Source: Telmatospirillum siberiense
Lineage (GTDB): Bacteria > Pseudomonadota > Alphaproteobacteria > Rhodospirillales > Magnetospirillaceae
Direction: 5' to 3'
Assembly: GCF_002845745.1 (NCBI RefSeq)
Contig: NZ_PIUM01000003.1
Location: 124,001 to 188,000 of the forward strand
DNA: 64,000 nucleotides
Part shown: one piece after another, positions 1 to 64,000 of the stretch
Layout of the letters: the number at the start of each line of letters is the position of its first letter
How positions within the stretch are numbered: position 1 is the stretch's first letter
Made by a program: the position numbers and the translations under genes
Notes under the pieces: model-generated
Told to the model about the DNA's origin: nothing
Databases searched by the model: none
What the model saw: only the letters and a program-made list of their open reading frames with translations

Positions 1-252
1 CTGTTGGATGCCGGCGGTCGGGATACCCTCGCCCGCTTCGCACAAATTCTTGCGGCGCAGCAAAACTGGCGGCAGGATACTTTGGAGGAGGAGGCACGGC
101 GATTTGCCGAGGAGCAGGGATTGAAGTTGGGGCAGATCGCGCAACCGCTGCGGGCCGCCCTGACCGGATCGACCGTCTCTCCGCCAATCTTCGAAGTCAT
201 GCGAATTCTTGGTCGGGAGGAAAGCCTGGCCCGTATCAAGGATGTGCTATGA
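1..252 (+). CDS. gltX: Glutamyl-tRNA synthetase, C-terminal part (cut by window edge)
   Basis: The gene begins outside the window, and only about the last 83 codons are present. The translation ends with SPPIFEVMRILGREESLARI, the anticodon-binding C-terminal signature of bacterial GluRS, which charges tRNA-Glu with glutamate in the cytoplasm. A second, complete gltX-type gene lies at 59309-60646, so the genome carries two copies, as many alphaproteobacteria do. In such genomes one copy can serve tRNA-Gln for the GatCAB route. Which copy does this here cannot be decided from sequence. gltA follows 84 bases downstream on the same strand. The catalytic domain is not visible. Confidence 0.85.
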   Translation: MLDAGGRDTLARFAQILAAQQNWRQDTLEEEARRFAEEQGLKLGQIAQPLRAALTGSTVSPPIFEVMRILGREESLARIKDVL

Positions 253-336
253 GAGGTTGGAGAAATAAATAACTATCGCGACCGCTATATGCAGGTGCGC
301 GCTTCACAATTCAAAGAAAAGGAAGGGATGCTCGAC

Positions 337-1665
337 ATGACTCAGAACGTAAAGTCTTCGGACGCCACGTTGAAAGAAACGGTCACTTTGGTCGACAACA
401 CCAGTGGCCGAAAATACGAGCTCCCTCTTCTTCCCGGCAGCATCGGCCCGAAGGTGATCGACATCCGATCCCTTTACGGCGAAACCGGATTTTTCACTTA
501 CGACCCGGGGTTCACCTCCACCGGTTCCTGCGAATCGAAAATCACCTACATCGATGGCGACGCCGGCGTGCTGATGCACCGCGGCTATCCGATCGACCAA
601 TTGGCCGAACATTCGGATTATCTTGAGGTTTGTTACCTGCTGCTGCAGGGCGAACTGCCGAGTGCCGCGCAAAAGAAGAAGTTCGAAGGCGATATTCGCA
701 ATCATACGATGGTTCACGAGCAGATCGCCTCGTTCTACCGCGGTTTCCGGCGCGACGCCCATCCGATGGCCGTCATGTGCGGCGTCGTCGGCGCGCTCTC
801 GGCCTTCTATCATGACAGCCTGGACATCGCCGACCCGCATCAGCGCATGGTCGCCAGCGACCGGTTGATCGCCAAGATGCCGACCATCGCCGCCTGGGCC
901 TACAAATATTCCCGCGGCGAGCCCTTCATCTATCCGCGCAACAATCTGTCCTATGCCGAAAACTTCCTGCACATGATGTTCGCCACGCCTTGCGAGGAAT
1001 ACAAGGTGAACCCGGTGCTGGCCCGCGCCATGGAGCGCATCCTCATCCTGCACGCCGACCACGAACAGAACGCGTCGACCTCGACGGTCCGCCTGGCCGG
1101 ATCGTCGGGAGCCAATCCCTTCGCCTGCATCGCCGCCGGCATCGCCTCGCTGTGGGGTCCCGCCCATGGCGGCGCCAACGAGGCCGTCCTGCAGATGTTG
1201 ACCCAGATCGGCCACAAGGAGCGCATCCCCGAGTTCATCGACCGCGCCAAGGACAAGAACGATCCGTTCCGCCTGATGGGTTTCGGCCACCGCGTCTACA
1301 AGAACTACGACCCCCGCGCCAAGGTGATGGAACGGACCTGTCACGAAGTTCTCGATGAACTGGGCGTGCGTGACGAACCCCTCCTCGACCTTGCCATGGA
1401 ACTGGAACGGATCGCGCTGGAAGACCCCTATTTCGTCGACAAGAAGCTTTATCCGAACGTCGACTTCTATTCGGGCATCATCTTCCGCGCCATGGGCATC
1501 CCGGTCAGCATGTTCACGGTGCTGTTCGCCGTGGCCCGCACCGTCGGCTGGGTCGCTCAGTGGAACGAGATGGTGGGCGATCCCAGCCAGAAGATCGGCC
1601 GGCCGCGCCAGCTTTATACCGGCTCCACCTTGCGGGACTATGTCCCGCTGCATGCCCGTGGGTGA
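337..1665 (+). CDS. gltA: Citrate synthase (type II)
   Basis: This enzyme condenses oxaloacetate with acetyl-CoA to citrate, the first step of the TCA cycle. The 442-residue product has the usual length for the hexameric, NADH-sensitive class. Catalytic motifs are visible: a His in HADHEQNAS, a His in [12 protein letters not shown] and an Asp in DFYSGIIF. The N-terminal small domain ([17 protein letters not shown]) is typical. Start choice: a GGAAGGG Shine-Dalgarno at about 320-326 sits roughly 10 bases before the ATG at 337. The in-frame ATG at 328 is too close and the one at 289 lies before the Shine-Dalgarno. The upstream gltX is co-oriented. Confidence 0.97.
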
Positions 1666-1849
1666 GATCCAGGAATATCCGCCACGTTCGGAACGGGGCC
1701 GCGCCCATCGCGCAGCCCCGTTGTCCCCATCTTTTCGCTTCGTCGCGGCCAATGACAATCCGGCCCCGAAAAAGTCGTGGATGGTCTGGGGATTACGGAG
1801 CCTCGCCGTTGTCGTCCTCACGGCCCTCTGGTTTTTTGCCAGACGCTAA
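1651..1849 (+). CDS. Possible small tail-anchored membrane protein
   Basis: This 65-codon ORF starts inside the last codons of gltA in another frame. It ends with a hydrophobic stretch ([16 protein letters not shown]) that would make one C-terminal membrane helix. The segment before it, [16 protein letters not shown], resembles the linker of short alphaproteobacterial membrane proteins of unknown role. No good Shine-Dalgarno is visible, so translation would depend on coupling to gltA termination. A GTG at 1657 is an alternative start. It precedes the gltA-gloA terminator. It could be a chance ORF; the coherent helix is the only support. No function is proposed. Confidence 0.4.
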
Positions 1850-1891
1850 GGGCCGCGAAGACGTCAAAGAGGCAAGCCTGAAGGCTTGAAG

Positions 1892-1920
1892 GGTTTAGGG
1901 CGATACTTTCGCCCCAAACC
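1892..1920. terminator. Bidirectional terminator between gltA and gloA
   Basis: Inverted arms GGTTTAGGGCGA (1892-1903) and TCGCCCCAAACC (1909-1920) pair with one mismatch around a 5-base loop. The element sits between convergent gltA and gloA and is followed on the plus strand by a T-rich stretch. Confidence 0.7.
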
Positions 1921-2322
1921 TTACTTCTTTTCGATCAGTTCGATCTTGTAACCGTCGGGATCCTCGATGAAGGCGATGACGGTGGTTCCATGCTTCATCG
2001 GCCCCGGCGCCCTGGTGATCTTGGCGCCATTCGCAGCCAAGACTTCACACGTCTTATAAATATCCGGCACGCCGAGGGCGAGATGACCGAAACCGCTGCC
2101 GATTTCATAAGGCGCGGGCTGATCCCAATTGTGGGTCAGTTCGATCACCGTGTTGTTGTCCTCATCGCCGTAACCGACGAAGGCCAAAGTGAACTTGCCG
2201 TCGGGGTAATCGTTACGCCGCAACACCCGCATCCCGAGGAGACGGGCGTAGAAATCGATGGATTTATCGAGATCGCGCACGCGGATCATCGTATGGAGCA
2301 TGCGAAAAGCGGGAGCGGTCAT
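1921..2322 (-). CDS. gloA: Lactoylglutathione lyase (glyoxalase I)
   Basis: This cytoplasmic enzyme converts the methylglyoxal-glutathione hemithioacetal to S-lactoylglutathione. The 133-residue protein has the two beta-alpha-beta-beta-beta modules of the vicinal oxygen chelate fold. Four likely metal ligands are visible in order: His in HTMIRV, Glu in IELTH, His in GHLALGV and Glu in IELIE. The start overlaps the lpxB stop by 4 bases (ATGA), so it is the last gene of the lpxI-lpxB-gloA run. Its presence at the end of a lipid A operon is a matter of context only. Confidence 0.92.
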   Translation of the reverse strand: MTAPAFRMLHTMIRVRDLDKSIDFYARLLGMRVLRRNDYPDGKFTLAFVGYGDEDNNTVIELTHNWDQPAPYEIGSGFGHLALGVPDIYKTCEVLAANGAKITRAPGPMKHGTTVIAFIEDPDGYKIELIEKK

Positions 2323-3485
2323 GAGGCGGGCCCTTTCTTCTTGATCACAGAGAGAATTTCCGAAGCCGCCCGGCGGCTGGGCGTATCTCCGCCCAGGCCA
2401 AGACGTTCCAACGCCTCCGCGGCCCCGTCCAATTGGGCCTGACGCACGGCCGGATCATCCAGCAGGCCGGTCAGATGAAAGGCCAGCCGGTCGGAACGAC
2501 AGTCGTCCAGAAGCAACTCGGGAACCACCATGCGGCCCGCCAGCAAGTTGATCAGACAGACAAAGGGTATCTTGATCAAACGACGGGCGATCATGGCGGT
2601 CAGGCGATTCAGACGATAACCGATCACCATCGGCAACCGGGCCAAGGCCAATTCCAAAGCCACGGTTCCCGATGCCGCCAGGGCCGCCTGGCAGGCGGCG
2701 AAGGCATCATAACGCTCCCCCGCTCCGCGCACCACGAGCGCGGGCACCGGCCAGACGGCCCGGCGCACCTCCTCGGCCACCGTATCGACGGTGGGGACCA
2801 CGACCTGCAACTCCGGCCTGTGCGCCGCCAGAAGGGCCACCGTCTCGGTAAAAACCGGCAGCAGACGCGATGTCTCGGAGCGCCGGCTGCCGGGAAGTAC
2901 GCATAGTAAAGGGGTCTCGGGCGCTATTCCATGACGTTCCCGGAATGCCGCCCCGTTTCCATGCCCGGCGCCGCTTTCAAGAACGGCGTGACCGACATGC
3001 ACCGCGCGCAGCCCCACTTTGGTGAAATAGGCCGGCTCTTCGGGCAGCAGGCACAGAAGCAAATCGACCCGTCCGGCCAATTGCAGGTTGCGCTTTTCCT
3101 TCCAAGCCCAGACCATGGGCGCCACGTAATGAATACGCGGAACGCTCGATCCGCCCGCCCGCAGCCGCTTGGCTACGCGTCCGGTGAACCCCCAACTGTC
3201 GACGGTAACCACCGCCGCCGGGTTCCGTTCGGCGATATCGGCCAGGGTCTGGTTGAGACGACGGAGGATTTTGGGAATCCGCGGCAATACCTCCGCCAGT
3301 CCCATCACCGCCAGATCGGCTTGCGGAAAAAGGCTTTCCATCCCCTGTTCCCGCATGGCCTCGCCGCCGATACCGGCGAAACGGACTCGTCCGCCGGTCA
3401 TCTCTTTGAGCGCCACCATCAACCGTGCGGCCAGAAGGTCTCCGGACGGCTCGCCGGCGATCAAATAAATCAGCGGATCGTTCAT
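2319..3485 (-). CDS. lpxB: Lipid-A-disaccharide synthase
   Basis: This peripheral inner-membrane GT19 glycosyltransferase joins UDP-2,3-diacylglucosamine and lipid X to give lipid A disaccharide 1-phosphate. The 388-residue product starts IYLIAGEPSGDLLAARL, the family's N-terminal signature, and carries the LPGSRRSE motif mid-protein. It overlaps lpxI upstream and gloA downstream by 4 bases each, which indicates translational coupling. The substrate is made by the adjacent LpxI, so the two consecutive lipid A steps are co-translated. Confidence 0.96.
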   Translation of the reverse strand: MNDPLIYLIAGEPSGDLLAARLMVALKEMTGGRVRFAGIGGEAMREQGMESLFPQADLAVMGLAEVLPRIPKILRRLNQTLADIAERNPAAVVTVDSWGFTGRVAKRLRAGGSSVPRIHYVAPMVWAWKEKRNLQLAGRVDLLLCLLPEEPAYFTKVGLRAVHVGHAVLESGAGHGNGAAFRERHGIAPETPLLCVLPGSRRSETSRLLPVFTETVALLAAHRPELQVVVPTVDTVAEEVRRAVWPVPALVVRGAGERYDAFAACQAALAASGTVALELALARLPMVIGYRLNRLTAMIARRLIKIPFVCLINLLAGRMVVPELLLDDCRSDRLAFHLTGLLDDPAVRQAQLDGAAEALERLGLGGDTPSRRAASEILSVIKKKGPAS

Positions 3486-4306
3486 TCCCCGCCCGCCGTC
3501 ATGCCGCAGACGAACAGCCCGGCGGCGTCGGCGGCGTCAATCACTCCGTCGCGATCGACGACGACCGTCGATCCGGCCTCGACGGCGATCCCCACCAAAC
3601 CGGCGGCGGCGGAGTTCCTCACCGTCTGGATGCCGATGGTCGGCAGATCCACCCGCCGCTCCTGCCCGGGTTTGCTGATTTTGACCAGAACCCCGCCGCC
3701 ACCGGCCCGGCGAAGCTCCCCGACGCGTCGCAACAAGGCATCGGTTCCTTCGACCGCCTCGACCCCCAGCACGATACCCTGCTGGACCACCACGGACTGG
3801 CCGACATCCAGCTCGCCCAGCCCGCGAGCGACCTTCAGGCCATGCGAGATATCGGCCCGGGCTTGGTCATCAGGCATGACGGCCCCCCACACACCGGCGT
3901 CCGCCAGGGCATCGCCCAGAATGTCGTGCAAACCGATGACGTGAAATCCCTCGTCTTCCAACTCACCGATGATGGTCTTCAACAAACCGTCGTCGCCCAG
4001 GGCACGCAAACCCAGCCGCGCGAAAAACCGGGTGGTTCGCCAATCGGGACGCAAATCGCGCAAGCTCGGCCGGCGTACCGGTCCCGCCATGACGAGATCC
4101 ACAACACCCTCTTGATGAAGGATTTCGATGCCACGCCCGGCTTCGCCCATACGAATCCAGGCCTGCGGAAGATTTTCCAGCGTCTCCGCCCGGGCATGGC
4201 CGGTGATGGCGAGAATAAAGACCTCGCGCCCGTCCTCCATGGCCCGCGCCGCCAAACGGGCCGGTAAAGTCCCCCCACCCGCGATGATGCCGAGTTTAGC
4301 AGCCAT
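3482..4306 (-). CDS. lpxI: UDP-2,3-diacylglucosamine diphosphatase LpxI
   Basis: LpxI hydrolyses UDP-2,3-diacylglucosamine to lipid X. It is the alphaproteobacterial replacement for LpxH and belongs to the DUF1009 family. The 274-residue product begins KLGIIAGGGTLPARLAARAM and contains the conserved VVMAGPVRRPSL-like stretch (here LVMAGPVRRPSL). The start at 4306 is chosen because family members begin just before LGIIAGGG; an upstream in-frame start would add an unrelated 18 residues. It is followed immediately by lpxB with an ATGA overlap. A 146-base gap separates it from the lpxA end. Confidence 0.95.
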   Translation of the reverse strand: MAAKLGIIAGGGTLPARLAARAMEDGREVFILAITGHARAETLENLPQAWIRMGEAGRGIEILHQEGVVDLVMAGPVRRPSLRDLRPDWRTTRFFARLGLRALGDDGLLKTIIGELEDEGFHVIGLHDILGDALADAGVWGAVMPDDQARADISHGLKVARGLGELDVGQSVVVQQGIVLGVEAVEGTDALLRRVGELRRAGGGGVLVKISKPGQERRVDLPTIGIQTVRNSAAAGLVGIAVEAGSTVVVDRDGVIDAADAAGLFVCGMTAGGE

Positions 4307-4452
4307 GTCCCATACCGTTTTTCGCCGCAAGACCAGCAGAAGCGGCAAGTACGCCCCCAAGGCCCTAAGGTTTAAGACGTTTTCACGCCGCCTGGGGCTT
4401 AAGGACCTCGCCTCTATGTATCACAAGGCCCTTAACGCCGGCTTGGCCGCTC

Positions 4453-5253
4453 TCAGACGGCCGCCTCGGACTTCGGTTGGCAGATGGCGCGCGAGCTATC
4501 GACGGTCATGAAATCAAGGATTTCCAAAACCGGCGCCACGCCTCGGAACTGGCTGGACACCTCCTCGATGCGCTCGGCCAAGGTTCCTTCGGGCGCGAAC
4601 AGCAGGCGATAGGCATTTCGGAGCGCGTGGATATCCTCGCGCGAATAGCCCCGACGCTTCAGGCCGATCAGATTGAGACCGGACAGATGGGCCCGGTTAC
4701 CGGTCACCGTCGCATAGGGAATAATGTCGTTCTCGACACCCGACATGCCGCCCACCATCACATGGCGACCGATGCGAACGAACTGATGGACGGCGGACAG
4801 ACCGCCAAGGACGACAAAATCACCGACCTGCACATGTCCGCCCAACGTCGCATTGTTGGCGAAAATGACGCCGTTGCCGACCTGGCAGTCATGGGCGACA
4901 TGGGCGCCGACCATGAACAGGCCGCTGTCGCCCACCGAGGTCACCATCCCGCCACCTTCCGTACCGGGATTCATCGTGACGTTTTCGCGAATCTGATTGT
5001 GCTTGCCGATCACCAAACGGCTGGGTTCGCCTTTATATTTCAGATCCTGCGGACGGTGGCCGAGCGAGGAGAAGGGATAGACCACGGTCCCCTCGCCGAT
5101 GCTGGTGATGCCGTCGACCACAACATGGGAGACCAGACGCACCTCCGGGCCGATCTCGACCTGTCCGCCGATCACACAATAAGGTCCGATCTCGGCGCTC
5201 TCGGCAATACGGGCGCCGGAGGCGACGATGGCAGTGGGATGAATGCTGGCCAT
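4453..5253 (-). CDS. lpxA: UDP-N-acetylglucosamine acyltransferase
   Basis: LpxA transfers a 3-hydroxyacyl chain from ACP to the 3-OH of UDP-GlcNAc, the first step of lipid A synthesis. The 266-residue protein opens with the IHPTAIVASGARI hexapeptide coils of a left-handed beta-helix. It contains HVAHDCQVGNG, which carries the catalytic His, and ends in the helical C-terminal domain. It directly abuts fabZ, whose product competes for the same hydroxyacyl-ACP pool, a widely conserved pairing. Confidence 0.97.
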   Translation of the reverse strand: MASIHPTAIVASGARIAESAEIGPYCVIGGQVEIGPEVRLVSHVVVDGITSIGEGTVVYPFSSLGHRPQDLKYKGEPSRLVIGKHNQIRENVTMNPGTEGGGMVTSVGDSGLFMVGAHVAHDCQVGNGVIFANNATLGGHVQVGDFVVLGGLSAVHQFVRIGRHVMVGGMSGVENDIIPYATVTGNRAHLSGLNLIGLKRRGYSREDIHALRNAYRLLFAPEGTLAERIEEVSSQFRGVAPVLEILDFMTVDSSRAICQPKSEAAV

Positions 5254-5727
5254 CTAGCTATCCATTATCATCGCGGCATAGGTCGCTTCGGCCATCAGAT
5301 TGCCATCGACCCTCGCTTCTCCGCGGAAACGCCAAACATTGCCGCGGCTACGCTCCTTCTCGACATGGACGTAAAGGGTATCGCCGGGAACCACTGGCTT
5401 GCGGAACCGCGCGTTATCAACCGACATGAAGTAGACGAGCTTTCCTTCGGCCCGCGGCCCCAGCGTTTCAACCACCAGAACCGCCGCCGTTTGCGCCATC
5501 GATTCGATGATCAGCACGCCCGGCATGATCGGACGTTGCGGAAAATGACCCTGAAAGTGGGGCTCCGAGGCGGTCACGTTCTTGATCCCGGTCGCCGAAT
5601 GATCCGGGATCACATTGATCACTTTGTCGACCATCAGAAAAGGATAGCGATGCGGGATCATTTGCATGACCCGGTTGATATCGATTTCCTTGGTGGTTCG
5701 ATTTTCCACGGTATCCATCCCGCTCAT
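5254..5727 (-). CDS. fabZ: 3-hydroxyacyl-ACP dehydratase
   Basis: FabZ dehydrates 3-hydroxyacyl-ACP to trans-2-enoyl-ACP in fatty acid elongation. The 157-residue hot-dog-fold protein shows the catalytic His in [13 protein letters not shown] and the Glu-bearing helix [20 protein letters not shown]. An internal ATG at 5718 is a possible alternative start three codons in. The gene lies between lpxD and lpxA, which divert the same 3-hydroxyacyl-ACP to lipid A, and is 4 bases after the lpxD stop. Confidence 0.97.
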
Positions 5728-5731
5728 CCCA

Positions 5732-6754
5732 CTATCGACCCTTCTTGCGGGCCAATTGACCCAGAACGGCGCATTGCCGAAGCCATTCCGTCATAGGCAC
5801 GGCAGGGGCACCGCCGACGGTCTGCCCTTTCTCAATATCGCGCATGACCCCGCTTTGAGCGGCGATTTGCACCCCGGCGCCGATGTGCAAATGGCCGGCG
5901 ATTCCCACCTGCCCGCCAACGACGACGAAGTCGTCGAGGCGCGCGCTTCCGGAAATGCCAACCAACGCAACGAGGACACACCCACGTCCGAGTCGCACGT
6001 TGTGCCCGATTTGGACCAGATTATCAATCTTACTTCCTGCACCGATGACGGTGTCCGGCCCGGCCCCGCGATCGATGGTCGCATTGGCGCCGATTTCGAC
6101 GTCGTCCTCGATGAGAACCCGACCGAGCTGAGGCACCTTCAAATGCCCAGCCGCCCCCATGGAAAAGCCGAAACCGTCCTGACCGATCCTGACGCCGGGA
6201 TAGATATTGACCCGACGACCGACGATGGCGTGACTGACGGTCGCATTCGCCCCGATGATACAGTTCTCACCCAAGACGACGCCGGCACCGATCACCGCAT
6301 TGGGACCGATCAGGCTGCCCGCGCCGATTTCAGCCCGGGCTCCGATAACCGCGCCCGCCTCGACGCGCACGCCCGCGCCCAGAACCGCAGTCGAATCGAC
6401 ATGCGCCCCCGGGGCGACTCCGGGCTCCACCACCGGTGGCGGATAGAAGGCGGCCGCCACCATGGCATAGGCGCGATAAGGATCGGAAGACAGCAACAAG
6501 GCCATTCCGGCGGGCGCCTTCGACGCCATGCTGGGATGGACCAGACAGGCGCCGGCCCGACTGACGGTGAACGCCTCGACATACTTTTTATTGTCGAGAA
6601 ACGAAATATGATCACCGCCTGCGGCATCAAGCGGCGCCACATCAACCACCGTCTTCCCCGGATCCGCCCCTGCGGCCAATTCGGCGCCGCACCGCTGGGC
6701 CAGCTCCGCCAAGGTGAAAGGCCCCACCTTGGCGAAAAAGCGAGGATCGGCCAT
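5732..6754 (-). CDS. lpxD: UDP-3-O-(3-hydroxyacyl)glucosamine N-acyltransferase
   Basis: LpxD adds the second, N-linked hydroxyacyl chain in lipid A synthesis. The 340-residue product has the uridine-binding N-terminal domain ([14 protein letters not shown]), about ten hexapeptide turns, and the catalytic His region [11 protein letters not shown]. It follows skp by 3 bases and precedes fabZ, within the conserved bamA-skp-lpxD-fabZ-lpxA order. Confidence 0.97.
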
Positions 6755-6757
6755 TGC

Positions 6758-7423
6758 TTACTGAGACTTCTTGCCGCTGCCCGTGGGACCGCTCTCGGCC
6801 TCCACCTTCGGCGCAGGGAAATCAACGTGCGGCAATTTCTTATCCATCGCCCCGATGATTTCCTTGGTGATGTTCATCTTGTCATCGAACAGCACCACCT
6901 GACTGCGCGGCAGAACCACCGTGGCGCCATGACGGGAGGCAATCTGCTGGGTCGCCTCGAGCATGGCCTGCTGGACCTGTCCCATCGCCGTGTTGAACGA
7001 TTTGTCGAAAGCCTTGCGACGGGCCAAGCCTTTACGCTGAAACTCGGCGACGCTGGCATCGAAGGCGCGGGCCTTCTCGGCAAAGGCGTCCTGCGACAAG
7101 GTCTTACGCTGCTGATCGATATCCTGCTGCGTGCTGCGCAAGGTCGCCTCTTCCTTGCTCATCTCGTTCTGGAAGGTCTGCTGGTATTTGTCGGCCTGGC
7201 CGCGAACACCCTTGGCCGCCATGGACTCCTGCAGAATTTGATCGACGTCGATGATGGCGATCACCGGCGATGGCATGGCGGCCGCGACGGGAGCCGTGGC
7301 GGGGGCGGGAGCCGCAGCTCCGCCGTCCGCCGCCTGGGCGAACGCCGGTGATTGAGAGACCCCCACCAAAGCGGCAACCAATCCGCCGCAAACAAACAGT
7401 CGAGACATCGACGAAACGAACAT
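6758..7423 (-). CDS. skp: Periplasmic chaperone OmpH/Skp family
   Basis: This is a periplasmic chaperone that holds unfolded outer-membrane proteins before BamA inserts them. The 221-residue product has a signal peptide ending near SPAFAQA, then an Ala/Pro-rich linker, then a long helical coiled-coil segment (about residues 75-175, rich in K, E, Q and R). The C-terminal tail ends GPTGSGKKSQ. The Ala/Pro linker and tail make it longer than E. coli Skp, as is common in alphaproteobacteria. It lies 2 bases downstream of bamA. Confidence 0.9.
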   Translation of the reverse strand: MFVSSMSRLFVCGGLVAALVGVSQSPAFAQAADGGAAAPAPATAPVAAAMPSPVIAIIDVDQILQESMAAKGVRGQADKYQQTFQNEMSKEEATLRSTQQDIDQQRKTLSQDAFAEKARAFDASVAEFQRKGLARRKAFDKSFNTAMGQVQQAMLEATQQIASRHGATVVLPRSQVVLFDDKMNITKEIIGAMDKKLPHVDFPAPKVEAESGPTGSGKKSQ

Positions 7424-7425
7424 CT

Positions 7426-9717
7426 TTAGAACCTCGTACCGAAATTAAGCCGGAATATCTGCATCTGATCGTGCGACTGCTTGAGTACCGGCAAACCAAG
7501 ATCAATATTGATCGGCCCCATCGGGGAACGCCAAACCACACCAGTGCCGATCGACGCACGCGGAGCACTGGTTTCATTTACGCCGCTCTTGGCGATATTG
7601 GAATCGGTCGGACCGATGGTACCGACGTCGGCGAACAACTTGCCCTGTACGGCCAATTCCTTCGGCAGGCCCAGCGGGAACCGGACTTCCGTGGTTTGCA
7701 CGGCATCCCACATACCACCGATGGCGTCGTTGGTCGAAGCATCGCGGGGGCTTACGCCGGCGTCACGGAAGCCGCGCAAAGTATCGCCACCCAGGTAATA
7801 ACGCTCGTTGATCCGGATCGTCGACCCATCCCAACTGAACATCTCGCCGGCGGTGAGCGACAGCATCAGCACGGTCTGGTCGTCCAGTTTGAAATACTGG
7901 CCGGCGCCGACACTGTTGCGGACGAAACGCTCGGTTCCACCAACACCGGCAAACTCGTTTCCGCCGCGCAGGTAATAACCGGACGTCGGATCGATTTTGC
8001 TGTCGCGGCGATCATAAAGCAGGGTATGGCCGACCGAGGACAGGGTACTGGTCCCCTTCTGTTGGTAGATGTACTGGGACGAGCCGTCCTGAATATTGTC
8101 AACCGTGGTCATGCTGCCGGTGTATTTCCAGCTATGGCTCAAATATTCGTTGTAGGCCCAGCCGGTCCGGAGATCGAAGCCAACCGTCTTCACGTCATAG
8201 GTAACGTAGGTCTGGTTGCTGTTGGTGACGGCAAAGAGATCGAAACCGGCGGCCAGATGGCGATCAAGGAAATAGGGCTCCGTGAAACCAAGACTGACCG
8301 ACGTCTGCTTTTGCGCCAATTGGGCGTTGATGCTGAGAGTCTGACCGCGTCCCAGAAGATTGCGTTCGGTGGCGCCCACATTGAGCAAGGCTCCGACCGC
8401 GCTTGACCAACCGACACCGAAGGACAGCTCACCGGTCGATTTCTCGGTGACATCCACCTTGATCACCGTCCTGTCAGGAGCCGTATCCGACGGAACGTTG
8501 GTCACCTCGGCCTTGTCGAAGAAGTTGAGATCCTTGATGCGTTCGCGCGACCGGCGCAGCTTCGCCGTGTTGAAGGCGTCACCCTCGACCAGACGGAACT
8601 CGCGGCGTATCACCTTATCCAAGGTGCGCACGTTGCCCTGGATGTCGACGCGCTCGACGAACACGCGCGGACCTTCCTGCACATCGAACAGAATATCAAT
8701 GGTGTGGTCTTCGCGATGACGATTGAGCACCGGCCTGACATCGACGAAGGCATAGCCCTTGGTTCCGACGGCGTCGGTCAGGGCCTGGATGGTCGATTCG
8801 ACCTCGTCGGCATTGTACCAGTCCCCGGTCTCCAGATTCTGGACCACCGGTTCGAGTTCCTCTGCCTTCAGATCCTTGATGGCGCTCTTGACGCTGATCT
8901 TACCCAGCTTATAGCGCAGCCCCTCCTCCAACGTATAGGTGATGAAGAAGCTCTCGCGGTCGGGGCTCAGTTCCGCCACGGTCGAGACCACCCGGAAATC
9001 GGCATAGCCATTCTTCAAATAGAAACGGCGCAGCAGTTCGCGGTCGTAGTTCACCCGGTCCGGATCATAGGTATCGTCGGACGTGAGGAAACGATACCAG
9101 CGTTCCTCCTTCGTCTGCAAATTCTCGCGCAGCGCATTATCCGTATAGATCTTGTTGCCGACGAAATTGATGCGGCGAACATAAGTCGGCGGCCCTTCGT
9201 TGATCTCGAAAACCAGATCGACGCGGTTCTGCGGCAACTCGATGATCTTCGGATCGACCGTCGCGGCGAACCGGCCATTGCGGCGATAGATGTCGAGGAT
9301 GCGCTTGACGTCGGCCTGCACCTTGGTTCGGGTGTAGACGCTTCGCGTTTTCAACTGCACTTCCGTTTGCAGCTGTTCGCTTTTGACGCGCTTGTTTCCC
9401 TCGAAGGCCAAGCGGTTGATGATCGGATTTTCGACCACCCTCACCACCAGCCCGTCACCCTCGCGCCGGATCGACACATCGGCAAACAGACCGGTGGCGA
9501 ACAGGCTTTTCAAGGATTTATCGATCTTCGTTTCGTCGAAGCTGTCACCTGCCGCCAGCGCCATATAGGAGCGGACCGTTTCCTCTTCGACACGTTGGTT
9601 GCCCTGCACCATGATCTGGTGGACGGATCCGCCAGCCTGGGCATATGCCGACGAACCGGCGGTGAGGAGGACGATAACAACCGCACAGTTAATCAAAAAG
9701 CGTAGCAAACCGCGCAA
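7426..9717 (-). CDS. bamA: Outer membrane protein assembly factor BamA
   Basis: BamA is the core of the BAM complex that folds beta-barrels into the outer membrane. The 763-residue precursor has a signal peptide ending SSAYAQA, five POTRA domains (starting IMVQGNQRVEEETV), and a 16-strand barrel ending in the aromatic C-terminal motif LNFGTRF. A surface-antigen motif region (YLGGDTLRGF) containing the conserved RGF is visible. It follows rseP by about 26 bases and is coupled to skp. Confidence 0.97.
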   Translation of the reverse strand: MRGLLRFLINCAVVIVLLTAGSSAYAQAGGSVHQIMVQGNQRVEEETVRSYMALAAGDSFDETKIDKSLKSLFATGLFADVSIRREGDGLVVRVVENPIINRLAFEGNKRVKSEQLQTEVQLKTRSVYTRTKVQADVKRILDIYRRNGRFAATVDPKIIELPQNRVDLVFEINEGPPTYVRRINFVGNKIYTDNALRENLQTKEERWYRFLTSDDTYDPDRVNYDRELLRRFYLKNGYADFRVVSTVAELSPDRESFFITYTLEEGLRYKLGKISVKSAIKDLKAEELEPVVQNLETGDWYNADEVESTIQALTDAVGTKGYAFVDVRPVLNRHREDHTIDILFDVQEGPRVFVERVDIQGNVRTLDKVIRREFRLVEGDAFNTAKLRRSRERIKDLNFFDKAEVTNVPSDTAPDRTVIKVDVTEKSTGELSFGVGWSSAVGALLNVGATERNLLGRGQTLSINAQLAQKQTSVSLGFTEPYFLDRHLAAGFDLFAVTNSNQTYVTYDVKTVGFDLRTGWAYNEYLSHSWKYTGSMTTVDNIQDGSSQYIYQQKGTSTLSSVGHTLLYDRRDSKIDPTSGYYLRGGNEFAGVGGTERFVRNSVGAGQYFKLDDQTVLMLSLTAGEMFSWDGSTIRINERYYLGGDTLRGFRDAGVSPRDASTNDAIGGMWDAVQTTEVRFPLGLPKELAVQGKLFADVGTIGPTDSNIAKSGVNETSAPRASIGTGVVWRSPMGPINIDLGLPVLKQSHDQMQIFRLNFGTRF

Positions 9718-9743
9718 AATACCCTCTCAGAGACCAACGGCCG

Positions 9744-10883
9744 TCAGGATACGAGACCTTTAATGAATTCCCACACCCGCAAATCGATCAAATCGTTGCG
9801 GGTAGCAAACAACATCAAGGCGAATACCAGAATCAAGCCAATGCGGAAACCATATTCTTGCGCCCTCGGCCCGAGCGGCCGACCCTGCAGGGCCTCGATA
9901 CCATAGAACAACAGATGCCCGCCGTCGAGCAGAGGAACGGGGAACAAATTGATCAAGCCGAGATTGATCGACAACAAGATCGTGTAGAAGACGACACTTC
10001 CAACCCCAAGCTGAGCTGCCTGGCCGGCACCTTTCGCAATTCGCAAAGGCCCGCCCAACTCATCGGTTTCCCGCTGGCCGGAAACCATCTGCCCCAACCC
10101 GATCAAGGTCGAGGAGACCATTTCCCCCGTCTCCCGGGTCGCCGCCCACAATGCTTGAGGAGGATTATAGTGAACCACTTCGGTGCTGTTCTGATCGGCG
10201 ACGATCCCCAAAACCGGAGTTTTGTGGGCATTTCCGAAAACGTCCTTCACCTCGGTTACCCGTGGACGCGCGGTGATCATCATGCTTTGTCCGGCGCGCT
10301 CGATCACCAGCGCAACGGGCTCACCGACGGTCAGACGAACGATACGCTGCAGATCCTGAAACCGTTCGACGCTTTGGCCATTGGCTTCCCGCACGCGATC
10401 CCCGGCCAACAGACCGGCCTCCGCGGCGGCACTGTCGGCCTGCACCTGACCGATGACCGGCGCGGTCCGCGGCTGGCCATAGATCATGAACATGCCGGCC
10501 AACACCACGATACCGAAGACGAAATTGGACAAAGGCCCGGCGACGACGATCGCGGCCCGCTGATAGACCTTCTTGTAGCGGAACGCGTAAGCCTGTTCCT
10601 CGGGGGGCAAATAGGTCGCGAGATCGGGTGTGCTGGCAGCGTCGGCATCGCCGAACATCTTCACATAACCGCCGAGCGGCAGAAGACTGAACTTCCAACG
10701 CGTCCCCGACTTGGCGGTGAAGCCGAACAACTCGGGGCCGAAACCGATGGAGAACACCTCGACCTTGACGCCATTCCAACGGGCGACCAGGAAGTGCCCC
10801 AGTTCATGAACAAAGACGACGACCGTCAAAATCACCAGGAAGATGACGACGTAGTCCCAAAGGCCGGTGAGCAGATGCATCAT
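9744..10883 (-). CDS. rseP: Site-2 intramembrane zinc metalloprotease RseP
   Basis: RseP cleaves membrane-embedded substrates such as anti-sigma factors and signal peptide remnants. The 379-residue protein shows the zinc site FVHELGHFLVARW (HExxH) in the first transmembrane helix. A PDZ-like domain spans roughly residues 125-210. The second metal-site motif, VPLLDGGHLLFY, lies in the third helix. Only one PDZ domain is clear, where E. coli has two. It sits 11 bases after dxr and just before bamA, consistent with a role in envelope quality control. Confidence 0.95.
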   Translation of the reverse strand: MMHLLTGLWDYVVIFLVILTVVVFVHELGHFLVARWNGVKVEVFSIGFGPELFGFTAKSGTRWKFSLLPLGGYVKMFGDADAASTPDLATYLPPEEQAYAFRYKKVYQRAAIVVAGPLSNFVFGIVVLAGMFMIYGQPRTAPVIGQVQADSAAAEAGLLAGDRVREANGQSVERFQDLQRIVRLTVGEPVALVIERAGQSMMITARPRVTEVKDVFGNAHKTPVLGIVADQNSTEVVHYNPPQALWAATRETGEMVSSTLIGLGQMVSGQRETDELGGPLRIAKGAGQAAQLGVGSVVFYTILLSINLGLINLFPVPLLDGGHLLFYGIEALQGRPLGPRAQEYGFRIGLILVFALMLFATRNDLIDLRVWEFIKGLVS

Positions 10884-10894
10884 ATATTCGAGGC

Positions 10895-12064
10895 CTATCG
10901 CGAAAGTCCGGCCACCAAACCCCTGGCGACCTCCCTCGCCTGCGCATCGCAGGCGAGCACATCGGCGAGCACGTTCAGCGGAGCGTCGCCCAGGGCGGAA
11001 ACAGCCTGCTCGACCAGCCGGACGATGTCGAGAAAACCGATCTTGCGATCCAGGAACGCCTGCACCGCCACTTCATTGGCGGCGTTCAGAATGGTGGGGG
11101 CGGCACCGCCCTTGCGCAACACGTCACGAGCCAGACGCAGAGCGGGAAACCGTTCTGGATCCGGAGCCTCGAACGTCAAGGTCCCCACCTGCCCCAGGTC
11201 AAGCCTCTTTCCGGGCGTGGCCATGCGCTTCGGCCACCCCAGGGCGAGCGAGATCGGCGTCCGCATGTCGGGGGTTCCCAACTGAGCGAGAACCGAGCCG
11301 TCGATATAGGACACCATGCTGTGGACCACCGACTGGGGATGCACCAGAATATCGATGCGATCCTCCGGCAATCCGAACAAATGATAGGCCTCGATCAGTT
11401 CGAGCCCCTTATTCATCATCGACGCCGAATCCACCGAGATCTTGGCGCCCATATCCCAGTTTGGATGGGCTACGGCCTGTTCCGGCGTGACCGACGCCAT
11501 CTGCTCGGAGCTGAACCGGCGGAATGGTCCGCCCGAAGCCGTCAGGATGATCTTGTCGATGCGATCACGTTGTGTGGTGTCGAGCACCTGGAAAATCGCC
11601 GAATGCTCGGAATCGACGGGAATCAGGGTGGCGCCATGGCGCTCGACCTCGCCCATTACCAGCGTCCCGGCGCAAACCAGGGTTTCCTTGTTGGCCAACC
11701 CCACCATGGCTCCTCGCCGAATGGCGGCCAGGGTGGGCTCCAGACCGGCGGCCCCGACGATCGCCGACATCACCCAATCGGCGGGACGGGCGGCAGCCTC
11801 CACCACGGCAGCACGACCGGCCGCGACTTCGATGTTGCTGCCGGCCAGGGCTTCCTTCAAGGGAAGATAGGCGTTTTCCTGGGCTACCACGACCAGACGA
11901 GGCCGCAGCAGCTTGGCTTGCTCGGCCAACTTCGCCACATTGCGATTGGCGACCAGTGCCTCGACGACGAAACGATCGGGCTCGCGCTCGATCAAATCCA
12001 CCGTATTGCAGCCCACCGAACCGGTGGAGCCCAGGATGGTGACACTTCTTTTTTCACTGCTCAT
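10895..12064 (-). CDS. dxr: 1-deoxy-D-xylulose 5-phosphate reductoisomerase
   Basis: Dxr converts DXP to 2-C-methyl-erythritol 4-phosphate with NADPH, the committed step of the MEP isoprenoid pathway. The 389-residue product has the NADPH-binding start ILGSTGSVGCNTVDLI. Metal and substrate residues lie in VDSEHSAIFQ and SASMMNKGLE, and the conserved GWPKRM follows. It stands with cdsA and uppS; UppS uses the isoprenoid product, so lipid-carrier and phospholipid precursors are produced from one cluster. Confidence 0.97.
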   Translation of the reverse strand: MSSEKRSVTILGSTGSVGCNTVDLIEREPDRFVVEALVANRNVAKLAEQAKLLRPRLVVVAQENAYLPLKEALAGSNIEVAAGRAAVVEAAARPADWVMSAIVGAAGLEPTLAAIRRGAMVGLANKETLVCAGTLVMGEVERHGATLIPVDSEHSAIFQVLDTTQRDRIDKIILTASGGPFRRFSSEQMASVTPEQAVAHPNWDMGAKISVDSASMMNKGLELIEAYHLFGLPEDRIDILVHPQSVVHSMVSYIDGSVLAQLGTPDMRTPISLALGWPKRMATPGKRLDLGQVGTLTFEAPDPERFPALRLARDVLRKGGAAPTILNAANEVAVQAFLDRKIGFLDIVRLVEQAVSALGDAPLNVLADVLACDAQAREVARGLVAGLSR

Positions 12065-12071
12065 TTCATTC

Positions 12072-12848
12072 TCACCGCCATAGGGGGAGTCCTCCGCCGA
12101 ACGTCAAGCAGATCACGGCCACCACGGGAGCGGTGGTCAGCAATCCGTCCAGGCGATCGAGCACGCCACCATGTCCGGGGATGATGGCACTCGAGTCCTT
12201 GACCCCGAAACGCCTTTTAACCCATGACTCCGCCAGGTCGCCGGCCTGTGCGACGATGGCCAGCCCCCCCGAGAGACCCGCCAGCACTACCGGAGAATCA
12301 CCCACACCCAAGCCGGTTACGGCACCGACGAGAGCGGCCGAGAGCATACCGCCGAACAATCCCGCCCATGTCTTTTTCGGACTGACACGCGGCAACAGTT
12401 TGGGACCGCCGATGGCTCGTCCGGCCGCGTAGGCGCCGATATCCGTCGCCCAAACCAGAAACAGCAGCCAAAACAATGTCTCACGCCCCTGCTCACGCAG
12501 CCAGACCAAGGCGAGACAAGGAAAACCGATGTAAAGGACGCCCGCGATCATCCAAATTCTCATCCGGCCTTTCGTCCGATCGGCCAGAGGCACAGCGAAC
12601 AGAGCAACAGCAATCACCGCCAGGGCGTCAAAAGGATGGGACCGCCCCAGTACAGCGACCAGAACGGCCATCACCGCCAGCAATACGCCGGCCACGCCGA
12701 AATAGCCACGGCAAAGACGCGCCCACTCCCATGCCAGCAATCCGCCGGCCAACGCCGCCAGAGCGGCGAAGGCCCATGAGCCGAACCAGACGGCGGCGAT
12801 GGCAATCGGCGCCATGACCAGGGCGGAGAGAATGCGTTGGCGCAGCAA
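12072..12848 (-). CDS. cdsA: Phosphatidate cytidylyltransferase
   Basis: CdsA is an integral inner-membrane enzyme that makes CDP-diacylglycerol from phosphatidate and CTP. The 258-residue product has about eight hydrophobic helices and ends with the family signature region KDSSAIIPGHGGVLDRLDGL, which carries the metal-binding Asp residues. It follows uppS by 6 bases and precedes dxr by 7. The N-terminus (MLRQRILSALVMAPIAI) is canonical, which supports the start. Confidence 0.96.
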   Translation of the reverse strand: MLRQRILSALVMAPIAIAAVWFGSWAFAALAALAGGLLAWEWARLCRGYFGVAGVLLAVMAVLVAVLGRSHPFDALAVIAVALFAVPLADRTKGRMRIWMIAGVLYIGFPCLALVWLREQGRETLFWLLFLVWATDIGAYAAGRAIGGPKLLPRVSPKKTWAGLFGGMLSAALVGAVTGLGVGDSPVVLAGLSGGLAIVAQAGDLAESWVKRRFGVKDSSAIIPGHGGVLDRLDGLLTTAPVVAVICLTFGGGLPLWR

Positions 12849-12854
12849 GAGCTC

Positions 12855-13586
12855 TCAGCCTACGGTGCCGTAGCGGCGCTCACGCCTTTGGTATTCCTGC
12901 ATCGCCGCTTCGAGGTCCGTTCGCGAGAAATCGGGCCACAGGACATCAAGAAAAACCATTTCGGCGTAGGCCGACTGCCACAGCAGAAAATTGCTGATAC
13001 GTTTTTCACCGCTGGTGCGGATCAGAAGATCGGGGTCGGGGATGCCGGCAGTGAAAAGCTTGCCAGCGAAGGCTTGCTCATCAAGTTCGGCGGGATCACA
13101 CCGTCCGGCGGCCACGTCCTCGGCAAACCGGCGCGCCGCTCGCACGAGTTCCTGACGGCCGCCGTAATTGAGCGCCAGGACCAGGGTGAATTTCGTATTG
13201 GCCGCCGTCTTTTTTTCGGCGTCCTCGATCAGGCGCACGATATCGGGAGCGAATTGCTGGCGTTCTCCGACCACGCAAAGGCGAACGCCACTTGCATGCA
13301 GCTCCTTGATTTCGCTGCGCAAATAAATGCGCAGAAGGCCCATTAGATCACTGACCTCGCCTTGCGGCCGCTTCCAGTTCTCCGATGAGAAACCAAACAA
13401 GGTGAGATAGGAGACGCCCAAATCGGCGGCGGCCTTCACCGCCTCGCGCACCGCTTCGGCGCCACGGCGGTGGCCGGCGGTGCGCGGTAGACCGCGCGAT
13501 TTGGCCCAGCGACCATTGCCGTCCATGATAATGGCGACATGCAATGGCGGCACAGGGGAACCGGACTGGGTCTGAAGGGCTTCCAT
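12855..13586 (-). CDS. uppS: Undecaprenyl diphosphate synthase (cis-prenyltransferase)
   Basis: UppS elongates farnesyl diphosphate with IPP to the C55 carrier lipid used for peptidoglycan and LPS. Motifs are VAIIMDGNGRWAKSRGLPR with the catalytic Asp, GHRRGAEAV, and the C-terminal RTSGEKRISNFLLWQ. The ATG at 13586 gives 243 residues and leaves a 5-base gap to frr. A TTG three codons upstream would overlap the frr stop and is less likely. Confidence 0.96.
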   Translation of the reverse strand: MEALQTQSGSPVPPLHVAIIMDGNGRWAKSRGLPRTAGHRRGAEAVREAVKAAADLGVSYLTLFGFSSENWKRPQGEVSDLMGLLRIYLRSEIKELHASGVRLCVVGERQQFAPDIVRLIEDAEKKTAANTKFTLVLALNYGGRQELVRAARRFAEDVAAGRCDPAELDEQAFAGKLFTAGIPDPDLLIRTSGEKRISNFLLWQSAYAEMVFLDVLWPDFSRTDLEAAMQEYQRRERRYGTVG

Positions 13587-13591
13587 CAAGA

Positions 13592-14161
13592 TCAAACCTG
13601 AATGATTTCTTTTTCCTTATGAGCCAGCGCCTCGTCGATCCGTTTGATGGTCTCGTCCGTGATCGACTGGACTTCCTTCTCGTGGGAGCGCTGCTCGTCT
13701 TGCGAGATGACACCGTCCTTTTCGAGCTTTTTTAGGGCATCCATTCCGTCGCGACGCACATTGCGCACGGAAACCCGGGCCTGTTCGGCGTATTTGCCGG
13801 CAATCTTCTGCAACTCGACGCGGCGCTCCTCGTTGAGCGGAGGAATCGGCACGCGGACGGACTGCCCGTCAGCCTGCGGATTGAGGCCCAAGCCGGCATC
13901 ACGGATGGCCTTCTCGACGGCCTTCACCATGCCCTTGTCCCAGACCTGCACGGTGATCATGCGGGGCTCCGGCACATTGATGTTGCCGACCTGATTGAGC
14001 GGCATGGAGCTGCCATAGGCATCGACAACGATGGGATCGAGCAGACTGGTCGACGCGCGCCCCGTCCGGAGACCGCCGAATTCCTTCTTCAGAACCTCGA
14101 CCGCGCTGTCCATGCGGCGCTTGATGTCACTTTTAAGTTCGGCATAGCTAGTTACGGACAC
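13592..14161 (-). CDS. frr: Ribosome recycling factor
   Basis: RRF splits post-termination ribosomes together with EF-G. The 189-residue protein has the three-helix-bundle domain with typical sequence [17 protein letters not shown] near the N-terminus and conserved NVRRDGMD in the C-terminal half. It lies 3 bases after pyrH, the conserved pyrH-frr pair, and upstream of uppS. Confidence 0.97.
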
Positions 14162-14164
14162 GAG

Positions 14165-14890
14165 TCAGTTTCCTTCTTCGATAATGGTAAACCGTCCGTC
14201 GCCGGCCACCACTTTGGCGAATGCTCCGCCTTCATGCAGATTGAAGACGAGAATGGGCAGGTCGTTTTCGCGACACAGCGCAATGGCGGTCGCATCCATC
14301 ACCTGGAGCTCGTTGGCCAGCACATCCATGAAAGTCAGACGATCATAGCGGACCGCGTCCTTGACCTTGTGGGGGTCGGCGGAATAGACGCCATCGACTT
14401 GCGTAGCCTTCACCAGCACATCGCAGTTCATCTCGACGGCGCGGAGCGCCGCGGCGGTATCGGTGGTAAAGAACGGATTACCGGTACCGGCCGCGAAAAT
14501 GACGACGCGGCCCTTCTCCATGTGCCGGATGGCGCGGCGGCGAATATAGGGCTCGCAGATCATGGCCATGGGAATGGCCGACTGCACGCGCGTCTGCAAA
14601 CCGACACGCTCCAGGGCGTTCTGCATCGCTAGAGAGTTGATGACGGTGGCCAGCATGCCCATGTAGTCGGCGCTGGTCCGTTCCATTCCCTTGGAGGCGC
14701 CGGAGACGCCGCGGAAAATGTTGCCTCCGCCGATCACCAGGCAGACTTGCACGCCGTGATCGACGACACTGCGAATTTCACCGGCGATACGGCTCAACGT
14801 GACTCCGTCGAGACCATATTCACGATCGCCCATGAGACCTTCGCCCGAAAGCTTGATTAGCACACGGCGAAACTTGGGCGCATCAGGCAT
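14165..14890 (-). CDS. pyrH: UMP kinase
   Basis: PyrH phosphorylates UMP to UDP in pyrimidine nucleotide synthesis. The 241-residue amino-acid-kinase-fold protein begins [15 protein letters not shown] and contains IGGGNIFRG and the nucleotide-binding [16 protein letters not shown]. It is separated from tsf by 168 bases that contain a perfect hairpin. It begins the pyrH-frr-uppS-cdsA-dxr run. Confidence 0.97.
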
Positions 14891-14993
14891 TGTTGAGCCT
14901 CTGATCCAGGAATTTTGAAAAGGGGTGACGAACAGCGCCGGATGCAGGTGGGCAGGCCACCAGCAGGCAGGGATGATACACCATTCCCCGCCG

Positions 14994-15020
14994 CTGTCGC
15001 GTCCTTTCTGGACGCGACAG
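14994..15020. terminator. Perfect hairpin between tsf and pyrH
   Basis: Eleven-base arms CTGTCGCGTCC and GGACGCGACAG pair perfectly around a 5-base loop, 39 bases after the tsf stop. No U-tract follows on the minus strand, so it could attenuate or protect the rpsB-tsf mRNA end rather than fully terminate. Confidence 0.5.
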
Positions 15021-15058
15021 GCTCTCCCGGCGCCGCTTGCGCCATAGGAAGTATAAGC

Positions 15059-15997
15059 TCAGTGACCGAGTTGGGCCGCGACTTCGGCCGCGAAGTCCTT
15101 CTGCTCCTTCTCGATTCCCTCGCCCAGGGCGAAACGGGCGAAACCGGCCAGTTTGACGGGAACGCCCAGGCTCTTGGCGGCGTTCTCAACCACCTTGCTG
15201 ATCTTGGTTTCGCCGTCGATGACGAAGACCTGCTCCAGCAGGACGACCTCTTCGTAGTATTTGCGAATGCGGCCATCGACCATCTTCTCGATGACGGCCG
15301 GGGGCTTACCCGACGCAGCGGCCTGCTCGCTCAACACGGCGCGCTCGCGCTCCAGCGAAGCGGAATCCACCGCGTCGACGGACAGGAACTGCGGATTGGC
15401 AGCAGCCACATGCATGGCGATCTGCTTGCCGACCTCGGTCAGCTTCGCGGCGTCGCCCGACGATTCGAGAGCCACCAGCACGCCGATCTTGCCCAGGCCC
15501 GGAACGGTGGCGCTGTGCATATAGCTGGCGACCACGCCATGGCTCACGGACAAGGTCTTGGCGCGACGGAAATTCATGTTTTCGCCGACAGTGGCGATGA
15601 GGGCCGTCAGTTCTTCCTCGATGGTCTTTCCGTCCGGCAGTTTGCCGGCCTTCAAAGCATCGACGTCGTCGCCGGTCGACAGGGCGAGGTCGGCCACGGA
15701 CTTTACAAATCCCCGGAACTGCTCGTTGCGGGCGACGAAATCGGTCTCGGCATTGACCTCGACCAGGGCACCCTTGGAGCCCTCGGAGACCACGGCCACC
15801 AAACCTTCGGCGGCAATGCGACCAGCCTTTTTGGCCGCGGCGGCCAAACCCTTTTTACGCAACCAATCGACAGCGGCCTCAATATCTGCGGCGGTCTCGG
15901 TCAAGGCCTTCTTGCAGTCCATCATGCCGGCGCCAGTCTTCTCGCGCAGTTCCTTCACAAGCGAGGCGGAAATCTCGGCCATGGTATCCTCTTCCAT
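15059..15997 (-). CDS. tsf: Elongation factor Ts
   Basis: EF-Ts is the guanine nucleotide exchange factor for EF-Tu. The 312-residue product has the N-terminal UBA-like domain with [19 protein letters not shown] and the core motif ETDFVARN. Length and order are typical. It is the second gene of the rpsB-tsf operon, with a 98-base intergenic space that holds a hairpin. The ATG at 15997 could be replaced by the ATG at 15982 ([15 protein letters not shown]), which fits family N-termini slightly better. A preceding GAGGATACC sequence supports the latter start. Confidence 0.96.
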
Positions 15998-16024
15998 CTG
16001 AATCTAAACGACAAAACGAAACAA

Positions 16025-16050
16025 ATGGCGGCGACTGCTGCCGCCGCCAT
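16025..16050 (-). terminator. rpsB-tsf intergenic attenuator-like hairpin
   Basis: Nine-base perfect arms (ATGGCGGCG and CGCCGCCAT) are followed on the minus strand by a T-rich stretch (ATTTGTTTCGTTTTG). The hairpin lies between rpsB and tsf, where partial termination is known in other proteobacteria. It is probably an attenuator setting the S2/EF-Ts ratio. Confidence 0.5.
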
Positions 16051-16095
16051 TCGCAAAAGTGATCAAGCCGCCGGCATCGTCCGGCGACCAGGGCC

Positions 16096-16917
16096 TCAGG
16101 CGCCGGGCTGTTCCTCGACCGGCGCGGGCGCGGATTCCACAACCACCGGAGCTTCCTCGACCACCTCGGCGATCTCTTCGACCGGAGCTTCCGCAGATGC
16201 GCCGAGATCGACGCCGGACCGGGACATTTCGGCCTGGATGCCGTCCAGGACGGCGCCGCCAATCATGTCGCAGTAGGTCTGGATGGCCCGCAGCGCATCG
16301 TCGTTGCCGGGGATCGGATAGGTGATGCCATGGGGATCGGAATTGGAATCGAGGATCGCCACCACCGGAATGCCCAGTTTGTTGGCTTCCTGAACCGCCA
16401 GACCTTCCTTGTTGGTGTCGATGATGAACAGAATGTCCGGCAGGCCACCCATTTCCTTGATGCCGCCCAGCGCGCGCTCAAGCTTGTCCTGCTCGCGGGA
16501 GAGGTTGAGCTGCTCCTTCTTGGTCAGGCCCTGCACATTGCCCGAAGCCATCTGCTCTTCGATCTCGCGCAGACGCTTGATCGACTGGGAGATGGTCTTC
16601 CAGTTGGTCAGCATGCCGCCCAGCCAACGATGGTTCACATAATACTGGCCGCAACGCTTGGCCGACTCCGCGACGATCTCCGCGGCGGCGCGCTTGGTTC
16701 CGACGAACAGAACGCGGCCGCCGCCGGCGACGACGTCGCGCACGGCCTGCATGCCACGATGCAACAAGGGAACGGTCTGCTGCAGATCGATGATGTGAAT
16801 GCCATTGCGAATGCCGAAGAGATAGGACGACATCTTCGGGTTCCAGCGGCGGGTGTTATGACCGAAATGAACGCCAGCTTCGATGAGCTGACGCATGGAG
16901 TACGTCGGCAGTGCCAT
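16096..16917 (-). CDS. rpsB: 30S ribosomal protein S2
   Basis: This is a small-subunit ribosomal protein. The 273-residue product begins [20 protein letters not shown] and contains RWNPKM and [11 protein letters not shown], all S2 signatures. It is longer than E. coli S2 because of an acidic, Val/Pro/Glu-rich C-terminal tail (about residues 230-273), common in alphaproteobacteria. An AAGGA Shine-Dalgarno precedes the ATG. It is first in the operon with tsf; its promoter should lie in 16918-17090. Confidence 0.97.
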
Positions 16918-17089
16918 GAGAGAATTCCTTTGCTTCTCCGGTTAAACCTCCGCGGGACATCGCCGGGCCGGCTTATCGTATGTTAAGCTGGACCAGCACC
17001 GGAGCGAACGGCCGCAAGGCCATCCGCGCTTCCCGCGTGCGGATTTGTGGGCGGTACATATCCCCTGGCGCGCCATTTTGCAAGGGGCA

Positions 17090-17249
17090 TCAGGCCTTGG
17101 GCTTTAATCTGGTTACCGGGCTGGCGGACGGCACCTTGCGCGTCACCACCAAACCAGGCAGCGGAACCCGCTTCGATCTGAGTTTTCCCTTAAACGCTCC
17201 AGCCGCGACGGCCTCCGCAATTAACCAAATGGAAAGGGAAAAGGTGTAG
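17090..17249 (+). pseudogene. Decayed histidine-kinase C-terminal fragment
   Basis: An 89-codon open frame (16980-17249) ends with LGFNLVTGLADGTLRVTTK and GTRFDLSFPL. This resembles the last 40 residues of a HisKA_2/HWE-type kinase ATPase domain, in which an LADQLGGTLRV-like stretch usually occurs. Here the QLGG-like segment is missing and no kinase N-terminus is present upstream. The first half of the frame looks like non-coding sequence. It is interpreted as a degraded remnant downstream of nothing functional. The region also has to hold the divergent rpsB promoter. Confidence 0.4.
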
Positions 17250-17324
17250 TATAAAAGCGTAGGTTTTGTTCATCCCGTCAGCCAGCCGTGGCGAAGGAGG
17301 GGCGAAGGCCCTATTTATCAGCAA

Positions 17325-17855
17325 ATGGCCAACGTGGGCACGCTCATACCCACCCCAGGCGGTTTGCGGACGGTGGTCCAGGTCCTTCCGGGACAAACCG
17401 TTCCGCCGACCTCGCAGGTGGTGACCCTGCCGATCAGCGACGCGAACGACAGCTTTCCGCCGATCGACTATTTTGGCACGCCCCTTCCCGGCCAAGCGCA
17501 GTCCGCAGCCTCGTTCGTGCAAACCCTGGTTATGCCGGGCGACGGCGGAACAGCCGACAGCTCGAACACCGATACGTCAGCCGATCCCGCTTCCACCGGC
17601 GTCAGCACCACGGCCAGCCCGGCCACGGTCATCACGTCACCGGCAGCATCGTCCTCGGCGGACACCACGGGAAACAGCGATGCCGCATCGACGGTTGGAG
17701 GGACAACATCCGCCACCCCGCCCGACCAGAATGCCAACGCCTCCTCCAGCCCGACCGCCCGACAGGACATTTCCACCCATGCGGCCACCGCCTATCAGAC
17801 CACCCAGCAGAGAGGGGCGGGTCAAGACGATCACCATACCCTGCTGATTGGGTAG
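17325..17855 (+). CDS. Hypothetical Ser/Thr/Ala-rich protein
   Basis: I do not recognise this 176-residue ORF. Residues 1-65 are ordinary and Pro-rich (TLIPTPGGLRTVVQVLPG). Residues 70-160 are low complexity, dominated by Ser, Thr, Ala and Asp, like a disordered linker or surface region. No signal peptide or membrane helix is seen. The best Shine-Dalgarno (GGAGG at 17296-17300) is about 24 bases before the ATG, which is too far. The overlapping frame from 17288 is less protein-like. It lies between a decayed kinase fragment and the dnaE terminator and could be a remnant itself. Confidence 0.4.
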   Translation: MANVGTLIPTPGGLRTVVQVLPGQTVPPTSQVVTLPISDANDSFPPIDYFGTPLPGQAQSAASFVQTLVMPGDGGTADSSNTDTSADPASTGVSTTASPATVITSPAASSSADTTGNSDAASTVGGTTSATPPDQNANASSSPTARQDISTHAATAYQTTQQRGAGQDDHHTLLIG

Positions 17856-18026
17856 TGGCGCGTTTCAAATGAAAGGTGCCACTAGATGTGCCTTAAATCT
17901 GCATCACGCTAAGATTTGTTTAAGCCCTTGGCCTTAGCGCACGCATCCGCGTTCTTGGCCGCGGCCTCAATGGCCGCTCGGGCTTAGAGCATGGCCGAAG
18001 CCGGAGGCGAAGGCGTCACAAAAAAC

Positions 18027-18065
18027 CTACTCGAACATGTCATTTAAAATCACATGTTCGAGTAG
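18027..18065 (-). terminator. Intrinsic terminator of dnaE
   Basis: Perfect 14-base arms CTACTCGAACATGT and ACATGTTCGAGTAG surround an 11-base loop. On the minus strand the stem is followed by G and a run of six T. It lies about 30 bases after the dnaE stop, a classic rho-independent terminator. Confidence 0.85.
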
Positions 18066-18095
18066 TAGACGGATAGACCGCCTTCGCGACGGGTC

Positions 18096-21000
18096 CTAAA
18101 GCTCCTGCACCTCGACAACGCCCGGAATCGTCTTGACCGCGCCGATCAACGACGGCGACAGGGCGTAAGAGCCGCTCAACCAAGCCTCCACCTCGCGCTC
18201 CTCGGTCTGTGCCACCAGAACGATGCGCCCGCGCCCCCGCGCCTCCTTGGCAACCAGGGTTTTCAACGTATCGAGCGGCGCCTCGTCCCGGATGAAGATC
18301 TTGAGACCGGCCGCGGCCTTCGCCGCCGCCTGATCGAGGCTTTCGATCTGCTGGGCGGTCATCCGCAATTGTTCATCCTCCAACCGGGCCTCGACGGTCA
18401 CCAGAAGCGGCGTGTTGTTTTCCAAAAGATCGCGGGTGGTGGCCAGCAATTCGGAAAACACCATCACCTCGAAAAGGCCCGCGGCATCGGACAGGCTCAG
18501 GAACGCATAACGGCTGCCCCGGCTGGAAACGCGCTCCTGCTTGGCGTTCAGGGTCCCGGCCAGCTTGACGCGGCTTTTGCCCCCCGCCGACAGATGACGC
18601 ACGAGCTCGTTGGACTTCAGCACGCCGAGACGCGTCAGACTTTTGCCATAAGCGTCCATCGGATGGGCCGAAAGATAAAAGCCGATGGCGTCGAACTCCT
18701 GCTGAAGCTTATCGACGGGCGCCCAATCCGGCCGATTGGGCAGAACCAGCTTGGTCGGCGTGGCGGCGCCGCCGAACAGGCTCGATTGGCCGGTCTCCCT
18801 GTCCCCGGCGGCGGATTGGGCTTCGCGCAGCACCACCTCGATGCCCTCGAACAACTGGCCGCGGTTGCGGCTCAAACTGTCCAGGGCCCCGGCTTTCACG
18901 AGATTTTCCATCTGGCGCTTGTTGATCGCCTTGGCGTCGATCCGCCGCGCGAAATCGCCAAGGTCGCGGAAGGGACCGTGCGCCTTGCGTTCCGCCGCCA
19001 GGGCCTCCATGGCGGCGGTGCCGACGTTTTTCAGCGCGGCCAGGGCATAACGCACCGCCCATTCGCCCTCGCCGACGGTCTCGGCCCAGAAATCGGGTCC
19101 GGATTTGTTAATGTCGGGCGGCAATAATTTGATCTTCAAACGGTCCAGCTCTTGGCGGAAAACGTTGAGCTTGTCCGTGTTGTGCATGTCGTAGGTCATC
19201 GAGGCGGCGATGAAGGCCACCGGATAATTGGCTTTCAGCCAAGCCGTCTGATAGGCCACCAAAGCGTAGGCGGCGGCATGCGACTTGTTGAAGCCGTAGC
19301 CGGCGAATTTGTTGACCTGGTCGAAAATCTCGGACGCCTTGGTCTTGTCGACCTCCCGGGCCATGGCGCCGTCGACGAACAGTTTGCGCTGGGCATCCAT
19401 CTCAGCCTGGATCTTCTTACCCATGGCGCGGCGCAGAAGGTCGGCGCCGCCCAGGGTATAACCGGACAATTCCTGGGCGATCTGCATGACCTGTTCCTGG
19501 TAGATCATGATCCCGTGGGTTTCCTTGAGGATCTTTTCCAGGCGGGGATGCAGGTAATCGGGCGGCTCCAGGCCCTGTTTGACCGCGATGTAGTGGGGAA
19601 TGTTGTCCATCGGCCCCGGACGGTAGAGCGCCACCACGGCGATGATGTCCTCGAAACGGTCGGCCTTCATTTTGCGCAGCACGTCGCGCATGCCCGAACT
19701 TTCCAACTGGAACACGCCCACCGTCTCGCCACGGGCCAGCATCTCGTAGGTCGAGGTATCGTCCAGGGGAATGGCCGTGAGGTCGATCTCGTCGCCTGTC
19801 GTCCGGCGGATGATGTCGACGCAGCGATGCAGCACGGTCAGGGTCTTCAGCCCCAGGAAGTCGAACTTGATCAACCCGGTGGATTCGACCCATTTCATGT
19901 TGTACTGGGTCACCGGCATGTCGGAACGCGGATCTCGATAGAGAGGCACCAGTTGATCGAGCGGCCGGTCGCCGATCACCACGCCGGCGGCATGGGTCGA
20001 GGCGTGACGGTAGAGCCCTTCCAGCTTCATGCCGATATCGAGCAGATGGGCCACCTGCTCGTCGCTTTGCTGCATCTCCTTCAGCAGCGGTTCCCTCTCG
20101 ATGGCCTCTTCCAGGGTCACCGGATCGGCGGGATTGTTGGGCACCAGCTTGCAAAGCCGGTCGACCTGACCATAGGGCATCTGTAGCACGCGGCCGACGT
20201 CGCGCAGAACCGCGCGCGCCTGCAGCTTACCAAAGGTGATGATCTGCGCGACATGGTCGTAGCCGTACTTGTTCTGGACGTAGTGGATCGTCTTTTCGCG
20301 ATTATCCTGGCAAAAATCGACGTCGAAGTCGGGCATGGAGACGCGTTCGGGATTGAGGAAGCGCTCGAACAGCAGTCCCCAGCGCAAGGGATCGAGATCG
20401 GTGATGGTCAACGCCCAGGCGACCACCGAACCGGCGCCCGAACCGCGGCCCGGTCCGACCGGCACGCCGTTGGCCTTCGACCACTGAATGAAATCGGCCA
20501 CGATCAGGAAGTAACCGGGGAACCCCATCTGAATGATGATGCCCAGTTCATATTCCATGCGCTCGTGATAGGGCTTGGCGACCCGCTCGCGTTCCTGCTC
20601 ATCCATGTCCGGGGTGAAGACGTGGGCTTCCAGACGACGTTCGAGCCCCTCGGTGCTCATCTTGCGAAGCACCTCGACCTCGGTCATGCCGGGGATATGG
20701 AACGGCGGAAGCAGAGGCTTGCGCTTCTTCACCATGAAGGCGCAACGCCTGGCCACCACCACGGTGTTATCGACGGCTTCGGGAAGATCGGCGAACAGGG
20801 TCCGCATTTCCTCGGCCGACTTGAAGCGGTGCTCCACCGTCAGGCGCCGCCGCTCGTCCTGACTGACGTAAGCGCCCTCGGCGATGCAAAGCAGCGCATC
20901 ATGCGCCTCATACATGCCGCCATCGGTGAAAAACGGCTCGTTGGTGGCGACCAGCGGAAGTTCGTGACTGTCCGCCAGACCGATAAGGCCCGGCTCGATG

Positions 21001-21578
21001 GCCTCCTCCAGCGCCAGGCCGTGGCGCTGCAATTCGATATAGAGACGGCCGGGAAACGCCGCCTCGAGACGGACCAGGGCCGCCTCGGCCTTGTCCGGCT
21101 GGCCTTCCCCGAGCAACCGGCCGACGGCGCCGCGCGGTCCGCCCGACAGCGCCAGCAATCCTTCGGCATGCGCCGTCACGTCAGTCATATCGACCTGCGG
21201 CGTCTCACCGCCGTCGGTTTCCAGAAACGCCTTGGAGACGAGCTTCAGCACATTGGCATAGCCGGTTTCATTCTGCACCAGCAGGACAAGCTGATCAGGC
21301 TCCGGCGTCCGCCCCTGGTCCCGCCCGCCGCCGAACCCTTTCGCCACCTCGCTCTCGCGCCGGACATGCAGTTGCACGCCGATGATCGGTTGAATGCCGG
21401 CGTCGGCGCAGTAATTGGAGAATTCCATCGCGCCGAACAGATTGCCGGTATCGGTCATGGCCACCGCCGGCATATGCATCTTCTCGCAGAGCTTCACCAG
21501 AGGCTTGATCTTGATCGCCCCCTCGGCCAGCGAATAGGCGGTATGGACGCGGAGATGAACAAAATCGGCATGGGGCAT
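18096..21578 (-). CDS. dnaE: DNA polymerase III alpha subunit
   Basis: DnaE is the replicative polymerase of the chromosome. The 1160-residue product starts with a PHP domain (FVHLRVHTAYSLAEGAIKI). It contains the catalytic palm with VGPGRGSGAGSVVAWAL and PDFDVDFCQDNR, followed by the thumb/fingers and (HhH)2 region, and an OB-fold near residue 1000 (VKLAGTLNAKQERVSS). Length matches the usual about 1150-1160. It is monocistronic by appearance, with a strong terminator after it and 337 bases of non-coding DNA before it. Confidence 0.98.
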   Translation of the reverse strand: MPHADFVHLRVHTAYSLAEGAIKIKPLVKLCEKMHMPAVAMTDTGNLFGAMEFSNYCADAGIQPIIGVQLHVRRESEVAKGFGGGRDQGRTPEPDQLVLLVQNETGYANVLKLVSKAFLETDGGETPQVDMTDVTAHAEGLLALSGGPRGAVGRLLGEGQPDKAEAALVRLEAAFPGRLYIELQRHGLALEEAIEPGLIGLADSHELPLVATNEPFFTDGGMYEAHDALLCIAEGAYVSQDERRRLTVEHRFKSAEEMRTLFADLPEAVDNTVVVARRCAFMVKKRKPLLPPFHIPGMTEVEVLRKMSTEGLERRLEAHVFTPDMDEQERERVAKPYHERMEYELGIIIQMGFPGYFLIVADFIQWSKANGVPVGPGRGSGAGSVVAWALTITDLDPLRWGLLFERFLNPERVSMPDFDVDFCQDNREKTIHYVQNKYGYDHVAQIITFGKLQARAVLRDVGRVLQMPYGQVDRLCKLVPNNPADPVTLEEAIEREPLLKEMQQSDEQVAHLLDIGMKLEGLYRHASTHAAGVVIGDRPLDQLVPLYRDPRSDMPVTQYNMKWVESTGLIKFDFLGLKTLTVLHRCVDIIRRTTGDEIDLTAIPLDDTSTYEMLARGETVGVFQLESSGMRDVLRKMKADRFEDIIAVVALYRPGPMDNIPHYIAVKQGLEPPDYLHPRLEKILKETHGIMIYQEQVMQIAQELSGYTLGGADLLRRAMGKKIQAEMDAQRKLFVDGAMAREVDKTKASEIFDQVNKFAGYGFNKSHAAAYALVAYQTAWLKANYPVAFIAASMTYDMHNTDKLNVFRQELDRLKIKLLPPDINKSGPDFWAETVGEGEWAVRYALAALKNVGTAAMEALAAERKAHGPFRDLGDFARRIDAKAINKRQMENLVKAGALDSLSRNRGQLFEGIEVVLREAQSAAGDRETGQSSLFGGAATPTKLVLPNRPDWAPVDKLQQEFDAIGFYLSAHPMDAYGKSLTRLGVLKSNELVRHLSAGGKSRVKLAGTLNAKQERVSSRGSRYAFLSLSDAAGLFEVMVFSELLATTRDLLENNTPLLVTVEARLEDEQLRMTAQQIESLDQAAAKAAAGLKIFIRDEAPLDTLKTLVAKEARGRGRIVLVAQTEEREVEAWLSGSYALSPSLIGAVKTIPGVVEVQEL

Positions 21579-21915
21579 GGACTAAGGAACTCTCGTCGAA
21601 GGTCGAATTCGGACGATGAGGCTTATCCCCATCGCTCCCGTGAGATCAGGATTTCAGAAAACCGCCCGGACGCCAAGGCGCCATGAAATATTTCCGAATC
21701 CCGGCTTTTTTTAAGGCTCGACGTCAGCCATGGGATGCAGGGGCACCCCGCCCGGTGATTGAGATCCGTTCAGATCACCGGAAGCAGCTACAAATGCAAA
21801 AAACAACCGGTATTAACTTTCCTTAACTCGCGATACCGCGCAGGGCCTGCTATCAATCGGACTCGACAGTTTTGATGATCCCTCACCCCGCCGCCATTCC
21901 AACCCGGAGCCATCC
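21579..21915. promoter_or_regulatory. Divergent intergenic region dnaE / ABC transporter
   Basis: These 337 bases separate dnaE (minus) from the SbmA-like gene (plus), so both promoters should be here. The stretch around 21780-21835 is relatively AT-rich (AAAAAACAACCGG and TTAACTTTCCTTAACT). No gene, clear operator or repeat was found. Core promoter elements could not be placed with confidence. Confidence 0.35.
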
Positions 21916-23652
21916 ATGACCGAAAAGAAGCGTTTCCCCTGGCGCGACTTCTGGGCGCTGACCCGCCCCTACTGGTCCTCGGAGGAACGATGGGCGGCGC
22001 GCGGCCTGCTGGCGGCGATCATCGCCCTCAACCTCGGCGCCGTTTATATCAATGTCGTCTTCAACGAATGGAACAACCTGTTCTACACGGCCTTACAGGA
22101 CCTCAACGAGCAGGAGGCCCTCCACCAGCTTTTCCGCTTCAGTTGGCTGGCCGCCATCTTCATCGCCGTCGCCGTCTACCGGCTCTATCTCAACCAGATG
22201 CTCCAGATCCGCTGGAGAAGCTGGCTGACCGAGCGTTTCGTCACCCGCTGGCTGGACCATCACGCCTATTTCCGCCTGCAGTTGACCGGCAGCGCCACCG
22301 ACAACCCCGATCAGCGCATCGCCCAGGATCTCGCGTTGTTCGTCCAACTGACCTTGAGCCTGGCCCTCGGACTGCTGAGCTCGGTGGTGACCCTGTTCTC
22401 CTTCCTCGCCATTCTGTGGCAACTGTCCGGCCCCTTGAGCTTCATGTTGTCCGGCCATCAGATCAATATCCCCGGCTACATGCTTTGGGCCGCCATCCTC
22501 TATGCCCTGGTCGGCACCTGGCTGATCAACCGCATCGGCCTGCCCCTGGTCGGGCTCAATTTCAGCCAGCAGCGTTTCGAAGCCGACTTCCGTTTCAGCC
22601 TGGTGCGCTTCCGTGAAAACGCCGAAGCCGTGGCGCTTTACGGCGGCGAGGCGAGAGAGCACGACAATTTCCACAAGACCTTCGTCCCGGTGATCAAGAA
22701 TTGGTGGGCCTTGATGCGCCGCCAGAAGACCCTGACATGGTGGACGTCCGGTTATGCCCAGATCGCCATCATCTTCCCCTTCGTCGTGGCGGCGCCCCGC
22801 TATTTCAGCAAGGCCATCACCCTGGGCGGACTGATGCAGATCGCCTCGGCCTTCGGCCAGGTGCAGGACGCCCTTTCCTTCATCATCACCTCCTACTCCA
22901 ACATTGCCGAATGGCGCGCCGTGGTCGATCGTCTGGTCACCTTCCATCACGCCATGCACACCGCCATCGCCGCCGAGGAATCGCCCACGATCACCCGGAC
23001 GGAGGGACGGGTGGCGGCATTGGACGTCGACAAGCTGGGCCTCCAACTGCCGAACGGCAAACCATTGATCACCAGCGCCTCCCTGACGGTGAAGGCCGGC
23101 GAGGCGGTCCTGATCACCGGCCCGTCGGGCAGCGGCAAGTCCACGCTGTTCCGCGCCCTGGCCGGCTTATGGCCTTTCGGATCGGGGACGATCCATGTTC
23201 CGGCCGGTGCCAAACTGATGTTCCTGCCCCAAAAGCCCTATATGCCGCAGGGCACCTTCGCCGACGTCCTCAGCTATCCGGAACCGACCACGGACAGCAG
23301 CGACGAGAGCAAGCGACAGGCACTGATCGATTGCGGCCTGGAGCCGTTCACCGAACGGCTGGACGAGGACCAGAACTGGTCCCTCGTCCTGTCGCCGGGC
23401 GAACAGCAACGGGTCGCCTTCGCCCGTATCTTGCTGAAGCGCCCCGATTGGGTGTTCCTCGACGAGGCGACGGCCTCCCTCGACACGACGTTGGAACAGA
23501 TGCTCTACACCCGGTTGCGCCAGAGGCTGCCCGACCTCACCATCGTCAGCATCGGCCACCGTCCGGGCATCGCCGAACATCATGACAGAAAGGTCGAGCT
23601 TCACCCTCAACCGGACGGAGCCCGTCTCGAAGCGCCGCCCCAGCCGCGTTGA
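21916..23652 (+). CDS. SbmA/YddA-like ABC transporter, fused permease-ATPase
   Basis: This 578-residue fused half-transporter has about six membrane helices (residues 25-320) of the SbmA/BacA-type membrane domain, with the conserved segment YINVVFNEWNNLFYTALQ. An ATPase domain follows, with Walker A TGPSGSGKSTLFRAL, signature LSPGEQQRVAFARIL and Walker B WVFLDEATASLD. Family members import or export peptides, vitamin B12 or long-chain fatty acids and work as homodimers in the inner membrane. The substrate cannot be told here. A GGAG Shine-Dalgarno precedes the ATG. It stands alone between dnaE and the convergent hybrid kinase. Confidence 0.9.
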   Translation: MTEKKRFPWRDFWALTRPYWSSEERWAARGLLAAIIALNLGAVYINVVFNEWNNLFYTALQDLNEQEALHQLFRFSWLAAIFIAVAVYRLYLNQMLQIRWRSWLTERFVTRWLDHHAYFRLQLTGSATDNPDQRIAQDLALFVQLTLSLALGLLSSVVTLFSFLAILWQLSGPLSFMLSGHQINIPGYMLWAAILYALVGTWLINRIGLPLVGLNFSQQRFEADFRFSLVRFRENAEAVALYGGEAREHDNFHKTFVPVIKNWWALMRRQKTLTWWTSGYAQIAIIFPFVVAAPRYFSKAITLGGLMQIASAFGQVQDALSFIITSYSNIAEWRAVVDRLVTFHHAMHTAIAAEESPTITRTEGRVAALDVDKLGLQLPNGKPLITSASLTVKAGEAVLITGPSGSGKSTLFRALAGLWPFGSGTIHVPAGAKLMFLPQKPYMPQGTFADVLSYPEPTTDSSDESKRQALIDCGLEPFTERLDEDQNWSLVLSPGEQQRVAFARILLKRPDWVFLDEATASLDTTLEQMLYTRLRQRLPDLTIVSIGHRPGIAEHHDRKVELHPQPDGARLEAPPQPR

Positions 23653-23707
23653 AATTTCCGCAGATAAACCCCGGGAGGAGGCGCATGGGCCGCCCCTCCC
23701 GCAGCGA

Positions 23708-26332
23708 TCAGGACAGGAACGTCCGCGCCGCGGCCAGGCTTTGCGCCGCCACCTCTTCCAGGGACCTGCGCGCCTCGGCGGCACCGGCACCGCCGTTCCG
23801 CAGAGTGGTTTCAAAGACCGACAACATCCCGGCGAGCCGGAGCAAGCCGAGATTGGCGGCGGCGCCCTTCAAATAATGCCCTCCCCTCGCCGCGCCGGAC
23901 GCATCGCCGACGGCGAGTGCCGCATCGATCTCGGCAAACCGCCCCTTCATGTCCTTGCCGAAAAGATCGAGCATGGCCAGGAGCCCATCCCGCCCAAGGG
24001 CGTCGACCAGAACGGCACCGGCCTCCCGATCGATCAGAGCCACGTCCGCCATTCCACCACCGGCGTCATCTACCGGCGGCGGAGAGGCCCCCTCCCCCGC
24101 GAACCACGTCCTCTGCCCCCCGAGCCGCGAGATCCAGCCATCGAGCAGCGCCGCCAGACCGCCGTATTTCAAAGGTTTGGAAATGTAATCGTTCATGCCC
24201 CCCGCCAGACATTTGGCGCGATCGCCGACCATGGCGTCCGCCGTCATGGCGATGATGGGAACCTGACCGAACGGTGCGGGTAACCGCCTGATTTCCCGAG
24301 TGGCGGCCAAACCGTCCATCCCGGGCATCTGCAAGTCCATGAAGATCAGATCGTAATGCTGGTCCTTCAGCATCGAAATGCCGCGCGAACCATCGTCGGC
24401 GACATCGACCTCCTGCCCCAGCTTGGTCAGAAAGCCGACGGCGACCTGCTGATTGATCTTGTTATCCTCGATCAAAAGAATGCGCAGGCGACGTGATGGT
24501 TTATGTTCGGAGACGAGACCTTCCGCCGCCGGCGAAGCCTGCCGACCGAGCGCCGCCGCGACCTCCTCGGGACAGTAGGAAAGCGGCACCTCGAAGCGGA
24601 AACGGCTTCCCCGCCCCTCCACGCTATCGACCCCGATCCCGCCCCCCATCAATTCGACAATGTGCTGACTGATCGCCAGCCCCAGACCGCTACCGCCGTA
24701 GCGGCGAGCCGTCGACGAATCGGCCTGGGTGAACTTGTTGAACAACAGGGGGAGCACGGCTTCCGGAATTCCAATGCCGGAATCCTCCACGCAGGCCTCG
24801 AACCACACTTCTCCGTTCCGGGCCGTCACGTCGGCCGTCACCTCGACGGATCCCCGCTCGGTGAACTTCACCGCGTTACTGATCAGATTGAGCAACACCT
24901 GCCGCAAACGGTTCGGATCACCCATGAAAAAGCCGGATGCCCCCGGGCCGACCCGGTATCTGAGAACCACGTCCTTTTCCACCAGGCGAGGGCGAAAAAT
25001 ATCGATGACACCCGATATCATCGGCTCGATTTCGAATGGAAAGCGTTCAAGCTCCATCCGGCCGGCCTCCAGCCGGGAAAAGTCGAGAACATCGTTCAAA
25101 ATGGTCAACAAGGCTTCGGACGATATCCTCACCGTCTCGGCGAGGTGACGCTGCTCGCCCGACAATTCCGTATCGAGCAGCAAACCGCTCATCCCCAGAA
25201 TACCATTCATCGGGGTTCGGATTTCATGGCTCATCATGGCCAGGAATTCGGACTTCACCCGGTTGGCATGCTCAGCGGCATCACGGGCGAGCCGGAGTTC
25301 GGCCGCCACCACGTCGCGCCTGGCAACGAGCCAGGCGATCCACATCATCAAGCCAGCCGAGGCCGCGGACAGCAGAAGAGCGCCGACGGCCAAGGTCATC
25401 GCGCGGCTCTTCCAGGAGGCGAGAACCAGGTCGGAGGTGGCGCCCGTCACAATGGCCAACGGATAGCCCGGCACCGCGCTGGCGGCGACGATCCGCCAAC
25501 GGCGGTCGGACTGGTCGACGGGACGCGGCTCGGAGGTGATTCGCGTCTGATAACCGCTTCGTAACGCGACCAACGCCGGATGGTTCGGAATGATGGTTCC
25601 CAACACGCCGTCAATCTCGGGAAAACGGGCCAACAGAGCACCATCCTGCCGGTAAAGAGCGGCCGCGCTGAAATCACTTATATTAATAGATTCGTAATAA
25701 TTTCTAAAAAAATCACTCGAAAATCCAATAATTATTATCCCTATCATCCTTCCATTTTTGGAAGTTATTCTTTTTGTAAGATAAAAAGACCATTGGTTTG
25801 TTACTTTATTTTTAACTGCACTACTCAAATAAACTAGACGCTCCGGTTCGGAGGTCAGCACATGGAAGTAATCCCGGTCGGTGAAATTGACGGAGGGAGG
25901 CGGAAAGAAGCGTGTGAAATTGATCAGATCGCCATTGGCGGCGGCGATCGACAACACATCGATCTGCGGCACGCCGCTGATGCTGTCCCGCAGCATGTCG
26001 TAGCTGGAACGAGTGGCCAACACCTTGCGCAACCCGGCGTCGTCCTCGACACCAAGACCGGCCAGGCGATCGGACACAGACTTCAGCACCAGATCGGCCG
26101 CCCTGACAGTCTGTTCGGCGTGTTCCGCCATCAGATGCGACAGGTTCAGCATATTGACCCGCCATTCCTCAATGGCTTGCTGGCGCTGGATATAGATGAT
26201 GGAACCGGCCACCCCAAGCAACAGGGCAATGAATACACAACCGATGATCAATACCCACCGGCTGGACGAGGGAACGCCACCCGAGCGGAATGGCCTTAAA
26301 TCTTTGAGCGGCAGCCTCGCAGACAGACTCAA
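23708..26332 (-). CDS. Hybrid sensor histidine kinase (Cache-HisKA-HATPase-REC-HPt)
   Basis: This 874-residue membrane sensor has a first transmembrane helix at about residues 26-48, a periplasmic Cache/PDC-type sensor (about 50-300), and a second helix near 310-330. HisKA follows with phospho-His in [12 protein letters not shown] (about residue 366). HATPase has GIGIPEA and [10 protein letters not shown] boxes. A receiver carries the Asp in [13 protein letters not shown] (about 664), and a C-terminal HPt carries the His in [12 protein letters not shown] (about 817). All phosphorelay residues are present, so it can pass phosphate to a separate regulator not seen nearby. Start is TTG at 26332, supported by an AAGGGGGG Shine-Dalgarno about 5 bases upstream. 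Codons for about residues 166-217 (25680-25835) are strikingly AT-rich compared with the rest of the gene. Confidence 0.93.
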
Positions 26333-26657
26333 ACGGCCCCCCTTCGCCCTCCGGTCAAGCCTGGGCCAAACCTGATAAAAGACTATTCGAAACGCCGGAA
26401 ATCCCGCAGCAACTCACCGCTGCGGCCCGCGCGGCGCGAAAAGCGATACCCACAGGCACTCCCAACGATTCATCATACCCCAGAATGATCGACTTTTCCC
26501 TCACCCGAAAGGCACGAAGTCCCCAAATAGGGATACACGGTTTCTCCAATGGCTCTTATGGTATCTAAGGTTGAATAAAATATCGGCCTTCCCCATCCCA
26601 AAACCAAGGTGGAGGTCGCCGCCCACAGCATAGCGTTTCAACGGCTTGGACCTCGCC
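26333..26657. promoter_or_regulatory. Divergent intergenic region between two sensor kinases
   Basis: These 325 bases lie between the minus-strand hybrid kinase and the plus-strand kinase operon and should hold both promoters. The part from about 26480 to 26620 is less GC-rich than the genes. No ORF with coding character and no obvious operator was found. Confidence 0.35.
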
Positions 26658-29600
26658 ATGGCCGAAGTATGCACTTCAAAATCCGCTGTTTCCGTCGATA
26701 AGGCGCGAAGATCGGCATGGGACTCCTGGTTCGGCGACAGCCTGATGATCGCCGCTCTTTTCGTCGTCACGGGTTATCTCGGACACGCCTTGACCGCATT
26801 GCCGACGGATGCGCCCCTGATATGGCCGCCGTCGGGCATCGCCCTGGCCGGCGCCCTGCTCTTTGGCCGGAAAGCCTGGCCCGGTATCGCGCTGGGCTCC
26901 ATCCTCCTCGATCTTTGCACCTCGCCGACCCTCGGGCCCGAAAGGTCCTCCATCGGTTTTCAGGGGACACTCCTGGCCGATGCGGGAGCGATATTGCTGC
27001 AAGGCTATCTGGGCGCATTTCTGGTAAGGCGGTTCGGCCATTTTCCCAATGCCCTCGACACCGAGAAAAACGTTCTCGCTTTTTTCGGACTGGGCGGCGC
27101 CGTCGCGGCATTGGCCGGCACGACGGTGGCCTGCCTACCGCTCATGATAGGCGATGCGGCGGTCAAGGAAGGGTTGGTTTTTCATGCCTTGAGCAGTTGG
27201 GCGGGCGGCACGCTGGGCGTCGTGCTGTTCACCCCTCTCATCCTCGCCTGGCGCAGCCCGGAGTGCACCCATTGGATGGGCAGGCGGAGGCCCATCAGCC
27301 TCAGTCTCGGGATAGCCTTCACGGCCACTCTCCTGTTGGTGGGATATGCCACCATTCGCGAACGGGAAAGCTATCGGCAGGACCTGGATGACCTGGCCAG
27401 GAATTTGACGGGAGGTTTGGAAAAAAGCGTCTCCCTTTATGCCGATGCGGTGGCGTCGGCCCAGGGATTGGCCGCCGTCAATCCCCAACTCGACCGAAGC
27501 GCATTTACCGACTTCACCCTGCTGATCCGCCAGCGCGTGCCCGGTATTCAGGCGCTGAATTGGGCACCACGGATCGCCGAAGACGAACGCGAACGATACG
27601 AAACGGGCGCCAACGGCCGCGCCGATACCGTCGCCATCAAACAAATGGCCGATGGCAAGTGGATCCCGGCGCCCCGGCGGACCGAATATTTTCCCGTCAC
27701 CTTCACCGTCCCCGAGGCTCAGAACAAAGCGGCGATAGGATTTGATCTCGTCTCCAATCCCAGTCGGCGCGCCGCGCTGGAAAAGGCCAGGGATACCGGA
27801 AACCTGGTTTTCACCGAACGAATTGCCCTGGTCACCGGAAGCGATGGAATTCTGGCTTTCCTGCCAGTCTATCGCAACGGCTCTCCCACTGAAACGGTGG
27901 AGGAACGACGCGAAGCCCTCCGGGGAGTTGCGTTCGGCGTCTTCCGGGCCTCGGATCTGATCGCCAACGCCTTCGGCAATATCGAAACGTCGCGCGTGAA
28001 TTATTGGCTCCTCGACGACGAGGCCGGACCGGACAGCCCAAGTATCCTCGGGACCAATAGCGAAAGCCAGCCGGCCCCTTATCGGCTTCCCTCCTTCGGC
28101 CTCCTCCATAACACCGTCGCTCTCGTCGCGCAGAAGCCGCTCCACGTCGGAGAACGCCACTGGCTATTGCAGATAGCGCCCACCGAGGCCTTTTTCGTGC
28201 AATATCGGGAAAACATGGCCTGGTACGTGCTCTTGGCCGGCATTCTCTTCACGAGTCTGATCAGTGCCTCCGTTCTGATCGGTACCGGCAGGGAGCGGGC
28301 TCTGTTACGAACGGCGGAAGAGCGCGCCGCGGCGTTGAAGGAAATCGGAAACCTGAACGAACGGATCCGCCAGGAAGCCGAATCCCGGTTCAATGTCATC
28401 GTCGGCACCGTCGGCGAAGCCATCATCATCGTCGACGAGCGGGGACGCGTCGAAACCTTCAACAAGGCGGCGGAACAGACATTCGGTTATGCCGCCGAAG
28501 AGGTTCTGGGCCGGGAGATCAGCCTCCTGATGACGGATGAGGATGCTCCGCGCATGGCTCTCCACCTGGAGCATCTTCTGCCTAAAACCGCCCAGAAACT
28601 GGCTGAACGCCCTCGGGAAATAACCGCGAAACGCAAGAATGGAGAAGTTTTCTCGGCGGAATTGACCGTCGGAGAAGCGTCCGAGGACGAACGGATCCGT
28701 TATGTCGCCTTTCTGCGCGATATCACCGATCGCAAGAAAATAGAACGGGATCTCCGGGACAGCGAGCGGCGGTTCCGCGATCTCGCCGGCTCGGCCTCGG
28801 ACTGGTTCTGGGAAACCGACGCCGACTACCAACTCACTTTCGTCTCGGAACGCATCGGCGTCATCCTGGGCGTCAAGGCCGCCGAAGTCGTCGGTCTCAG
28901 TTATTTCGACCTGGGCCTCGACGATCACGAGGAAATCGCCAAGGCGCACCGGCGCGATGTGGCGGAACGCAAACCTTTCCGCGACCTGATCTTTCATGTC
29001 GGCCCGGAAGGCGAAGCCAGGGATTCGAAATTTATCCGCCTGAGCGGCATCCCCATCTTCGGAGACGAAGGCCTGTTCCTGGGATATCGCGGAATCGGCG
29101 CCGACATCACGCGGGAAATGCTGGCCGAACGCCGGGCCAATCTCGCCTATCAGCAGATGGCCGATGCCATTGAGAGCGTCGTCGACGCCATCGCCGTTTT
29201 CGACGCGGAGGATCAACTGGTCATCTGCAACAAGGAATATAAGCGGGTCTTCGGCAAGCCGAACATGCCCCCCGTTCCAGGCATGACCTATGAAAGGCTT
29301 CTCGACGCCGGCGGCCAATCTCAGATTTTCGATACCGACGGCCTTTCCTTCACCGAATGGAAAAAGGACCGTCTCAAGCAGCATCGCGAAGCGTCGGGCA
29401 CGCCCGCCGTCGTTCATATGAGCAATGGCCGATGGATTCAAAATCGGGAATACCGGACCAGCGACGGCGGCACCATCGGCGTGCGCACGGACATTACCGA
29501 TCTCAAACGCCGGGAGGAGGAACTGGAGGATCTGAGGCGGCGCTATGAACTGATCCTCGATTCGGCCGGCGAAGGCATCGTCGGCCTCGACCGTCTGGGC

Positions 29601-31250
29601 AGCGTAACCTTCGCCAATCGAACGGCGGGAACGATTCTCGGCATAGATCCCGACGCCATGAACGGCCGCCCGTTCGATACCCTGGTCCTGCCCCCGGAAA
29701 ACGGCTCCCTCCTCTGCCAGATCGAAAACACGCCGATCATCACCGCCTGCCGCGAGGGGACTTCGCGGCAAGTCGGAGCCGACACCTTCTTCCGCCCCGA
29801 TGGCAGCTCCCTGCCCGTCGATTATCTCGTGGCTCCGATCATGGAAGGCAGTTCGCATGTCGGTGCGGTCATGTTGTTCCGCGACGCGACATTGCGCATC
29901 CAATATGAACGCAGCCTGGCGGAGCAGCAGCACGAACTGGAACGCCAGGTGGCCGAGCGGACAGCCGAACTGACACAGGAAATGGAGGTCCGCCGCCGAT
30001 TTGAGGAAGCCTTGCGGGCATCGCGCGAACGGCACAAACGGATCACCGACAGTCTCTTCGAAGGCGTGATCGGCGTCGACCGCAACGGCCATGTCATTTT
30101 CGCCAATCCCTCGGCTTTGCGCCTCCTGCAGTGGGAAACGGCGGAGGGTGACATCGAGGGCTACCCCCTGGACGAAATCTTCCACCTGCGCGAACGGAGC
30201 CGGGACATTGCCTTCGAAGGCTCACCCTGGCAGAAGGTGATCTCCGAAAACATCATGCTCCGTGACGACGACGCCCAGTTCGTCACCAGTTCCGGACACG
30301 GTCTCTCGGTCGCTTATGCCTGTTCACTTCTGCCTTACGCCGAAGGAAAGCATGCCGCCATCATATCCTTCCGGGACATCGAAGCCCTGAAGCAGGCGCA
30401 ACGCGAAGCCATCCAATCCTCCCGCATGGCCAGCGTCGGCCAACTGGCCGCCGGAATCGCCCACGAGATCAATACTCCGGTTCAATATGTCGGCGACAAT
30501 CTGCGCTATGTGGGAAAATCCTTTGCCAAATTCGCCGACCTTGCCGAAACGGGCAGGGAACTCGCCGAACAAGTCCGCAACAATAACGACGCCGCGGACG
30601 CCGCATCACGTTTCGACAAGACCTTCTCTTCCGCGAAGATCCCTTCCCTGACGGCCGAGACTCAGGACGCCATCCGGGAATCCCTGGAAGGCGTGGCCCA
30701 GATCGCCCGCATCGTGTTGTCGATGAAGGAATTTTCCCACCCCGGAACCAGCACGAAGACGACGACGGACATCAACAAGGCTCTGGAGAGCACCATGATC
30801 GTCTCGCGTAACGAATGGAAACATGCGGCCGAGATCGAACGAAATCTCGATTCGTCACTGCCCATGGTGGTTTGCCATGCCGGTGAGATGAATCAGGTCT
30901 TTCTCAATCTCATCGTCAACGCGGCCCATGCCATCGAGGCTTCGGGCAAACCGCTGCCCGGCCGCATCACCATCAGCACCAGCCATACCGAAGACCACAT
31001 CGAAATTCGCGTGGCGGACAACGGCACGGGCATCCCGGAGAACATCCGCGACAAGATTTTCGATCCCTTCTTCACCACCAAGGAGGTGGGAAAGGGCACC
31101 GGCCAGGGACTGGCCATCTGCCGCGATGTGGTGGTCGCCAAACATGGCGGCACCATCAGCGTCGTCAACAGGGCCGAAGGCGGCGCCGAATTCGTCGTTT
31201 CCCTGCCGATCGGCGGGGAGGATCCGCAGCCGGAGGACGAGACGGAATGA
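26658..31250 (+). CDS. Large sensor histidine kinase, MASE1-CHASE-PAS(x5)-HisKA-HATPase
   Basis: This 1530-residue membrane-bound sensor starts with an N-terminal MASE1 multi-helix domain ([17 protein letters not shown], about 30-230). An extracytoplasmic CHASE domain follows (about 240-450, [12 protein letters not shown]), then a further helix near 520-545. About five PAS domains start near 577, 704, 832, 962 and 1127. HisKA carries the phospho-His in [13 protein letters not shown] (about 1269), and HATPase carries [12 protein letters not shown] and [13 protein letters not shown]. There is no receiver in the protein; the next two genes encode receivers. The ATG at 26658 is preferred over a TTG four codons earlier. 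Its stop overlaps the next gene (ATGA), which indicates co-translation. Confidence 0.93.
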
Positions 31251-32464
31251 GCGAAACGATCCGGATCATTTTCGTCGATGACGAACCACACGTCCTCAAC
31301 GGCTTGCGACGGGCCATGAGCGGCGCCCCCCACGATTGGGAGATGACCTTCTGCGCCAGCGGAGAAGAGGCCGTCGCCCTGATGACGGAACATCCCGCCG
31401 ATGTCATCGTCTCCGACATGCGCATGCCGGAAATGGACGGCGCCCAGCTTCTGGAAATCGTCCGCCAACGGCATCCGGAGACGGTCCGCATCATCCTCTC
31501 AGGTTATGCCGACGCGAGTTCGGTCCTGCGCACCGTGGGACCGGCCCACGCCTATCTCGCCAAGCCCTGCGATTCCCAGACTCTGGCCGCGGCCATCGCC
31601 CGCCCCTTGACTTTGCGCCGGATCATGACGTCCGAGGGATTGCACAAGGCGCTGGGCGGCATCACCAATCTGCCCAGCTTGCCGGAACCCTATGTAAAGA
31701 TCGCCGAGGAACTGCGTTCGCCCAATTCCTCGATCCGCGCGGTGGCCGATATCGTCGCCCAGGATATCGCCATGACCGCCGAACTTCTGAAATTGACGAA
31801 CTCCGCCTTTTTTTCCGTCGGCGCCAGGATCACCACGCCCTTGCAGGCGGTCCGTACCCTTGGCCTGGAAACGGTGCAGGCCCTTGTCCTGCGCATCGGC
31901 ATCTTCCGGCAGTTCGGCGCCGCCGATCCGCGCACGAACTCCATGATGGCGAGCCTGAACAGTCACAGTCTCAGGTTGGCCCGGCTATGCGAGGCGATCG
32001 CCGAAACGGAGGGAGCCGATCCGCCGACGGCCAAAATGGCCTATTGCGCGGGCATGCTGAGCTGTCTCGGCATGCTGATACTGCTCGACGCCCACACCGA
32101 ACCCTACCGCGCCCTGATGGCGAAAACCGGTCCGGAGACGCCCCTTGAGGATCTCGAACAAGAGGCCTTCGGGGCAAGCCATACACTGATGGGGGCCTAT
32201 CTGCTAGGGCTCTGGGGATTTTCCGAAACGGTCGTCGAGGCCATCGCCCTGTCGGGACGCCCGAAAACCAGCGGAGACCGGGAAAACCCGCTGCTGACCG
32301 CCTTGCACGCGGCGCGCGCGCTCGGCCCCCCCCTGCCCTGGCTGGCACCGGGAGTGCGCGACGTCGCAAAACCTGATGCCGATTACCTGCAATCCTGCCG
32401 GAAACTCGATCGTATCGCCATCTGGCAGGAACTTTCGACCCGCACCAATGGAGAGGCGAAATGA
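31247..32464 (+). CDS. Response regulator with HDOD output domain
   Basis: This 405-residue protein has an N-terminal receiver (about 1-120) with phospho-acceptor Asp in [13 protein letters not shown] and Lys in YLAKPC. An HDOD domain follows (about 140-340, with [20 protein letters not shown]). HDOD domains are catalytically dead HD-like modules used for protein interaction in signalling and motility control. It overlaps the upstream kinase and downstream regulator by 4 bases each, so it is very likely a partner of that kinase. Confidence 0.92.
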
Positions 32465-33660
32465 TGAACGAACCCATCCTCGTGGTTGATGACGATCATC
32501 ACCTGCTCTCGGCGTTTCGCCGCCAATTGGGTGACCGTTTCGACATTACGACGGCGCAGAACGGCAAGGACGCCATCGCCGCGGTGCAGGATTCTCTCGA
32601 CCAGCACACACCTTTCGCGGTGGTCATCTGCGACATGCGCATGCCGGGAATCGACGGTATCGAGACGTTGGAGCGTATCCGCGAGCTTTCTCCCGATACG
32701 GTCCGCCTGATGCTGACCGGCAATGCCGACCAGCAAACCGCCATCGATTCGATCAATCGCGGACAGATTTTCCGCTTCTACACCAAACCCTATCCACTCG
32801 ACCAACTGGGCGACGGGCTCGAAGCGGCCAGAGACCAATACCGCCTGGTCATCGCCGAACGGGAACTGCTGGAAAAGACGGTCACGGGAAGCATCAAGAT
32901 GCTGACCGACCTGATGTCCCTCAATGATCCGATCGCCTATGGACTGGCCACTCGGCTGCGGGAGTGGATTCGCACGCTGCAAAAGAACTTCAACATGCCA
33001 CAGCGCTGGCAGTTGGAGGTGGCCGCCTCCCTGGTGGCCATCGGCCATGTCGCGCTGCCCCCCGACCTGGTCACCAAGAAGCGCCAGCGGGGTGTCTTGA
33101 GCGAAGTGGAGGAATCGATCATCGAGAGGGCCCCGGAAATCGCCCGCGATCTCCTGAGAAACATTCCCCGCTTGTCGAAAGTGGCTGAAATCGTCCTCTT
33201 GCAGGACCGCGGCTATGACGGCAGCGGCTTTCCGTCGGACGGCCCGAAGGGCGACGCCATTCCCCTCGACGCGCGCATTCTGAAAATTCTCAAGGATCTG
33301 GCCGTCGCCGCCGATGGAGGCCCGCTGACCGCGGAAGTCCTCGCCAGTCTCGACAAACGCAAAGCCCAATATGATCCGGCGCTGCTCATCAGGGTAAGAA
33401 GCTGTCTGAAAGCCCTGGCCTCGGGACAGGCCCCGGCGCTCGTGGAGCTTCCCTTGGCCTCGCTACGCGCAGGCCATCTGATCCTTTCCGATATCCGCCT
33501 CGCCAACGGCCATGTGATTTTCCCGGCCCATACGGAATTATCCCGCGGACAAATCATTCGGCTGCAAAACCTGCGGAAGATCTTTTCCTTCGCCGAGCCG
33601 GTGAAAGTGGCGGAAGCGTCCCTGCGAAATGCCGAAGCGGAGGTAATTCCGGATTTTTAG
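32461..33660 (+). CDS. Response regulator with degenerate HD-GYP domain
   Basis: This 399-residue protein has a receiver domain ([16 protein letters not shown] start, Asp in [13 protein letters not shown], Lys in FYTKPY) followed by an HD-GYP-like domain (about 150-330). Canonical HD-GYP phosphodiesterases carry HDIGK and HHExxDGxGYP. Here the matching places read VAIGHVALP and [13 protein letters not shown], so the metal-binding His-Asp pair and other His residues are lost while the fold remains recognisable. It probably does not hydrolyse cyclic di-GMP and may act by binding. It is the last gene of the kinase operon and ends before a long hairpin. Confidence 0.9.
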
Positions 33661-33671
33661 AGCAGAAAACG

Positions 33672-33730
33672 TTAAATCAGCATCATCGTCATTCCCGCGA
33701 AAGCGGGAAGATGACGATGATGCTGATTAA
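33672..33730. repeat. Long near-perfect hairpin, shared core repeat
   Basis: Arms 33672-33698 and 33703-33730 pair over about 27 bases with one or two gaps around a GAAA loop; the core is ATTCCCGC...GCGGGA. It lies between the convergent regulator operon and lolD and probably terminates both. A related core (CATTCCCGC, then GCGGGAATG) occurs in the palindromic element at 59185-59278, which suggests a dispersed repeat family. Confidence 0.7.
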
Positions 33731-33739
33731 AGCCACCCC

Positions 33740-34420
33740 TCAGGCGGTTTCGATGCGGCCGGCGCGCAGGGTCACCATGCGATCCATCCGCCGCGCCAGT
33801 TCCGGATTGTGCGTGGCGATAAGGGCGCCGAGACCGGCGCCGCGGACCAGACGCAGCAGCTCGTCGAAAACGATCTCGGCGGTATTCGGGTCGAGATTGC
33901 CGGTGGGTTCGTCGGCCAGCAGCAGACTGGGCGCGTTGGCCAGGGCGCGGGCGATGGCGACACGCTGCTGCTCGCCCCCCGACAATTGACCGGGGCGATG
34001 GTCGGCACGGGGCAGAAGCCCCATGCGGTCGAGCAGTTCCCGCCCGCGTACGGCCGCCTTGGCGCGCGGCGTTCCGGCGATCATCTGCGGCAGCACGATG
34101 TTCTCCAGGGCCGAGAACTCCGGCAACAGATGGTGGTATTGATAAACGAAGCCCACCTTCCGCCGGCGGATGGCCGTACGCCGGTCGTCAGACAACTTGC
34201 CGCAATCCTCGCCGTCGATGCGAACCTCGCCGGCATCCGGATATTCCAGCAGGCCGGCGATCTGCAACAGGGTCGATTTTCCGGCGCCCGACGGCCCGAC
34301 CAGGGCGATGATTTCGCCGGCCCCCAAAACCAGGCCGGCATCGTCGAGGACCTTCAACGCGTCACGCCCCTGGCGGAAACTGCGGGTCAGCCCCTGGAGA
34401 GCGAGGACGGGCTCACTCAT
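33740..34420 (-). CDS. lolD: Lipoprotein-releasing system ATPase LolD
   Basis: LolD is the ATPase of the LolCDE-type complex that extracts lipoproteins from the inner membrane for transport to the outer membrane. The 226-residue product has Walker [19 protein letters not shown], signature [15 protein letters not shown] and Walker [13 protein letters not shown]. The ATG at 34420 overlaps the lolC stop by 8 bases and starts the canonical [12 protein letters not shown]-terminus; a longer frame upstream is not needed. Confidence 0.95.
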
Positions 34421-35663
34421 AACGCAACGCCTCCACCGGATCGAGCCGGGCCGCCCGCCAGGAGGGATAGATGGTGGCGGCAAAAGATAGAAGGAGCGCC
34501 ATCCCCACCACGGTCAGGACTTCGGCGAAATCAACCTTGGCCGGCAGTTGGCTCAAAAAATAGATTTCCGCCGAAAACAGCTCGCGGCCGGTCAAGGTTT
34601 GCAGAAATTGCCGGATTTTCTCGATATTGAGGGCGAAAGCCAACCCCAGGGCGACGCCGCCCAAGGTCCCGATGACGCCGACGCTGGCGCCGGAAATGAA
34701 AAAGATGCGCATGATCATTCCGCGCGTCGCCCCCATGGTTCGCAGGATGGCGATGTCACGGCCCTTGTCCTTGACCAGCATGATCAGGCTGGAAATGATG
34801 TTGAAGGCGGCCACCAGAATGATCAGCGTCAGGATCAGGAACATCACGTTCCGTTCGACCTGGATGGCGTTGAAAAATCCGGCGTTGGCCTGCTGCCAGT
34901 CATAGACGCGCAGGCGCCCGCCGGTAACGTTGCCGATGACGTCGACCACATCGCGCACCTGATCGGGGTTGTTGAGCATCACCTGCAGGTCGCTGACCCG
35001 ATCGGGCTGCATGAAATAGATCTGGGCCGCCTCCAGGGGCATGAAGACGAAACTCGAATCATATTCGTACATGCCGACGTTAAAGGTGGCGACGATCTTG
35101 TAGGCCCTGAGGCGGGGCACGGTTCCAAAGGCCGTCACATTGCCTTTCGGCGAGATCACGGTAATGGCGTCACCGACATTAAGGCCCAGTTTTTCCGCCA
35201 GCCGGGTGCCGATGATCACCGCATTGTCGCCCCCGAAAGCCTTCGGATCGCCCGATCGGATACCGTTGATGACGGCGCCCTTCGCCAGAAGATCGGCGGG
35301 GCGCACGCCCCGAACCAGGGCGCCGGCGGCGCCTCCGGCCGGCGAGGTGACCATCACCTGTCCCTCGATCATCGGCGTGACGGCGGTAACCCCGGGAATT
35401 TCACGAATCTTCGCGGCCAGATCGTCGAAGCCGGTCATCCCGCCGACCGGCGCGTAAACCCCGACATGCCCGTTGAGACCGAGGATCCGCCCCATCAATT
35501 CGGCACGGAAACCGTTCATCACCGACATCACGATGATCAGCGTGGCGACGCCCAGCGCGATGCCCAACAGGGAAAACCAGGCGATGATCGAGATGAAACC
35601 CTCGCGGCGACGGGCGCGCAGATAACGCGCCGCCACCATCCGTTCGAATGCGCCGAAAATCAT
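34413..35663 (-). CDS. lolC: Lipoprotein-releasing system permease LolC/LolE
   Basis: This is the inner-membrane permease of the lipoprotein release ABC transporter. The 416-residue protein has one N-terminal helix ([20 protein letters not shown]), a large periplasmic MacB-like domain (about 50-260), and three C-terminal helices. Only one permease gene occurs here, as in many alphaproteobacteria, where it likely forms a homodimer (LolF-type). It follows proS by 12 bases and overlaps lolD. Confidence 0.94.
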
Positions 35664-35675
35664 GACGAATGGCCC

Positions 35676-36980
35676 TTACGCACGGAAACGCTCGATCACC
35701 GCCTCCAGGGGAAGTTCCTGCCGCTCGCCGGTCTTGCGGCTCTTCAGCTCGACGATGCCCCGGGCGATGCCCTTGGGACCGACGATGATCTGCCAGGGCA
35801 GACCGATCAGATCCATGTCGGCGAACTTCACGCCGGCCCGCTCGTCACGATCATCGTAGAGCACCTCGCCGCCCAGGGCCCTGTAGAGGGTTTCGCAGGC
35901 CGCGTCACAGTGCGGCTCGTTCTTCTTGAGATTGATCAGCCCCACCTTGAACGGCGCCACCGCCTCCGGCCAGATGATGCCGGCGTCGTCGTGGAAGGCC
36001 TCGATCAGCGCACCGACCAGACGCGAGACGCCGACACCGTAGGACCCCATTTCGACGGTAACCGGCTCGCCGCCGGGACCGACCACCACGGCGTTCATCG
36101 CCTTGGAATATTTGGTGCCGAAATTGAAGATATGGCCGACCTCGATGCCGCGCGCGCTGACCAGGGCATCGCCCAGGGCCGCGGCGGCGGCCGGATCGTG
36201 CTTCTCCTCGGTCACCGCGTATTTTCCGGTCAGTTCGTCGACCAGCGGCTGGAGGTCGCCATCGTAATCGACGTCGCGGTTCTGCCAGTCGCTTTCGATG
36301 AAGTCCCGGTGAACGAACACCGCGCTCTCGCCGGTCTCGGCCAGGATATGGAATTCGTGGGAGAGATCGCCGCCGATCGGGCCGGTATCGGCTCGCATCG
36401 GAATCGCCTTCAGGCCCATGCGGGCGAAGGTCTTCATATAGGCGATGAACATCCGATTATAGGAACGGCGCGCCGCGGCCGGATCGAGATCGAAGGAATA
36501 AGCATCCTTCATCAGGAATTCGCGGCCGCGCATGACGCCGAAACGCGGACGCACCTCGTCGCGGAACTTCCATTGAATATGGTAAAGGATCTTCGGCAGC
36601 TCGCGATAGCTCTTCACATTGTCGCGGAAGATGGCGGTGATCATTTCTTCGTTGGTCGGACCGAAAAGCATCTCGCGATCATGGCGGTCGGTGATGCGCA
36701 GCATCTCCTTGCCGTAGTCGTCGTAACGCCCCGATTCCTTCCACAGCTCGGCGGCCTGGATGGTCGGCATCAGCAATTCCTGCGCGCCGGCGCGATCCTG
36801 TTCCTCGCGGACGATCTGCTCGACCTTCTGCAACACGCGCCAGCCCAGCGGCAGCCATGTGTAGATGCCGGCCGCCGTCTGGCGAATCATGCCCGCGCGC
36901 AGCATCAGCCGATGCGACACGATCTGGGCTTCGGTGGGGTTCTCTTTAAGGGTCGGCAGGAAATAGGCGGACAGACGCAT
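35676..36980 (-). CDS. proS: Prolyl-tRNA synthetase (short, without editing insertion)
   Basis: This class II synthetase charges tRNA-Pro. The 434-residue product contains motif 2 region [19 protein letters not shown] and the C-terminal anticodon-binding domain. At this length it lacks the INS editing domain of E. coli ProRS, the normal alphaproteobacterial form, so Ala-tRNA-Pro editing would be done in trans. The start at 36980 follows a GAGGA Shine-Dalgarno and gives the family N-terminus [14 protein letters not shown]. The 44 codons upstream in frame are not conserved-looking. Confidence 0.96.
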
Positions 36981-37288
36981 TACGTCCTCAGGCTGATTTA
37001 AATGATGGCTGGTGACTTTAGGGAAGGAAGCGCGCCTCCGCAATCGCCTTCGGTACAAATGTGATGATTGCCGGGCCGGCGCATTGCGCGGGCCCCGTCC
37101 GCAGCAGGGCAATCGGGTGAACCCGCTTGCCCTGGTTTAAATTCTTGCCCCTCAGACGCCGGGCGGCGGACATCCGTCCGCCGCTTGCGGGATTGAAGAG
37201 AAGATTCGACACTTCCACAACACTCAATCCCCCTGGCAAGATTCGAGCTATCGTATTAAACAATGCCCCTCACCTCCTCATCGGAAGG
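36981..37288. promoter_or_regulatory. Divergent proS / purQ intergenic region
   Basis: These 308 bases contain at least two small hairpins: GGGCAA...TTGCCC near 37107-37132 and GCGGAC...GTCCGC near 37172-37188. Both promoters should lie here. No purS gene was found in any frame, although purS commonly precedes purQ. A minus-strand open frame (37018-37263) lacks protein-like composition. Confidence 0.4.
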
Positions 37289-37987
37289 ATGAAGTCCTTG
37301 AAAGCCGCCGTCATCGTCTTCCCCGGCTCCAACTGCGACCGCGATGTCGCGGTGGCCCTTGAAGCCGCAATGAATCATCCCCCCATCATGGTCTGGCACC
37401 GCGACACCGAACTGCCCCCGGTCGATCTGGTGGTGGTGCCGGGCGGGTTCTCCTACGGAGACTATCTGCGCTGCGGGGCCATGGCGGCGCATTCGCCGAT
37501 CATGCGGGAGGTCAAAGCCAAGGCGGAGAGCGGCACACCGGTGCTGGGCATCTGCAACGGCTTTCAGATCCTGACCGAAACCGGCTTGCTCCCGGGGGCG
37601 CTGATCCGCAACGCCGGACTGAAATTCATCTGCAAGGACGTTTTTCTGCGCGTCGAAACGTCGGACAGCCCCTTCACCCGGAAATATGAAACCGGCTCCG
37701 TCGTGCGGCTCCCCATCGCCCATGCCGAGGGAAACTATTTCGCCGACACCGCCACCCTCGATCGCCTGGAGGGCGAGGGACGCGTCGCCTTCCGCTATGT
37801 GACGCAGGGCGGCGGAGCGAGCCTGGACGCCAACCCCAACGGCGCGGCCCGCAACATCGCCGGCATCTTCAACGAGAACCGGCGGGTGCTGGGCCTGATG
37901 CCGCACCCCGAACGCCTGGCCGAAGACCTGTTGGGCGGTACCGACGGAAAACCGATGTTCGAAGGCCTGGTGGAGGCATTGTCGTGA
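37289..37987 (+). CDS. purQ: FGAM synthase glutaminase subunit PurQ
   Basis: PurQ supplies ammonia from glutamine to PurL in purine synthesis (FGAR to FGAM). The 232-residue class I amidotransferase shows the nucleophile Cys in GICNGFQIL and the His-Glu pair in PHPER. Start: the ATG at 37289 has its GGAAGG directly adjacent with no spacing. The TTG at 37298 has the same Shine-Dalgarno at a normal distance and gives the canonical N-terminus [15 protein letters not shown], so it may be the true start. The stop overlaps the GTG of purL. Confidence 0.96.
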
Positions 37988-40209
37988 GCAGCAGCACCCT
38001 ATCGCCCATCACACCGGATGTGATCAAAGCCCACGGCCTGACCGACGATGAATATCGGCAGGTGCAAGATATCATGGGACGCGACCCCAACATCACCGAA
38101 CTCGGCATTTTCTCGGTGATGTGGTCCGAGCACTGTTCCTATAAAAGCTCGAAGAAGTGGCTGAAGACGCTGCCGACCACGGCCCCCTGGGTGATCTGCG
38201 GTCCCGGCGAGAACGCCGGCGTCATCGACATCGGCGACGGACAGGCCGCCATCTTCAAGATGGAAAGCCACAATCATCCGAGCTTCATCGAGCCCTATCA
38301 GGGCGCGGCTACCGGCGTCGGCGGAATTCTGCGCGACGTCTTCACCATGGGTGCCCGGCCCATCGCCAATCTGAACGCGCTCCGCTTCGGCGATCCCAGC
38401 CATCCGAAGACCCGGCATCTGGTGTCGGGCGTGGTTGCCGGCGTCGGCGGCTACGGCAATTGCGTGGGCGTCCCGACGGTGGGCGGAGAGACCAATTTCC
38501 ACGCCTCCTACAACGGCAATATCCTGGTCAATGCGATGACCGTGGGCCTGGCCCAGACCGACCGCATTTTCTATTCCGCGGCTGCCGGCATCGGCAATCC
38601 GGTGGTCTATGTCGGATCGAAGACCGGGCGCGACGGCATCCATGGGGCCACCATGGCCTCGGCCGAATTCTCCGAGGATTCGGAAGAAAAGCGTCCCACC
38701 GTCCAGGTCGGCGACCCCTTCACCGAAAAACTGCTGATCGAAGCCTGCCTGGAACTGATGGCCACCGATTCGATCGTCGCCATCCAGGACATGGGCGCCG
38801 CCGGCCTTACCTCCTCTTCCTTCGAGATGGCATCGAAGGGTGGGCTCGGCATCGAGATGGATCTCGACGCCGTGCCGATCCGCGAAGTCGGGATGACGCC
38901 CTACGAGATCATGCTCTCCGAAAGCCAGGAGCGCATGCTGATGGTCCTCAAACCCGGACTTGAGGGCAAGGCGCGGGCCATCTTCGAGAAATGGGAGCTG
39001 GATTTCGCCGTCATCGGCCATTTGACCGACAACGGGCGCATGGTGCTGAAACATCATGGCGAGGTGGTCGCGGACCTGCCGATCGACCCGCTGGCCAAGG
39101 CCAGCCCCGAATATGACCGGCCCTGGGTGCCGGGGACCAAACGCCCGGTTCTCGATCCGGCGAGCGTCCCGGCCCATCCGCCGATCGACGCCCTCAAGGT
39201 TCTGCTTTCAAGCCCCGATCTGGCTTCCAAGCGCTGGATCTACGAGCAATACGACCACATGGTGATGAACGACACCGTGCAGCGGCCGGGCGGCGACGCC
39301 GGAGTGGTGCGCGTGCATGGCACGAAAAAGGCACTGGCGCTGGTCACCGACTGCACGCCGCGCTACTGCCTGGCCGACCCGCGCGAGGGGGGACGCCAAG
39401 CGGTGGCCGAAGCCTATCGCAATCTGTCGGCGGTCGGCGCCCGGCCGCTCGCCGTCACCGACAATCTGAATTTCGGCAACCCCGAAAAACCGGAGATCAT
39501 GGGCCAGATCGTCGAAGCCATCCAAGGCATGGGCGAGGCCTGCCGTTCCCTGGATTTCCCGGTCGTTTCGGGCAATGTCTCGCTCTACAACGAGACCAAT
39601 GGCGTGGCCATTCTGCCGACCCCCGCCATCGGCGCCGTCGGCCTGATCGAGGATGTGGCGAAGATCGCCTCGCTACCCTTCAAGGAAGCCGGTGAGAGCA
39701 TTTTCGTCCTCGGCGAGACCAAGGGATGGCTGGGCTCCTCGCTCTATCTGCGCGAACTGTGCGGCCGCGAGGATGGCGCTCCGCCGCCGGTGGCCCTGCA
39801 CCGTGAAAAGCGGGAAGGCGAATTCGTCCGCCGGCTGATCGGCGAAGGCGAGGTTACCGCCGTTCATGATGTGTCGGATGGCGGGCTTCTGGTGGCCGTC
39901 GCCGAGATGGCCATGGCCTCCGGGATCGGCGCCACCGTCACCGCGCCGCAAGGCGTGCCGCTGCACGCCTGGTGCTTTGGCGAAGACCAGGGCCGCTACG
40001 TGTTGACGGCCCCCTCCTCCCTGGTGGCCGCCATTCTGGAGGCCGCCCAGCGCGCCGAGATTTCCGCCCGCGTCATCGGAACGACCGGTGGCGGAGACTT
40101 GACTCTGAACGGCTCGGGCGCCATCTCCGTTGCAGAGCTGAAACGGCTGAACGAGGCCTGGCTGCCGGACTTCATGGCGGCGACGGCGGAGAGCGGCGGG
40201 GAAGCGTAA
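37984..40209 (+). CDS. purL: FGAM synthase subunit PurL (small type)
   Basis: PurL is the ATP-dependent synthase subunit converting FGAR to FGAM together with PurQ and PurS. The 741-residue length is that of the small PurL, which requires separate PurS and PurQ. Visible motifs include [22 protein letters not shown] and the tandem AIRS-type domains. The GTG start overlaps the purQ stop, so the two are coupled. No purS is present next to this pair. Confidence 0.97.
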
Positions 40210-40237
40210 CGCGACATTTGCGAAGGGGATGACCACC

Positions 40238-40486
40238 ATGGCCATGGACGCCGCTGAAATCACCGCTCTGATCAAGGACGGCCTGCCCGACGCGGAGGTC
40301 ACCATCGAGGATCTGCGCGGTGATGGCGACCATTACGCCGCGCTGGTGGTCTCCCCCGCATTCCGTGGCAAAAGCCGCGTCCAGCAGCATCAGATGGTCT
40401 ATGCGGCCCTGCGCGGCAAGATGGGCGGAGATCTGCACGCCCTCGCCCTGCAGACGGCGGCCCCGGAGGATGCGCCGACATTCTAG
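40238..40486 (+). CDS. bolA: BolA family protein
   Basis: This is a small (82-residue) BolA-fold protein with the class II KH-like signature YAALVVSPAFRGKSRVQQHQ and a conserved His. BolA proteins bind CGFS monothiol glutaredoxins with a bridging [2Fe-2S] cluster and act in iron-sulfur trafficking. grxD (41443) is one gene away, which fits. The ATG at 40238 is preferred: the AAGGGG at 40223-40228 directly touches the earlier ATG at 40229 but sits 9 bases from 40238. Confidence 0.92.
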   Translation: MAMDAAEITALIKDGLPDAEVTIEDLRGDGDHYAALVVSPAFRGKSRVQQHQMVYAALRGKMGGDLHALALQTAAPEDAPTF

Positions 40487-40518
40487 CCCATCCCTGGACC
40501 GAAAGCCGGAAAGGCGGC

Positions 40519-41364
40519 TTGGCGGCCGCCATCGCCTATACGGCCTGGGGCCTCTTTCCGCTCTATTTCAAGATTCTTTCAGCCGTCCCCCCCCTTGAGG
40601 TCCTCGCCCATCGGATCAGTTGGAGCGCGTTGCTGACCCTCGCCCTGGTGTTTTCCAGCGGCAAGGGCAAGGAACTCGCACAGGTTTTCCTCGATCCCAG
40701 GCGCTTGGGAGGGCTCGCCGCATCCGCCTTGTGCATTTCCTTCAATTGGGCCTGTTTCATCTGGGCGGTGAGCAACGGCCATACGTTGGACAGCAGCCTC
40801 GGCAATTTCCTCTATCCCCTGTGTGCGGTCTTCCTCGGCGCGGTCGTCTTGAAGGAACGCTTGAACCGCCGGCAAGGCATGGCCATCGCCTTAGTCTGCG
40901 CCGGCGTCGCCGTCCTCGCCTCCGGCATCGGCAAGATCCCCTGGCTGGTCATCGCCTTTCCCCTGTCGTTCGTCGGCTACGCCCTGCTGCGCAAGGTCGT
41001 CGCGGTCGACGCCCTCGTGGGCCTTGCCGTCGAAACGCTGCTCCTGACCCCCTTCTGCCTGGCCTATCTGGCGCTGCGCCCCGACGGCGGCGCCTTCTTC
41101 TCCGGCCCCGCCCCGATTACCCTGCTTCTCGCCTTCGCCGGACCGCTCACCGCCGTCCCCCTGGTGCTCTTCGCCTACGGAGCCCGTCGTTTGAAGTTTT
41201 CGACGCTCGGGGTGCTGCAATATCTCAATCCGACCATTCAGATGGCCGTCGCCGTCCTCGCGTTCGGAGAAACCTTCACCCGCATTCACGCCGTGACCTT
41301 CGCCTTCATCTGGGCCGGTCTGGCGCTCTACACCCTTCCCATTGGAGGCGCCGCCAACCGTTGA
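40519..41364 (+). CDS. rarD: RarD-type EamA permease
   Basis: This 281-residue inner-membrane protein has about ten hydrophobic helices in two EamA repeats; the N-terminus IAYTAWGLFPLYFKIL is the RarD signature. RarD proteins are drug/metabolite superfamily exporters of uncertain substrate. The only reasonable start is TTG at 40519, with AAAGG about 5 bases upstream. No ATG or GTG gives a better N-terminus. It lies between bolA and grxD but is probably not functionally tied to them. Confidence 0.88.
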   Translation: MAAAIAYTAWGLFPLYFKILSAVPPLEVLAHRISWSALLTLALVFSSGKGKELAQVFLDPRRLGGLAASALCISFNWACFIWAVSNGHTLDSSLGNFLYPLCAVFLGAVVLKERLNRRQGMAIALVCAGVAVLASGIGKIPWLVIAFPLSFVGYALLRKVVAVDALVGLAVETLLLTPFCLAYLALRPDGGAFFSGPAPITLLLAFAGPLTAVPLVLFAYGARRLKFSTLGVLQYLNPTIQMAVAVLAFGETFTRIHAVTFAFIWAGLALYTLPIGGAANR

Positions 41365-41442
41365 CAAGCGGCGGAAGCGGCGCCATATGGCCAAGGCAGA
41401 TGCATTCGTTTCTAAATACCCATCCCAAGGAATTGACCTGAC

Positions 41443-41772
41443 ATGAGCGGAAATCCAGTCTTCGATCGTATCCAGCAGGACCTCGATGAAAATCCCGTCG
41501 TGCTCTATATGAAGGGAACCCCGATGTTCCCCCAATGCGGTTTTTCCGCCGCCGTCGTGCAGATCCTGAGCGACATCGGCGTGAAGTTCAAAGGCATCGA
41601 CATCCTCGTCGATCCCAGCCTCCGCGAAGGCGTCAAACAGTTCACCAATTGGCCAACCATTCCGCAGCTCTACGTCAAGGGCGAATTCGTCGGCGGCTGT
41701 GACATCGTCCGTGAAATGGCGGCCTCGGGCGAATTGTCCACCCTGCTCAAGGACAAAGGCCTTCTGTCCTAA
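41443..41772 (+). CDS. grxD: Monothiol glutaredoxin (CGFS type)
   Basis: The 109-residue protein has the active motif CGFS in PQCGFSAAVV and the glutathione-binding TIPQLYVKGEFVGGCDI. Such proteins carry a glutathione-ligated [2Fe-2S] cluster and pass it to apoproteins together with BolA. It is followed by a hairpin terminator. Nearby bolA supports the iron-sulfur role. Confidence 0.95.
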   Translation: MSGNPVFDRIQQDLDENPVVLYMKGTPMFPQCGFSAAVVQILSDIGVKFKGIDILVDPSLREGVKQFTNWPTIPQLYVKGEFVGGCDIVREMAASGELSTLLKDKGLLS

Positions 41773-41817
41773 ACAACCGGTCTGCCGGCGATCGCCTCGC
41801 CGGAACGGCACCATCCC

Positions 41818-41851
41818 TCGCCCCGGGCCAAAGATATTGTGCCCGGGGCGA
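41818..41851 (+). terminator. Terminator after grxD
   Basis: Eleven-base perfect arms TCGCCCCGGGC (41818-41828) and GCCCGGGGCGA (41841-41851) are followed by TTCGTTT, 46 bases after the grxD stop. Confidence 0.75.
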
Positions 41852-42127
41852 TTCGTTTGGAGCTTACAAAGCCGCACGCCCTCCGCAGGCCAGTCCCCAC
41901 CGAATCAAAACATACCATATTATGTGTCAAGCCGAAGAGAACCAGTCGAAAGACATCTATATATAGTATAAAATTGACTGTTTATGCATAAATATGAAAA
42001 TAAACCCAAGAGCACCTAGAAAAATTACTTTTTAAAACAACTCCAAGCACCATATCGACAAGTTGATTTGATCGATGCTAGGCTCTCCTTCTTGTATCCA
42101 TCGATCTTGCTGGGGGGAGATGACGAT
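41852..42127 (+). promoter_or_regulatory. AT-rich region before the Ala-rich orphan gene
   Basis: From about 41910 to 42065 the DNA is clearly AT-rich, unlike the surroundings, with TATATATAGTATAAAATTG near 41958-41976 and other TA-rich words. It probably contains the promoter of the gene at 42128. Composition suggests imported DNA or a strongly AT-rich regulatory region. No complete operator symmetry was found. Confidence 0.45.
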
Positions 42128-42733
42128 ATGACGTCAATGCGCGTAGCAACTCACATAGCGGCGGAAACATCCGCCCGGACGTCAGCCCAAATCGTCACCA
42201 AAGCCGCCACTGAAATCACCGCGAAGGTCTCGGCGAAAGCCACCCGGCGAACCGCCGCCGGGGCCAAGCTGGCGACCGAGGCCGGAATGCGAAAAGCCGT
42301 CCGAATGGCGACGGAAATCGCAGCAAGGGCAGCCGTCGAAATGATCATCGAAAAAATGACGACGGTGGTGGCCAGATCGGCGGCGGAAGCCGTCGCGCAA
42401 ATGGATTTATCCGCGATGATCGACGGCGTCGCCGAACGATTGACCGAACGGGCGGTAACCGCCGTCACCCAGACCATTCGCGACCAGGGACGTAAAATTT
42501 CGTTGGCGGCCGTCCAGGAGGTCGAGGAGTCGGTCCGTTATGTGGGCGACGAGATGATCCCGTCGGCGGTCGAAATCGCCGTCCGGGCCGCCCATCGCAG
42601 CATCTCGGCCACTCAATTCGCCTCGCAGGAGGCCTATGCGTCTGCCGACGTCGCTGCCTCCAGGCTGATCGGGCGGAGAAAGGCCCGCGATCTCGACGAC
42701 GACCTGCTCGCCATCGAATCGATGATTTACTAG
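42128..42733 (+). CDS. Hypothetical Ala-rich helical repeat protein
   Basis: I do not recognise this 201-residue protein. Residues 1-100 are built from short repeats dominated by Ala, Thr, Glu, Lys and Arg (for example AAETSARTSA, AKVSAKATRRTAAGAKLA), predicted to form long amphipathic helices. Residues 100-201 are also helical and Ala/Val-rich, ending with an acidic tail (DLDDDLLAIESMIY). No Cys, signal peptide or membrane helix is seen. The start at 42128 follows GGGGGGAGA at a good distance; a longer frame from 42068 lacks this. The composition recalls phasins, apolipoprotein-like coats or structural coiled coils, but no assignment is made. It is preceded by AT-rich DNA and followed by an inverted repeat. 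Confidence 0.65.
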   Translation: MTSMRVATHIAAETSARTSAQIVTKAATEITAKVSAKATRRTAAGAKLATEAGMRKAVRMATEIAARAAVEMIIEKMTTVVARSAAEAVAQMDLSAMIDGVAERLTERAVTAVTQTIRDQGRKISLAAVQEVEESVRYVGDEMIPSAVEIAVRAAHRSISATQFASQEAYASADVAASRLIGRRKARDLDDDLLAIESMIY

Positions 42734-42844
42734 GGCTCCAACCCATTGAATTGTGGTCATGCCCCTTGATGGGGGGCGCCTTGAGGCTACTCTCGTTGCC
42801 TCTGGTTCCCCAATGGCATGAAAGGAACCCCCTGATATTTTGAA

Positions 42845-42998
42845 GAACCACCAAGGCACCAAGACACCAAGGTGGCGGAGTGTGCCACTGGCATTTTCCC
42901 GTCCCGTCATCGGCTGTCGGGCGAATGCCTGCGGCGCGGATTGGCCGCCGTCGGTGGATCCGAAAGACGCCTTGGTGACTTGGTGTCTTGGTGGTTCA
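42845..42998. repeat. Inverted repeat of CACCAAG units
   Basis: The left arm, from 42845, reads GAACCACCAAGGCACCAAG and continues with ACACCAAGG. The right arm (42969-42998) is its approximate inverse (GCCTTGGTGACTTGG, TGTCTTGGTGGTTC). The arms hold three CACCAAG-type units each, which are also short direct repeats, around about 95 bases of unique DNA. It looks like a small non-autonomous palindromic element. It lies between the Ala-rich gene and rpsD. Confidence 0.65.
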
Positions 42999-43096
42999 TC
43001 AAAAGCCGGAGCGTACCGGAACGATCAAGAGGACGAACGACATCCGGCCAATCGCCAATTGTCCACAGATCCCGGGGTCTGTCGCCTTAAACCAGC

Positions 43097-43128
43097 AAAA
43101 AGCCCGGCGGGAGACCCGCCGGGCTTTT
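43097..43128 (-). terminator. Terminator of rpsD
   Basis: Strong GC stem (AAAGCCCGGCGGG paired with CCCGCCGGGCTTT) with A and T tails on both sides, 29 bases after the rpsD stop. It can work in both directions. Confidence 0.85.
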
Positions 43129-43156
43129 CGTTTGGTCCTGACCTCCGGGAAGAGGA

Positions 43157-43774
43157 TCAGCGGGAGTAGAACTCGATCACCAGATTGGGTTCCATCTGCA
43201 CCGGATAAGGCACATCGGCCAGCTTGGGGGCGCGGACGAAAGTCCCCTTCATCTCTTTGTGGTCGACGTTCAGATATTCGGGAATATCGCGCTCGCCGGA
43301 CTGGGCGGCCTCAAGGATCAAAGCCATGTCCCGGGACTTTTCACGCACCGAGACGATGTCGTTGTCCTTGATCTGGTAGGAGGCGATGTTGACCTTCTTG
43401 CCATTGACCCGCACATGCCCGTGATTGACGATCTGCCGGGCGGCGAAGGGGGTGGGCGCGAATTTCATGCGATAGACGACGGCGTCCAGGCGACGCTCCA
43501 GCAGTTCGATCAGGTTCTCCGAGGTGTCGCCACGGCGGCGCACGGCCTCGTCATAGAGCTTGCGGAACTGCTTCTCGCCGATGTTGCCGTAATAGCCCTT
43601 CAGCTTCTGCTTGGCCATCAGCTGGGTGCCGAAGTCGGACGGCTTCTTGCGGCGCTGGCCATGCTGGCCGGGAGGGTTCTCGTGACCCTTGTTGAGCGGG
43701 CTCTTGGAACGGCCCCACAGATTGACGCCGAGACGGCGGTTGATCTTGAATTTGGCTTCGATACGCTTGCTCAT
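43157..43774 (-). CDS. rpsD: 30S ribosomal protein S4
   Basis: This is a small-subunit assembly protein that binds 16S rRNA. The 205-residue product begins [20 protein letters not shown] and contains the S4 RNA-binding domain ([30 protein letters not shown]). It has no zinc-binding Cys cluster. It is single and flanked by a strong terminator; the ATG at 43774 gives the usual N-terminus. Confidence 0.97.
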
Positions 43775-44083
43775 GGTTCGATCATGTCCATCATTGTTGT
43801 CCCGATAGTCCCCGAAGATCGCCGCAAGGCATCGGGGCGGGGAACGGATTGGCTACCGGCCCGCATTCTCGGAAGAAGGGGCGGATTATGCAAACTGCGG
43901 GCGAGGAGTCAAAGAAAAACGAACAAAGCCCGCCTGAATAACGCACCCCGAACGGACGAGAGTGCTACTCTGGGTTAAACCGTGGGTTGGAATCCCCCCG
44001 CTGGCCGTCGCCGACGGCCGCCGGGAAACCGCTTGGCCGCCGCCCCGGCGTGGAAAAAAACAAAAAAGGACGAGAGGTGCGCG

Positions 44084-44329
44084 ATGAACGAACCCGGCGT
44101 CGCAGACAAATTGAAGGTTCTTCTTCCCCACTGGATCGAACACAACGACCGGCATGTCGCGGAACTCCGCCGGTGGCGCCGGGCGCTTCACGATCAGGCC
44201 CCCCTGGCGGCATCGATGATGGACATGGCCATCACCCAGATGGAGGATGCCGGCCGGGCCCTGGCGGCCACCGCCCGGGAATTGGCGGCCAAGGAAACCT
44301 GCCGGGGCGTTCACCCCCGGGCGGTTTAA
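44084..44329 (+). CDS. Small hypothetical protein with PHWIEHN motif
   Basis: This 81-residue soluble protein contains LLPHWIEHNDRHVAELRRW, a His-rich helical signature seen in small proteins of unknown function that I associate with metal or cobalamin gene neighbourhoods; that association is from memory and uncertain. A GAGAGGTG Shine-Dalgarno precedes the ATG at 44084. The convergent bluB gene (cobalamin lower ligand) lies beyond a repeat element, which is suggestive only. The His residues could bind a metal. Confidence 0.6.
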   Translation: MNEPGVADKLKVLLPHWIEHNDRHVAELRRWRRALHDQAPLAASMMDMAITQMEDAGRALAATARELAAKETCRGVHPRAV

Positions 44330-44351
44330 CCAAGGACCAAGCAATCCTTCG

Positions 44352-44669
44352 GTGGCACCGGCCTCCGTGCCGGTGTTCCGGCGGGAGCCGGAAAGGGTCC
44401 GCCTTTCGCCGGAACACCGGCACGGAGGCCCATAAGCGCTCGGATTAAGAAAAATATCCCCTCGCCCGCTTTGCGGGAGAGGGGACGAGCGAAGCGAGCT
44501 GGGTGAGGGGACTTACGCGCGGGAGCGCGGAAAAAGCGTGCGGAAACAAACAGGTCTTTATGTCGCGCAGACGCTAAGCCCCCCTCACCCGGCCGCTAGA
44601 GCGGCCACCCTCTCCCGCAAAGCGGGCGAGGGTTAAGCTAGCGCTTATGGGCACGGAGGCCGGTGCCAC
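44352..44669. repeat. Nested palindromic repeat element
   Basis: Outer perfect 20-base inverted repeats lie at 44352-44371 and 44650-44669. The left end also forms a 24-base perfect hairpin with 44408-44431. Inner arms around 44459-44485 and 44610-44633 (CCCTCGCCCGC, TTTGCGGGAGAGG type) and two GGGTGAGGGG/CCCCTCACCC segments pair with each other. The element fills the whole space between the small PHWIEHN gene and bluB and contains no gene. It resembles dispersed intergenic palindromes of proteobacteria. Confidence 0.75.
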
Positions 44670-44679
44670 TATTTTACCC

Positions 44680-45333
44680 CTAGCGCCTGAACATCACCTT
44701 CTCGAAGGCTTCGCGCTCCTGCCAACCGAGACGCACCAATTCCGGCTCGTCGCTTTCCTCGACCGGCTTGCCGATGCACAGATAGGCGACCAGCGACCAC
44801 TCGGCGGGAACGTCGAGAATGGCCCTGATCCGCTCGGGATCCAGAATGGAGACCCAGCCGACGCCGAGCCCGTGGATCCGCGCGGCCAGCCACAGCGTAT
44901 AGACGGCGGCCACCACCGAGAAATTCTTGGTTTCCGGCATGGTCCGGCTGCCCAGCCCGTGTCCGGTCTCCGCCCCGTGATCGCAAAACACCGCCAGATG
45001 CTCCGGGGCATCGTCCAGACCGGCCAGTTTGAGGCTGGCGTAAAGTTTCGCCCGTTCGCCATGGTAATTGTAAAGCGCTTCGGAATTGCAGGCGGCGAAG
45101 TCGGCGCGCACCGCCACCCGCCGCTCCGCCTCGGTCACCCGGACGAAACGCCAGGGCTGACTGTTGCCGACCGACGGCGCCAGACAGGCCATGGCGATCA
45201 GACGCTCGATCAGCGCCCCGTCCACGGGATCGCGCCGGAAATGCCGGACATCGCGGCGCCAGACCAGCAATTGTTCGAAACATTGCTGGAAATAAGCGTC
45301 GAACTTGGGTGGCTGGATCGGCGGCACGCTCAT
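44680..45333 (-). CDS. bluB: 5,6-dimethylbenzimidazole synthase
   Basis: BluB breaks down reduced FMN with oxygen to form 5,6-dimethylbenzimidazole, the lower ligand of cobalamin. The 217-residue nitroreductase-fold protein shows RRDVRHFRRDPVD, MACLAPSVGNSQPWRFV and GLGVGWVSIL, matching BluB rather than ordinary nitroreductases. The ATG at 45333 overlaps the trmJ stop (ATGA). A longer frame upstream would run through trmJ and is rejected. Confidence 0.9.
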   Translation of the reverse strand: MSVPPIQPPKFDAYFQQCFEQLLVWRRDVRHFRRDPVDGALIERLIAMACLAPSVGNSQPWRFVRVTEAERRVAVRADFAACNSEALYNYHGERAKLYASLKLAGLDDAPEHLAVFCDHGAETGHGLGSRTMPETKNFSVVAAVYTLWLAARIHGLGVGWVSILDPERIRAILDVPAEWSLVAYLCIGKPVEESDEPELVRLGWQEREAFEKVMFRR

Positions 45334-46106
45334 GATGACTGTTCCTCGCCCTTTTTTCCGCGCCACGTCACCAGTTCGTGGATGATGCCGTGCAGCGTTC
45401 GCACTTCCTGCTGGGTCAGGTCGGCGCGACCCAGCATATTGCGGATATTGCGCACCATCACCGGCCGTTTTTCGGCGACGCGGAAGAAACCGCAATCGTC
45501 GAGCTCGCGTTCCAGATGCTCGAAGACGCCGACCAGATCCTCCTTCAACGCCACCGGCGTCGCCCCCTTGGTCATGCCCTTCGGCTCGGCCGGAGAGCCG
45601 GCCTGGAACCATTCATAGGCGATCACCAGCACCGATTGGGCGAGGTTGAGGGAGCAATAATCCGGATTGAGCGGCACGGTGATCACCGTGTCGGCCAGCG
45701 CGACATCGTCGTTTTCCAGTCCGGTGCGTTCCGGACCGAACAGCACGCCGCACCGCAAGCCCTCCGCGATATGCCCGCGCAGTTCCTGCGCGGCCTGGCG
45801 CGGCGTGACCACCGGCTTGACCATGAACCGGTTGCGCCCCGTCGTGGCATAGACGCGGTGCAGATCGGCGATCGCCTCGGCGGTAGTGTCGAACCGCCGT
45901 GCCGCGCGCAAAAGGGCATCGGCGCCCGAGGACGCGGCGATGGCCCGTTCGTCCAACCAATTTTCCCTGGGCGCCACCAGGCGCAACTCGGTCAGGCCGC
46001 AATTCAACATGGCCCGGGTGGTGGTGCCGACATTCTCGGCCAGTTGCGGGCGTACCAGAATGACCGCCGGCTTCTCGGCCGTCGGCTGAACCTCTGTCAA
46101 TTTCAT
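45330..46106 (-). CDS. trmJ: tRNA (cytidine/uridine-2'-O-) methyltransferase TrmJ
   Basis: This SPOUT-class methyltransferase modifies the ribose at position 32 of tRNAs. The 258-residue product contains VRPQLAENVGTTTRAMLNCG, LFGPERTGLENDDVALAD and LNPDYCSLNLAQSV, the three conserved boxes of the trefoil-knot domain, and a C-terminal helical extension as in TrmJ. The ATG at 46106 is 4 bases after the cimA stop. It overlaps bluB. Confidence 0.93.
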   Translation of the reverse strand: MKLTEVQPTAEKPAVILVRPQLAENVGTTTRAMLNCGLTELRLVAPRENWLDERAIAASSGADALLRAARRFDTTAEAIADLHRVYATTGRNRFMVKPVVTPRQAAQELRGHIAEGLRCGVLFGPERTGLENDDVALADTVITVPLNPDYCSLNLAQSVLVIAYEWFQAGSPAEPKGMTKGATPVALKEDLVGVFEHLERELDDCGFFRVAEKRPVMVRNIRNMLGRADLTQQEVRTLHGIIHELVTWRGKKGEEQSS

Positions 46107-46110
46107 CTTT

Positions 46111-47706
46111 TCATCCCTGCCGGGCGCCGTCGCGCAGCAGTTTATAAGTGATGCTGTCATGCAAGGCGTTGAAGGAGGCGTCGATGACGTTGGCGGAAAC
46201 GCCGACCGTCGCCCAACGCTCGCCATGGCCGTCGGCGCTTTCGATCATCACCCGGGTCACCGCGGCGGTGGCCGCCTTGGGATCCAGGATGCGCACCTTG
46301 TAGTCGACCAGCCGCAGATCGGCCAGTTGCGGAAAAACCGGGATCAGAACCTTGCGCAGCGCCGCATCCAGGGCGCTGACCGGGCCATTCCCCTCGGCCA
46401 CCGTCATCAGGCTTTCACCGTCCACCTCGACCTTGATGGTCGCCTCGGACAAGGTGATCAGTTCGTTCCGGCTGTTCCAGCGGCGCTCGTCGATGACGCG
46501 GAAACTGTGCACGCGGAAGCGTTCGGGCAACCCCTCCAGCACCCGGCGGGCCAGCAGCTCGAAGCTGGCCTCGGCCCCGTCATAGGCATAGCCGTTGTAC
46601 TCGCGCCGCTTCACCTCCTCGATCAGGCCGCCGATCTTGGCGTCGTCGGGGTCGATGTCGAAACCGATCTCGCGGAAACGGGCCAGGATGTTGGAGCGGC
46701 CGGCCTGATCGGAAACCACGATATGGCGGCGGTTGCCGACCAGTTCGGGAGCGATGTGCTCGTAGCAGCGGGGATCCTTCTCCACCGCCGAGACATGCAG
46801 GCCGCCCTTGTGGGCGAAAGCAGATTCTCCGACGTAAGGGGCATGACGGTCGGGTGCCCGGTTCAGACGCTCGTCGAGCGCGCGGGAGACATGGGTCAGC
46901 GTGGTGAGATCGCTGGCCGAGACACCGGTCTCGAATCCCATCTTGAGAATCAGATTGGGAATGATGGAAACCAGATTGGCGTTGCCGCAACGTTCGCCGA
47001 GACCGTTCAGGGTTCCCTGCACCTGCCGGACCCCGGCCCGCACGGCGGCCAGGGAATTGGCCACGGCATTGTCGGAATCGTTGTGGCAATGAATACCGAG
47101 ATGGCTGCCCGGCACGACCAGGGTAACGGCCTCGACGATCGCCTCGACCTCGTGGGGCAGAATGCCGCCGTTGGTGTCGCACAACACCACCCAGCGGACG
47201 CCGGCCTCATAGGCCGTCCGGACGCAGGACAGCGCGTAATCCGGATTGGCCTTGTAGCCATCGAAGAAATGTTCGGCGTCGAAGATCACCTCGTCCACGC
47301 GGGGGCGGATATGCGCCACCGAATCGGCGATCATTTTCAAATTTTCCGGCAAGGTGATGCCGAGCGCCACGGATACCTGGAAATCCCAGGTCTTGCCGAC
47401 CATGGTGACGACCCTGGCCGAAGGCACCAGCAGGGCCTGCAATCCCGGATCGTTCGCCGCCGAGCGGCCGGCGCGGCGCGTCATGCCGAAGGCGGTCAGC
47501 CTGGCCCGGGTCAGGACCGGCGCCTCGGCGAAAAAGGCGTCGTCGGTGGGATTGGCCCCCGGCCAGCCGCCTTCGATATAATCGATGCCCAGGCGGTCCA
47601 GTTCATGGGCGATGGCGGTCTTGTCGGCAGTGCTGAAATCCACGCCCTGAGTCTGCGCCCCGTCGCGCAAGGTGCTGTCGTAGAGATATACTCTTTTGCC
47701 GCTCAT
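46111..47706 (-). CDS. cimA: (R)-citramalate synthase
   Basis: CimA condenses pyruvate and acetyl-CoA to citramalate, which feeds threonine-independent isoleucine synthesis. The 531-residue protein has an N-terminal HMG-CoA-lyase-like TIM barrel with YLYDSTLRDGAQTQGVDFS and the metal-binding HCHNDSDNAVAN (in GIHCHNDSDNAVANS). A C-terminal LeuA-type allosteric domain is present. The tail motifs distinguish the CimA family from LeuA, but homocitrate or isopropylmalate synthase cannot be fully excluded. The ATG at 47706 gives the expected N-terminus (SGKRVYLYDST). Confidence 0.9.
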   Translation of the reverse strand: MSGKRVYLYDSTLRDGAQTQGVDFSTADKTAIAHELDRLGIDYIEGGWPGANPTDDAFFAEAPVLTRARLTAFGMTRRAGRSAANDPGLQALLVPSARVVTMVGKTWDFQVSVALGITLPENLKMIADSVAHIRPRVDEVIFDAEHFFDGYKANPDYALSCVRTAYEAGVRWVVLCDTNGGILPHEVEAIVEAVTLVVPGSHLGIHCHNDSDNAVANSLAAVRAGVRQVQGTLNGLGERCGNANLVSIIPNLILKMGFETGVSASDLTTLTHVSRALDERLNRAPDRHAPYVGESAFAHKGGLHVSAVEKDPRCYEHIAPELVGNRRHIVVSDQAGRSNILARFREIGFDIDPDDAKIGGLIEEVKRREYNGYAYDGAEASFELLARRVLEGLPERFRVHSFRVIDERRWNSRNELITLSEATIKVEVDGESLMTVAEGNGPVSALDAALRKVLIPVFPQLADLRLVDYKVRILDPKAATAAVTRVMIESADGHGERWATVGVSANVIDASFNALHDSITYKLLRDGARQG

Positions 47707-47792
47707 GACCGCCCATTCGATGAAAGGCCGGAGCATGCCTCATCGCGGCGGCGGGATCAATGCCGGCCATCAAATCGTAAGGAGGACCCGCC

Positions 47793-49076
47793 ATGCCCAA
47801 CGTCACCAAGATCGTCTTCATCGGCGCCGGCAGCGCGGCTTTCAGCCTCAGCATGTACCGCGACCTGTTCACCTCCAGGGACCTGGCCGGCAGCACCTTG
47901 ACGCTGGTCGACACCAATGCCGAGGCCCTGCGCCGGTCGGGCGATCTGGCCGAGGCGCTGAACAGGCGCGGCGGAGCGGGCATCATCATCGAACGGACCA
48001 CCGATCGCCGGAGCGCCCTCGACGGGGCGGGCTTCGTCGTCAATTCCGTGGCCATCGAGCGCAACCGCCTGTGGAAGCTGGATTTCGAGGTTCCCAAAAA
48101 GCACGGCATCCGCCACACCCTGGGCGAAAATGGCGGACCGGGCGGACTGTTCTTCACGCTCCGCACCATGCCGCTGATCTTCGACATCGCCCGCGATGTC
48201 GAGGCGTTGTGCCCGGACGCCCTGTTCATCAATCTGTCCAATCCCGAAAGCCGCATCGTCCTGGGATTGAGCCGATACAGCCGGGTGAGGCCGCTGGGCC
48301 TGTGCCACGGCCTGTTCCTGGCCCGCTGGTTCATCTGCCAGATCCTGGGGATGACGGAAGCCGACGTCGATCTGTGGGGGGCGGGACTGAACCATTTCCA
48401 GTGGGTGATGCACCTCCGCGACCGCCAAAGCGGCCGGGACCTTTATCCACTGCTGCGCGAGAGGGAAAAGACCCACGATCCGTCCTTCACGCCCCTGGTC
48501 CGCAAACTATTCCGCGCCTTCGGCCTGTGGCCGAGCTGCAGCGACGACCATACCGGCGAATTCCTGCCCTATGGCTGGGAAGCCGGCGAACATGGTTTCG
48601 ATTTCACCGAGGACGAACGCGGACGCGGTATCCTGAAGGATCTGATGGACGGCGTCATCGACGGCAGCCGGACCATCCCCGAGGATTGGCTGACGCCGTC
48701 CTGGGGCGAGCGCGCGGTCGCCGTCATCGAAGCGATCCTGCACAACCGGAAGCGTTTCATCGAAGCCGGCATCGTGCGCAATCAGGGAGTGATCCCCAAC
48801 CTGCCGGCCGACGTGGCGGTGGAGGTCCCCGTCATGGCCGACGCCGCCGGCATCCACCCCATCTCCCTGGGGCCGTTGCCCCAGCCCATCGCCAACCTGC
48901 TGTCGATACAGGCCGGCGTCCAGCAATTGGCCGTCGAGGCCGCCATCCACGCCTCGAAGGAACTGGCCCTGCAGGCCCTGCTGATCGACCCGGTGATCAA
49001 TTCGGCGACGGCGGCGGCGGAGATCCTGGACGAACTGTGGGAGGCGAACAGGGACTACATCAGACCTTGCGTTTAG
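47793..49076 (+). CDS. GH4 family glycosidase (alpha-glucosidase/galactosidase type)
   Basis: Family 4 glycoside hydrolases need NAD+, Mn2+ and reducing conditions and act by an oxidation-elimination mechanism. The 427-residue product has the N-terminal Rossmann motif [15 protein letters not shown], the metal-binding Cys-His in GLCHGL, and NLSNPES. It is closest in feel to the alpha-galacturonidase/alpha-glucosidase branch; substrate unknown. An AAGGAGG Shine-Dalgarno lies 8 bases before the ATG. It is divergent from cimA. No sugar transporter is adjacent. Immediately downstream the DNA becomes AT-rich, marking the island boundary. Confidence 0.88.
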
Positions 49077-49193
49077 AATCCACGATTAATTATTTTTTAT
49101 TCGAAGCGGGCATCACTTCGAAACCGCCGTTCACATTAAAACAATTCTGGAGCCAAATTTGCGTCAAATCAGACACATCTCCACAGAGTTCAT

Positions 49194-49844
49194 TTATTTA
49201 ATACACCCAAGATCCGCTAACGCAGCCCTAAGATTTACCTCAAACAATCGAAAAGATTCCGCTCGCCGAAGGCTGTCAACTGACTGCCTTTGAGCGATAG
49301 CTGAAAATACTTGCTGCACGTTTACAGCACGATGCCTACCTCTAACAATTTTCAGAGCGCGCTCCAAGACCTGTTTTGGATCAACGAGTCTCTCCGCGGC
49401 AGTGGCGGTGATAGGCAGTTCTAGTGACTCAGCAGATCCAGAGTACCCGAGTGCGGAAGTGACTGCATCTGGGTCTGCAAGTATCCAAGCTTCTGTTTCG
49501 TGACGTGGGGAGATCGCCACGCACCGAACAAGAGGGAATTTAAATTTAAGATACATGGCTGTACAGTATGCGCACGAGCGCATTTCCATCCCCCCCTCGA
49601 GTAGACGCCCCCCCGTATCAGCATGAATAAAGACTATCTTAAAAGCGTCTCTGGCGCTGAACGCCTCTTCAGCAACATCATTAATTGTTGAACGTGTCAA
49701 TAATACAGACGGCGTATCAGGAATAATTGATGAGCATATGCCATCAACAAGTACAATTTCTTCCATAATTTTTGGAAGGAGCACTTCAAAATACGCTCTA
49801 TCCGTCGCCCCTTCATATAGGGCTGCCCAACTCACGTAATTCAT
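49194..49844 (-). CDS. DUF4276-like putative nuclease/TOPRIM-fold protein of a defence pair
   Basis: The 216-residue protein begins with YEGATDRAYFEVLLPKI, like the Glu-containing EGxTE motif of TOPRIM-type proteins. It has VFIHADTGG, a plausible acidic motif, and SPRHETEAWILADPDAV, which matches the ExEAWxLAD signature of the DUF4276/RloB-like group. It is coupled to the upstream ATPase by a 4-base ATGA overlap. The gene is clearly AT-richer than its flanks, a sign of transfer. Such pairs act in phage exclusion in known cases, with the TOPRIM-like protein as the toxic effector. Exact system assignment is not possible from sequence alone. Confidence 0.75.
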   Translation of the reverse strand: MNYVSWAALYEGATDRAYFEVLLPKIMEEIVLVDGICSSIIPDTPSVLLTRSTINDVAEEAFSARDAFKIVFIHADTGGRLLEGGMEMRSCAYCTAMYLKFKFPLVRCVAISPRHETEAWILADPDAVTSALGYSGSAESLELPITATAAERLVDPKQVLERALKIVRGRHRAVNVQQVFSAIAQRQSVDSLRRAESFRLFEVNLRAALADLGCIK

Positions 49845-51175
49845 GCCGCATCTGTCGGATGCTGGAGCAGCCTTTCAGCTTCAAACCTTGAAAGACGCGT
49901 CTCCGGATTAAGTAAATCCCCAGTCGGGTCAATACCTGTCCGCATTCGCGTTCGTGTTGTTCGGGCACGCGTTGTCGGGTCAATCGTTATTACACTGTCC
50001 GCAACTATAATCTCATCATCTCTAAGTACAGCCATAACTTTTGGGGAGTGTGTATTAATCAAAATCTGAAATGATGCGGTAGATGGCTCAGTAGAGGCGT
50101 GAGCTGCACTGCGCAGAAAATCTACAAGCATAGGTATGCGCCCTTCATGCACACCATTTTCCGGCTCCTCAAAACATAACGTACCACGCCTTGCCGGATC
50201 ATTTAGAACTGTAAGCAAAGAAAGTAGCCGTAAAGTGCCATCAGAAATAACCCTAGAACTAAAAACTTGATTACCAACAAATTCTATACTAAATGAATAC
50301 TGTCTTTGATTCGGATCATTTTTTACATCGAGACCACTTACTGATGGTATAAGCGATGCAAGATCGCTGCTAATATCAGACAGGACGCCATTTGGCCTAG
50401 TTTCTGTCGCAGTTTCATCTTTTAATCGCGCCAAGACAGCCGATAGGTTCGATGCATCTGGTTTCAATGCTCGATCCTCGAACCTGTCGTTTGCACTCCT
50501 CGCTGCTCTGGGGTTAATCTCAAGAAACCTCATACTCGCAAGCATCTCTCGAAGGGCATAAAGATGAGGAAACTCAGCCGTAGCGATCGTTGAAAGCGCG
50601 GTACGAGACGCCTCTTTGAGAGAAAGCTGCATTGGCCGACCATGTTTCTGCCGACCATCCTGCCTCACTACAATCGCATCACGATCATCATTGATCCGTA
50701 TGAATGGATTAACGCGGGCATTGTAAGTGACTTCAGATTTACGAAAAAACGTGGCCCGATCATCTTTTTTTGAGATTGGGGCACAAAATTCTTCGCGGAC
50801 AAACACGCCGCGCGGCATGTCATCTGCACCAAGAATTAACCCGAGCTTCAATTCATAACGAAGACGACGTGCTGGTATTTCATAAGTTGTTCCGAAAGCA
50901 TCCACTCCCTTACGACTCAGTAAAACCTCTATCGCAAAAGACATGCAATCAGAAATTCCAGAAGGCGTTTTTCGAAAAAGCTCCTCTGGCTCCCCTCGTA
51001 AATCTTGCATTGCAGTACGTATGTCATGCTGAGCAAGAAGGGATAGAAATCGGAGAGCATCGAATAAGTTCGATTTTCCGCTTGCATTTGGCCCGACCAC
51101 GGCCGATAGAGGGCGGAGATCTAAACCAAAATTTTCAAACGTCTTAAAGCCGTCTATTTCGATTCGTGTCAGCAT
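49841..51175 (-). CDS. AAA/ABC-type ATPase of a defence pair
   Basis: This 444-residue ATPase is related to RecF/OLD-type AAA_21 proteins: N-terminal GFKTFENFGLDL, Walker A VGPNASGKSN (about residues 28-36), ABC-like signature SDGTLRLLSLL, Walker B with FEEPENGVHEGRI (about 337), and switch His in INTHSPKVMAVL (about 375). Such ATPases sense phage proteins or DNA and control a partner effector. It is co-translated with the DUF4276-like gene and low in GC. No integrase, tRNA or clear attachment site flanks the pair. Confidence 0.85.
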   Translation of the reverse strand: MLTRIEIDGFKTFENFGLDLRPLSAVVGPNASGKSNLFDALRFLSLLAQHDIRTAMQDLRGEPEELFRKTPSGISDCMSFAIEVLLSRKGVDAFGTTYEIPARRLRYELKLGLILGADDMPRGVFVREEFCAPISKKDDRATFFRKSEVTYNARVNPFIRINDDRDAIVVRQDGRQKHGRPMQLSLKEASRTALSTIATAEFPHLYALREMLASMRFLEINPRAARSANDRFEDRALKPDASNLSAVLARLKDETATETRPNGVLSDISSDLASLIPSVSGLDVKNDPNQRQYSFSIEFVGNQVFSSRVISDGTLRLLSLLTVLNDPARRGTLCFEEPENGVHEGRIPMLVDFLRSAAHASTEPSTASFQILINTHSPKVMAVLRDDEIIVADSVITIDPTTRARTTRTRMRTGIDPTGDLLNPETRLSRFEAERLLQHPTDAA

Positions 51176-51439
51176 TTCGGTGGGCTACGGTCCCTCAGGT
51201 TGAGCTAGACAACAAAGTCCCTTTTCAGAAAAGACCGTTCTCGACAGCACAGTCAACCCAGAATGTGATAATGGCCTCTGCTGAAAGCGATCTCTCCTGC
51301 GTAACCGATTACCTTCAACTCAAACAAGCCTATGTACATAGCACAAACAATGACGCACGCTAAAAGCACAAAAAAACAGACTCCGACAAAAGCCTAAAGG
51401 GGTTTGGCCGAGGTTTTCCCGGCCAAGCCAATCCGCCCC
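51176..51439. other. Intergenic region upstream of the defence pair
   Basis: These 264 bases contain the promoter side of the ATPase gene and the 3' side of the beta-propeller gene. Composition shifts from AT-rich to GC-rich near 51400, which gives the right edge of the imported segment. Short plus-strand open frames here lack coding character. No inverted repeats large enough for an insertion boundary were seen. Confidence 0.4.
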
Positions 51440-52615
51440 TTACCGCCCCTGCCCGATCCGCGCCGAGGCGGGGTGTCCCGGCATCTTCAGGCGTTTTCCC
51501 GTATCGGTGACGTCCGTGCCCTGCACACGAAAGATCGAGAAGTCGCCGTCGTTGAAATTACCGACATAGAGATAGCCGCCATCCGGCGAAAACCCGATGG
51601 CTTCCGGCACGCCGCCGACCTCCAGTTCCTTCAGTTTGGTCACCTGCTTGCCGTTGATCCTCAGCACCTGGATGGTGCCGTTCTTCGCATAGAAGAAGGA
51701 ATTCTTGGCGGCGGTGGAACCACGGATGACGGTCGCCACGGCGACGTCGCCCTTCGGGCTGATGGCCAGGCCTTCCGGAAAATCGCCGATGGCGATGCGG
51801 TCGATGACCCGCGGCGGCTGCGCTTCCAGATCGATGACCGTCATGTCGTCGATGCTGCCATCGGCCGCCAGGCTGCCCTGATCGACGGTCAGCGCCAATT
51901 TGCCGTCGGGCGTGACCACCACATTGTAGGGCATCAGGCCGGTGGGCAGATCGACCTTTCCGTAGGACACCTTGCCGTCGGCGATGTCCAGGATGGAAAT
52001 CTGATGGGCCAGATTGCGGACCGCCAGCGCCCGCTTGCCGTCCGGGGTGAACTGCACATGGGCGACGCTGTCGGGAAGGGAAACGGTGTCGACCAGTTTG
52101 ACCTCCGTCCCCTTGATCGAAAACACGCTGACCGACTTGTCCGCCCGGTTGGCGACCAGCGCCATGTCCCCCTTGGGACTGATATCGAGACCGGAGGGTT
52201 GCTTGCCTCCGCTGATGGTATCGAGCAGCCGGGGAGGATCGACCGTCAGGTCGACGACGAAAATCTTGTTGTCGGGCACCAGTTTCAGCGTGCCGTTATC
52301 GCCCGCCACATCGACGGAATCCGCCAGCAGGGCGAATTTCCCCGACGGATGGACGGCAAGGTTGGTCGGCGGGCCGGCGATGCTGTTGGGCAGCGGGATG
52401 ACGCTGTCGATCTTCGGATTGGCGGGATCGGACAGATCGACGACGACGAAACTGTCCCTGCCCGGTGGAAAGAAGACCGGCTTGCCGTCGTCGTTCCAAA
52501 GATATTTCTCGTCATTGCCGACGATCATCAATGGTTTGGCCTGGGCGGCCGCCAAAGGACCGCACGCCAGGACGAAAGCGAGCAATCCCAAGGCCGTGGT
52601 CGAACGAAGGGTCAT
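51440..52615 (-). CDS. Secreted beta-propeller (YVTN-like) protein
   Basis: This 391-residue precursor has a signal peptide (LGLLAFVLACGPLAAAQA, cleavage after AQA) and then repeated blades of about 45 residues with patterns such as HPSGKFALLADS, SPKGDMALVANRADKSVSVF, TPDGKRALAVRN and SPDGGYLYVGNF, typical of a seven-bladed YVTN/lactonase-like propeller. It is likely periplasmic. Function is unknown; related folds bind ligands or act as lactonases. The ATG at 52615 follows GGGGGAGG at about 9 bases; an upstream in-frame start would put the Shine-Dalgarno inside the gene. It lies just beyond the CRISPR remnant. Confidence 0.85.
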   Translation of the reverse strand: MTLRSTTALGLLAFVLACGPLAAAQAKPLMIVGNDEKYLWNDDGKPVFFPPGRDSFVVVDLSDPANPKIDSVIPLPNSIAGPPTNLAVHPSGKFALLADSVDVAGDNGTLKLVPDNKIFVVDLTVDPPRLLDTISGGKQPSGLDISPKGDMALVANRADKSVSVFSIKGTEVKLVDTVSLPDSVAHVQFTPDGKRALAVRNLAHQISILDIADGKVSYGKVDLPTGLMPYNVVVTPDGKLALTVDQGSLAADGSIDDMTVIDLEAQPPRVIDRIAIGDFPEGLAISPKGDVAVATVIRGSTAAKNSFFYAKNGTIQVLRINGKQVTKLKELEVGGVPEAIGFSPDGGYLYVGNFNDGDFSIFRVQGTDVTDTGKRLKMPGHPASARIGQGR

Positions 52616-52718
52616 CGTGACATACCTCCCCCTTATTATTATCAACCGTAGCTTGAGACGGCGCGGGGAGGTCTGTCAAATAACCATGTTAAAATGTGTG
52701 ATTTAGCGGATGTCCAGG

Positions 52719-52816
52719 GTTTCGCCCCACGCTCCCCTGCGGGGAGCGACCCTTTCGTTCCGCCGTTTGCCACATGTAAACGTCGTTTCGATCCACGCTC
52801 CCCTGTGGGGAGCGAC
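52719..52816 (-). CRISPR. Minimal type I-C CRISPR array: two repeats, one spacer
   Basis: Two 32-base repeats (52719-52750 and 52785-52816) flank one 34-base spacer (52751-52784). Read on the minus strand they start GTCGCTCCCC and end CGAAAC with the palindromic CTCCCC/GGGGAG core, the type I-C form. The distal repeat differs from the proximal one at three positions, as terminal repeats often do. Orientation follows cas3. No leader is present, because the cas5 stub directly precedes the first repeat. No further repeat was seen on either side. Confidence 0.88.
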
Positions 52817-52954
52817 CTTCCAATGAATGGCTTCCAGGATGCCCCGCGCGGCGGAGGGCGTCATGACGTCGTAGGACACCCGCTCGACCTTCATTTCCGG
52901 CCGCGTGAACAGGGCGTGATCACCGGATACCAAGAGTCTGATGCCATGCGGCAT
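52817..52954 (-). pseudogene. cas5c: Truncated cas5 (type I-C, Cas5c/Cas5d) stub
   Basis: The first 46 codons match the start of Cas5c, with [20 protein letters not shown] and [16 protein letters not shown]. The normal protein is about 220 residues. After codon 46 the frame runs without a stop into the CRISPR repeat-spacer-repeat and ends at 52703, giving an 83-residue chimera. A GGGGGA Shine-Dalgarno precedes the ATG and the start is 11 bases after the cas3 stop, the usual cas3-cas5 spacing. Everything normally between cas5 and the array (cas8c, cas7, cas4, cas1, cas2, leader) is missing. It cannot make a Cascade subunit or process crRNA. Confidence 0.88.
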
Positions 52955-52965
52955 GGGCTATCCCC

Positions 52966-55182
52966 CTAAAAAATCGTATTTTCCAAAACATCCGCGTTTT
53001 CCCAGACCAAGCCGACTTCCGGCTGGTAGAGGCTCGAATCGGTCAGCACGGCGAACTGCTCCCCCCACAGGTCGGACCGAAGGAACGCCACCCGTCCATT
53101 GGCCAGCAGGGCGGCGCGATCCCTGGGCGGTACCTGAACGATGAAGGATTGCAAATCGCGGGCGGCCTTGCCGGGAGAGGCATCCGGCGAATTCAGGCGG
53201 TCCAGCACCGGCCGCACATGGTCGCCGTCATCGATGATCACCGGGACCAGACCGCTTTCGATCATCCGGAAATCGGCCGCCGCCGTCCGATAGTTGAACA
53301 TCGTTTGTCCGTCGCTCAGCGAGAACTGTCCCAGGATCTTCTTTTCATCCAGTTGCCCCGCCCCCTTGCGCCAGAAGACCTCCTTGAAATAGGCCCGCAT
53401 GGCGTCCGGCGACAAAAGGTCGTCATGGGATTCCGCCATCCGGGCGAAATCGGCGGCCAGTTGCGCGACTTCGCCCGGCGGCGGATTGTCCTTGGCCTTG
53501 AAAACAGTAACGATGCTCTGCTCGATGGGCCGCCCGCCCTCGCGATTGCACCGTCCGGCGGCCTGGGCAATTTGGTCCAGCCCGGCCTCCGCCCGCCAGA
53601 CGCATGGAAAATCGACGTCGACCCCCGCCTCGATCAGCGACGTGGCGATCAGACGGCAGGGTTTTCCGTTCTCCAGATCCGTCCTGACCCGCTCCAGAAT
53701 TCGGCGCCTGTGGACGGCATATTGACGTGTGGTCAGATGGACGAGGCCGTCCAGACCGGCCTGCCCGGCCTGCCGATACAGTCGCAGGGCATGTCTGCGG
53801 CTGTTGACGATGACCAGGGCCTGATGGTGATCGCGCAAGGCGTCGACCAGCGCATCGTCATCCAGGACATGGCCCTTGGAAATCCGGACCCGTCTGAGTT
53901 TTTGCGACAGGGCCTTGGGGTCGGGAGCGAGTTCCCGCCCCTCCAGTTCCAAACCGCCATGTTTGAAGTCACGGACGTCCAGCGCGGGTTGCGTGGCCGT
54001 ACACAAAATGATCGTCGCGCCGTAGTGTCGCGCCAGTTCGTCCAGCGCCGCCAGACAGGGGCGCAGAAGCTTCAGCGGCAAGGTCTGCGCCTCATCGAGA
54101 ATGATGACGCTGTTGGCCAGATTGTGCAGCTTGCGGCACCGCGAGGGACGATTGCCGAACAGGCTTTCGAACAACTGCACATTGGTGGTGACCACCACCG
54201 GCGCGGCCCAATCCTCCATGGCCCGCTTCAGCTTATCCCGCCGTTCTCTTTCCTGAAATTTTTCCTCGTCGATGGAGGAATGGTGTTCGAGAACGACATC
54301 ATCCCCAAGCACAGAGCGGAAAATGGCGGCGTTCTGGTCGATGATCGAGGTGAAGGGAATGGCGTAGACGATCCGCCGCAGATTGTGCGCCTTGGCATGA
54401 TCGAGCGCGAATCCCAGCGAAGCCAGGGTCTTGCCGCCCCCCGTCGGCACCGTCAGGGTGAACAGGCCCTTCCCGTCCGAGGCCCGGCCACGGACATGCG
54501 TCAGGATCTCGTCGCGCAGGACATTGACATTGCTGACGGCGGCCTTCTTTCGCTTGTCCGCCATGTAGGCGTCGAAGCGACCGATCAGAACGTCGATTTC
54601 CGCGCGCAAATCCGGCCAGTCGCGATCGGCGTCCGGCGTGTAAAAGCCCTCGGTGTCCTTGAAGTCGGCATCGACGAGGCAGGAAAACAGCATCCGTCCG
54701 AGAAAGGACAGTTGAAAGGCGCAGGTCTCTCTCGATATTTGCGACGGCTTGATCGCCGCCGGCCACAAAGGCCCGACATCGATATCGATTTCCTGCCGCC
54801 AGATTTCATCGATCGGCTCTACGGATTTGCCGAGCCTATCCAGCAAGACGTCCTTATCCGCCAGCCCCGCATGATGCCCGGCGATGGCATAGGAGACGAG
54901 CTGCGCGGCAACCTGATCGAAGCCATCGGCGGCCAGCGTCAGGATTTCCCTGGCCCCGGCGGTGGAATGATCGACCGGATCCGCCGCCCCCATGAGGCGC
55001 GCCTGGAATTTTCTGGAGTATTTACCCAAATCATGCAGAAGACCGGCGATCCTGGCGGCATTCTCACCGCCAAATTCCGCAGCGAACCGCGAAGCCCTTG
55101 TCCCGGTCGCCGTAAGATGATTGCGAAGCCTGTGCCATTTTTCCTGGCTATCGTCGTCAGCAAGACTGTGCGCGAAATACAT
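52966..55182 (-). CDS. cas3: CRISPR-associated helicase/nuclease Cas3 (type I-C)
   Basis: Cas3 is the effector that unwinds and degrades DNA once Cascade has bound a target. The 738-residue protein appears complete: an N-terminal HD nuclease (LLHDLGKYSRKF, His-Asp near residues 50-51, and DHSTAGAREIL), then an SF2 helicase with Walker A TVPTGGGKTLAS (about 245), DExx box VILDEAQTLP (about 365), and motif III LCTATQPAL. It has no Cascade to recruit it, so interference in this locus is not possible unless another type I-C system exists elsewhere. It is divergent from the higA remnant. Confidence 0.94.
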   Translation of the reverse strand: MYFAHSLADDDSQEKWHRLRNHLTATGTRASRFAAEFGGENAARIAGLLHDLGKYSRKFQARLMGAADPVDHSTAGAREILTLAADGFDQVAAQLVSYAIAGHHAGLADKDVLLDRLGKSVEPIDEIWRQEIDIDVGPLWPAAIKPSQISRETCAFQLSFLGRMLFSCLVDADFKDTEGFYTPDADRDWPDLRAEIDVLIGRFDAYMADKRKKAAVSNVNVLRDEILTHVRGRASDGKGLFTLTVPTGGGKTLASLGFALDHAKAHNLRRIVYAIPFTSIIDQNAAIFRSVLGDDVVLEHHSSIDEEKFQERERRDKLKRAMEDWAAPVVVTTNVQLFESLFGNRPSRCRKLHNLANSVIILDEAQTLPLKLLRPCLAALDELARHYGATIILCTATQPALDVRDFKHGGLELEGRELAPDPKALSQKLRRVRISKGHVLDDDALVDALRDHHQALVIVNSRRHALRLYRQAGQAGLDGLVHLTTRQYAVHRRRILERVRTDLENGKPCRLIATSLIEAGVDVDFPCVWRAEAGLDQIAQAAGRCNREGGRPIEQSIVTVFKAKDNPPPGEVAQLAADFARMAESHDDLLSPDAMRAYFKEVFWRKGAGQLDEKKILGQFSLSDGQTMFNYRTAAADFRMIESGLVPVIIDDGDHVRPVLDRLNSPDASPGKAARDLQSFIVQVPPRDRAALLANGRVAFLRSDLWGEQFAVLTDSSLYQPEVGLVWENADVLENTIF

Positions 55183-55361
55183 TTTCCAGGATCACGGCAA
55201 CGATTTATACAGCTTTCAATTGTGCGATCCCTTTTAAAGGCTGGCAAGACTGTTTCCGCGCCGGCAACTCTTTATCTGCGGATCACCCCCGACACGGAGC
55301 ACATGGTCGCGGAAAAATCTTTCTTATTCTAATATCGCATATTGCCTCCGGAATATGATCA
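55183..55361. promoter_or_regulatory. Divergent cas3 / higA-like intergenic region
   Basis: These 179 bases lie between two divergent genes and should hold their promoters; composition is somewhat AT-richer than average from 55290 to 55350. No toxin-like gene was seen here, although HigB/RelE toxins usually stand next to higA. Confidence 0.35.
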
Positions 55362-55836
55362 GTGGTGCAAGATCAGCCGGAGTCGGAAACAACGGAGCAA
55401 ACAGAAAGGATTACCGAGAACAGCCCATTTGACGCCACGGTGTCGCATGCATGGCGGGCTTTCCGGGCATCGTCGCCCGTGCGGATCGCGCCGCCCCGTT
55501 CCGAAGCGGAATACTCGGCGCTGACCGCGCTCATGAATGATCTTCTGGACGAAATCGGTGACGATGAAGGACATGAAGATGTCGATCTGCTCGATTTGGT
55601 GTCGGCCCTGGTCGAGGCTTAGTGAGAGAGAGAATATTGAAATCCCGGACGCGCCGCCGGCGGATGTTCTGGCCTTCCTGATGCGCGAACATGACTTGAA
55701 GCAAAGCGATTTGCGCACCGAATTCGGCACACAGTCGGTCGTCAGCGAGGTTCTGCGCGGCAAACGCAACATCACGGCGGCGCAGGCGAAAGCATTGGGC
55801 AATCGTTTTGCCGTGTCGCCGGCCGCCTTTTTGTAA
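55362..55836 (+). pseudogene. Frameshifted HigA-like antitoxin / HTH regulator
   Basis: Two overlapping frames together encode a HigA-type protein. The first (55362-55622) has RSEAEYSALTALMNDLLDEI and DLLDLVSALVEA. The second continues ERENIEIPDAPPADVLAFL and the HTH region REHDLKQSDLRTEFGTQ, then VVSEVLRGKRNITAAQAKAL. Removing one G at about 55622 would join them as EAYERENIEIPD, which matches the family's linker pattern. The intact protein would be about 157 residues. So it is a single-base-insertion pseudogene, a sequencing error or, less likely, a programmed frameshift. No cognate toxin is adjacent. Confidence 0.8.
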
Positions 55837-55944
55837 TCAACCCAAGAGAAACAGCGACTCGAAGTTTTCCGGCCTGGATGAACGAATCGCCCGGCGGCGG
55901 CTTTCCCAGATCAACCCGGCATAACCGCCGGGCGTCTTCGCGGA

Positions 55945-56757
55945 TCACTCCCGCGCCAGGTCCTGCCAATGGAAGAGGACCGCCGCCGCCGCCGCCAAAA
56001 GAACCGCCATGCCGGCCAGGGAAAGCGGCGCCAGCAGCGGCCAGATGCCGTCGGCGCCGCCGCTCCCGACGCTCCAGTTCAGCAGCATCTCCACCGCCAG
56101 GCTGGGAACGGCCAATTGCTGGAGGGGGGAAAGATGCTCGATCGACAGCCTTCCGGCGGTTACGGCCTCGATGACGATGATCAGCGAGACCGAGGACAGG
56201 GTGGCCAGCGGAGAGCGGGTGATCACCGCCAACAGGGCGGCCAGCGCCCCCCAGATGGCCACCTTCAGGACGGATGCCAGGAAGGCCGCCGCCAGGGGAA
56301 CGAGGGCGGTGGCCAAACCGTCGAAACGCGGCATGGGATGGCGCCACAGCCCGGCTTCGAGGAAACCCAAGACGACGGCGGCCAATCCGACCAGACAGAC
56401 GACGGCGGCGACCGCCAAAACGAAAACGAGGACCTTTCCGGCGATCAGGGCGGTGCGGCCGCTGCGGGGAACGATATAGCGCCAGGTCTCCCAGCGATAA
56501 TCGCCGGCCATCAGACCGGCGGCGCCACCGGCCAGAAAGATCTCGGCCAGAAGATTGCCGCCGATTCCCAGGGCATGGCTCAAATCCCGCACGCCATCCA
56601 CATGGCTGACGTCCACCACGACGGCGGCGCGAAAAAACAGCATGGCGGCCAGTTGGAACAGGAAGAAGGCGCAAGGGACGGACAGGAATCCCCAGAACAG
56701 CAGCCGGCCGTCGCGGCGCAGCTTTTCGGCCTCCGCCCGCATGACGTCACCGATCAT
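55945..56757 (-). CDS. ABC-2 type transporter permease
   Basis: This 270-residue inner-membrane protein has about six hydrophobic helices (for example LLFWGFLSVPCAFFLFQLAA, FLSGG-less loops, VFVLAVAAVVCLVGLAAVVL). It shares an 11-base overlap with the ATPase gene if the ATG at 56757 is used; the ATG at 56742 is an alternative. It forms an exporter with the ATPase at 56747-57661. The substrate is unknown. Confidence 0.85.
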   Translation of the reverse strand: MIGDVMRAEAEKLRRDGRLLFWGFLSVPCAFFLFQLAAMLFFRAAVVVDVSHVDGVRDLSHALGIGGNLLAEIFLAGGAAGLMAGDYRWETWRYIVPRSGRTALIAGKVLVFVLAVAAVVCLVGLAAVVLGFLEAGLWRHPMPRFDGLATALVPLAAAFLASVLKVAIWGALAALLAVITRSPLATLSSVSLIIVIEAVTAGRLSIEHLSPLQQLAVPSLAVEMLLNWSVGSGGADGIWPLLAPLSLAGMAVLLAAAAAVLFHWQDLARE

Positions 56758-57661
56758 CGCCGCCCTCCTCGACCAGTCCGACGAAATAGCGTTCGAGATC
56801 GCGCCCCTGCCATTTCGCCTCGTAAAGCTCAAGGCCGGCGGCGGTCAAACGGCTCAACAGACGGGGGGCCTCGTCACGGGTGATGGAGACCTTGATCCGA
56901 CCGTCCGGCTGCGGCCGGGCGGCATCGCCGATCAGGCGGCAAGCCTCTTCGACCGGGCGGATGTCGAGCAGCAGATGATCCCCGCCGATCAGCTCGGCCA
57001 CCGCCCCGCTGGCCGCCAGCCGGCCCCGATGGAGGATCGCCACATGGTCGCAAACCCGCTGCACCTCGTCCAGCATGTGGCTGGACAGCATGACGGTCAC
57101 CCCGTCCCGCTCCGCCAGATCGCGGAACAGGTCGCGCATTTCGACGATGCCGACCGGATCCATGCCGTTGGTCGGCTCGTCGAGAACCACGGCGCGCGGA
57201 TGGCCGATCAGGGTGGAGGCGATGCCCAGCCGCTGCTTCATGCCAAGGGAATAGCCGCCGACCCGGCGCCCGGCCGCCTCTTCCAGTCCGACGCGGGCCA
57301 GCAGGGCCCGGCGCTCGGGTCCGGGACAGGAAACGCCGGCATATCCGGCCAGGACGGAAAGCGTCTCCTCGCCGGTCAGAAAGGGATAAAGGCGGGTCGT
57401 CTCGATCAGGCCGCCGACGGAACGCAACACCCCGGGAGCCTCGCGCAGGCTTTTGCCGAAAAGACGGAACGATCCCTTATCCGGATGGACCAGGCCGAGC
57501 ACGACGCGCAGCAGCGTGCTCTTGCCGGCGCCGTTCGGGCCGAGCAGCCCGAAAATGCCGCCCTCGGCGACCTGCAGGCTGAGATCGTCCAGGGCGGCGA
57601 CGACCCCGCCGCCGCGACCGTAGGTCTTGGAAACCTTCTCGACGTCCAGAAACGCAGCCAA
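56747..57661 (-). CDS. ABC transporter ATPase (CcmA/NatA-like, ABC-2 exporter)
   Basis: This 304-residue cytoplasmic ATPase has Walker [21 protein letters not shown], signature GYSLGMKQRLGIA, Walker B AVVLDEPTNGMDP and switch His MLSSHMLDEV. A C-terminal extension (about 210-304) is typical for ABC-2 ATPases. The gene follows cysS by 12 bases and is coupled to the permease. The export substrate cannot be told. Confidence 0.93.
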   Translation of the reverse strand: MAAFLDVEKVSKTYGRGGGVVAALDDLSLQVAEGGIFGLLGPNGAGKSTLLRVVLGLVHPDKGSFRLFGKSLREAPGVLRSVGGLIETTRLYPFLTGEETLSVLAGYAGVSCPGPERRALLARVGLEEAAGRRVGGYSLGMKQRLGIASTLIGHPRAVVLDEPTNGMDPVGIVEMRDLFRDLAERDGVTVMLSSHMLDEVQRVCDHVAILHRGRLAASGAVAELIGGDHLLLDIRPVEEACRLIGDAARPQPDGRIKVSITRDEAPRLLSRLTAAGLELYEAKWQGRDLERYFVGLVEEGGDDR

Positions 57662-57673
57662 TCGGCCCTCGCC

Positions 57674-59053
57674 TCAGGCCCGCCGCCAGGTGGTGCCGCC
57701 GGCCCCGTCCTCAAGGAGCACGCCCTGGTCGGCCAGCTCCTTGCGGATGCGGTCGGCCTCGGCGAAATTCTTGGCCTTGCGGGCTTCGATGCGGCGGTTG
57801 ATCAGATCATCGACGGCATCGTCGGACAGCGCCGAGCCCGCTTGCGGGACCCAGCGGAACCAGGCCTCGACATCCTGCTGCAAGACGCCCAGCACATCGC
57901 CGGCGGCCAGCAAGGCGCCCTTGCACTTCGCCTTTTCGTCGGTGGTGACGGCCTTGTTGAGCTGGGTGGCCAGATCGTGGAGATGGGCGATGGCCAGGGG
58001 CGTGTTGAGATCGTCCTCCAGCGCGGCCATCACCTCGAACGGCACCCGGTCGCGCCCTTCGGCCGGAATGTCGGCGACGGTCCGCAGGGCCAGATAGAGC
58101 CGGTCCATCCCGGTCCGGGCCTGCTTCAATCCTTCGGCCGTCCAGTCGAACGGCTGATGGTAATGGGCCGCCAGCATGGCCAGGCGGATGGCCTCGCCCG
58201 GCGCCTGGTCCAGAAGATCGCGGACGGTGAAGAAGTTGCCGAGGGATTTCGACATCTTCTCGCCCTCGACCATCAGATAGCCGTTATGCAGCCAATAGCG
58301 GGCGAAGGGCTGGCCATGGGCGCAGACGCTTTGCGCGATCTCGTTCTCATGGTGGGGGAACACCAGATCCTGCCCGCCGCCATGGATATCGAAAGTGACG
58401 CCCAGATATTCCCGGCTCATTGCCGAGCATTCGATATGCCAACCGGGACGGCCGCGTCCCCAGGGGCTGTCCCAACCGGGCAGATCGTCGGAGGACGGCT
58501 TCCACAGCACGAAGTCGGCGGCATTGCGCTTGTAGGGGGCCACCTCGACGCGGGCGCCGGCGATCATCTCGTCCTGGCTGCGCCGCGACAGCGAGCCATA
58601 GTCCGGCATCGAGGGAACGGAAAACAGCACATGGCCGTCCGCCTCATAGGCATGGCCGCGTTCCAGCAGCTTGCCGATCATGGCGATCATCTGGGCGATA
58701 TGGGCGGTGGCCCGGGGCTCGACGTCGGGACGAAGCGCGTTCAGGGCGTCGATATCGGCATGGAAGGCTTCGGTGGTCCGCGCCGTCAGGGCCGAAATCG
58801 GCTCCTTGTTCTCCTTGGCCCGCGCATTGATCTTGTCGTCGACGTCGGTGATGTTGCGCACATAGGTGACCGCCGGATAGAGCCGCTTCAAAAGGCGGTA
58901 GAGCACGTCGAAGACGATGATCGGACGGGCGTTTCCGATATGGGCGCTGTCATAGACCGTCGGCCCGCAGACATACATACCCACGCATTTCGGATCGAGG
59001 GGAACGAAGGGTTCCTTGCGGCGCGTCAGGGTGTTGTAGAAGGCGAGCGACAT
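57674..59053 (-). CDS. cysS: Cysteinyl-tRNA synthetase
   Basis: This class I synthetase charges tRNA-Cys. The 459-residue protein has the HIGH-like motif in [24 protein letters not shown], the zinc-binding Cys in [10 protein letters not shown], and [10 protein letters not shown]. Length and N-terminus match the family. A palindromic element lies between it and gltX upstream, so it may have its own promoter. The ABC exporter genes follow closely. Confidence 0.97.
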
Positions 59054-59184
59054 GGATTTAGCGTTTCCTTAAGGTTCGGGGCGCATGCGCCCAACGGGAT
59101 CGGTTTTTGGTCCGGCGTGAAAACACTCACTCTTTTCGTCATCACCGGGCCTGACCCGCTGATCCACATGGTCGGATCAAGCGA

Positions 59185-59278
59185 CTAGTGTTCTGACGCC
59201 AACGCTTGTTTCCCTCGTCATTCCCGCTTTCGCGGGAATGACGGATGGGGGTACTTTCCGTTGGCGCCAGAACACTAG
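59185..59278. repeat. Palindromic element with CATTCCCGC core
   Basis: Outer arms CTAGTGTTCTGACGCCAACG (59185-59204) and CGTTGGCGCCAGAACACTAG (59259-59278) pair with one mismatch over 20 bases. Inside is a hairpin GTCATTCCCGC/GCGGGAATGAC near 59217-59242. It lies between gltX and cysS, within 256 bases of non-coding DNA. The core is shared with the hairpin at 33672-33730. It resembles a small non-autonomous dispersed element. Confidence 0.75.
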
Positions 59279-59308
59279 GTCCGGGCATGACGAAAAAAAT
59301 AGCTCCAA

Positions 59309-60646
59309 TCACGCCGCTTCGCCGCACAACCGGGCAGCGGCGCGCGTCCGGCCGATCAGGGGTAGCAGAGTCTTGAGCTCGGGTCCATTCTCGCGACCGG
59401 TCAAAGCCAGACGAAGCGGATGGAACAATTCCCTGCCCTTGCGCCCCGTGGCCTGCTGCACGGCGCCGGTCCAGCTCTTCCAGGTATCCGCCGTCCAGGG
59501 TTCCGGCGGCAACAACCCGGCGGCCTGGCCGGCGAAGGCGGCATCCTCGATCACCGGAGCGACGGTTTCGCGGCAGATATGCCACCAGTCGCGGGCATCG
59601 TTGATTTGCGTCAGATTGGCCCGGACGGCCATCCAGAAAGCCTCGTCGCCGTCCAGCCCCACCCCTTTCAGGCGAGGCGCCGCGTCGGCGAAGCTCATCT
59701 CGTGCAACAGGCGGGCGTTCAGATGGTCGAGTTCCGCCGGATCGAATTTCGGCGTCGCCCGGCTGAACTTGGCGATATCGAACTCGGCGACCAGGGCATC
59801 CAGCGACTGGCGCGGCTGAATGGCGTCCGAGGTGCCGAGCTTGGCCAGAAGGCTGGTGAGCGCCATGGCCTCGACCCCGGAAGCCCGAAGCTCGCCCAGG
59901 GACAGGCTGCCCAGGCGCTTGGAAAAACCCTGGCCGGCGGCGTCCGTCAGCAGGGGCAGATGGGCGAACTGCGGCGGCGTGGCGCCCAGGGCCAGAAAAA
60001 TCTGGATCTGCGCCGCCGTGTTGGTGACATGGTCCTCGCCCCGGATGACGTGGGTGATGCCGAGATCGGCGTCGTCGAACACCGAGGGCAAGGTGTAAAG
60101 CGGAGTGCCGTCGGCGCGGATGAGCACCGGATCGGACAGATGGGAGACGTCATAATGGCAAGCGCCGCGGACCAGATCGTCCCAGCGGACCTCGCCGTCG
60201 TCCAGCTTGAAGCGCCAGTGCGGCCGGCGCCCTTCGGCCTCGTACGCCTTCCGCTCGGCCTCGGTCAGCTTCAGCGCGGCGCGGTCGTAGACGGGCGGCA
60301 CGCCGCGGGCCATCTGCCGCTTGCGCTTGTACTCCAGCTCCTCGGAGGTCTCGAAGCAGGGATAAAGCCTGCCCGCCGCCTTCAGGCGCTCGGCCACCTC
60401 CTCGTAAAGCGCCGTGCGCGCCGATTGATTGACCCGCTCGTCCCAGGTCAGGCCGAGCCAGACGAGATCCTCGCCGATCGCCACCTCATGGTCGAGGCGG
60501 CTTCTTTCGCGATCGGTATCGTCGATGCGCAGGACGAAGCGCCCGCCTTGCTTCCTGGCGAAAAGCCAGTTGATCAGGGCGGGACGGGCATTGCCGACAT
60601 GCAGTCGGCCGGTGGGACTGGGCGCGAAGCGTACCGTGACGGTCAT
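59309..60646 (-). CDS. gltX: Glutamyl-tRNA synthetase, second copy
   Basis: This class I GluRS has [20 protein letters not shown] with a HVGN form of HIGH, and FSKRLGSLS in place of KMSKS. The 445-residue length is normal. The translation contains [11 protein letters not shown], the region where zinc-bearing GluRS have their extra Cys residues. It differs from the other copy at the left window edge, so this may be the non-discriminating or specialised copy. The ATG at 60646 is chosen over a TTG that overlaps the nadE stop. Gene order nadE-gltX suggests one transcript. Confidence 0.95.
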
Positions 60647-60654
60647 CTGTTCAA

Positions 60655-62310
60655 TCAAATCGTGTCGGTGAAACCATTGACGATGGGGTAGCGCCGGTCG
60701 CGCCCGAAGGCGCGGCTGGAAATCTTGACGCCGGGCGGCGCCTGGCGGCGCTTGTATTCGGCCCGATCGAGCATGCGGAAGACGCGGCGCACCACGGCGG
60801 CGTCATGACCGGCGGCCACCGTTTCGGCCGGCCCCAGTTCCCGTTCGATCAGGCAATAAAGAATTGCATCCAGTTGATCATAGGGCGGAAGCGTGTCCTG
60901 ATCCTTCTGGTCGGGCTTCAGTTCGGCCGATGGCGGCTTGGTGATCACCCGTTCGGGCATCACCGGCCCCCGCGGCCCCAGGGCGCCATCCGGCCGATGG
61001 GCGTTGCGCCAGCGGGACACCTCGAAAACCGTGGTCTTGTAGAGGTCCTTCAACACCGAATAGCCGCCGCACATGTCGCCGTAGAGGGTGGCGTAACCCA
61101 CCGACATTTCCGACTTGTTGCCGGTCGACAACACCATATAGCCGAACTTGTTGCTCATCGCCATCAAGGTCAGCCCGCGCGACCGCGCCTGGACATTCTC
61201 CTCGGTGGTGTCGGCCTGGGCGCCCGCGAAGACGCCCGAGAGCATGCCGGTGAAGGCTTCCATCGCCGGTCCGATCGAAATGCTGTCCAGCCGGATGCCG
61301 CAAAGCCGGGCCACTTCGGCCGCGTCGTCGAGGCTTTCCCGCGAGGTATAGGGCGAGGGCATCATGACGCATCGCACCCTGTCCGCCCCCAGGGCATCGG
61401 CCGCCACGGCAGCCGACAGGGCGCTGTCGATGCCGCCCGACAGTCCCAGCAGAACGCCCTTGAAGCGATTTTTCGTCACATAGTCCCGCAGACCCAGCAC
61501 CATGGCCTGGTAGATGGCCTCCAGCCGTGGGGGCGGCGGTGTCAGGGCGCCCGGCTCGCAGACCAGTCCGGCCGCGTCGCGCCGCCAGCGGGTGGTCACC
61601 ACCACCTCCCGCCAGGAGGGCAATTGATGAACCGCCTCGCCTTTCGCGTCGAGCACGAAGGACGCGCCGTCGAAGACCAGTTCGTCCTGGCCGCAAATCT
61701 GATTGAGATAGATCAGCGGCAAGCCGGTCTCGCGGACCCGTCCAGCGGCATGACGGCGCCGATCGTCCGGCTTGTCGATCTCGAAGGGCGAGCCATTGGG
61801 CACGACGAGGATCTCGGCCCCGGCCCGGCCCAGCGCCGCCGCCACATCCTCGTACCACATGTCCTCGCAGATCATCAGTCCGAGGCGGAAACCGCGAAAC
61901 ATCACCGGCTGCGGCAGCGGACCGGGCACGAAGACGCGGGCCTCGTCGAAAACGCCGTAATTGGGCAGGTGATGCTTGATCACCGTCGCCGCGACGGCGC
62001 CGTCGTCGAGCAGGACCGCGGTATTGTGCCGCCGCTCCTCGATCAGCTGGGGCGCCCCGACGATCAAGGCCGGCCCGCCGTCCCTGGTCGCCGCCGCCAG
62101 GGCGGCAATGCCCTCCTTGACGGTATCGAGGAAGGCATCCTTGAGAACCAGATCCTCGGGCGGATATCCCGACAGCGCCAGTTCCGGCACCATCACCAGA
62201 TCGGCATCCCCGGCCCGCGCCCGCGCGTCCAGAATGCGCGCGACGTTACCCTGCACGTCCCCGACGGTCGGATTGATTTGGGCGATGGCGATGGAAAGCG
62301 TGTCGGACAT
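60655..62310 (-). CDS. nadE: NAD+ synthetase (glutamine-dependent)
   Basis: NadE amidates deamido-NAD to NAD+ using glutamine. The 551-residue protein joins an N-terminal nitrilase-like glutaminase ([15 protein letters not shown], catalytic Cys in [10 protein letters not shown]) to a C-terminal synthetase with the PP-loop [16 protein letters not shown]. It contains the GKKSEM-like stretch ([18 protein letters not shown]). Length fits the two-domain form. It is the first gene before gltX, 8 bases upstream. Confidence 0.96.
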
Positions 62311-62394
62311 GGTTCGCAGCCTGACGTTTCATGTGCGTCGCCGCAAGCTATGCGGCTCGTTTGCAAGTGTCAATTTTAGAATACCACCTTCAGA

Positions 62395-62862
62395 TCAGCG
62401 AAAACCGGCCTTGCGGCAGGCCTCCAGGACATAAAGATCCTGCTCGCCCTCCAGCGGCCGGCCATTCAGCGACGTCTGCCCCGTTTTCAGATCGACCGAA
62501 ATGCGCGCGACGGGCATGGCCGTATTGGCATATTTGCTGGAGGAGGTGGTCGTCCCGCTGGTGCTGGACGAGCCGCTCTGCTGGCCCTTCACGTAATCCA
62601 TCGGATTGATCTTCAGGTCGAACTGCACCTTGTCGGGCAGGGTGAAACCCCCGTTGTCGGCCGGCAGGTCGGCCGGCGCGACATATTTTCCATGCACGTC
62701 CGTTCCCGGCTGATAGGCGACGTCGGGAGACGGGTGATGACGGACCAGCGCCATGCAATCGCTCCTCGTGACATAGACGCCGGCCCCCGATACTCCGACC
62801 GGGTCCGCGAGGGCGATCGAGGGGATCATCAGGATGGTGAAAAAGACGACGCGCGAGATCAT
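62395..62862 (-). CDS. Secreted hypothetical protein
   Basis: This 155-residue precursor has a signal peptide (VVFFTILMIPSIALA) and a mature part starting DPVGVSGAGVYVTRSDC. It contains HHPSPDVAYQPGTDVHGKYV and a Ser/Thr-rich linker (SGSSSTSGTTTSSSK, about 93-107), then VARISVDLKTGQTSLNGRPL. The pattern resembles periplasmic proteins of unknown role in Rhodospirillales. The start at 62862 gives a proper signal peptide, whereas the longer frame from 62952 does not. It is convergent with nothing and stands alone before nadE. Confidence 0.75.
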   Translation of the reverse strand: MISRVVFFTILMIPSIALADPVGVSGAGVYVTRSDCMALVRHHPSPDVAYQPGTDVHGKYVAPADLPADNGGFTLPDKVQFDLKINPMDYVKGQQSGSSSTSGTTTSSSKYANTAMPVARISVDLKTGQTSLNGRPLEGEQDLYVLEACRKAGFR

Positions 62863-63059
62863 CGAAAACCGCTCCTGCCTTGATCTTTCCGATTGTGTCG
62901 CCCAGTGCGACGCGTTCGCAACAAAAATATATTCAATCCAACCATTATACATTTGTGATTTGTGATGACAGCGGCTCCGAAGTTTCGTAATCTCGCCTCA
63001 CAAAGAAAGGGGCGCAACAAATCCCGCAGAGGTAGGCCCGAGTTTAGGGAGGATGCAAG

Positions 63060-63077
63060 AGCGCCTTCCAAGGCGCT
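63060..63077. terminator. Hairpin downstream of tag
   Basis: Perfect 8-base arms AGCGCCTT and AAGGCGCT with a 2-base gap, followed by TTTT on the plus strand, about 100 bases after the tag stop. It is weak in the minus direction. Confidence 0.35.
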
Positions 63078-63178
63078 TTTCCGAGGGGAGAAGGAACACT
63101 GGCAAGGCCTCCGGGTCTTGCCATTCTTTTTGGGCCCCACCTTCATCTTCCCGACATTACGCCTTTCTTTGAAATCGG

Positions 63179-63715
63179 TCATTTCGCCGCGCGTTCCCGC
63201 GCCAACGTGTCCAGACGCAACTGAACCGGACAATCCGGGCGGTGCGCTCCCGGCAACAGCCCGATGCTCATCAGGAACTCGTTGACCACCTCGCCCCCGG
63301 TGAAGGTGAAGGTCTTCTTGAACAGCTTGACCCAGGCCTCCTTCGACTGGGCCGGCTGCGCCGCCAGCCAGGCGGCGAAGGAGCCGTATTGAGCGGACAA
63401 CGCCAGAAGGCGCCCGGCATTTTCGATGACGGCCAGGATCTTGCGGCGATTGCGAATGATGCCGGCATCGGCCAGCAAACGGGCCACCTCCGCCTCGCCG
63501 TAGCGGGCGACGACGTCGGGCCGGAATCCGTCGAAAGCGGCGCGCAAGGACTCCCTCTTCTTCAGAACGATCAGCCAGGACAGGCCGGCCTGGAAGATCT
63601 CCAGACACAAGCGCTCGAAAAGCGCCGCGTCGTCGGAAAGAGGAAAGCCATATTCCCGATCATGATAGGGCCCATGATAGGGATGGCCCGGCGCGACGTC
63701 GCAATACCAGCTCAT
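63179..63715 (-). CDS. tag: DNA-3-methyladenine glycosylase I
   Basis: Tag removes 3-methyladenine from alkylated DNA in base excision repair. The 178-residue protein shows FQAGLSWLIVLKKRE, the substrate-pocket helix of Tag. Zinc ligands are visible as a Cys near the start (SWYC), a His in YHDREYG, and His and Cys in GAHRPDCPV. Length is slightly below the E. coli enzyme's 187. No alkylation-response gene is adjacent. Confidence 0.94.
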   Translation of the reverse strand: MSWYCDVAPGHPYHGPYHDREYGFPLSDDAALFERLCLEIFQAGLSWLIVLKKRESLRAAFDGFRPDVVARYGEAEVARLLADAGIIRNRRKILAVIENAGRLLALSAQYGSFAAWLAAQPAQSKEAWVKLFKKTFTFTGGEVVNEFLMSIGLLPGAHRPDCPVQLRLDTLARERAAK

Positions 63716-64000
63716 AGGGGGAAACCCTTTCCTCGTTGCGCCGGGATTATAACCCGGATTTCCCTCTCCGGGGATGGCTCGCCGGCATCAAACGATACCG
63801 CGCATATCAAAATTTGGCGGCAAACCATGGGTGGAAGATTTTTCAAAAATTCCTTTTGTCGACATCCATTCTTTTCTAACAAAATGTCGGAATACATACA
63901 ATAAATGTCGCAATGACGACATAACATTTACTACATAATTATTTATTTGATGACAGCATACATCTTCAAATAGACTGAACATTGTCGCATGGCAATTTTG
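63716..64000. other. AT-rich non-coding end of window
   Basis: These 285 bases precede tag and become strongly AT-rich after about 63830. No gene with coding character is visible. The promoter of tag should lie here. The sharp change in composition suggests either a regulatory region or the edge of an imported segment that continues beyond the window. Confidence 0.4.

Follow-up and report, generated by a model that had tools for sequence, protein, structure and literature searches.

Type I-C CRISPR-Cas loci in relatives of Telmatospirillum siberiense (G004, G023, G074, and G262) have the order cas3-cas5c-cas8c-cas7-cas4-cas1-cas2-array. Incomplete type I loci have been described before. Zhang and Ye (2017, PMC5294841) put isolated type I cas loci at 12% (11% in the abstract), read them as remnants or as loci with another function, and characterize them as having at least three cas genes and no array nearby. 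Loss of cas operons under self-targeting, with repair at microhomology, has been reported (PMC3630108, PMC6990116), and for orphan I-F arrays with cas-matching spacers it was proposed that targeting of the cell's own cas genes deletes them (Vercoe et al. 2013, PMC3630108). Annotations of “orphan Cas3” are reported to include other helicases (PMC10333696).

The locus described here lies in a window of 64,000 nucleotides, the whole stretch of T. siberiense DNA that was analysed, and is very probably what one deletion left of a type I-C CRISPR-Cas locus, with a Cas3 that now has no recruiter. Like the type I-C loci of the relatives it has cas3 followed by cas5 and a 32-nt repeat of the same family; unlike in them, its cas5 breaks off at codon 46, cas8c, cas7, and cas1 are lacking, and a single spacer stands against the 24 (with 25 repeats) of the G004 array. 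It resembles the isolated loci of Zhang and Ye (2017, PMC5294841) in being incomplete and probably nonfunctional, and differs from them, as they are characterized there, in consisting of one whole cas gene beside a two-repeat array. No literature title was found that dealt with a lone, intact Cas3 of type I-C next to a cas5 stub, which does not prove that none exists. The locus is probably a fresh example of a known phenomenon, the collapsed type I-C locus.

Anatomy of the locus

Table 1. Features of the remnant and its surroundings (positions in the window)
Feature	Position	Strand	Basis or remark
Two-gene pair, AAA ATPase and 216-aa partner	49194-51175	-	Profile matches
I-C CRISPR repeat 2, 32 nt	52719-52750	-	Three differences from repeat 1
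Only spacer, 34 nt	52751-52784	-	Between the two repeats
I-C CRISPR repeat 1, 32 nt	52785-52816	-	First base directly after cas5 codon 46
cas5c stub, first 46 codons	52817-52954	-	Cas5d/Cas5c profiles, relatives
cas3 (type I-C), HD nuclease and helicase, 738 aa	52966-55182	-	Intact ORF and profile matches
Pair of short, overlapping frames, upstream of cas3	55362-55836	+	HTH_3 match

Reading of the cas3 ORF revealed no internal stops or frameshifts. Its product matches the PADLOC Cas3c profile over residues 2-728 (E 7.8e-218), which identifies the I-C kind of Cas3, scores over the cut-off with both NCBIfam cas3_core and cas3_HD, and matches two PDB chains named Cas3 (8zns, E 2.2e-124; 8g9u, E 3.3e-120). 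It is 60-63% identical to the Cas3 of G004, G074, G066, and G023. A different helicase mis-annotated as “orphan Cas3” is excluded, because the product has an HD domain and scores as Cas3c, and because a cas5 stub follows the gene.

Eleven bases separate the end of cas3 from the cas5c frame. The stub ORF (52703-52954), whose frame stays open across both repeats as far as the stop at 52703, matches Pfam Cas_Cas5d (E 4.6e-14, residues 5-45) and PADLOC Cas5c (E 1.4e-22, residues 5-47), and comparison with eight relatives places the end of cas5 homology at residue 46, where the repeat starts. The two repeats and one spacer together span 52719-52816, with an 8-bp stem perfect in both repeats. That they are I-C repeats and did not arise by chance follows from their membership of the family common to seven relatives with I-C loci, and they are located after cas3-cas5. 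Spacers in these seven relatives are 32-38 nt long. Repeat 2 is probably the terminal (trailer-end) repeat of the array, because the 3' part of the last repeat, or of a repeat-like piece just beyond it, is worn in four of the seven relatives. No protospacer was found in viral_contigs with a 35-base pattern (three repeat bases, without the last two spacer bases) or with exact spacer pieces of 22 and 23 bases, nor in phage records by blastn with a 261-base query; across five genomes of the genus, with up to three mismatches, the sole match to the spacer was the array itself.

A preliminary description of this DNA had given the segment as a full-length cas3, 46 codons of cas5c, and two repeats with one spacer. 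These elements are confirmed by the stop-free cas3 with its nearly end-to-end Cas3c match, by the point at which cas5 homology ends, and by the I-C-family repeats, and the span then given, 52703-55182, runs exactly from the end of the stub frame to the start of cas3.

On the far side of the array stands the two-gene pair, which looks like a candidate defence pair near the remnant: its AAA ATPase matches PADLOC HEC-01A (E 2.5e-151) and, below the cut-off, MADS3, and the partner has a weak MADS4 match, also below the cut-off. The two short frames upstream of cas3 match HTH_3 below its own cut-off (E 7.2e-4) and gave no NCBIfam match; they resemble an antitoxin-type HTH gene split by a frameshift, presumably HigA-like.

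Missing partners and the extent of the probable deletion

The genome comprises 6,200,830 bases in 81 contigs, with a listed completeness of 100 and contamination of 0.19. It holds one match to Cas3, the gene at the locus, and one to Cas5d, the stub; the Cas5d profile is covered there just over positions 2-52 of 217, and full-length Cas5c is absent from the genome. Cas8c, the signature large subunit (PF09709), Cas7 (PF05107), Cas1 (PF01867, matched in 25 of 61 genomes), and Cas6 (PF10040) have no match in the genome. These null results, with Cas5d represented by the stub alone, reject a Cascade encoded elsewhere in the assembly for the families covered (Cas3, Cas5d, Cas8c, PF05107 Cas7, Cas1, and PF10040 Cas6). 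The repeat pattern, allowing up to three mismatches, occurs twice in the genome, both times at the locus. What is left is partial cas genes in operon order, with the searched partners missing from the genome.

Among 297 genomes searched for Cas3 (E 1e-60 or better), T. siberiense included, 25 were positive, again including our own. Cas8c is present in all 24 of the others, and in 23 of these the fetched stretch has cas5 beside cas3. The exception, G066 (L046), has its cas3 on a contig of 3,706 bases (G066:C134) that ends 222 bases past the gene in non-cas5 sequence. In G066:C134 3500-3706, after cas3 and up to the contig end, there is much inverted, repeat-like sequence, and a dispersed repeat may lie between cas3 and cas5. 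We rejected G066 as a second lone Cas3, its Cas8c lying near the start of another contig (from base 620); the gap most likely reflects a broken assembly or inserted DNA. T. siberiense is the only one of the 25 Cas3-positive genomes without Cas8c.

The preliminary description had held that one deletion removed cas8c through the leader and most of the array, had called retention of Cas3 without its Cascade unusual, and had proposed a genome-wide search for cas8c, cas7, and cas1 together with a comparison against full-locus relatives. Both were carried out as reported above: the deletion is supported, although that it was a single event is something we infer, and a Cas3 lacking Cas8c is indeed confined to one genome of 25.

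The deletion would have begun at cas5 codon 47 and ended where the penultimate repeat starts, taking with it the rest of cas5, cas8c, cas7, cas4, cas1, cas2, the leader, and the remaining array. The loss likely amounted to about 6.5-9 kb, because in six relatives about 6.5-9.0 kb (hand-read positions) separate cas5 codon 46 from the array end. Cas5c is the enzyme that cuts the repeats in type I-C systems. Without Cas5c, Cas8c, and Cas7 the making and loading of crRNA would be impossible, as would spacer addition without Cas1. Because the crRNA, Cascade, and adaptation functions are gone, Cas3 would have no recruiter and the locus would be dead as immunity, with Cas3 presumably idling.

Apart from cas genes, no gene of our window turned up within the 20 kb surrounding the G004 locus, and a transporter gene neighbouring the remnant matched our genome alone among five genomes of the genus (E 1e-60). 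A scan of genome contigs yielded one relative only. In G001 (L040, G001:C75, 8015-13362) a different I-C locus, with a Cas3 50% identical to ours, directly adjoins genes 87% identical to positions 37127-40209 of the window, which we take to be purQ and purL. Since that segment stands ∼13 kb from the remnant, the I-C loci of G001 and T. siberiense occupy different sites. Two further loci showed interrupted genes: the G008 Cas3 match (L010, G008:C59:26847-28970) has one internal TGA, and a second Cas8c copy in G073 (G073:C2:1011613-1013390) has three in-frame TGA.

Intactness of Cas3 and age of the loss

The preliminary description's statement that the orphan Cas3 still looks intact is borne out: 98 residues are the same in all of 21 relatives, and the only Cas3 in the genome keeps every one of them, also within the HD, Walker A, DEAQ, and motif VI stretches (alignment of 22 sequences; G073, G241, and G064, partial or divergent, were left out of the 25 matches). 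In a substitution-only simulation of neutral change, the share of runs with the same outcome (0/98 and no stop) fell from 29% at 0.5% divergence to 8% at 1%, 2.4% at 1.5%, and 0.6% at 2%, giving an interpolated limit of ∼1.2% neutral divergence. The same 0/98 is seen in five intact relatives and is therefore equally expected of a Cas3 still under selection. Among the nine closest Cas3 sequences, ours departs from the rest at 13 of 251 positions that are otherwise invariant, where the corresponding counts for the others are 1 to 41; this is more than five of the others and fewer than three, and tracks its own divergence. The intact Cas3 indicates either little neutral time (about 1.2% divergence or less) or continued selection.

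The cas5 stub is likewise unspoilt, with no change at the 18 positions on which 21 relatives agree (of 24 other genomes; L046, L059, and L060 gave no ungapped row). This is weak evidence that the loss is not old, fitting recency, because 18 unselected codons stay unchanged in 14% of runs at 5% divergence (63% at 1.2%).

Selection may have kept Cas3 for a Cascade-free role, such as DNA repair or DNA degradation, or for use with a mobile or variable Cascade, a reading that we consider improbable. Apart from the unchanged invariant residues and catalytic stretches, it can draw on pairwise dN/dS values of about 0.22-0.34 for cas3 against five relatives (dN 0.32-0.36, dS 1.04-1.46), which show constraint over the whole history of the gene. 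However, with dS above 1, nearly all of that history predates the deletion, and the ratio is silent on the time since. Nor was a lone-Cas3 lineage seen, T. siberiense alone among the 25 having this arrangement, and recruitment by Cascade is reported as the normal trigger of Cas3 action (PMC11417383). We prefer recent loss to continued selection because it needs no extra assumption.

An assembly error, in which the cell does have the block from cas8c to the array and it was omitted or joined elsewhere, is highly improbable even though repeat arrays can collapse in short-read assemblies and this one is in 81 contigs. A misjoin would leave the unique genes cas8c, cas7, and cas1 at some other place in the assembly, where there are none; the listed completeness is 100%; and the site, at ∼177 kb of a 319-kb contig and with ∼140 kb or more on each side, lies too far inside for a contig end to be the cause of the missing genes.

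The junction at the repeat edge

Taking the locus as a deletion remnant, the junction lies between 52816 and 52817, where cas5 codon 46 meets the first base of repeat 1. The codon after 46 begins with C in eight relatives and the repeat supplies a G at this place in T. siberiense; because this G replaces the C, cas5 ends exactly at the repeat start and the junction falls exactly on the repeat boundary. For a 66-base repeat-spacer unit, the chance that a random break falls at the repeat edge is ∼1 in 66, a figure computed post hoc.

Such a position might suggest that the operon removed itself, although we regard this as doubtful. The array would have taken a spacer from cas5, followed by recombination with cas5, or there would have been an integrase-type strand transfer at the repeat edge. 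If a spacer derived from cas5 recombined with that gene, everything between them would be deleted and cas5 would be fused to the repeat at the spacer end, and Cas1-Cas2 strand transfer at the repeat edge would be expected to give the same junction. The type I-C PAM is reported to be TTC in Xanthomonas (PMC8406640). No TTC stands 5' of the would-be cas5 protospacer at any spacer length from 31 to 39 (TCC at 36, CTC at 37), and recombination between spacer and cas5 is therefore unsupported by the PAM. As in the reported losses under self-targeting (PMC3630108, PMC6990116), a cas operon has been deleted here; unlike the arrays described by Vercoe et al. (2013, PMC3630108), this one has no cas-matching spacer, and the hint consists in the position of the junction, with a negative PAM result.

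Apart from the junction at the repeat edge, its one oddity, the locus looks like a dead remnant of the ordinary sort. It offers a clean and probably young snapshot of the death of a type I-C system, in which the nuclease-helicase is whole and the guide complex and adaptation genes are gone. If the operon did remove itself, the junction would preserve, as a fossil, the killing of a locus by immunity turned on itself, and breaks at repeat edges in other collapsed loci at a frequency above ∼1 in 66 would indicate that CRISPR arrays take part in their own loss.
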